32,080 bases of DNA from an uncultured archaeon (lineage in GTDB: Archaea > Halobacteriota > Methanosarcinia > Methanosarcinales > Methanoperedenaceae): the NCBI GenBank assembly GCA_902384525.1, contig CABMCA010000004.1:1-32080 (forward strand), in the 5' to 3' direction. This document shows positions 1-32,080 of this stretch, piece by piece (position 1 is the stretch's first letter; every line of letters begins with the position of its first letter). The position numbers were made by a program, and so were the translations under genes. The notes beneath the pieces are model-generated. The model searched no databases and was not told where the DNA came from. It saw only the letters and a list, made by a program, of their open reading frames with translations.

Positions 1-376
1 TATCAGAATGATGGGTAAGTTCCCATGTTCCCCAACCTCTGTGGCAAAATCTTGCAGCAGCACACAACGGAGTTACATCTTTTAGCTTCAATGTCGGCCC
101 ATCCATAACCTGTGCCTGTTTATCAAATGGCTTTCTGCTTGCGGTTTCCGTACCATCGAAGCCGATTTTTGCATGCGTGCCATCGCAAAAAGGTTTGTTC
201 TTAGATCCACCGCAACGACACAGCGAGCATTGATCTTCAGATATTTTTTTACCTTTTATCCACTTTTCAGGTTCACCATCCTTTCCTATTCCAATTATCT
301 GCTTGTCGATAGGCAAGCCTCCCAGAACCAGAATAGGTCCATCTTTAGTGATCATTATCTTGGTTTCTTTCTTCAT
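1..376 (-). CDS. CDGSH-type iron-sulfur protein, C-terminus beyond window
   Basis: Read on the minus strand from an ATG at 376, the frame stays open to position 1, so the C-terminus lies outside the window. About 125 residues are visible. Residues around the middle carry the CDGSH signature: C-x-C, then GGSKNKPFCDGTH, the Cys3-His ligand set of a 2Fe-2S cluster in mitoNEET-like proteins. It is followed by a segment with DGPTLKLKDVTPLCAAARFC, typical of longer archaeal and bacterial CDGSH proteins that carry a second, divergent Cys-rich part. An in-frame ATG at 355 is an alternative start. Role is probably electron transfer or redox sensing; the partner is unknown. The gene lies downstream of the aminotransferase on the same strand, 78 bases after its stop, and may be co-transcribed. 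Confidence 0.85.
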   Translation of the reverse strand, partial: MKKETKIMITKDGPILVLGGLPIDKQIIGIGKDGEPEKWIKGKKISEDQCSLCRCGGSKNKPFCDGTHAKIGFDGTETASRKPFDKQAQVMDGPTLKLKDVTPLCAAARFCHRGWGTWELTHHSD

Positions 377-454
377 ATGAAAGAATACGCAGTGAGAACT
401 ACTTATACCTGCCGGGATGCCATTAAGATAGATGATAGGATACAATTCAACGTA

Positions 455-1600
455 TTAAATTCTCAACTTTTCAAGCCGCTGCGCCGCTTCCATGAGCGTC
501 TCATCCTTTTTGGAAAAAGTAAAGCGTAGTTTATGTTTTCCTGCTTCACTCTTGTAGAAACTGCTTCCGGGAACGGCAGCTACACCAATTTCACTTACCA
601 TATGTTTTGCAAAAGCCATGTCATCCATATTTATGCCTTCCGGAATGTCAGCTAATATGTAATATGCACCTTCGGGCATACTGCACTTGAATCCTGCTTT
701 TATTAAAGCTCTATGGAGGAACTTTCGTTTTCCGTCATATACACTTGCAAGCTCCTGATAGTAAGAATCAGGATATCTCAATGCTGTTACGCATGCATGC
801 TGAAGCGGTGCAGGTGCGCCGACTGTGAGGAAATCATGCACCTTTCTTATTGCAGATGTCAGGTTCTTTTCCGCAAGGGCATAGCCGATACGCCATCCTG
901 TGACGCTGTAGGTTTTTGAGAATCCGCTTATTGTTATTGTCCTGTCTTTCATATCATCAAGGGAAGCGATGCTGATATGCTTTCTATTGTCGTACAGGAT
1001 GTATTCATATATTTCATCAGTAACCGCAATGACATCATTGTCAACACAAAGGTCAGCAATCATTTTCAGCTCGCCTTTTGTGAAAACCTTTCCGCAGGGA
1101 TTGTTGGGCGTATTGAGGATTATAACACGCGTTTTCCTGTTGAATGCAGATTCAAGGGCATCTTCATCGATGCTGTTATCATCATTAAGGGGGACAAATC
1201 TTGGAACAGCCCCCGAAACAGCGGCATCCGGCCCATAGTTCTCGTAAAATGGCTCAAATATTATAGCTTCGTCACCTTCATTTATCAAAGCAAGCATGGA
1301 TGCCATCATCGCTTCGGTCGAGCCGCAAGTCATGGTGATCTCACTTTCAGGATCCGCTTCGATATGATTATATTCCCGTGCTTTTCGTGATATCTCATCC
1401 CTCAGGTCTTTTGCACCCCAGGTGATAGAATACTGGTTGTAATCTTCCATGATCGCAGCGGCTGCTGCTTGCTTTAGCGTAAGTGGGGCAGGAAAGTCAG
1501 GAAAACCTTGCGCAAGATTAATTGCATTATGTTTTAATGAAAGGCGCGTCATATCTCGAATGACCGACTCTACAAAATAACCTGTTCTGCGGGCTAGCAT
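455..1600 (-). CDS. PLP-dependent class I/II aminotransferase
   Basis: A 381-residue fold-type I aminotransferase of the aspartate/aromatic/kynurenine type. Visible motifs are the N-terminal QGFPDFPAP, the NTPNNPCGK loop near residue 164, TDEIYEY near 194 and the PLP lysine in SGFSKTYSVTGWR (Lys229), with a C-terminal KLRFTFSK arginine that would bind the substrate carboxylate. It would transfer an amino group between an amino acid and a 2-oxo acid in the cytosol; substrate (aspartate, aromatic or branched) cannot be read from sequence. The start at 1600 follows GAGGT three bases upstream and a TATA-like TTAAATATA element near 1622-1633. It is divergent from ferredoxin and aspartate-semialdehyde dehydrogenase, so a link to aspartate metabolism is possible but unproven. 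Confidence 0.92.
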   Translation of the reverse strand: MLARRTGYFVESVIRDMTRLSLKHNAINLAQGFPDFPAPLTLKQAAAAAIMEDYNQYSITWGAKDLRDEISRKAREYNHIEADPESEITMTCGSTEAMMASMLALINEGDEAIIFEPFYENYGPDAAVSGAVPRFVPLNDDNSIDEDALESAFNRKTRVIILNTPNNPCGKVFTKGELKMIADLCVDNDVIAVTDEIYEYILYDNRKHISIASLDDMKDRTITISGFSKTYSVTGWRIGYALAEKNLTSAIRKVHDFLTVGAPAPLQHACVTALRYPDSYYQELASVYDGKRKFLHRALIKAGFKCSMPEGAYYILADIPEGINMDDMAFAKHMVSEIGVAAVPGSSFYKSEAGKHKLRFTFSKKDETLMEAAQRLEKLRI

Positions 1601-1704
1601 AGGACCTCTAAAAAGACTTTGGTGTATATTTAACTTTCATTTTGGTCAAATATCCGAAAACTGTTATAAAAGTAAACCTTATCAAATTTAAGTCAAACCG
1701 TTAT

Positions 1705-1743
1705 GTTTATATTTCACGTATTCAATGGTAGGCAAAAGGTGAT
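1705..1743 (+). promoter_or_regulatory. TATA box and Shine-Dalgarno for ferredoxin-asd
   Basis: GTTTATATTT at 1705-1714 resembles an archaeal TATA box and would place the transcript start near 1738. AGGTGAT at 1737-1743 matches the archaeal anti-SD and sits four bases before the ATG at 1748. Inferred by eye only. Confidence 0.45.
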
Positions 1744-1747
1744 ATAA

Positions 1748-1921
1748 ATGGCAGCAAAAGTAAACAATGAAGAATGTACCGGTTGTGGAATATGCGTTGA
1801 TGAATGCCCTGCAACAGCGATAGAATTGAAAAATGATAAGGCAAAAGTTGACCCGGAAGAGTGCACTGAATGCGGCACCTGTGTTGATGCCTGCCCGAAT
1901 ACTGCTATTTCAATGGAATGA
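1748..1921 (+). CDS. Small 2[4Fe-4S] ferredoxin (57 aa)
   Basis: A short gene with a perfect bacterial/archaeal ferredoxin pattern. [11 protein letters not shown] followed by P, and [11 protein letters not shown] followed by P, form two CxxCxxCxxxCP motifs that bind two [4Fe-4S] clusters. Length of 57 residues is normal for a clostridial-type ferredoxin, with no extra domain. A strong AGGTGAT site precedes the ATG. The stop codon at 1919-1921 is one base before the next ATG at 1923, so it is almost certainly co-transcribed and translationally coupled with aspartate-semialdehyde dehydrogenase. It is a cytosolic low-potential electron carrier; its partner is not evident. In methanogens ferredoxin-like proteins take part in turning aspartate semialdehyde into homocysteine, which makes this pairing suggestive. 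Confidence 0.95.
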
Positions 1922-1922
1922 T

Positions 1923-2951
1923 ATGCAAAAAATAAAAGCAGGGGTTTTAGGAGCAACAGGCAATGTAGGCCAGCGATTTATAGAGCTGTTGAGCAAACAT
2001 CCATGGTTTGAATTAACATCTCTGGCAGCTTCCGACAAAAGCGCCGGAAAAAAATATGGTGATGCCGCTAGCTGGAGGCTTGAAAGCAAAATTCCCGAAA
2101 ACGTCGGCGATATGACGGTTGTGCCTGTTGATCCGAAGAAGGTTGATGCAGACATTGTTTTTTCTGCTCTTCCCACCGACCTTGCCAAAACCGTTGAACC
2201 TGAATTTGCAAAAGAGGGTTTTGTTGTTGCAAGTAATGCAAGCGCTTTACGTATGGTGAAAGACATTCCTCTTGTCATTCCTGAAGTTAATCCGGAACAT
2301 CTTGGCCTGATAGATATTCAGCAGGATAAGCGCAAATGGGACGGATATGTTGTCACAAATCCTAATTGTACGACTATAATGATGGCAGTTACGCTGAGGC
2401 CGCTTGCGAAATTCAATATTGAAAAAATATATCTTGCATCCATGCAGGCGATATCGGGCGCAGGTTATGATGGTGTCCCATCAATGGCAATCCTTGATAA
2501 TGTTATTCCTTATATCGGCCAGGAAGAGGAAAAGGTTGAAACTGAGACAAAAAAGCTCCTGGGGGAATTTAACGGCAGTGAGATAATTGATGCACCATTC
2601 AAGGTAAGCGCAAGCTGCAATCGTGTTATGGTCATGGATGGCCATACTGAGGCTGTATGGGTGGAAATGGCAGATGATCCCTCAATTGATGAAGTTAAAC
2701 AGGCTTTCCTTGATTTTGATCCGGGGTTATCCGGATTGCCAACAGAACCCACACCAGTGATCGAAGTAAAGGAAGAAAAAGACAGGCCACAGCCGCGCAT
2801 GGACAGGAATATCGGAGGGGGCATGACAGTTTCTGTTGGACGGATACGGCCAGGCATACGATACATCTGCATGGGCCATAATACCATAAGAGGCGCAGCA
2901 GGTGCCAGTGTCTTGAATGCTGAGCTTCTCAGGAAGAAAGGAAAACTTTAA
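1923..2951 (+). CDS. asd: Aspartate-semialdehyde dehydrogenase
   Basis: Converts aspartyl phosphate to aspartate semialdehyde with NADPH, the branch point to threonine, methionine/homocysteine and lysine. The 342-residue protein begins with an NADP-binding [10 protein letters not shown] motif (residues 10-19), has the catalytic cysteine in NPNCTT (Cys149) and the catalytic histidine in MDGHTEAV (His241), and ends with [13 protein letters not shown]. Length and motifs match the archaeal/fungal branch of the family. The frame extends upstream to 1833, but that would overlap the ferredoxin; the ATG at 1923, just after the ferredoxin stop, begins exactly at the conserved N-terminus and is chosen. 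No clear terminator follows. Confidence 0.97.
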
Positions 2952-3097
2952 AAATATATTGGATTTGGCAGGAAGTTAAAACCAAAAGATATAAATATCG
3001 ACATAACTGGTTAGTTAAAATTAGAAAAAACGATAGATTTAATAACGATATAAAGGTATAATTAAAAAAACAATTGTAAAACGGAAGGATGAATAAA

Positions 3098-4051
3098 ATG
3101 CGAATGGTCTTATTTAATAAAATCTTAATTGTATTACTAATTTTAGCAGGAATTTCGGTATCTCTTTCTGGAGTAAATGCTTCTGAAAATTCATGTATCG
3201 ATTGTCATAAAACCTTAACTCCTTTTATCGAAGAACAAAAGCACTTCAACCAGATAAGAATCCAGCACCTTGAACGAAATGTGACATGTTCTCTTGAATG
3301 CCATGAAGACAGGATCAGGCAGCTTGCAACCTCTAATTACCAGCAATGGCAGGAATCTCTTCATGCTGTAAAGGGAGTCACATGTGACGCATGTCATGGA
3401 GGAGATCCAAAACAGGCTACTAAAGAAAAAGCACATACTTTCAAGAATACTACCGATCCAGAAAGCCCTGTTTATTATACCAATGTTCCAAAGACCTGCG
3501 GTAGATGCCATCCAAACGAACTTGATAATTTTGAGAATAGTACACATTACAAGAAGCTCGAATCATTGCAGCTTGCCCCCACATGCACAACATGCCATCA
3601 TCCACATACTTTCACTGTACTTAACCCTGAAGATTTCAGGAACTCCTGCGGCACCTGTCATTCAGTCTATAAGAATGTAGCACCTTTTGACATACCGCTC
3701 AAAGCAGAAGATATGCTAAGGAAAGTAAATAAGTTAAAATTCAATATAGATAATGCCCAGCAGGATATTTACTATGCAAAAACGAATGGAACTGATGTTG
3801 GACTGGCAGAAACTTACACAAATAACGCTATCCAAACGTACAAAAATCTTGCTCCAATGTGGCATGAATTCAATCTTACGAATTTCGAAGATCAAATAAA
3901 TTTAGCCAATACGGAAGTAAAAAAGGCTGAAGATATCGTGAAACCCGCACCTTTGCCAACTAGAACTGGATCACCCCAGGTGCCTGGATTCATAGGTTTG
4001 ACGGGATTAATTTCGCTAATGGCTGTGTTCTATATTCTGAGAAAGAAATAA
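3098..4051 (+). CDS. Six-haem cytochrome c with C-terminal surface anchor
   Basis: A 317-residue exported multihaem cytochrome. An N-terminal hydrophobic signal (residues 4-28) ends before ASENSC. Five CxxCH motifs (CIDCH, CDACH, CGRCH, CTTCH, CGTCH) plus one CSLECH (CX3CH) give six probable haems in the first 200 residues. A helical, charged region (about 210-285) follows, then a Pro/Thr spacer, PGF, a hydrophobic helix and RKK. That tail resembles the PGF-CTERM archaeosortase signal, so the protein is probably anchored at the outer face. The ATG at 3098 is preferred because GGAAGG at 3083-3088 is correctly spaced; ATG 3089 lies directly on that site. First gene of a run with a 4-haem cytochrome, Fe-S protein and NrfD. 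Paralogue of 6770-7744. Confidence 0.93.
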   Translation: MRMVLFNKILIVLLILAGISVSLSGVNASENSCIDCHKTLTPFIEEQKHFNQIRIQHLERNVTCSLECHEDRIRQLATSNYQQWQESLHAVKGVTCDACHGGDPKQATKEKAHTFKNTTDPESPVYYTNVPKTCGRCHPNELDNFENSTHYKKLESLQLAPTCTTCHHPHTFTVLNPEDFRNSCGTCHSVYKNVAPFDIPLKAEDMLRKVNKLKFNIDNAQQDIYYAKTNGTDVGLAETYTNNAIQTYKNLAPMWHEFNLTNFEDQINLANTEVKKAEDIVKPAPLPTRTGSPQVPGFIGLTGLISLMAVFYILRKK

Positions 4052-4098
4052 AGGCAAAAAATGAAGAATCGACATCCAGTTAAAGAAAGGTGATAAGT

Positions 4099-4548
4099 AT
4101 GCAGCCACATTTAAAAAGAGCTTTTACATTATTAGCTCTTGTAATAATTGCTTTTATTCTTGTAAGGTCCCTTGTTGTCCCCGGATCATTCGGACAGTAC
4201 GGATGGTACAGGGGAGATTCTGTAAATGAACTCAGGAACCTTACTGTAAATTATGCAGAATCGACAAGTTGCGGTGGAGAGAATTGTCATAAAATAATAT
4301 ACGATGTTTGGGTGAAGGACAGGCATAAGACCGTGAACTGTGAAACATGTCATGGCCCGGCGGAAAAACATGTTCTTAATCCAAGGGAAACTTTAACACC
4401 TGCTAATGATACTCGAGAATATTGCGGTAAATGCCATTTCAAGCAAATAGCAAGACCAGAACTGTTCCCGCAGATCGATCCAGACACACACGGACAGGAT
4501 CTAAGATGCGTATATTGTCATAATCCGCATAAGCCGTGGTTTGTATAA
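4099..4548 (+). CDS. Membrane-anchored four-haem cytochrome c
   Basis: A 149-residue protein with an N-terminal transmembrane helix (about residues 8-25) that is either an anchor or an uncleaved signal. It carries three CxxCH motifs (CETCH, CGKCH, CVYCH) and one CGGENCH (CX4CH), so probably four c-type haems outside the membrane. A GTG at 4090 is in frame, but AAGGTGAT at 4087-4094 is the ribosome binding site for the ATG at 4099. Thirteen bases separate it from the following Tat-exported Fe-S gene. It probably shuttles electrons between the Fe-S/NrfD pair and the six-haem cytochrome. No family name recognised beyond small multihaem cytochrome. Confidence 0.9.
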   Translation: MQPHLKRAFTLLALVIIAFILVRSLVVPGSFGQYGWYRGDSVNELRNLTVNYAESTSCGGENCHKIIYDVWVKDRHKTVNCETCHGPAEKHVLNPRETLTPANDTREYCGKCHFKQIARPELFPQIDPDTHGQDLRCVYCHNPHKPWFV

Positions 4549-4561
4549 AAGGAGGCATAAT

Positions 4562-5353
4562 ATGGATATATCAAGGCGAGAATTTACTAAGGTCGGATGC
4601 AGAATTATTATAGGCGCGACTGCCGGGACTACAATTGTAGAATCCCTTATTACGAACGGCATTGCAGCAGATAACTCTCCGGACCAAAGCGGATATGATT
4701 GGGAGAAACACTTCTGGGGTTTTGTCGTAGACACACGTAAATGCATAGGATGTGGTAGATGCGCCAATGCATGTAAATTGGAAAATAAGGTACCATTTGA
4801 TGAAGAAGTTTATCGGACATGGATCGAAAGATACCGTGTAAAGAAAACCTCATTGGAAACAAGAGAGGAAGAAGTAGTAATTGATTCACCCAATGGCGGG
4901 ATCGATGGATTCGTTGATGACATACCAGCAGAAGAGCTCAAAAAGTCATATCATGTGCCAAAATTATGCAATCATTGTGATAATGCGCCATGCGTACAGG
5001 TTTGTCCCGTAGGGGCAACGTATGAGACAAAAGATGGAGTTGTTCTTGTGGATTTTCAGTATTGTATCGGGTGCAGATATTGTATACAGGGATGTCCTTA
5101 TGGGGCAAGGTACTTTAATACTGAGAAGGGGACTGCTGACAAATGTACATGGTGTTATCACAGGATCACAAAAGGTTTATTACCAGCATGTGTTCAGGCA
5201 TGTCCTACAGGGGCACGAAAATTCGGAGACATGATGGATAAAAACAGTGAAGTGAATAAAATAATTGACGAAGAAAGGATCAATCTCCTTAAACCCGATC
5301 TTGGTACAAAACCCAAGGTGTTCTATATCGGTTTAGACCGGGAAGTGAAATGA
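4562..5353 (+). CDS. Tat-exported four-cluster ferredoxin subunit (NrfC/DmsB-like)
   Basis: A 263-residue electron-transfer subunit. The N-terminus has the twin-arginine motif SRREFTKVG followed by a hydrophobic stretch, so it is exported folded with its clusters. Four Cys clusters follow: CIGCGRCANAC (about 60-70), CNHCDNAPCVQVC (about 139-151), CIGCRYCIQGC (about 171-181) and CTWC with a later CVQAC (about 198-218). This is the order seen in NrfC, PsrB and HybA proteins. GGAGG at 4551-4555 fixes the start at the ATG at 4562. Its stop overlaps the NrfD start by four bases (ATGA). It would carry electrons between the quinone-reactive NrfD subunit and the cytochromes encoded just upstream; no molybdopterin catalytic subunit is present. 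Confidence 0.95.
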   Translation: MDISRREFTKVGCRIIIGATAGTTIVESLITNGIAADNSPDQSGYDWEKHFWGFVVDTRKCIGCGRCANACKLENKVPFDEEVYRTWIERYRVKKTSLETREEEVVIDSPNGGIDGFVDDIPAEELKKSYHVPKLCNHCDNAPCVQVCPVGATYETKDGVVLVDFQYCIGCRYCIQGCPYGARYFNTEKGTADKCTWCYHRITKGLLPACVQACPTGARKFGDMMDKNSEVNKIIDEERINLLKPDLGTKPKVFYIGLDREVK

Positions 5354-6531
5354 TGTTAGAAAATCTGATATGGGGTTATGTTTATCCCAATGAATCTGAA
5401 ATACAATGGAGTATATTAATCGTCTTGTATCCTTATATAACGGGTCTTGTAGCCGGGGCTTTCATTGCTTCATCATTATATCATGTTTTTGGCAAGAATG
5501 AGATCAAGCCTGTGGCACGATTTGCTCTTCTTACAGCATTGTCATTCCTGCTTGTCGCAATGATGCCTTTACTTGTTCATCTTGGACGTCCTGAGCGTGG
5601 TATTGAGATCATGTTCACTCCCCACGTTACATCTGCGATGTCGGGATTTGGTTACATATTTTCATTCTACCTGACCATTGTAGTGCTTGAGATATGGCTT
5701 TCTTTCAGGGAAGATATTGTCAAAAAGGCTTTAAGTTCACATGGATGGAAAGAATTGTTATATTCAAGTCTTGCACTGTTTTCATTTGACATTTCTGAAA
5801 AAACATTGCATGATGATGAAAAATTTGCAAAGAAGCTTGCAATAATCGGTATCCCGTCAGCAGCGTTCCTGCACGGATATGTTGGCTTTATATTTGGCGG
5901 CATCAAGGCAAATCCATGGTGGTCAACTCCACTTATGCCAATTATATTCCTTATGTCAGCTATAGTATCAGGGATAGCCCTATTGATATTACTCTATATT
6001 GTCGCAATGAAAATAAGGAAACATGCTATTGACCATAAATGTCTCCAATCACTTGCACATTACCTGTGGATTTTCCTGATCCTTGATGTAACATTGGAAT
6101 TACTTGAGATAATAAGCATGAAATATGCGTCGCGTGAAGATATCGATATTATTAACAGGCTCCTTTCGGATAAAATTGGCTTTACTTTCTGGGGTGTGCA
6201 ACTGACACTTGGCATATTAATACCATTTATTCTATTGCTCATGGTCAGCTTGATCAAGAAACGAGATACGCTGAAAATGATAATGATTTCTATTTCATGC
6301 ATTTTTGTCGTAATAGGCGTATTTGCCATGAGATGGAATGTAGTGATCGGAGGCCAGGAAATATCAAAGAGCTTGAGCGGAACACTTACTTACGTTCCTG
6401 TATTCTTTAGCCAGGAAGGAGTTTTACCGGCAATAATAATATTTATTCTTCCATTCATTATACTGCGGGTTGTAACGTCTATCCTGCCGCCATGGAAAGA
6501 TATGGAAGAAGAAACACAAAAGCTTAATTAA
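5350..6531 (+). CDS. nrfD: NrfD/PsrC-family quinone-interacting membrane subunit
   Basis: A 393-residue integral membrane protein with eight to ten hydrophobic segments, an N-terminal region with YPYITGLVAGAFIASSLYHVFG and a following LLVHLGRPERGIEIM segment typical of the NrfD/PsrC family. In this family the membrane subunit binds the quinone or quinol and exchanges electrons with the NrfC-like Fe-S partner, which here overlaps it by four bases. With two cytochromes c upstream, the set looks like a menaquinol:cytochrome c oxidoreductase, as proposed for ANME-2d archaea; direction and quinone type are inference. ATG 5350 and ATG 5353 are both possible starts. A hairpin with a T-run follows at 6554-6592. 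Confidence 0.93.
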   Translation: MMLENLIWGYVYPNESEIQWSILIVLYPYITGLVAGAFIASSLYHVFGKNEIKPVARFALLTALSFLLVAMMPLLVHLGRPERGIEIMFTPHVTSAMSGFGYIFSFYLTIVVLEIWLSFREDIVKKALSSHGWKELLYSSLALFSFDISEKTLHDDEKFAKKLAIIGIPSAAFLHGYVGFIFGGIKANPWWSTPLMPIIFLMSAIVSGIALLILLYIVAMKIRKHAIDHKCLQSLAHYLWIFLILDVTLELLEIISMKYASREDIDIINRLLSDKIGFTFWGVQLTLGILIPFILLLMVSLIKKRDTLKMIMISISCIFVVIGVFAMRWNVVIGGQEISKSLSGTLTYVPVFFSQEGVLPAIIIFILPFIILRVVTSILPPWKDMEEETQKLN

Positions 6532-6553
6532 TATATAAAAGCCCTGGAAAACT

Positions 6554-6592
6554 GACACAGAGACTCAAAAAAGAACTCTGTGTTCCTTTTTT
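6554..6592 (+). terminator. Hairpin plus T-run after nrfD
   Basis: ACACAGAG at 6555-6562 and CTCTGTGT at 6576-6583 form a perfect 8-bp stem with a 13-base A-rich loop. It is followed by TTCCTTTTTTC, with the T-run at 6587-6592. It probably separates the NrfD operon from the second cytochrome pair. The remaining spacer to 6769 is AT-rich and holds no recognisable gene. Confidence 0.6.
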
Positions 6593-6769
6593 CATAAAAT
6601 ATTGTTAAAAAAATCTATTTTTTATACAGTTACATTAGTGAATATTATCGCAAACTTTTTATTGTAGGGAATCATCACATCATAACAGATATACAGAATA
6701 AAAAACGGGTACATAGTTCTGGCATTAAAAAATAGGATATTGAATCATAAATAACGGTGAAAAGGAAAA

Positions 6770-7744
6770 ATGTCTTCAAAAGTTAAAAGCCCAAATTCTT
6801 ACGTGTATAGTTTTAGATTTGCTTGTTTAATATTAATCGTCTTTATTTTCTTGATTGCTCCTGCCGGAGCAGCAAATTTAGAGGCCTTTAATAATTCGTG
6901 TATAAATTGTCATAAGAGTTTATCACCTTTTACGGATGAACAAATAAGATTCAACGATATTAGATCTAATCATACCAACAGAAATATATCCTGCTCGCTT
7001 GAATGCCATGAAGATATAATAAGGAAAAAAGCTTCAGACAATTTCCAGCAGTGGTCTGATTCGGGTCATTCAAGTTATTTTGTGACCTGTGATGCATGCC
7101 ATGGAGGCAATCCGGATGTAAATACTGAAGCAGGAGCTCATTCCCCCATGAAGAATATTACTGATCCGGAAAGTCCGATTTATTATAAAAATATTCCTGA
7201 AACATGTGGAAAATGCCATTCAACGGAATTAGAGCATTTTAAAAATACTATGCATTATCAAAGATTAAGCGCGGAAAAACGTGCTCCGTCTTGTGTTAAT
7301 TGCCATCAGCCTCATAGCTTTAAAGTGTTGAAGGCATCTGAAATTACTCCACTTTGCAGTGTTTGCCACAATCAAAAAGACCAGATTGCATCTGCGAATG
7401 TTCCCAGGGATGCAAAATTTGCGCTTGAAAAAGCGGATGAATTAAAAGAAGATATTCGTTTGGCAGAAAATTCCATATCTGAAGCAAAGGCAAAAGGAAG
7501 AGATATAACATCAGCTCGAAATGATCTTGATAAAGCAAAATCTGTGTTGAATGAGGTTCCATCATTATGGCATAGTTTTGATCTTAAAGATTTCGACAAT
7601 CAAATACAAAGCGGGATAGATTCGGCCGACAGAGCGCAAGGTAAAATAAGTGGAGTTGAACAAACCGTTCCTTCTGTCCCTGGAATAGGAATTATTCTGG
7701 TTATGGGAATATTCATAATATTGTACCTTATTAGAAAAAATTGA
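6770..7744 (+). CDS. Six-haem cytochrome c, paralogue of 3098-4051
   Basis: A 324-residue exported cytochrome with a signal peptide ending near APAGAANLE. It has five CxxCH motifs (CINCH, CDACH, CGKCH, CVNCH, CSVCH) and a CSLECH (CX3CH) in the same order and spacing as the protein at 3098-4051. Shared strings such as SCSLECHED in one and TCSLECHED in the other, and CDACHGG, show a duplication. The haem part is followed by a charged helical region (about 212-290), likely coiled-coil, and a tail with VPGIG, a hydrophobic helix and RKN. The tail resembles the PGF-CTERM anchor but with Ile in place of Phe. A purine-rich GGTGAAAAGG precedes the start. The 13-haem cytochrome gene begins 11 bases after the stop. 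Confidence 0.93.
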   Translation: MSSKVKSPNSYVYSFRFACLILIVFIFLIAPAGAANLEAFNNSCINCHKSLSPFTDEQIRFNDIRSNHTNRNISCSLECHEDIIRKKASDNFQQWSDSGHSSYFVTCDACHGGNPDVNTEAGAHSPMKNITDPESPIYYKNIPETCGKCHSTELEHFKNTMHYQRLSAEKRAPSCVNCHQPHSFKVLKASEITPLCSVCHNQKDQIASANVPRDAKFALEKADELKEDIRLAENSISEAKAKGRDITSARNDLDKAKSVLNEVPSLWHSFDLKDFDNQIQSGIDSADRAQGKISGVEQTVPSVPGIGIILVMGIFIILYLIRKN

Positions 7745-7755
7745 AGGGATTTCAA

Positions 7756-8862
7756 ATGGATAAAATATCACTTATAGATGTTATTAAGCATAGGATTTCA
7801 AAATATAAACTTCCTATTATTATTGGATTGATCGTCTTGCTTTCGATCACGTTGGTAATTTCAGTGAAAATGCTGGAGATTACTGAAAATCCTGCATTTT
7901 GTGGTAAGAATTGCCATATAATGAGACCCTATTACGATTCATGGAGATCATCATCCCACACTACAGTAATATGTGTGGAATGTCATTATGAACCTGGTGT
8001 AATAGGCCATATAAAAGGTAAAATAAATGGGCTTATGCAATTCTATAGCTATGAGACCACGGTGGAAGAATACAATGGTAATTTATATGCTAAAGTAATG
8101 GATAAAAACTGCCTTGTATGTCATCAAGATCGTATTTTTTCAACGAATGTTGCATTGAATGTTCCATTCCCCGGAGTTAACTTCAGTCATAAGAACCATT
8201 TGCTAAAACCAAATAGAGGTATACAATTAACCTGCACAAGCTGCCATTCCATGCTTGTTATCGGAATGAAAGAACATCAATCGGTATCAGATCCATCGTG
8301 CGGTCAATGTCATCCTACAATCGAACAGAATGACAAGGGACATATCGTAGTTACCACTTCAACCTGTTTTACATGCCATTTCAGGGATGTTCCAGAAAAT
8401 AATTCTATATCTGGCTGCCCATCATGCCACGGTCCTCCAAAGGAAATGCCCAGGAATTATACAAACTTTAATCATACAAGTCATTTGAGCCGAGGAGCTG
8501 ATTGCCAGACATGCCATACTAATATAACGACAGGCGCAAATGATATTGTTGCAAAGGACAAATGCAATTCGTGCCATTATAAACCGGAAAGGCTAGAAAA
8601 ATATGATGATTTTAATTTTGTACATACAAATCATGTAACTAATAATAAGATCGCCTGTTATAATTGTCATTCTGACGTACAACATGCACCCAAGATAAAA
8701 GAAAATCTATGTGCCAATTGTCATAAGAGTGATCATCCAGCCGATTGGTTAACTACTCATAAGTCACAGGTATTAATAGGCAAAGTATGCAGCGATTGTC
8801 ACCAGCCGAAATTTTGCTCGGATTGCCATGCCACTGGAAAGGCTATCAAAACAGCAAAATAA
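7756..8862 (+). CDS. Thirteen-haem NapC/NirT-like membrane cytochrome c
   Basis: A 368-residue protein with one N-terminal transmembrane helix (about 20-42). The following segment, ENPAFCGKNCHIMRPYYDSW and then CVECHYEPG, resembles the quinol-oxidising N-terminal part of NapC/NirT cytochromes, although the first motif is CX3CH instead of CXXCH. Eleven further CxxCH motifs follow (CLVCH, CTSCH, CGQCH, CFTCH, CPSCH, CQTCH, CNSCH, CYNCH, CANCH, CSDCH twice), giving 13 probable haems. Many isolated FNHTSH-like and FVHTNH-like histidines could be distal ligands. A TTG at 7741 is in frame, but GAAGGGAT at 7743-7750 is the ribosome binding site for ATG 7756. It probably takes electrons from the quinone pool or links membrane modules to extracellular cytochromes. 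Confidence 0.92.
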   Translation: MDKISLIDVIKHRISKYKLPIIIGLIVLLSITLVISVKMLEITENPAFCGKNCHIMRPYYDSWRSSSHTTVICVECHYEPGVIGHIKGKINGLMQFYSYETTVEEYNGNLYAKVMDKNCLVCHQDRIFSTNVALNVPFPGVNFSHKNHLLKPNRGIQLTCTSCHSMLVIGMKEHQSVSDPSCGQCHPTIEQNDKGHIVVTTSTCFTCHFRDVPENNSISGCPSCHGPPKEMPRNYTNFNHTSHLSRGADCQTCHTNITTGANDIVAKDKCNSCHYKPERLEKYDDFNFVHTNHVTNNKIACYNCHSDVQHAPKIKENLCANCHKSDHPADWLTTHKSQVLIGKVCSDCHQPKFCSDCHATGKAIKTAK

Positions 8863-9090
8863 TTAGTTAATGGAAGTCATATCCTCGAAAAAAAGTTGGC
8901 GTCGAATAATCATCATTTGACGTTCAGGACACCGTAGGCTGTTGGGAAGTGTCTTCAAGGGCAACATTGATGTTATGGACAATACCTGAAATGCACTCTA
9001 CAAGAAGGCAAAAGACCGATAAATGCAGAAGAATATAACGTAAGGTATAAAAAAACTATCTGCCAGGCCTGCTGACAAATAGTAAGAAAC

Positions 9091-9852
9091 TTATTTGGAA
9101 ATAGAACTATTGTCACCTTTTTCATTCGTCTGTCTCATGGCCTCTTCATACTCAAGAGGATGTTCATGTTTCATCTGTTTCTCTGACAGGTTGCCTGTAA
9201 GCCATGCTTTTGACATGGGGAATACTTCAGGGCTGTAATGAACATTCCACCAATGGACAATAAAGATAAACAGTGTAGCCAGTAATGCCTCATCTGTATG
9301 AACGATAGTGGAAAGATGCACGTAAGCATAAGGAATTACTTCCATAGCCTTGAATGGGTACAACATTATTAATCCGGTTACGCAAAGCATCACCATTCCC
9401 CAGAATGCGCCCCAGTAATCAAATTTCTCTTTCCAGCTATATCTTCCATATTTAGGCGCTTGCGCTTTTCCAAGGTAGAACATTATTGTCTGCCAGAAAT
9501 CCTTTGCATCCTTTAAAGTAGGCCATACTTTTCTATCAAGCAATGATTCCTTATCAACAAAAACATGATAAGCAACGTGATACACCCCAAGGATAACCAT
9601 CCCTATACCTGCAGCATGATGTATTTGTGTCCTCATTGCAAATCCCCCAAGGAGATTGACAATTACCGGGGACCACCATGCATCCGGGAATTTCAGGGGC
9701 ATTCCACTTATTACTAAAAGCATGAATGACCCTATCATTGCCCAATGCTGTGCAAGTTGATTGAACGTAAACCTTTTAAAATAAATTTCATCCATATTTC
9801 TTTCTCCATTTTTCTTTGACTCTAAAACTTCAATTGATTTTTGCCTGGACAT
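9091..9852 (-). CDS. Membrane cytochrome b (formate dehydrogenase gamma/cyt b561-like)
   Basis: A 253-residue membrane protein with four to five hydrophobic segments. Paired histidines (QHW near residue 35, HHAAGIGMVILGVYHVAYH near 78-96, HTDE and IVHWWNVH near 186-205) fit two b-type haems as in the di-haem cytochrome b subunits of formate dehydrogenase or thiosulfate reductase. It would exchange electrons with menaquinone. It follows the seven-haem cytochrome gene by three bases (GGAGATTTT lies before ATG 9852), so the two are one operon. An internal ATG at 9795 with its own GGAG site is an alternative start that would remove a polar 19-residue lead. Inferred role: second quinone:cytochrome c module, oriented against the NrfD block. 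Confidence 0.88.
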   Translation of the reverse strand: MSRQKSIEVLESKKNGERNMDEIYFKRFTFNQLAQHWAMIGSFMLLVISGMPLKFPDAWWSPVIVNLLGGFAMRTQIHHAAGIGMVILGVYHVAYHVFVDKESLLDRKVWPTLKDAKDFWQTIMFYLGKAQAPKYGRYSWKEKFDYWGAFWGMVMLCVTGLIMLYPFKAMEVIPYAYVHLSTIVHTDEALLATLFIFIVHWWNVHYSPEVFPMSKAWLTGNLSEKQMKHEHPLEYEEAMRQTNEKGDNSSISK

Positions 9853-9855
9853 ATT

Positions 9856-10809
9856 CTAAAATCTCCTCTGGATCTTGAGCCTTGATAAGAAATCAAGAAT
9901 GACCATTCCTGTAAAGAAACCTATCACGGTAGTGGTCAATATCTTGAAAAATATTGCTATCCAGTATGCAAGATCAAATGGGCCAAGGAAATAGTCTTTC
10001 ATATGAGGATCCATGTCTGTTTTATTCCACTTAAGCTCAGCTGTGTGCAAAGACTCCTTATCATGGACGAGCCCTCCCGCCACCTTGGCATCAAAATTCA
10101 CTCCCACGTGGCAATTCTCTTTTCCGCATGTTTTAGGAAGATTTTCAGTGTAAGTGCTTGAAGTGGGATCTGTATGGGATTTAGTTTTATGATTCTCATG
10201 GCAGTCGGCGCATGTTGCAACCAGGGTATAGCCTTTATCAAGCGCCCTCCAATGGAATGATTCTTTATATGTATCGAATCGGTCTGTCTTAATACCGTAA
10301 TACCATGCACTCATCATTTCCTTGTTTGAATGACACTTGGCGCATGTCGCAGGGCTGTTTTGATGATTAGAAGATGAATCAGGATCTTTTATGGCCCGGA
10401 TATCATGTATTCCATGACAATCGGTGCAGGTTGCTGCATCAGGATGGCCTTTCTGGATCGCATCCCAGTGAATGCTTGTTTTATAATCTTCAGTCTCCTT
10501 TATATGGCATTTGGAGCAAATATCTGTAATATGATTTCTTGTTGGCCTGCCCACAAAATCTCCTGACATTACAGAATCAGAAATCACACTGTTATTTGAT
10601 TTGGTGGATCCTCCATGACAATCAGCGCATGTAAAGCCTTTATCATAATGAATATTGTTCCTGAATTCAGTTACCACTTTAGTGTGGCAATGATAACATG
10701 AAACATCTTCCTGGGCACCAGCAACACCGATAAATATCGATAATGAAATCGTTAAAATCAATATATATTTATTTTTAAATAGTGAATATATTTTATTGCT
10801 TAGAGACAT
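9856..10809 (-). CDS. Seven-haem cytochrome c with C-terminal membrane helix
   Basis: A 317-residue exported cytochrome. A signal peptide (about residues 15-32, ending GVAGAQ) leads into six CxxCH motifs (CYHCH, CADCH, CSKCH, CTDCH, CAKCH, CADCH) and one CGKENCH (CX4CH), so probably seven haems, with repeated single histidines in IHYDKGF, IHWDAIQKGH and FHWRALDKGY that may be distal ligands. A C-terminal transmembrane helix (about 280-308) anchors it. The pattern resembles membrane-anchored NrfH/NrfB-like and tetrahaem c554-related cytochromes, but no exact family is claimed. GAGGTATC precedes the ATG. It forms an operon with the cytochrome b gene 3 bases downstream and diverges from the YkgJ-type gene. 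Confidence 0.9.
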   Translation of the reverse strand: MSLSNKIYSLFKNKYILILTISLSIFIGVAGAQEDVSCYHCHTKVVTEFRNNIHYDKGFTCADCHGGSTKSNNSVISDSVMSGDFVGRPTRNHITDICSKCHIKETEDYKTSIHWDAIQKGHPDAATCTDCHGIHDIRAIKDPDSSSNHQNSPATCAKCHSNKEMMSAWYYGIKTDRFDTYKESFHWRALDKGYTLVATCADCHENHKTKSHTDPTSSTYTENLPKTCGKENCHVGVNFDAKVAGGLVHDKESLHTAELKWNKTDMDPHMKDYFLGPFDLAYWIAIFFKILTTTVIGFFTGMVILDFLSRLKIQRRF

Positions 10810-10881
10810 TCAATGATACCTCTCTTAGTCGATCTATCCTTCCTTACAGCCCGTTTTTAATAATTACTTTCAACGTGATGC

Positions 10882-10950
10882 TTTATATAAGTTATCATTT
10901 TTTTTATCATTATTTTATATGTTATAACTATTTATCTTAAAGGGTTGATT
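10882..10950 (+). promoter_or_regulatory. TATA box and GGTTGATT site of the YkgJ-type gene
   Basis: TTTATATAA at 10882-10890 is a good archaeal TATA box; transcription would begin near 10915. GGTTGATT at 10943-10950 resembles the GGTGATC ribosome binding sequence with one insertion and sits nine bases before ATG 10960. The same divergent spacer must hold the promoter of the minus-strand cytochrome operon, possibly ATTATTAAA near 10853-10862. Confidence 0.4.
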
Positions 10951-10959
10951 AAATCAATA

Positions 10960-11655
10960 ATGAACGCAGTTGATATTGAAAAAGAAATAGAGCGTATTTA
11001 TTCATTTCCTGACGAAGTTTATATTAAAATAATCCGTGAAGTTGGATTTGAATGTGATTTCTGCGGTAAATGCTGTACGAGTAAATTTAACGATCATGTC
11101 TTCCTGCTCGATGATGATGCGCAAAGGATAATCGAAATTGCCGGGCGGAAATTTCTCCGGCCTGCGCCATATTTTGATCTATGTGACAACCTTGGAAGAT
11201 TTTACGTGATGGGTTATGCCCTGAAAACCAAATCGAATGGGGATTGTATATTCTATACTGGCACAGGATGCGAACATTATGAAGCTCGTCCCCGGATATG
11301 CAAAATATACCCATATATGCTTCACAGGGAACCTGATGAAGAAGGAAATATTGAATTCAGGCAAATAAGCGGCCTGGATCTGCATGGATTGTATCACAAT
11401 GAAATAAGTGAGAAGATATGCGAGGAGACACTAAAATCAGTAAAGGATTATGAATCCGGATTTCTCAGGCAAAAACTTGGATTTATCAAAGAGATCGAAA
11501 GATATTTCAAAGAAAATGATTTAAGAAACAGCAAGCAGATGTATGACAGGATGATGAGGCAGTACCAGAAGGGTAAAGCAATAGAGGTATATGTATTCTT
11601 TCAGGGAAGATTTAAAAAAGAAGTAATAGCCAAACAAATTATTAACCCTGAGTGA
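10960..11655 (+). CDS. YkgJ-family Cys-cluster (CxxCxxCC) protein
   Basis: A 231-residue soluble protein. CDFCGKCC near residues 34-41 and a second CEHYEARPRICKIYPY near 105-120 are the hallmark of the YkgJ/UPF0153 family, thought to bind zinc or an Fe-S cluster through the conserved cysteines. The C-terminal third is a charged helical region. A TTG at 10945 is in frame but overlaps the probable ribosome binding site, so ATG 10960 is preferred. Function of the family is not established; some members are encoded near flagellar or cytochrome genes. Here it stands between the cytochrome operon and a rhomboid protease. Confidence 0.85.
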   Translation: MNAVDIEKEIERIYSFPDEVYIKIIREVGFECDFCGKCCTSKFNDHVFLLDDDAQRIIEIAGRKFLRPAPYFDLCDNLGRFYVMGYALKTKSNGDCIFYTGTGCEHYEARPRICKIYPYMLHREPDEEGNIEFRQISGLDLHGLYHNEISEKICEETLKSVKDYESGFLRQKLGFIKEIERYFKENDLRNSKQMYDRMMRQYQKGKAIEVYVFFQGRFKKEVIAKQIINPE

Positions 11656-11687
11656 TATTGAGAGTAATCAAATTCGAATAGATATTT

Positions 11688-12500
11688 ATGACAAAAGAAT
11701 GTTACTATTGCGGTTTCAAGGACCCTATGCCGTTCATATGCAAATTCTGCGGTAATTCCTATTGTTATAACCACCGGCTTCCTGAATCACACAATTGTCC
11801 AGGGCTTTTAGAATATAAATCAAGACCAAGAGATACCGGGATCTTTTATAAGGAGGGCTCTGTAGTTAGACGGAAACAAAACCCTTTCTTGAATTCATTA
11901 AATAATATTATCTCTGCTGTTAAAAGTAATTATTCTTTGATGATTCTTTTGATCGTTCTCATTTCTTTTGTGTTGCAGATTATAATTGGCAAAAATATTT
12001 ATTTTTATTATTTTGCTCTTGTTCCATCGGATATTTTCGCCCGTCCATGGATTCTTGTTACGCATATGTTTTTGCATGCTGATGCAACACATCTCCTGTT
12101 TAATATGATGTTTTTATTCTTTTTCGGGCCTGAGCTTGAGAGAAGGATCGGCAGTAAAAGGTTCCTGTATGTTTATTTCATTTCAGGATTAATCGCAGCT
12201 CTGGGTTATTCGTTATGGTCCATTTATATTATTGGGCATAATACTCCTGCAATAGGTGCTAGTGGCGCTTTGTTCGGGATATTTGCATGTCTTGCTGTTC
12301 TTGCACCGGACATTGAGGTTGGTTTGTTTTTTTTTATTCGCATGAAGATAACATATGCATTGATATTTTTTGCTCTTTTTGACCTTTTGTTCATAGGCTC
12401 AAGCAGTGACTTGGTAGCAAGAAGTGCACATTTAAGCGGAGTGGTAGCGGGTCTGGCTTTTGGAAAATACTTAAAAAAGACAGGAAATTATCTTCGTTAA
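11688..12500 (+). CDS. Rhomboid protease with N-terminal AN1 zinc finger
   Basis: A 270-residue fusion. Residues 5-37 fit the AN1 zinc-finger spacing: CxxC, a CKFC pair, then C-x4-C-x2-H-x5-H-x-C (CGNSYCYNHRLPESHNC). After a linker, six transmembrane segments (about 82-265) form a rhomboid intramembrane serine protease: HxxxN in ATHLLFNM, catalytic serine in GASGALFG (Ser192) and catalytic histidine in SAHLSG (His248). Both active-site residues are present, so it should be active and cut membrane helices. The finger faces the cytosol and could recruit substrates or ubiquitin-like partners (inference). The fusion is known in haloarchaea and methanogens. Ends eight bases from the convergent lipoprotein gene. 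Confidence 0.95.
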   Translation: MTKECYYCGFKDPMPFICKFCGNSYCYNHRLPESHNCPGLLEYKSRPRDTGIFYKEGSVVRRKQNPFLNSLNNIISAVKSNYSLMILLIVLISFVLQIIIGKNIYFYYFALVPSDIFARPWILVTHMFLHADATHLLFNMMFLFFFGPELERRIGSKRFLYVYFISGLIAALGYSLWSIYIIGHNTPAIGASGALFGIFACLAVLAPDIEVGLFFFIRMKITYALIFFALFDLLFIGSSSDLVARSAHLSGVVAGLAFGKYLKKTGNYLR

Positions 12501-12507
12501 TAAGATA

Positions 12508-12855
12508 TTATATTTCTCCGGGTCCTGCTACTCTTTTATAATCGCTATGGTATTCGTATGATTTATCTCCAGCTTTTAAGATGATCTTGAACCCGGGTGT
12601 AATTACCTGTGCATACATCATGCCTTTTTCAGGATAGCCAAGGCTGGTGTCCGGCCACTCAACAGCTTCTTCTTTAAATAACTGAATATTTTCAACAGGA
12701 ATTTTTAATCGTTCAGAAAGATCTTTTTTGGCCAGATCCACCACCGGAGAATATTCAGGGATGACAGAATTATTATAAATCGGCTCATTTTGACTTTGTT
12801 CCACGCAACCCGTGAAATAAATTGATATTAAAAACAGGATCATTAATCGTTTCAT
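12508..12855 (-). CDS. Small predicted lipoprotein, conserved WPDTSLGYP domain
   Basis: A 115-residue exported protein. The start at 12855 begins MKRLMILFLISIYFTGC, a short signal with a lipobox-like end and a Cys at residue 17. A longer frame from 12900 would put 15 polar residues before the signal and is rejected. The mature part has AKKDLSERLKIPVENI and EWPDTSLGYPEKGMMYAQ followed by TPGFKIILKAG and YEYHSD. I recognise this as a widespread small extracellular domain in bacteria and archaea, whose function is unknown. No clear ribosome site is seen, so the message may be leaderless. Divergent from ftsZ across about 100 bases. Confidence 0.75.
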   Translation of the reverse strand: MKRLMILFLISIYFTGCVEQSQNEPIYNNSVIPEYSPVVDLAKKDLSERLKIPVENIQLFKEEAVEWPDTSLGYPEKGMMYAQVITPGFKIILKAGDKSYEYHSDYKRVAGPGEI

Positions 12856-12920
12856 AATATCGTATCTTTTTTTGAACATATTTAATATGATCCTGATCAT
12901 GTTGATTCATTATATTGAAA

Positions 12921-12932
12921 ATATATTTATAT
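12921..12932 (+). promoter_or_regulatory. TATA box of ftsZ-like gene, probably leaderless
   Basis: ATATATTTATAT lies 27 to 38 bases before the ATG at 12959. An archaeal start site about 25 bases downstream of the TATA box would fall at or just before the ATG, and no Shine-Dalgarno sequence is present, so the transcript is probably leaderless. Confidence 0.45.
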
Positions 12933-12958
12933 CAAATAGACCCTATTAAACGTCTATA

Positions 12959-13924
12959 ATGAACGGAGAATTTACGGAAATAATCGAAGCATCACGACCA
13001 TCTGTGGCCGTAATCGGACTTGGGGGTGCTGGAAGCAACATAATAACCTTCCTTTCGGATAAAAATATTGCAGGCGCAAAAATCATCGCGGCAAATTCGG
13101 ATATCAGCCATCTTATTCTCAAGCGGGCGGATAAATTATTGCTGCTGGGAAAAGACAGGAGTAAAGGCAAAGGATGCGGTGGATTCCCGGAAGTTGGCGC
13201 AGAATGCGCGCAGGAAAGTAAGGAGGATATCCAAAAAGAACTTGAAGGAGCAAATATTGTATTTATTGTTGCAGGTCTTGGGGGAGGGACTGGCACAGGC
13301 TCAGCTCCTGTTGTTGCAGAAATTTCACATTCAATGGGCGCACTCACAATAGCCTGCATGACAATGCCTTTCGAAATCGAATCCTTGAGGCGTGAAAATG
13401 CCAAAAAAGCGATACGTGCTCTTTCTCAAACTTGTGATTCCGTCGTTTTGATAGATAACACAAAACTCAGGCAGGTCGCAGGAAACCTGCCTCTTAAGAC
13501 GGCTTTTGCTGTTGCAAATTCATTAATCGGAGCATTCATTAAAAGTATTACAGAAACCATCACCCTCCCGAGCCTTATGAACCTTGATTTTGCAGACTTA
13601 AAAGCTGTGCTCGAAAATAAAGGTATTTCCTCATTCGGGATCGGGGAATCAGAAGGTCCGGACCGCGTGAAAAAAGCAGTATTAAAAGCAGTATCTGCTC
13701 CTCTTCTTGATATTCCTGATCTTGGGTCTGCACATGGTCTGTTGATCCATATCAATGGCGGGCAGGACCTGACCCTTGAAGAAGTGGCGCATGTGGATGA
13801 ATTGATGGCGCAACAGGTTCCAGGCACAAAAAGGATAATCTGGGGTGCAAATGTGGATGAGACCATGACAGGGCGAATCCGCATTATGGCATTGTTCGCA
13901 AGTGTTGGCAACCCTTTTGAGTGA
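12959..13924 (+). CDS. ftsZ: FtsZ/tubulin-family GTPase, short form
   Basis: A 321-residue FtsZ-family protein. The nucleotide-binding start VIGLGGAGSN (18-27), the tubulin signature GLGGGTGTGSAP (106-117), the EIESLRRENAKKA segment (139-151) and the T7 synergy loop NLDFADLK (208-215) are all present, so GTP binding and hydrolysis should be intact. The usual C-terminal linker and conserved tail that bind SepF/FtsA are missing; the protein stops just after the C-terminal domain strand (RIRIMALFASVGN). Archaea often have two or more FtsZ copies; this could be a second, non-canonical copy rather than the main division protein. Its TATA box sits close to the ATG. Beta-RFAP synthase follows with its own promoter. 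Confidence 0.93.
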   Translation: MNGEFTEIIEASRPSVAVIGLGGAGSNIITFLSDKNIAGAKIIAANSDISHLILKRADKLLLLGKDRSKGKGCGGFPEVGAECAQESKEDIQKELEGANIVFIVAGLGGGTGTGSAPVVAEISHSMGALTIACMTMPFEIESLRRENAKKAIRALSQTCDSVVLIDNTKLRQVAGNLPLKTAFAVANSLIGAFIKSITETITLPSLMNLDFADLKAVLENKGISSFGIGESEGPDRVKKAVLKAVSAPLLDIPDLGSAHGLLIHINGGQDLTLEEVAHVDELMAQQVPGTKRIIWGANVDETMTGRIRIMALFASVGNPFE

Positions 13925-13954
13925 TTGAATTGGGAAAAAAGCTCTTTTAAACAG

Positions 13955-13963
13955 GTTTATATC
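13955..13963 (+). promoter_or_regulatory. TATA box of beta-RFAP synthase operon
   Basis: GTTTATATC is a TATA-like element 33 to 41 bases before ATG 13996; no Shine-Dalgarno sequence is seen in between, so the leader is probably very short. Confidence 0.4.
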
Positions 13964-13995
13964 TTATTGAAATAGATACGTCTAACCCGAAAAAT

Positions 13996-14940
13996 ATGCT
14001 CGAAATAATAACTCCCTCCCGTCTGCATTTGACACTGATAGATATGAATGCCAGCATTGGGCGCGTTGATGGAAGCATTGGCCTGACTCTTGATAATCCC
14101 GTAATAAAAATAAAAGCCCGAAAATCTGATATTATTGAAATAACAGGCAAAAGCGAGCATATTGAACGCATAAGGAATAGCGCAAAAGCTCTGCTTCCTG
14201 ATGGCGAGGGAATACAAATCTCAATCGAAGAAGATTACCCATCACATATTGGTCTTGGTTCAGGCACCCAGGCAGCTCTTGCGGCAGGCATGGCTGTCAG
14301 TGAATTGTATGACCTTGGTCTGTCTGTTCATGAGATCGCAGTAAAAGTGGGAAGGGGAGGCACAAGCGGTATTGGAGTCGCTGCGTTTGAAAATGGCGGA
14401 TTCATACTTGACGGGGGGCATAAATTCAGCCAGAAGAGGACATTTCTTCCCTCAGCTGCAAGCAAGCTTCCCCCGGCACCTGTTTTATTAAGAAAAGAGT
14501 TCCCTGATTGGGATATAGTTGTAATTGTGCCTGAGCAGAAAGGTGCATCACAACAAAATGAAGTGGATATATTCCAGAAAGAATGTCCGGTTCCACTCAA
14601 GGAAGTTGAGGCGCTATCCCATGTTATCCTGATGCAGCTTCTTCCTGCACTTTTCGAGAACGACATCGTTACATTCGGGAAAAGTATCTATGCGATCCAG
14701 GAACTGGGTTTTAAGAAACGGGAAGTTGAATTGCAGCCGGCTTCATTGGATTTGATGCAGGCTTTAAGGGATGGCGGTGCCAATGGCGCAGGGATGAGTT
14801 CATTCGGGCCAACCGTATATGCTTTCGGGGAGGATACGGAAAACCTTAAGAAAATCGCCAGTGAACTCCTTGGTGGCAAAGGACTGGTATTTCGTGCAAA
14901 AGCGAGGAACAGGGGAGCGATTATTGATAAATGTCAATAA
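13996..14940 (+). CDS. mptG: Beta-ribofuranosylaminobenzene 5'-phosphate synthase
   Basis: Condenses 4-hydroxybenzoate/p-aminobenzoate with phosphoribosyl diphosphate at the first committed step in building the aryl moiety of tetrahydromethanopterin, the C1 carrier of methanogens and methanotrophic archaea. The 314-residue protein belongs to the GHMP-kinase superfamily: N-terminal TPSRLHLTLIDMN, glycine-rich PSHIGLGSGTQAALAAG (about 80-95), GRGGTSGIGVAAFENGGFILDGGH (about 118-140) and C-terminal GGANGAGMSSFGPTVYAF. These strings are diagnostic for the beta-RFAP synthase branch. A methyltransferase gene overlaps its 3' end by ten bases. Confidence 0.93.
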   Translation: MLEIITPSRLHLTLIDMNASIGRVDGSIGLTLDNPVIKIKARKSDIIEITGKSEHIERIRNSAKALLPDGEGIQISIEEDYPSHIGLGSGTQAALAAGMAVSELYDLGLSVHEIAVKVGRGGTSGIGVAAFENGGFILDGGHKFSQKRTFLPSAASKLPPAPVLLRKEFPDWDIVVIVPEQKGASQQNEVDIFQKECPVPLKEVEALSHVILMQLLPALFENDIVTFGKSIYAIQELGFKKREVELQPASLDLMQALRDGGANGAGMSSFGPTVYAFGEDTENLKKIASELLGGKGLVFRAKARNRGAIIDKCQ

Positions 14941-15704
14941 GAATAAGTGTATTAAAACATTATGAATGTCTCTCCAGGGACTATGATCATAGATTTGATA
15001 ACCCCAGAATCAATTATATGAGGTCTGTAGAGAAAATAGTTCTCCTGAATAGCCTGAAGATGGGATTGATACTTGATATTGGTTGTGGAACAGGAGAACA
15101 ATCTTTGTTCCTGGCTGAAAAAGGATATCAGGTACTGGGTGTAGATATATCTAAAGAAATGATAAAAATAGCAAAAGGGAGGATAAAAGATGCCAGATTC
15201 AAGGACAATTTGTCTTTTGTTATTGCATCAGCTGAATTTCTTCCATTTCGCGATAAAAGTTTTGAAGGCATAATTTCCATCTTTGGAATATTTAATCATA
15301 TCCCGAAAGTCGATCATGCCTTCCAGGAGACATCCAGGGTTTTAAAAACTGGCGGCCAGGCTATCTTTACAGTGGTTAACAGGTGGAATCTGACATGGTG
15401 GGTCAATGCTTTTATAAAATGTAAGGGAAGCTGGATAATATCTTCCATAAGAAGTAAAGAGTATGTAGTGAATGGATTGTGGACGTATTATTTTTCAAGA
15501 GGGGACCTGATAAAAAGACTCAAGGATGTCGGATTCAAAGTAAAAATTGGAAGTTTGTTATTGTTTGTATACCCGTTTTATTCAAAGAAATTATTATTGC
15601 ATGAAAAAATATTCATTCGTTTTGAGGATGCAGCCCGATGGTATTACCCATTCAATAGCCTGGGTTATTATCATCTTGTCATAATAGAAAAAGATGCCGT
15701 ATAA
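14931..15704 (+). CDS. Class I SAM-dependent methyltransferase
   Basis: A 257-residue protein with a Rossmann methyltransferase core: motif I ILDIGCGTGEQSLFLAEKGYQ (about 47-67), an acidic end to strand 2 in LGVDISKEMIKIAK, and a motif resembling ASAEFLPFRDKSFEGIIS for strand 4. Family pattern fits the UbiE/Methyltransf_11 group; the substrate cannot be read. The ATG overlaps the last ten bases of the beta-RFAP synthase gene, so the two are co-translated. A role in a later step of methanopterin or quinone synthesis would be a guess. The C-terminal part is rich in aromatic and basic residues and might bind membrane or a large substrate. Confidence 0.88.
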   Translation: MSIRISVLKHYECLSRDYDHRFDNPRINYMRSVEKIVLLNSLKMGLILDIGCGTGEQSLFLAEKGYQVLGVDISKEMIKIAKGRIKDARFKDNLSFVIASAEFLPFRDKSFEGIISIFGIFNHIPKVDHAFQETSRVLKTGGQAIFTVVNRWNLTWWVNAFIKCKGSWIISSIRSKEYVVNGLWTYYFSRGDLIKRLKDVGFKVKIGSLLLFVYPFYSKKLLLHEKIFIRFEDAARWYYPFNSLGYYHLVIIEKDAV

Positions 15705-15911
15705 TGCTGAGATTGATTTCCTTTGCTTTTAGTCTCTGCATCATTGATTCCATTTTTCGGTTTGATTCCTCTTATTCCTGGTGTATTTTATCCCCATAAT
15801 AATGTATATCGTGAAAATCAATCGCAGCATCTTGATATGTTCTTTTTAAATTCACAAGTTCAAAAATTACACTTCAGACTCAGGCTCAATATTCCGAAAA
15901 GGAAAAGCATT

Positions 15912-15944
15912 TAATCATTGATGAATGATTATATAGCGGAGGTT
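15912..15944 (+). promoter_or_regulatory. Inverted repeat and Shine-Dalgarno before leuC-type gene
   Basis: TAATCATT (15912-15919) and AATGATTA (15924-15931) form a perfect 8-bp inverted repeat around GATG, overlapping AT-rich promoter-like sequence. GGAGGTT at 15938-15944 is a strong ribosome binding site for ATG 15952. The inverted repeat is a plausible operator. The spacer from 15705 to here holds only a T-rich stretch and an unconvincing 63-residue frame. Confidence 0.45.
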
Positions 15945-15951
15945 AGAATAT

Positions 15952-17208
15952 ATGGCAGGGAAAACCCTTTCAGAGAAGATAATTGAAAAGCATTGCGGTA
16001 AAGTTGTAAGTGCAGGGGAAACCGTTATCGTTAATGTTGACCTGAGCTATGTGCAGGATGGCACTGGCCCTCTTACAGTACGGAGAATGAAAGAAATGGG
16101 GATAGAAGTTGCATATAACCCAAAAAAGACCATATTTTTCCTTGACCATGCTTCCCCAAGCCCAAGGATGGAGCTGAGCAACGATCATGAATTCATGAGG
16201 GATTTTGCAAGGAAGTCAGGCATAATATTATCCGATGTAGGAAATGGCATATCCCATCATAATTCCCTGGAAAAATATGCATGCCCTAGTGATGTAATTG
16301 TCGGGGCTGATTCCCATACCTGCACGAACGGGGCTCTGGGCGCATTCGGGACAGGAATGGGAAGTACTGATGTTGCAGCAGCAATAGCGCTGGGGAAAAC
16401 CTGGATGAGGGTACCTGAAACGTATCTCGTTGAAGTGAACGGGAGACTGCCAAAAGGAGTATATTCCAAAGATATAATTCTCCATCTCATAGGCACTATC
16501 GGCAGTAATGGCGCCACTTATAAAGCCCTGGAGTTTACGGGCGATACGATTAATGATATGAGTACGGCAGGACGAAGTACGATAGCAAATATGTCAGTCG
16601 AGGCCGGAGCTAAAGCCGGACTTTTTTCACCCGATGATGAGACCCGGAATTTCCTGAAAGCCATGGGAAGGGAGGAAGCATTCAGGGAATTGAAGTCAGA
16701 TGAGGATGCTGTTTTTGAAAAGAAAATACAGATCAAAGCAGATGAGCTTGAACCTTTAATCGCAGTTCCGCATCTTGTTGATAATGTCAAAAAAATCAGC
16801 GAGATCGGAAAAGTCAAAGTCAATGAGGTGTTTATAGGTACTTCATGTAACGGCCGCCTTGAAGACCTCCATATTGCTGCATCGATAATGAAAGGCCATA
16901 CGATCAATCCCGATACGAGGGTCATTGTGACTCCAGCTTCGCGGCGGGTTTATATTGAAGCATTAAAAGACGGGACAATAGAAACATTTATGGAAGCAGG
17001 CGCACTGGTTACGGGTGCAGGATGCGGGGCATGCGACGGCGTGCATCTGGGCATCCTGGGAGATGGAGAAGTTTGCCTGGCTACGCAGCCCCGGAATTTT
17101 AAAGGAAGGATGGGCGATCCGGACTCTTTTATCTATCTTGGTAATCCGGCTGTTGCCGCGGCTACGGCTCTGGCAGGGGAGATATCTGATCCAAGAGAGG
17201 TGATGTAA
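15952..17208 (+). CDS. leuC: 3-isopropylmalate dehydratase / homoaconitase large subunit
   Basis: A 418-residue aconitase-family large subunit that holds the [4Fe-4S] cluster: Cys299 in [11 protein letters not shown], Cys358 and Cys361 in GAGCGACDG. Other family motifs are LDHASPSP (64-71), [21 protein letters not shown] (118-138) and GGDTIN-like GDTINDMS. The length is the archaeal two-subunit type. The enzyme isomerises 2-isopropylmalate in leucine synthesis or homocitrate-type acids in 2-oxosuberate/coenzyme B synthesis; substrate choice is set by the small subunit and cannot be settled here. The next gene begins at the base after its stop codon, with the ribosome site (GAGGTGAT) inside this gene. 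Confidence 0.92.
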
Positions 17209-17697
17209 ATGGGAAAAGCATGGAAATTCGGAGACAGTATCAGTACGGATGTGATCGCTCCCGGCAGGTATTTCCATCTGCGCTCGAACCTTCCTGAACT
17301 TGCAAAGCATGTGCTGGAACCGGCGAGACCTGAGTTCGCCTCAGAGGTGAAGAAAGGAGATTTCGTTGTTGCCGGAGATAATTTCGGACTGGGTTCAAGC
17401 AGGGAGCATGCCCCCATTATAATAAAAATAGCGGGTGCAAAAGCAGTTCTGGCCAAGAGTTTTGCCAGGATATTCTACAGGAACTGCATAAATATAGGAC
17501 TTCCAGCCATTACCTGCAATACAGATAAAATAGATGAAGGGTATGAGATTGAGCTTGATATGGAAAAGGGTGTGGTAAGGAATAAGACAAAAGGAATGGA
17601 ATTGGAATTTCCACATCTTCCTCCTGTCATGAACAGGATATTGCAGGAAGGCGGACTTGTCGCTTACATAAAAGCGCATAAAAGCCTGGAAATATGA
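17209..17697 (+). CDS. leuD: 3-isopropylmalate dehydratase / homoaconitase small subunit
   Basis: A 162-residue swivel subunit, start directly after the leuC-type stop. Motifs: [19 protein letters not shown] (6-24), [14 protein letters not shown] (about 58-71) and [18 protein letters not shown] (about 84-101), typical of LeuD/HacB. The substrate-recognition loop after the first motif reads [15 protein letters not shown], which matches neither of the textbook archaeal loops that I can recall with certainty, so leucine or coenzyme B pathway remains open. The complex would be a heterodimer or heterotetramer in the cytosol. A bidirectional hairpin follows at 17761-17786. Confidence 0.9.
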
Positions 17698-17749
17698 TCA
17701 ATTCCTAATTTATACAAGATTGAAAATACTTCCACCATGATATATAAAA

Positions 17750-17786
17750 AAAAAGGCAGTAAAGCCGCTCTGCCAGAGCAGCTTTT
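17750..17786. terminator. Bidirectional terminator between convergent genes
   Basis: AAAGC-C-GCTCT (17761-17771) pairs with AGAGC-A-GCTTT (17775-17785) around a GCC loop, with a single C/A mismatch. On the plus strand TTTTATGTT follows; on the minus strand an eight-base T-run (the A-run at 17750-17757) follows. It lies between leuD and the convergent small membrane protein gene. Confidence 0.6.
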
Positions 17787-17830
17787 ATGTTACTGTTGAA
17801 AGAAAATGCCCGTTAACCTTATGTATGCTT

Positions 17831-18127
17831 TTAAGGCGATACTTTAGTTACTCTACTTTTGATTTTGCTTCTCCCTTCAAGCCAGTCCCCGATCCAGGTG
17901 CCTATGATAAAGAGCACTGTAAGGATCACTACCTCAATAAACACAGCCATGCCGCTGAGCGCCATGATTGTACCTCCCACAAATAATCCCAGTCCTGCGA
18001 GGATAATGGCAAGCACTATGCCGACTATTAATCCTTTCCGGAGTAATGCACCGCGATTTTCCCTTCCAGGACTTACGTAGCCGTAGATTATTCCTAATAC
18101 GAATGTTAGAGTCTCTATTAGAGCCAT
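17831..18127 (-). CDS. Small membrane protein of unknown function (98 aa)
   Basis: I do not recognise the family. The product has two clear hydrophobic helices (about 34-57 and 58-83), a weaker hydrophobic N-terminus (about 4-18) and a basic tail (GRSKIKSR). A textbook AAAGGAGGT lies six bases before ATG 18127, and CTATATATAG at 18186-18195 is a candidate TATA box, so expression is well supported. Glycine-rich packing of both helices suggests a small oligomeric membrane protein. It is convergent with leuD and divergent from the stressosome operon; no function is inferred. Confidence 0.75.
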   Translation of the reverse strand: MALIETLTFVLGIIYGYVSPGRENRGALLRKGLIVGIVLAIILAGLGLFVGGTIMALSGMAVFIEVVILTVLFIIGTWIGDWLEGRSKIKSRVTKVSP

Positions 18128-18185
18128 ACTTACCTCCTTTGAGTTTAATTTATCTATACTCCCATTAATGATTTTCTTTCTATTA

Positions 18186-18195
18186 CTATATATAG
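18186..18195 (-). promoter_or_regulatory. TATA box of small membrane protein gene
   Basis: CTATATATAG, a symmetric TATA element 59-68 bases before ATG 18127 on the minus strand. Confidence 0.35.
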
Positions 18196-18263
18196 ATTCT
18201 GCTTATTTATAAAAAAATTTCAATTCTTTGCAGGCTTTCGGTCCGATGCAATATACCCAGATT

Positions 18264-18285
18264 ACATTGCAATGTTGATTAATCA
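18264..18285. promoter_or_regulatory. Twin palindromes upstream of rsbR
   Basis: ACATTGCAATGT (18264-18275) is a perfect 12-base palindrome, immediately followed by TGATTAATCA (18276-18285), a perfect 10-base palindrome. They lie about 120 bases before rsbR in the divergent spacer. Adjacent dyads like these are candidate binding sites for dimeric regulators. The rest of the spacer 18128-18401 is AT-rich and has no gene; AAGGGAGAAG at 18390-18399 is the rsbR ribosome site. Confidence 0.4.
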
Positions 18286-18401
18286 GTGGTAAAGTATTTA
18301 TTCAATATTTATCCTTAACAGTCATAGCCCAAAATAATTTAGTGTGATACGGGCTTGAACAAAATTGCATTAAAAATAATTATTATAAGAAGGGAGAAGT
18401 T

Positions 18402-19301
18402 ATGAAAAGTAAAAAGACAAACGAACAAGCCAATCAATCAAAAGATAAATTGCGGCGAGAGTTAGTGGATCACTTCCGTGAAAAGCGAGAGCCGCTGAGG
18501 CACCAATGGGTAGAGCAGATGATTGCCAAGGGATTGCTCGCTGGTCTGACCCGGGAAGAAATTGAGACCGAATCAATGACGATCTATGATACCTGTATCG
18601 CCTGCCTGGAAACTGGAGAATATGACGACGCCCAGACCTATGCCATACGCATGGCCGAACGCGGCGTGCTGCAGGGAATGACGAGCGAACAAATAATCGG
18701 CGGTTTGCTCACTCTTCGCGATGTATATGGTCGCAGCCTGTTTGAGCGATACCAGCATGATATTGAAGGATTATCATCAGCTCTTGATATCTACGAACCG
18801 GTTGCCAACAAGATTCTTTCTATCGTTGCACTCGCTTTCGTTGCAGAGCGCGAAAAAGTTGTCCGCCAGCAGCAAGAGGCTATCCAGGAACTCTCAACTC
18901 CGGTATTGCAGGTTCGTGACCAGATGCTCATCCTGCCGATTATCGGAGTGATCGATACGCATCGTGCCCGCCAGTTAACCGAGCAATTATTGCGCACCAT
19001 CCGCACAAGCAGGGCAAAGGTCGTGGTTATGGATATTACCGGTGTCCCGGGCGTGGATTCTAAAGTGGCTAATCATCTGGTGCAGACGGTGGATGCATCG
19101 CAGCTTATGGGTGCAACAGTCATCGTTACGGGTATATCACCCGAGATCGCCCAGACCCTTGTCACTCTTGGTGTGGACCTGACCAAAATGAACACCGTAG
19201 GCGACCTGCAAGGTGGGATTGAAGAAGCAGACCACTTATTAGGCTACAAGGTTGTAAGAATAGAATCCTCAAATGGCTTTATTCGTAAAGAAAAGGTGTA
19301 A
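18402..19301 (+). CDS. rsbR: RsbR-type stressosome sensor/scaffold (RsbRD_N plus STAS)
   Basis: A 299-residue protein. Residues about 17-155 form a helical sensor domain of the RsbRD N-terminal type (QWVEQMIAKGL, TLRDVYGRSLF); residues about 163-285 are a STAS domain (ELSTPVLQVRDQMLILPIIG, DITGVPGVDSKVANHLV, GISPEIAQTLVTLGVDL). In Bacillus, RsbR and RsbS STAS domains build the 1.8-MDa stressosome that holds the kinase RsbT. The residue in the first phosphosite position is Ser220 (VDS) where RsbR proteins usually have Thr; Thr252 in AQTLV fits the second site. No haem-globin or PAS sensor is present. First gene of a five-gene overlapping operon. Base composition looks richer in G+C than flanking genes (35 of 60 at 18661-18720). 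Confidence 0.92.
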   Translation: MKSKKTNEQANQSKDKLRRELVDHFREKREPLRHQWVEQMIAKGLLAGLTREEIETESMTIYDTCIACLETGEYDDAQTYAIRMAERGVLQGMTSEQIIGGLLTLRDVYGRSLFERYQHDIEGLSSALDIYEPVANKILSIVALAFVAEREKVVRQQQEAIQELSTPVLQVRDQMLILPIIGVIDTHRARQLTEQLLRTIRTSRAKVVVMDITGVPGVDSKVANHLVQTVDASQLMGATVIVTGISPEIAQTLVTLGVDLTKMNTVGDLQGGIEEADHLLGYKVVRIESSNGFIRKEKV

Positions 19302-19307
19302 AGAAAA

Positions 19308-19679
19308 ATGTTTGTCCCAATTCTCAAACAGGGTGATTATCTGATCGCTTCTGTTCAATCAGAGTTGAGTGATGCCGATTTGCTGAAATTACGGGATGAT
19401 CTGGTAAGTCGTGTAGGCGAGTTCCGTTCACGCGGAGTCATAGTGGATGTCACTATTCTGGATGTAATGGACTCTTTCGCGACCCGTACCCTGCGTTCCA
19501 TGGCTCATATGATCATGCTGCGCGGTGCAAAAACAGTCATTGTCGGGATACAACCTGAGGTCGCATTTTCGATGGTGCAGCTGGGTTTGAAGCTGGAAAG
19601 TGTAGCGACCGCACTGGATCTGGAAGAGGGAATGGCCCTCCTTGACCGTCAAACAGAAGGAGATACCAGGCGTGGCTGA
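19308..19679 (+). CDS. rsbS: RsbS-type single-STAS stressosome protein
   Basis: A 123-residue lone STAS domain: N-terminal VPILKQGDYLIASVQ, the phosphosite segment LDVMDSFATRTLR with Ser56 in the position of Bacillus RsbS Ser59, and GIQPEVAFSMVQLGL. Length is normal for RsbS. Phosphorylation of this serine by RsbT breaks the RsbS-RsbT contact and frees the kinase in the Bacillus system. It starts six bases after rsbR and its stop overlaps the rsbT GTG start by eight bases. Confidence 0.93.
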   Translation: MFVPILKQGDYLIASVQSELSDADLLKLRDDLVSRVGEFRSRGVIVDVTILDVMDSFATRTLRSMAHMIMLRGAKTVIVGIQPEVAFSMVQLGLKLESVATALDLEEGMALLDRQTEGDTRRG

Positions 19680-20085
19680 TGAAAATTGCATACCTATCAA
19701 TTCCGAGATCGATATAGTGACAGCCCGCCAGAAGGGGCGGGAAATGGCGGCGAAGTTAGGTTTCTCATCCACAGAATTAACCCTTATCGCTACTGCCATA
19801 TCTGAGATAGCTCGCAACATCGTGGAATATGCCAGGGAAGGTGAAATCTCCCTGAGCATCGGCCAGCAAGGTGATAAACGAGGCATAATTGTAATCGGCT
19901 GCGATAATGGGCCAGGCATTCCCAATATTAAGCTGGCTATGCAGGATGGCTATTCAACAGGGAAAAGTCTGGGGCTGGGACTTCCGGGGGCGAAGCGATT
20001 GATGGACGAGTTTGAAATTGTCTCTGAAGTCGGCAAGGGAACAAAAGTAACTATGAAGAAATGGGTGCAAAACCATGCCCGATGA
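19672..20085 (+). CDS. rsbT: RsbT-type serine/threonine switch kinase
   Basis: A 137-residue GHKL-fold kinase, the size of Bacillus RsbT. It has the N-box ATAISEIARNIVEYA, the G1 box CDNGPGIPN and the G2 region GKSLGLGLPGAKRLMDEFEI. RsbT phosphorylates RsbR and RsbS in the stressosome; once released it activates a partner through that partner's RsbU-type N-terminal domain. The frame runs up to a TTG at 19642, but AAGGAGA at 19657-19663 places the start at GTG 19672, inside the rsbS end. It overlaps the RsbX-like gene by eleven bases. Confidence 0.93.
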   Translation: MADENCIPINSEIDIVTARQKGREMAAKLGFSSTELTLIATAISEIARNIVEYAREGEISLSIGQQGDKRGIIVIGCDNGPGIPNIKLAMQDGYSTGKSLGLGLPGAKRLMDEFEIVSEVGKGTKVTMKKWVQNHAR

Positions 20086-20695
20086 AGTGACCGATCCACT
20101 CAGGTTGATCGAATCGGGTTTTTTCACTATGCCATTGCCAGGACAGGATGTCTCAGGCGACAGTCACATGATCAAATCGTTTAAAAATGGCATCCTCATA
20201 GCTGTTGTTGACGGGTTAGGACATGGCTATGAAGCCGCTGCGGCTGCTAAGATCGCCATTAAAACGCTTGATTCCAGTGCTGACGGACAAATTATCGCGA
20301 TGGTCCGGCGCTGCCATGAGGCTTTGAAGGGGACACGCGGAGTGGTGATGAGCATTGCATTCCTGGATTTACTTGATAAGAAAATTACCTGGCTTGGTGT
20401 TGGCAATATCGAAAGTATGCTGCTGCGACAGGATACAAATTCAGTTATTTCGCACGAGAGATTGCTGTTACGCGGCGGAGCGTTAGGTTACCAACTCCCG
20501 TCATTAAAGGAATCCGTTATCCCGGTCATACCTGGTGATACGTTGATTTTTGTCACAGATGGCATTCGAAGCAGCTTTGAAACCTGTATAAACTTGAGTG
20601 AAAAGCCGCAACAAATCGCTGATAATATTATGGCACATTTTGCCAAAAGGACAGATGATGCACTGGTTCTTGTTGTGCGGTATATATGCAAATAA
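20075..20695 (+). CDS. rsbX: RsbX-like PP2C-family serine phosphatase
   Basis: A 206-residue SpoIIE/PP2C-type phosphatase. Metal-binding acidic residues lie in GQDVSGDSHMI (about 23-33), VVDGLGHGYEAA (about 44-55), FVTDGIRSSF (about 157-166) and RTDDALVLVV. In Bacillus RsbX removes phosphate from RsbS and RsbR and so resets the stressosome. Length fits RsbX and not the longer RsbU, as no N-terminal RsbT-binding domain is present. Overlaps its neighbours on both sides. Confidence 0.9.
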   Translation: MPDEVTDPLRLIESGFFTMPLPGQDVSGDSHMIKSFKNGILIAVVDGLGHGYEAAAAAKIAIKTLDSSADGQIIAMVRRCHEALKGTRGVVMSIAFLDLLDKKITWLGVGNIESMLLRQDTNSVISHERLLLRGGALGYQLPSLKESVIPVIPGDTLIFVTDGIRSSFETCINLSEKPQQIADNIMAHFAKRTDDALVLVVRYICK

Positions 20696-22887
20696 GAAAT
20701 GACACCTCGGATGAATTAAGAAAACAATACATATCGGCGCTTCAGGATTACCTTGAAGAAGGAAAGGAAAAGTCTCTGGAGAGTGCGTATGAACTTGGGC
20801 GAAAAGCAATAGCCGACGGGAGAGGTATCCTGGATATGGCAGCGGTTCACCAGGATGTGCTGGTTACGGTCTTGTCACAGACAATAAAAAAAGAAGAGAT
20901 TGAAGATACCTTAAAAAAAGCAGCGCAGTTCTTCTCAGAGAGCATTGCACCGTTTGAAATGACCTTTCGCGGGTTCCATGATTCTATTACTGAATTGTAT
21001 AAAGTAAACAAAATCCTGGAACAGTCGGAGATGAAATTCCGCTCAGTGGTACAGGCAGCTAATGACGCGATTATTTCAAGCAAAAGCGATGGGAACATCA
21101 TTTCATGGAACAAATGCGCAGAAACTATCTTTGGCTATTCCGAAGGGGAAGTACTTGGTAAACCGCTCACCATCCTGATGCCTGAGCTACTCAGATATAT
21201 CCATTCCAGGAGATTGGACCGGATAATGTCAGATGAATCCGAATACAACGAAAAAATGCTCGAATCTTACGGGCTCAAGAAAGATGGCAGTGAATTTCCA
21301 ATTGAGATTTCTATTGCAGCCTGGAAAACAGAAGAAGGAACATTTTACACCGGTATCGTCCGCGATATCACTGAACGCAAGAGGGCGCAAGAGAAAATAC
21401 GTGAACGTGCATCGCTTCTTAATATAACGCACGACGCTATTGCGGTCAGGGACTTAGAACACAGGCTTACCTACTGGAATAAAGGCGCAGAGGGGTTATA
21501 TGGCTGGACCGAAGATGAAATCAGAGGAAAAAATGCAAATGAGCTTCTCTATAAGGAAGAATCGCCAGATCTTATGGAAGCCCAAAAGATCGTTATTGAA
21601 AAGGGCAAATGGACCGGCGAGCTTTGCCAGGTAACAAAAGATGGTAAAGAGATCATTGTGGATAGCCGCTGGATACTGACTTACGATAACAAAGGTGCAC
21701 CAAAATCGATTCTTATCATCAACACTGACATAACTGAGAAAAAGAAGCTTGAAGCGCAGTTCCTGCGGGCCCAGCGTATGGACAGCCTGGGTACGCTTGC
21801 AGGAGGAATAGCGCACGACCTTAACAATATACTGACGCCAATAATGCTCTCGTTGCAAATGTTAAAAGAAGAACGCCCGGATGAGGATAAACAGAAATTG
21901 ATCGATGTACTCGAAAGAAATACCATGCGCGGAGCTGATTTGATAAAACAGGTGCTATTATTTGCGCGGGGAGCAGAGGGGGAACGCAGGACTGTTCAGG
22001 TAGCATATCTGATCTCGGAAATTGGGAAAGTTACAAAAGAGACATTTCCAAAATCTATCGAAGTAAGGTTCAGTATATCCAGGGGACTGTGGGAAGTCAC
22101 CGGAGATGCCACACAATTATACCAGGTTCTCATGAACCTGTGTGTGAATGCACGGGATGCAATGCCGGAAGGTGGAATTCTGACTATATCTGCTGAAAAT
22201 CTTTTCATTGATGAAAACCATACACGGATGAATATCGAGGCTAAAGTCGGTCCTTACATTGTTATTACTGTTACTGATACCGGGACAGGAATCCCTCCTG
22301 AAATACTGGATAAGGTTTTTGAGCCGTTCTTCACTACAAAAGCGCACGGTAAAGGCACGGGTCTTGGTCTTTCAACATCTATCGGGATCATAAAAAGCCA
22401 TTCGGGATTTATTGAAGTAAACAGCGAAGTTGGAAAAGGAACAGCATTTAAAGTTTATTTGCCATCTGCTGCAACAACAGAAACGCAACAAGTAAAAGCA
22501 CAGGAGCTTATCCCGCACACCGGAAATGGGGAAGTGATTCTTGTTGTCGATGATGAAGCCTCAATCCGTGAAGTTACAAATGTGATTTTAGAAACAAATG
22601 GGTACAGGGTAATCACAGCCGGCAATGGAGCTGAAGCTATCTCATTGTATAAGGAGAAAGGAACGGAAATTAAAATTGTTCTTATGGATATGGCAATGCC
22701 TGTTATGGATGGCTATTCATGCATTCAGGCGCTTCTTAAAATTAACCCGGAAATCAAGATAATAGCAGTAAGCGGTTTAATTGAAAAAGAGAGTTTTTCA
22801 AAAGTTGCCAAACAGGTAAATACTTTTTTAAAGAAGCCTTACAGTTCTGAAGAGTTATTGAAAACCATAAAAGATATTTCAGGATGA
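20686..22887 (+). CDS. Hybrid histidine kinase with RsbU-type N-terminal domain
   Basis: A 733-residue cytosolic signalling protein with no transmembrane helix. Domain order: residues 8-90 resemble the RsbU N-terminal RsbT-binding domain (LRKQYISALQDYLEEGKEKS, then AYELGRKAIADGRGILDMAAVHQDVL); PAS 1 about 115-230; PAS 2 about 240-352; HisKA with phospho-accepting His377 in AGGIAHDLNN; ATPase domain about 470-592 with Asn488 in NLCVNARDAM, DTGTGIP and GTGLGLSTSIGII; receiver about 615-731 with Asp668 in VLMDMAMPVMDGY. It starts ten bases inside rsbX, so it is the fifth gene of the stressosome operon. Inference: freed RsbT binds the N-terminal domain and controls autokinase activity, replacing RsbU as the output. 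No separate DNA-binding output is encoded here. Confidence 0.92.
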   Translation: MQIRNDTSDELRKQYISALQDYLEEGKEKSLESAYELGRKAIADGRGILDMAAVHQDVLVTVLSQTIKKEEIEDTLKKAAQFFSESIAPFEMTFRGFHDSITELYKVNKILEQSEMKFRSVVQAANDAIISSKSDGNIISWNKCAETIFGYSEGEVLGKPLTILMPELLRYIHSRRLDRIMSDESEYNEKMLESYGLKKDGSEFPIEISIAAWKTEEGTFYTGIVRDITERKRAQEKIRERASLLNITHDAIAVRDLEHRLTYWNKGAEGLYGWTEDEIRGKNANELLYKEESPDLMEAQKIVIEKGKWTGELCQVTKDGKEIIVDSRWILTYDNKGAPKSILIINTDITEKKKLEAQFLRAQRMDSLGTLAGGIAHDLNNILTPIMLSLQMLKEERPDEDKQKLIDVLERNTMRGADLIKQVLLFARGAEGERRTVQVAYLISEIGKVTKETFPKSIEVRFSISRGLWEVTGDATQLYQVLMNLCVNARDAMPEGGILTISAENLFIDENHTRMNIEAKVGPYIVITVTDTGTGIPPEILDKVFEPFFTTKAHGKGTGLGLSTSIGIIKSHSGFIEVNSEVGKGTAFKVYLPSAATTETQQVKAQELIPHTGNGEVILVVDDEASIREVTNVILETNGYRVITAGNGAEAISLYKEKGTEIKIVLMDMAMPVMDGYSCIQALLKINPEIKIIAVSGLIEKESFSKVAKQVNTFLKKPYSSEELLKTIKDISG

Positions 22888-22888
22888 C

Positions 22889-24100
22889 TCAAATTATTAA
22901 CTCTTCTTTTTCAACGTCCCTATCTCTCAATGAGAGCCTGGATACCTTGAACTTTGACCCATCCGCAAGAAATGCTTCCTCGTAACCCTGCATCCGTGCG
23001 GCTGCAATCCGGCCTATGGCATCGGCTTTCATTATACCGCTTCCTGAAGTCCCGCCAACCCATGTAAGGTTGGCTACAGACTCAATAACAGGGGTCATAT
23101 CAGGCCAGTGGTAATCATAGTATCCGGCCCATTTGAGGGACAATGTAAAATCCAGTTCCGGGAAATAGTGGTTTAGGACAGGCTCTATTGCGTTCTGGAA
23201 ATAAAGAGGATCAGGTTCCGGGTCAGACATCAGGAAGGGCTGGCCCAGGTCATCTGCACAACCAGCTATTATGATGTTTTTATCAAGTACGGGTTTTATA
23301 TAAACTCCGCCTGCCGGAAGTATTATGGCAGGTCTTATTGTTGAATTCACAAGGAGTCCAGCATTGTTTTTTATCTTTAAAGCGAAGAGCTGCCGCTTTT
23401 TTGGAAGTATGCCTGAAGCGATACCAATGGGTGCAAGCAGGTCATGCGTCCAGGCCCCGGTTGCCACGATGAACTTTTTTGCATTATAGGCATTTCCTTT
23501 CTGATCTACGATCCCATCAACAGAAACGTCATCCCAGGGTGCATAGCAACTGTTTTGTCCTGTGATAATAAATTCTTTAATGTCTGTATTAAAATTTATT
23601 TCTCCTCCCATGGATTCAAAAAGAGAGGCATAATGCTGTGCAAGTGCTGTTGCAGAAAGAGAACCGCATAGATGGCAGAAAATCCCGGAATTAACATCAG
23701 GAAAATGACCTTTTGCCTGATAGTTTATCCTGAGAATGTCCATAATTCTATCCCTGTCCAGGATTTCAAATTTATTCTTTTCCGGATCAAGCTGCTGGAT
23801 GGCTTTTTGGGAGTCATTCCATTGTTCTTTTGAAAATAACCAGAGATAACCTGTCGGATCAAGCCGGACTTTTGAGCCCAGTTCAAGATAATACCTGATA
23901 GAACTACCAGCCAGCAACCGGTTTGTACGTGATGAAAAAAAGTTCCTGAATAGAGCCGCACTTTTAGCTGTATTTCCTGCGCCTGCTGTGTGATTCCTGT
24001 CAATGAGCAGTATCCTGCTCTCTGGCAGCGCTTTTTTCAAGTAACAGGCAGTTGCGCTCCCTATGACGCCAGCACCGATGATTATATAGTCAATAGCCAT
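22889..24100 (-). CDS. FAD-dependent oxidoreductase, DAO (glycine/sarcosine oxidase) family
   Basis: A 403-residue flavoprotein. The N-terminus has the dinucleotide fold YIIIGAGVIGSATACYL and an acidic strand end LLIDRN; the C-terminus has WVGGTSGSGIMKADAIGR, which contacts FAD in DAO-family enzymes. It likely oxidises the C-N bond of an amino acid or N-methyl amino acid, or acts as a dehydrogenase; substrate unknown. A TTG 18 bases further upstream is in frame, but the GGAGGG there is more likely the ribosome site for ATG 24100. CATATATTAAA near 24150 may be its own promoter. It follows the MFS gene on the same strand by 89 bases. Its stop lies one base from the convergent histidine kinase stop. 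Confidence 0.9.
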   Translation of the reverse strand: MAIDYIIIGAGVIGSATACYLKKALPESRILLIDRNHTAGAGNTAKSAALFRNFFSSRTNRLLAGSSIRYYLELGSKVRLDPTGYLWLFSKEQWNDSQKAIQQLDPEKNKFEILDRDRIMDILRINYQAKGHFPDVNSGIFCHLCGSLSATALAQHYASLFESMGGEINFNTDIKEFIITGQNSCYAPWDDVSVDGIVDQKGNAYNAKKFIVATGAWTHDLLAPIGIASGILPKKRQLFALKIKNNAGLLVNSTIRPAIILPAGGVYIKPVLDKNIIIAGCADDLGQPFLMSDPEPDPLYFQNAIEPVLNHYFPELDFTLSLKWAGYYDYHWPDMTPVIESVANLTWVGGTSGSGIMKADAIGRIAAARMQGYEEAFLADGSKFKVSRLSLRDRDVEKEELII

Positions 24101-24189
24101 TTCCCTCCCACTTTTCAAAACTGCTATTCGATATTTAGCTTCCCGGTTTAATATATGTTACTCAAATAATTTATAACTACTCATTTTGA

Positions 24190-25389
24190 CTATTTTTCTT
24201 CCGGGGGTTTCAAATTCCTGAAATTGAAGTAAAGGATCACATCATATATTATTTTAAGAGACCCCCCAATAACAAAAGGGGAAAATGCTGTCAGGAGAAG
24301 CACTTTACCTGCTATTGCCGGGCCTACGGATGATGCCAGTATTTTTGCCAGATTTGTTGAGGATGTAGCAATTGATTTTTCTTCAGGCTTTACCACCGCA
24401 ACAACGTATGATTGCCTGGGAGGAACGTCCATTTCGGACAGCAACTGGCGCAGTAAAAGAAGGGCGACCGCAAGATAAAAGTCAGGCGCAAACGGGATAA
24501 GCATTAAAAATATACTGGATGGGATGTGGGTAAAAACCATTGTGTTTACAAGGCCGATTTTTTTGGCCAGTTTCCCGGAGAGGTAATAAGATAGCGCTTC
24601 CAAAAGTCCGCCAGCAAAGAAAATAGCTGATATGGTGGTAAGTGGGGTATTGAATTTTGAGTAGAACCATAGCGACAGGATACTTGTTATTACAAAGCCG
24701 CCTCCCAGGGAATCTATAGCAAAAAGAAGAGATAATTTCGTGATTATTTTCTTGCTTTTCTCGGTTAATATAATTTTTTCCCTAGTAAATTTCACCTCGG
24801 ATATGCTGGTATAGAGGAATAAAGCAGTTATATTTAAGATCAGGTAAAAAACAAACATAAATTTGAAGGAAAGTATTTTCTCGATGCCGAAGTATCTCTG
24901 CAAAAAGGTTGGCAGTGAGCCGAGAAGTGCACCCATGGAAACTGCAACTGTTGCTATTATATTCCAGAAAGAGAATGCCTTAGTACGATTATAATCCGAA
25001 ACCGTAAAAGGAAGATATGCCTGTTCAAGTGATAAGAATGGGCCAAGCTCTCTGCCGCTTGGGCTGAGGAAACCGATCAAGGCAGCAATCAGTAAAAATA
25101 CGAAATTTTCAGTTACAAGAAAAATAGCCACGCCAATAAGGCTTAAAATAATAGAAAAAAGCAGCATCTTTTTAAGCCCATATATGGCAGCATAGCGGCC
25201 TGTGACAATAGTAAAAATGGCTCCTCCTATAATAGCTGTACTTAACAGAAGCCCTATCAGGAAAGGCTCAAAACCCAGTTCTTTAAAGTAAATTCCAAGA
25301 AGAATGCTGATAAACCCATACCCAAATGAACGAATTCCACGATTGAGCAGTATTATTTTTCCATCTTTAGAAATCCAGTCCATAGTCAT
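24190..25389 (-). CDS. MFS transporter
   Basis: A 399-residue membrane protein with about 12 hydrophobic helices in two halves, a central basic loop (TREKIILTEKSKKIITK) and an N-terminal half with GYGFISILLGIYFKELGFEPFLIG and RYAAIYGLKK, a variant of the MFS loop 2-3 signature. A late segment, LRQLLSEMDVPPRQSYVVAVVKPEEK, is common in archaeal MFS proteins of the multidrug-like group. Substrate cannot be assigned. The next ATG, at 25383, is also possible; no strong ribosome site precedes either. It may supply or export the substrate of the downstream flavoprotein (inference from adjacency). Confidence 0.88.
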   Translation of the reverse strand: MTMDWISKDGKIILLNRGIRSFGYGFISILLGIYFKELGFEPFLIGLLLSTAIIGGAIFTIVTGRYAAIYGLKKMLLFSIILSLIGVAIFLVTENFVFLLIAALIGFLSPSGRELGPFLSLEQAYLPFTVSDYNRTKAFSFWNIIATVAVSMGALLGSLPTFLQRYFGIEKILSFKFMFVFYLILNITALFLYTSISEVKFTREKIILTEKSKKIITKLSLLFAIDSLGGGFVITSILSLWFYSKFNTPLTTISAIFFAGGLLEALSYYLSGKLAKKIGLVNTMVFTHIPSSIFLMLIPFAPDFYLAVALLLLRQLLSEMDVPPRQSYVVAVVKPEEKSIATSSTNLAKILASSVGPAIAGKVLLLTAFSPFVIGGSLKIIYDVILYFNFRNLKPPEEK

Positions 25390-25533
25390 TCTCTGAGTTA
25401 GCGCAAGAGTTTCTTAATATTTTCTTGATCTTTTGAAATGCATTAAAGGTTGATTCAAATAATAATAAAGTTAGTGTATTTGATAACAACATTTAATACC
25501 AGTCGCATTCATTTCTTCTTGAGGTGAGTGTGG

Positions 25534-25665
25534 ATGTTCATTGAGAAGCTTGTTTCTGAAGGATTTGCCCATTTCTTATCGGAGCATGACAGCATGGAAG
25601 GAGAAAGGTTATCCTGCAAACAAAGGTTAAAAATTATAAATCAAGATGATAAAGTGAAATCATGA
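25534..25665 (+). CDS. Small ORF (43 aa) coupled to the HIT gene
   Basis: A short frame not obvious from length alone. GAGGTGA at 25521-25527, a near-perfect archaeal ribosome binding site, lies six bases before ATG 25534. The frame ends with a TGA that overlaps the ATG of the HIT gene (ATGA at 25662-25665), the usual sign of translational coupling. The predicted peptide begins MFIEKLVSEGFAHFLSE, is charged and likely helical, with one cysteine and a basic second half, and no membrane segment. No family recognised. CATTTAATACC near 25488-25499 could be the TATA box. It could be a real small protein or a leader frame that tunes HIT translation. The rest of the spacer 25390-25520 holds nothing recognisable. 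Confidence 0.6.
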   Translation: MFIEKLVSEGFAHFLSEHDSMEGERLSCKQRLKIINQDDKVKS

Positions 25666-25997
25666 ACAACAAATGCATATTCTGCAGTATTATCAAAGGT
25701 GAATCGCCTGCAAATTTTATTTATAGAGATGAAGACTTTGTGGTTTTCCATAATATAAAACCTTCAGCTCCCGTACATGTCCTGATGGTGCCGGTTGAAC
25801 ACATCGAAAGTGTCAATGAACTAAAAGAGCACAATGTTGGAGTTGTATCAAGGATGATCCTTAAGTCAAAGGAAATAGCTGAGGAACTGGGTATTAAAGA
25901 CAGCGGTTACAAACTTGTGATAAACGTGGGCAGCGGCGCCGGGCAGGTTATATTTCACCTGCATATTCATCTCATAGGGGGATGGAGCAAAAGTTAA
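25662..25997 (+). CDS. HIT-family nucleotide-binding protein
   Basis: A 111-residue histidine triad protein, with CIFCSIIKGESPA at the N-terminus (residues 4-16) and the triad HLHIHLIGG at the C-terminus, the HINT branch of the family. CxxC and a later His may bind zinc as in some HINT proteins. These enzymes hydrolyse AMP-lysine, AMP-NH2 or similar adenylates in the cytosol. Start overlaps the small upstream frame by four bases. Confidence 0.94.
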   Translation: MNNKCIFCSIIKGESPANFIYRDEDFVVFHNIKPSAPVHVLMVPVEHIESVNELKEHNVGVVSRMILKSKEIAEELGIKDSGYKLVINVGSGAGQVIFHLHIHLIGGWSKS

Positions 25998-26037
25998 AGC
26001 TTTTAGAAATATAATATATTTCATGGGGTTTTTCAAA

Positions 26038-26589
26038 ATGAAGAAAATGACAGAACAGCATCTTATCAATGCATTTGGAGGAGAAAGCCAGGCGCATATG
26101 AGATATTTGCATTTTGCAAATCAGGCCGAAAGAGAGAAATTTAATAATGCAGCGCGCTTATTTCGCGCAATCGCCCATGCTGAATATATACATGCGGGAG
26201 ACCATTACCGGGAGTTAAAACACCTGGACGGGGGATTTGTTGCAAATAGCATGGCAGCTTTTGGCCCTGGCGATTCCAGGAAAAACCTTAAACTGGCCAT
26301 TGCCGGTGAGACATTTGAAATTGAAGAAATGTATCCTGTTTACCTGGAAGTGGCAAAATTCCAGGGAGAAAAAGGTGCACAAAGAAGTTTTGAATACGCG
26401 TATGGCACTGAAAAAATGCATAAGCTGCTATATGAAAAAGCATTAGATTCAGTCAATTCAGGAAATGACGTTAAACTCGGGGCCATCCAGGTTTGCGAAG
26501 TTTGCGGCTATACCGTGGAAGGAGAAGCGCCTGATATATGTCCCCTCTGCGGCGCACCCAAAGATAAATTTACAGCATTTAAAGCTTAA
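26038..26589 (+). CDS. Rubrerythrin
   Basis: A 183-residue peroxide-reducing di-iron protein. The ferritin-like domain has ESQAHMRY (about 16-23), EYIHAGDHY (about 46-54), GETFEIEEMYPVY (about 89-101) and a later EKMHK, supplying the Glu/His di-iron ligands. The C-terminal rubredoxin-like domain has CEVCGY (about 151-156) and CPLCGAPKDKF (about 166-176). It protects anaerobes against hydrogen peroxide using reducing power from ferredoxin or rubredoxin. Frame extends to ATG 26023, and ATG 26047 is a further candidate; none has a strong ribosome site. Confidence 0.95.
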   Translation: MKKMTEQHLINAFGGESQAHMRYLHFANQAEREKFNNAARLFRAIAHAEYIHAGDHYRELKHLDGGFVANSMAAFGPGDSRKNLKLAIAGETFEIEEMYPVYLEVAKFQGEKGAQRSFEYAYGTEKMHKLLYEKALDSVNSGNDVKLGAIQVCEVCGYTVEGEAPDICPLCGAPKDKFTAFKA

Positions 26590-26621
26590 GAATATCCACG
26601 TCGACTGCTATGCCAGCCGAT

Positions 26622-26722
26622 TGCGTGCATACGTATGCCCACAAGCATACGCGGACATATCCTCAAGGAACGCAACCCTTGATGTATAGCGGAGCATACG
26701 TGTCTGCGCCCTTCTGAGGCGC
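26622..26722. other. GC-rich structured intergenic element
   Basis: The spacer 26590-26928 (339 bases) has no clear gene in its first half but is rich in inverted repeats, against an AT-rich background. CGTATGC (26632-26638) pairs with GCATACG (26645-26651); CGCGGACA (26650-26657) pairs with TGTCTGCG (26701-26708, one G-U); TCAAGG (26663-26668) pairs with CCTTGA (26677-26682) inside it; GCGCC (26706-26710) pairs with GGCGC (26718-26722). Some of these pairings exclude each other, so alternative folds are possible. It could be a small RNA, a 3' element of the rubrerythrin message, or a DNA repeat. Strand unknown. From 26750 to 26910 it is plain AT-rich sequence. Confidence 0.4.
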
Positions 26723-26928
26723 GATTCGGAATCTGCTGCTAATTTGCCAGATGCAACATTTTTCAAAATAATGCTATCTTATTTTTATGTAATCCCTAAA
26801 ATTGATAAAAATATAAATAATGTAATCCCAATAATATTTTATAATAACCACAGACTATATATCACTGTTATTACTATAATAATCATACATCTCCTTTGAT
26901 AAAGAAATGGATAGGTAAGGTGATAATT

Positions 26929-27054
26929 GTGGTAGAGAAAATATTGGCAAATGATATTTTAAGAATATATACATTCGGAATTGCAGTTGAATTCATAATG
27001 CTGGCATTATTAATAGTCGGTGGAACAATATTATTGACATCGATTTTACATTGA
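26929..27054 (+). CDS. Small single-TM protein (41 aa), GTG start
   Basis: AAGGTGAT at 26917-26924, a strong archaeal ribosome site, is four bases before GTG 26929. The frame encodes 41 residues: a short polar start (MVEKILANDILRI), then one hydrophobic helix (about residues 15-39), ending at a TGA at 27052-27054. No homologue recognised. Small single-span proteins of this kind can be regulators or accessory subunits, but nothing here says which. The following spacer to 27339 is very AT-rich, with TATA-like words but no further gene seen. Confidence 0.5.
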   Translation: MVEKILANDILRIYTFGIAVEFIMLALLIVGGTILLTSILH

Positions 27055-27339
27055 ATTATAATTTTAAATTTTTTGATAATATCGGAGTTCGTTTCAGTCT
27101 GTATTAGTTCGTTGTTTTTTTCATGTTCATTAACGATATATGTAAAATAAATTAGGCTCTTGACTATACTTATATTATACTTATATTCAACATTTGTAGA
27201 CTTGCTGCCAATATAAGTCCAAATTATCATAAATACTGTTCGTTAAATAATGAACAAACATTTTCCTATATCCTGCACAGTAACGCAATAAATATCTTCA
27301 AATAGAAAGAGAATGAATTTAATTTATGGGGTAATATGT

Positions 27340-28296
27340 ATGACAAGCTTTGATGAGATGGTTATTAGTGCCGTAGAAAAAGTAATACCGAGTGTTGTGA
27401 ACATCAGTGAAGTAAGGCTAATGAAAAATGCATATCTTCAGGTGCATCCGGTTCCGGGAGTGGGTTCTGGTTTTATATTAAATGAGGATGGCCTTATACT
27501 CACCAATGCCCATGTGGTGCTGGGTTCAAATGAGATAAAAGTTGCCCTGGAAGACGGAAGGGTATTCCCGGCGCAAATAAGAGGTCTTGACACCATGAAG
27601 GATCTTGCTGTAATAAAGATCAACGCCAGGGGTCTGCCGGTTCCCAAAATTGCGAAAGACAACAATCTCAAAATCGGGCAGATGGCTATTGCCATAGGAA
27701 GCCCGCTTGGCCTTATCGGGGGCCCCACCGTAACAGCAGGTGTCATAAGCGCATTGAACCGATCTATCCAGACTGAAGTGACCTTCATGGAAGGACTGAT
27801 GCAGACAGATGCTGCCATTAATCCCGGAAACAGCGGAGGCCCCCTGGTTAACAGCAGCGGTGAGGTGATAGGGATCAACAGCGCCATCATACCTTTTGCC
27901 CAGGGCATCGGATTTGCTATACCAATAGAGGCTGCCATGGAAATTGCAGAAGAGTTGATAGAGCACGGCGAGATCGTCAGGCCGTGGATCAGCATGAATG
28001 CCATAGATGTCAATCCCAAACTGGTGGCTTATTATAACCTGCCCACTGCAAAAGGGGTAGTTGTTACTGATGTAGTGAAAGGAAGCGAAGCCGATAGATC
28101 AGGTATAGAGGTAGCGGATATCTTAATCCGGATGGATGGGACAGAGATAAATAACGTCAGGGATCTCATCAAAGTGCTCAATAAGCATAAAGTGGGCGAC
28201 ATTGTCACGATGGAATTCTTCAGAGGCCAGGAGACAGTGAAACTCAAGACAGTGCTTGAAAGGGCGCCATCTTTGGAGCGTCCACGGACTCGATAA
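27340..28296 (+). CDS. HtrA/DegP-like serine protease with PDZ domain, cytoplasmic
   Basis: A 318-residue trypsin-like protease with the complete triad: His58 in LTNAHVV, Asp88 in TMKDLAVI and Ser165 in PGNSGGPLV. One PDZ domain follows (about 225-312, GVVVTDVVKGSEADRSGIEV). Unlike typical HtrA proteins it has no signal peptide or membrane helix; the frame begins MTSFDEMVISAVEKVIPSVV, directly at the protease domain. A longer frame from 27313 adds only nine residues and no convincing signal, and GGGGT lies just before ATG 27340. So it is probably a cytosolic protease or chaperone. The S2P gene starts 37 bases downstream, a possible operon. Confidence 0.92.
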   Translation: MTSFDEMVISAVEKVIPSVVNISEVRLMKNAYLQVHPVPGVGSGFILNEDGLILTNAHVVLGSNEIKVALEDGRVFPAQIRGLDTMKDLAVIKINARGLPVPKIAKDNNLKIGQMAIAIGSPLGLIGGPTVTAGVISALNRSIQTEVTFMEGLMQTDAAINPGNSGGPLVNSSGEVIGINSAIIPFAQGIGFAIPIEAAMEIAEELIEHGEIVRPWISMNAIDVNPKLVAYYNLPTAKGVVVTDVVKGSEADRSGIEVADILIRMDGTEINNVRDLIKVLNKHKVGDIVTMEFFRGQETVKLKTVLERAPSLERPRTR

Positions 28297-28333
28297 TAAA
28301 GGTTGCTTTACTTTAATTACTTGGAGGAATTTT

Positions 28334-29443
28334 ATGAAAACTTCGTTCCAATTAGGGAAAATAATGGGTATACCGATAAAATTGCATATAACATTTCTTC
28401 TGATCCTGCCATTTTTTGCATGGAGTTTTGCAGTAACCCCTTCACCGTTTGGTTTCAGCGACCAGGAAGTACCGCTTCGATATGTTCTTTCGCTGACTGC
28501 GGCAATATCGCTTTTTGTCTGCGTATTATTGCATGAACTCGGACATTCTTACATTGCCAAAAAACACGGAACCAACATCCAGAGTATAACACTTTTTCTT
28601 TTTGGCGGCGTTTCATCATTAGAAGAAATTCCAAGAGATCCAAAGACTGAATTGAAAATGGCTCTTGCAGGCCCTGGTGTCAGTTTTTTGATTGGTTTAA
28701 TATTGATAATTATAAATATCATTTTCAAACCCTCCGGTGAATCGTTTGTAGATTATTTCTTCTTAAAACCACTGAACGAGCCATATCTTCGTCTTGTCTG
28801 GATGATATCAATCATAAATATTATGCTTGGCATCTTTAACCTTCTTCCGGCATTTCCCATGGATGGCGGCAGGGTGCTCAGGGCATGGCTTGCACAGAGG
28901 ATGTCTTATATCAAGGCAACGCGGGAAGCAGCAGGCATAGGAAAGATGTTTGCCATCTTTATGGGGATTTTCGGATTATTCTACAACTTCTGGTTTATGC
29001 TCATCGCATTCTTTATTTACATCGGTGCTTCGGAAGAAGAAAAATCCACAGAAATAAACCTGATACTTGAAGGAGTTAAGATAAAAGATATTATGTCAAA
29101 AGAAGTTCAGACCGTATCGTCAGGAATGTCTGCTGAAGAGCTTGTGGAATATATATTCAGATTCAAACATATGGGGTATCCGGTCGTGGATGATGGGCAG
29201 TTGAAGGGTATAGTCACATTTACAGACATACAAAAAGTTCCCAGGGAAGAAAGGAAAGCCGTTAAAGTGTCACAGGTAATGACTAAAAATATTATAAGTC
29301 TCCAGGAAGATGATGATGCAGTAAACGCATTAAAACTAATGTCACTGAATAACATCGGCCGTATAATAGTTAAAAAAGGCGAAAAAATTTCAGGTATCGT
29401 CTCAAGGACCGATCTCATGCGGGTTGTACAATTATTGGAATAA
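28334..29443 (+). CDS. Site-2-type membrane metalloprotease with two CBS domains
   Basis: A 369-residue M50 protease. HELGH (residues 67-71) supplies two zinc ligands and the catalytic Glu; NLLPAFPMDGGRVL further on supplies the third ligand (Asp). Six hydrophobic segments span residues about 15-240. The C-terminal 125 residues contain a CBS pair (IKDIMSKEVQTVSSGM and VSQVMTKNIISLQEDDDAV), which in family III S2P enzymes binds adenine nucleotides and may gate access to the active site. GGAGG at 28323-28327 sets the start at ATG 28334; the upstream extension is rejected. It would cut transmembrane substrates in regulated proteolysis. Confidence 0.94.
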   Translation: MKTSFQLGKIMGIPIKLHITFLLILPFFAWSFAVTPSPFGFSDQEVPLRYVLSLTAAISLFVCVLLHELGHSYIAKKHGTNIQSITLFLFGGVSSLEEIPRDPKTELKMALAGPGVSFLIGLILIIINIIFKPSGESFVDYFFLKPLNEPYLRLVWMISIINIMLGIFNLLPAFPMDGGRVLRAWLAQRMSYIKATREAAGIGKMFAIFMGIFGLFYNFWFMLIAFFIYIGASEEEKSTEINLILEGVKIKDIMSKEVQTVSSGMSAEELVEYIFRFKHMGYPVVDDGQLKGIVTFTDIQKVPREERKAVKVSQVMTKNIISLQEDDDAVNALKLMSLNNIGRIIVKKGEKISGIVSRTDLMRVVQLLE

Positions 29444-29520
29444 GCGATTGTCACTTCATGATATTTCGTGAACGCTAACCAAACAGATATTACAGGTATT
29501 CAGGTCTTACCTCGGGGGTT

Positions 29521-29557
29521 GCGCGCCCCTTGATGGTATAAAAAAGAATGGGCGCGC
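29521..29557. terminator. GC-rich hairpin downstream of S2P gene
   Basis: GCGCGCCC (29521-29528) and GGGCGCGC (29550-29557) are a perfect 8-bp inverted repeat with a 21-base loop that contains an A-run. An alternative smaller hairpin, GGGG/CCCC, overlaps its 5' side. No long T-run follows, so terminator is only one option; it could be a structured RNA element. The remaining spacer up to 29667 holds a TATA-like GTATATAG near 29585 and GTGAT before the thrS start. Confidence 0.4.
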
Positions 29558-29667
29558 TTGATTAAAGAATATTTGCATCATCATGTATATAGATTTCGAT
29601 TGTGCATCCATGTAAAACCGACAAAACTTTAAGCTTAATTGCTGTGTAGATGCGTTAAAGTGATAAA

Positions 29668-31584
29668 ATGCAGATACTACTTATTCATTCGGATTTTATA
29701 GAATATGAAACTAAAAAGAGCACGCCTGTTGCTGAAAAAATAGATGATGACCTGAAGAAAGGCAGGATGGAAGAGGTTCTTACTGTTTTTGTAGCTGTTG
29801 AGAAAAGCGATGAAGATAAAATTGAATCTGCTGCTTCTCAGACTGTTGCTGAAATAAAAAAGGTCACTGAACAGGTAAAAACAAATCGTGTAATGCTATA
29901 CCCGTATGCACACCTGAGTTCAAGTCTTTCATCACCAAAAACAGCGATCGAAACACTGAAAAAGATCGAGGAATTACTTAAAGAAGCGCAGTTTGAAGTC
30001 AAGCGCGCGCCATTTGGCTGGTATAAATCCTTCACAATAAAATGCAAAGGGCATCCTCTCTCTGAACTTTCAAGAACAATAAGGATCGGAGAAGAAAAAT
30101 GCGTCATTGTATTAAAGGAAACAGAGAAACAGGAAGTTGTTTCCGAAGCCCTGAAATCAGAAGCAAAAGCCACATCCTACTGGCATATTTTAACTCCAGA
30201 TGGTGAATTGCTAAAGCCGGAGGAATTTGATTTTAAGGGTCATGATAATCTTAAGAAGTTTGTGAATTATGAGATTCACAAAAGCCGGGCAGTAGACAAG
30301 ATCCCGCCGCATGTTGAACTCATGAGAAGGCTTGAGCTTGCTGATTATGAACCTGGCTCTGACTCCGGCAATATGCGATTTTATCCAAAGGGCAGGCTCA
30401 TGAAGAGCCTTATTGAAAATTACGTCCTGGAAGAAACCGCAAAAATGGGTGCAATGGAAGTTGAGACGCCTTTAATGTATGATATGAACCATCCGACATT
30501 GAAGAAATATCTTGACCGCTTCCCTGCGCGGCAGTATTCCATTGAAGCTGACAAAAAGCAGCTATTTCTGCGCTTTGCTGCATGTTTCGGGCAGTTCCTT
30601 ATGAACCACGACATGACCATTTCTTACAGGAACCTTCCGCTTCGGATGGTTGAACTCACACGATACAGCTTCAGGAAAGAGCAAAGCGGTGAACTTGTGG
30701 GACTGCGCCGCCTTCGTGCGTTCACCATGCCTGATATGCACTCGCTATGCAAGGATATGGAAGAGGCAACAGAGCAGTTCAACGAACAGTACAATATGTG
30801 CATAAATGTTCTCTCAAAGATCGGTATTAACCTTTCGGATTTTGAAGTGGCTATACGCTTTACCAGGGATTTTTATGAAGAGAACAGGGATTTCATTGTA
30901 GGGCTTGTTAAAACAGTCAATAAACCAGTATTGATAGAACTCTGGGACCAGAGGTTCTTCTATTTCGTCCTCAAGTTCGAATTCAATTACATAGATGCCA
31001 TGGACAAGGCAAGCGCCTTATCAACCGTGCAGATCGATGTTGAGAACGCAGAACGCTACGGCATAAAGTATATCGATTCAACAGGTGCGGAAAAAAGACC
31101 TTTTATCCTTCATTGCTCACCCAGCGGAGCTATTGAAAGATGCATCTATGCGCTCCTTGAAAAAGCTAACATGAACTCGGAGAAAGGAATTGTCCCGATG
31201 TTTCCTGTCTGGCTTTCACCCACACAGGTGCGAGTGATACCTGTTTCGGGAAAAAATTTGCAGTATGCTGAAGATGTAGCGAGTAAAATTGAAGTTAATT
31301 CTAAATGTAGAGTGGATATTGATGACCGGGAGGAAACGGTTGGTAAAAAGATACGTGATGCAGGAATGGAATGGACCCCGTATGTTGTAGTTGTTGGTGA
31401 TAAGGAAGAAAATGAAGGTAATATCATGGTTACAATACGACGCGAATCATTGCCTAACAAGCCTGCCAATGTAAAGATGAGTCTTCAGGAACTCTACGAA
31501 ATGATTTCAAAAGAAATATCTGGTTTCCCATACAAAAGACATCCGCTTGCCATGAAATTGTCTGCAAGACCGAGGTTTGTGTAA
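29668..31584 (+). CDS. thrS: Threonyl-tRNA synthetase, archaeal type
   Basis: A 638-residue cytosolic enzyme that charges tRNA-Thr. The N-terminus (1 to about 145, [14 protein letters not shown] to [20 protein letters not shown]) is the archaeal editing domain related to D-Tyr deacylase, which removes mischarged serine, and not the bacterial TGS/N2 type. The class II core (about 225-525) has [15 protein letters not shown], zinc-binding Cys in FAACFGQF, His in [10 protein letters not shown] and a late His in [15 protein letters not shown]. The anticodon-binding domain (about 530-638) follows, with [21 protein letters not shown]. Full length and intact. This archaeal form is the main evidence for the domain of life. 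It ends at a strong terminator. Confidence 0.97.
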
Positions 31585-31597
31585 ATGAAAAATAATT

Positions 31598-31627
31598 TAG
31601 TTAAGAATGCTTCTTAACTACTTTTCT
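31598..31627 (+). terminator. Terminator of thrS
   Basis: TAGTTAAGAA (31598-31607) and TTCTTAACTA (31611-31620) form a perfect 10-bp stem with a TGC loop, followed by CTTTTCT. It begins 13 bases after the thrS stop. Confidence 0.7.
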
Positions 31628-31640
31628 ACTTGTTGAATTC

Positions 31641-32048
31641 AGTCCAATCCCGCAAAGGATAGACTCAAACTCCGAAAAATGATTCGCATAATCACACCAT
31701 GTGTTGACGTCAAACAACGATACTGGAACTGCTGCAGGCGTTCAGATAAATGTATCAATCCCACAAAGGGTGGACGTCAAACAATATTCCTGCTATTTAC
31801 TTCCTAATCTCCAACGACATATCAATCCCACAAAGGGTAGACATCAAACGCATATTCCATATGCTTTTCTGTAACTGGTATCACTGTATCAATCCCACAA
31901 GGGTAGACATCAAACAAATTCTCATACATATCGATAACGGGCTGAGTTATGTATCAATCCCACAAAGGGTAGACATCAAACTATGCCATTATCCTACAAT
32001 ATATAAGCCGTAAAATAGAATAAATCACAGAAACGGTAGACTACAAAC
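31641..32048. CRISPR. Small decayed CRISPR array, no cas genes in window
   Basis: Four good repeats of 30-31 bases begin GTATCAATCCCACAAAGGG and end GACATCAAAC or GACGTCAAAC: 31752-31782, 31819-31849 (first base A), 31886-31915 (one A missing) and 31951-31981. Spacers between them are 36, 36 and 35 bases, all different. Degenerate copies flank them at 31641-31670, about 31690-31715 and 32018-32048; those next to the good repeats keep the 36-base spacing. CCC-ACAAA-GGG inside the repeat is a short stem typical of CRISPR repeats. No cas gene lies on the visible side; sequence beyond 32080 is unseen. The 87-residue frame across it is only the repeat read as SIPQRVDIK. Confidence 0.85.
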
Positions 32049-32080
32049 AGTAGAGCAAACTGAACATATTTAAAATAAAA

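Follow-up and report, generated by a model that had tools for sequence, protein, structure and literature searches.

A stressosome of bacterial type, carried in the genome of an uncultured archaeon, probably controls a hybrid histidine kinase. The stretch of DNA that we analyzed, 32,080 nucleotides long and called the window here, contains at 18402-22887 five plus-strand genes whose ends overlap or nearly do so. Judged from its sequence, this operon is a genuine stressosome module, and the combination of gene set and kept residues is far beyond chance. The original prediction had named four of these genes, rsbR, rsbS, rsbT and rsbX, and all four are present, each with profile or structure matches and with the overlapping or nearly overlapping ends that had been described. 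The interval proposed for them holds good as far as the quartet goes, which occupies 18402-20695, but it also contains a fifth gene at 20686-22887 that was left undescribed. This gene encodes a hybrid kinase with an RsbU_N domain and ends the operon, and it is the probable output that the earlier reading missed.

The identity of the quartet is supported gene by gene. The co-antagonist RsbR (18402..19301, 299 aa) carries a C-terminal STAS domain (18900-19178, 59 bits), and its residues 21-286 align with full-length Listeria RsbR (7b0u, E=9e-33), with Thr and Ser as the phosphosites at the two STAS positions. The antagonist RsbS (19308..19679, 123 aa) is a single STAS domain that matches the RsbS structure 6qcm (E=3e-26). 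Its phosphosite Ser, in MDSFAT, is invariant in 120/120 aligned homologues. RsbT (19672..20085, 137 aa), a serine kinase of the GHKL type (HATPase_c_2, 45 bits), has a probable GTG start at 19672, inside the end of rsbS. RsbX (20075..20695), a PP2C feedback phosphatase of the SpoIIE family (56 bits), matches the Moorella protein 3zt9 (E=2e-18) and Bacillus RsbX 3w40 (E=3e-12). In alignments of homologues, of which up to 132 were used to score residue conservation, the N-box, G1 and G2 of RsbT and the four metal-binding Asp residues of RsbX are intact, so that the expectation of an intact RsbS serine, RsbT GHKL boxes and RsbX acidic residues was correct. Bacillus RsbT touches RsbU through R19, R23 and D92 (PMC12143880), and the equivalent residues are also kept in the clade to which the window belongs. 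The order of the genes is not that of Bacillus, as had been claimed. Here a gene for an rsbX-type PP2C lies directly 3' of rsbT, which is the mark of the RSTX module, an order that is widely conserved in bacteria and “even some archaeal species” and that is set apart from the R-S-T-U-V-W-sigB-X order of Bacillus (PMC9237108).

The N-terminal domain of RsbR (about 18444-18851) and the RsbU_N domain of the fifth gene each gave nothing useful when searched alone by sequence against the PDB, and for that reason their folds were predicted. The RsbR domain is modeled as all-helical (pLDDT 90), and in Foldseek its matches, at TMt 0.65-0.71, include globin sensors (5ohf) as well as 2bnl, the N-domain of RsbR. 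The predicted sensor domain thus resembles a globin. Its only histidines are His24, His34 and His119, none of them in the predicted fourth helix (75-90) as placed by the model alone. Because that helix has no His, binding of haem by RsbR is doubtful.

The fifth gene (20686..22887, 733 aa) begins inside the final codons of rsbX, and its product has the architecture RsbU_N-PAS-PAS-HisKA-HATPase-REC, with every domain above its Pfam cut-off. Its RsbU_N domain (20722..20958; PF08673, 37.5-41.7 bits against a cut-off of 25.5) is the sole copy in the genome, in which the only STAS matches are likewise the two domains of the operon. The kinase core (HisKA-HATPase, 21739..22482) has its H-box histidine at H377 in GIAHDLNN, and the C-terminal receiver (22537..22872; PF00072, 74-78 bits) has its Asp at D668 in VLMDMAMP. 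In Bacillus, RsbU_N is the docking site that RsbU offers to RsbT, and it is on this basis that the hybrid histidine kinase is the likely output of the stressosome here. An AlphaFold2 model of kinase residues 1-120 is a helical bundle (pLDDT 90) in which the fourth and last helix of RsbU_N runs on as a linker to residue 119. Foldseek relates the model weakly to the docking domain of RsbU (1w53, TMt 0.63, E 0.7) and to the Moorella stressosome entry 3zta (TMq 0.60, with a weak E-value). RsbT has been found to order the linker of RsbU into a coiled coil, and the same work extends this proposal to RsbU_N kinases of some Proteobacteria, with archaea unmentioned (PMC12143880). In the window kinase such ordering could not reach the catalytic core as directly as in RsbU, because two PAS domains intervene.

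The distribution of the two components across the order is consistent with a functional connection between them. Among 150 genomes, RsbU_N occurs in 36/37 that bear RsbS versus 4/113 that do not (Fisher p about 5e-29, uncorrected for kinship), three matches to long STAS proteins of an unrelated kind, at E of about 1e-5, being left out of the RsbS count. In the one exception (G086), the operon is cut by the end of the contig. In most operons that we read in the order, RsbU_N sits on a histidine kinase, and its fusions across the families include RsbU_N-HisKA-HATPase, RsbU_N-GAF-HisKA-HATPase and RsbU_N-PAS-HisKA-HATPase. Departures from this pattern are a family with nothing but RsbU_N-GAF and an operon type, in the genus of the window, where RsbU_N-GAFs are encoded apart from the kinase, whose gene lies downstream.

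Two other readings of how RsbT acts must be weighed against docking on the kinase. Tyr28 and Arg91 of Bacillus RsbU, which are important there, are not evidently kept in the window RsbU_N when it is set beside what we take to be the Bacillus sequence, and for this reason the docking contact may differ from that in Bacillus. The same observation would suit a scheme in which RsbT phosphorylates the kinase protein, or some other target, as a substrate and does not dock on RsbU_N at all, as was proposed for the Vibrio output protein VvD1, which has no RsbU_N (PMC9237108). Here, however, RsbU_N scores above its cut-off and co-occurs with RsbS in the sample of the order, and we regard the substrate scheme as unlikely. 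It is also conceivable that the proteins form no stressosome but a partner-switching system of the RsbW/SpoIIAB type that controls an anti-anti-factor; the only solved relatives of RsbT found by sequence are SpoIIAB structures, and its best NCBIfam match is SpoIIAB, below cut-off. We reject this scheme as highly improbable, since SpoIIAA and RsbV are much poorer matches for RsbS and RsbR than stressosome subunits are, RsbT shares up to 66% identity, among the matches listed, with the RsbTs of RST operons, and the operon holds no RsbV- or sigma-like gene. A grouping with unrelated anti-sigma systems, which had been named as grounds for abandoning the stressosome assignment, was thus not what the comparisons revealed. 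Docking of RsbT on the RsbU_N domain of the kinase is the reading that we prefer.

The host, as the original prediction had it, is an archaeon. The contig carries a beta-RFAP synthase (411 bits), an archaeal-type ThrRS (940 bits) and an archaeal-type aspartate-semialdehyde dehydrogenase (Asd, 447 bits), and by this gene content it is archaeal. A single copy of mcrA lies elsewhere in the genome, which measures 2.92 Mb at 97% completeness and 1.5% contamination; this copy and the pattern of kinship are consistent with an assignment to the Methanoperedenaceae. The operon is followed on the opposite strand by genes for a DAO oxidoreductase and an MFS transporter. No RsbV, RsbW or sigma-B gene was found downstream of it, and it does not qualify as a sigma-B general stress response; with no sigma-factor cascade after the operon, the earlier proposal of an output other than a sigma factor is supported.

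The stressosome genes themselves appear to be bacterial in origin, by trees for RsbS, RsbT and RsbU_N and by identity alone for RsbR and RsbX, which are closest to bacteria in that comparison. Outside the genus, RsbT is closest to bacteria (Bacteroidota, Acidobacteriota, Rokubacteria and Proteobacteria among the matches listed), and RsbS is up to 79% identical to bacterial homologues. In a tree of RsbS and RsbT (100 rows), the operons of the window type, from 13 genomes of one genus, group together within a bacterial clade (SH-aLRT support 100%). The RsbU_N tree agrees with the bacterial nesting (support 99%). The bacterial rows were chosen by similarity to the window, so that the sampling leans to relatives of its RsbT, and for this reason the donor phylum cannot be named. 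The base composition fits with these trees, in that the G+C of rsbR (0.494; GC3 0.527), rsbS (0.500), rsbT (0.487) and rsbX (0.461) is raised over that of the window (0.409), as had been noticed for part of the operon; the kinase gene stands at 0.426. Together these results strongly support the transfer from bacteria that had been suggested, and the phylogenetic check proposed for it came out accordingly for RsbS and RsbT.

Bacterial phylogeny and higher G+C would also be expected if the contig were chimeric or the operon a bacterial contamination, a concern raised at the outset. But the same type of operon recurs in the 13 genomes of the genus, some of them with the operon on long contigs (334 kb and 134 kb), archaeal genes lie on the same 32 kb contig, and in the fifth gene a bacterial domain is fused to a member of a kinase family that is the archaeon's own. 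We therefore reject contamination, which has hardly any probability left. A different objection is that the stressosome is ancestral in the order and looks bacterial only because the other archaeal lineages have diverged. Several families in the order and in the phylum do have stressosomes; yet in AU tests a single clade is rejected both for the stressosomes of the family (p=0.00028) and for those of the order (p=3.4e-7), and the window RsbS is 72% identical to those of Acidobacteria and Rokubacteria versus 32-46% to those of other archaeal families. The corresponding values for RsbT and other archaeal families are 43-53%. Ancestral inheritance is accordingly very unlikely, and we reject it as well in favor of transfer from bacteria. 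In the tree of RsbS and RsbT, the archaeal stressosomes are of several origins, and the window type groups neither with those of other families nor with a second type present in its genus. The survey that had been called for gives a measure of how often they occur, with RsbS in about 37/150 sampled genomes of the order and about 28/394 sampled in the phylum.

The kinase core has a different history. Six other hybrid kinases of the same genome share 60-64% identity with it, and across the genus this family reaches up to 13 copies per genome, with identities of 62-73%; by these relationships, the core belongs to an expanded hybrid-kinase family specific to the genus. Genomes in which the search found no RsbS (G027, G082, G102 and G106) have the family too. 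The cores that bear RsbU_N are not one clade within the family (AU p=0.015). In a close relative (L045), RsbS is 97% and RsbT 93% identical to the window proteins and the kinase only 61%, and three early-branching members have RsbU_N-PAS-HisKA-HATPase without a receiver. On these three grounds more than one exchange of the kinase is probable, although gene conversion between paralogues would be an alternative. A fuller account would be that a bacterial stressosome was wired in by grafting RsbU_N onto resident hybrid kinases, that its partner was swapped several times within the genus, and that sensor and docking domain act as a portable input unit for local kinase networks; we see about even chances that this is so.

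A working scheme can be drawn for how the proteins might act together. RsbR, with its globin-like sensor, and RsbS would assemble into a scaffold that holds RsbT. On a signal, RsbT would phosphorylate RsbS and RsbR and then leave, and the scaffold would be reset by RsbX. The freed RsbT would dock on the RsbU_N domain of the kinase and order its helical linker, much as with Bacillus RsbU, and this ordering would switch the PAS-PAS-HisKA-HATPase-REC kinase on or off. Phosphate might then reach a response regulator common to the host's kinases of the same family, either directly or by way of the receiver of this kinase. That the stressosome shares its partner with the other kinases of the family is our best guess. 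A genome-wide domain search found 25 receiver domains and one Hpt domain, the latter in a long protein beside che-like genes; it found no free Hpt protein and no neighboring or dedicated response regulator. Three regulators look DNA-binding by sequence, two of them HTH-REC (L221 and L224) and one a REC with a PadR-like end (L227).

Known systems resemble this arrangement in part. The closest are bacterial operons of Acidobacteriota, Rokubacteria, NC10 and others that join RSTX to an RsbU_N histidine kinase; these have the same R, S, T, X order and, like the window, RsbU_N at or near the N terminus of the next gene. In most of the bacterial kinases that we checked, however, RsbU_N is on HisKA_3, whereas the window kinase has HisKA and a fused receiver. 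One bacterial operon (L121) continues with a REC-LuxR regulator after the kinase, in contrast to the window, which has no adjacent response regulator. Other bacterial relatives have RsbU_N with HisKA or with GGDEF-EAL. The VvRsbRSTX and D1-D2 genes of Vibrio vulnificus share the RSTX order and a two-component rather than a sigma output (PMC9237108), but there RsbR is a haem globin and the output has no RsbU_N, whereas the globin-like RsbR of the window has no identified haem-binding His. Bacillus subtilis RsbRST-RsbU has the same stressosome core and the same RsbT docking site in RsbU_N, which there drives a PP2C phosphatase toward RsbV, RsbW and sigma-B, none of which the window operon contains. 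MtG of Moorella thermoacetica likewise places RsbU_N ahead of a different effector (PMC12143880), in that case a GGDEF diguanylate cyclase and not a histidine kinase. Within the order, other families (L072, L068 and L073) have RsbU_N-HisKA-HATPase in RST operons, but these are of separate origin from the window in both the RsbS-RsbT and RsbU_N trees, and some other-family operons have a second small RsbT-like ATPase before rsbX.

Archaeal stressosomes and bacterial RsbU_N kinases are thus already in print, but the interdomain transfer and the rewiring onto resident kinases look new. A literature search found no account of transfer, fusion and kinase swapping of this kind, no paper joining Methanoperedens with the stressosome or RsbS and RsbT with Methanosarcina, and none on stressosomes of these mcrA-bearing methane archaea. 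In this operon, a whole sensory machine appears to have moved between domains of life and then to have been rewired onto local kinases. A 2025 proposal treats RsbU_N with its helical linker as an exchangeable control module (PMC12143880), and this case is a natural test of it. More generally, the operon suggests, in concrete and testable form, a role for the stressosome in a cell that lacks alternative sigma factors.

Many archaeal stressosome operons carry an additional RsbT-like ATPase, either encoded ahead of the PP2C feedback phosphatase gene rsbX or fused with its product as a single ATPase-PP2C protein (L049, positions 9958-10944; L065-L067, L071, L072, L197-L202 and L205-L207, all loci from other genomes). 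The bacterial locus L116 likewise has a second RsbT-like ATPase before rsbX or fused to RsbX, and in bacterial L146 it is a separate protein.

In one family of the order (L065, 7289-8383; L066, 5996-7078; L067, 10579-11664), the RsbU_N protein bears a GAF domain, shown for L065, and Pfam recognizes no kinase domain in it. No RsbU_N gene was recognized in the stressosome operons of some other families of the phylum (L203, 8349-14779; L204; L205), where large PAS/GAF kinases of up to 1689 aa come next.

Elsewhere in the window, the gene for an HtrA/DegP-like serine protease (27313-28296), with a G+C of 0.473 and a GC3 of 0.497, both higher than in neighboring genes, was possibly acquired too. 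The same-strand gene run at 3089-8862, which includes an NrfD-like membrane protein gene (5350-6531), perhaps encodes a respiratory complex.

At L056 (6848-10221) and L059 (7051-10440), RsbT and an RsbU_N-GAF-histidine kinase adjoin a mechanosensitive-channel-like gene, with neither RsbS nor RsbR alongside. Two genomes of the genus, G074 and G084, have an additional cluster (L057, 6591-10696; L060, 6892-10962), in which a pair of PAS-sensor RsbR paralogues, one PAS-STAS and the other PAS-PAS-STAS, adjoins another RsbU_N kinase, and RsbS and RsbT are absent. This cluster looks like extra sensors and a second output serving the same stressosome.
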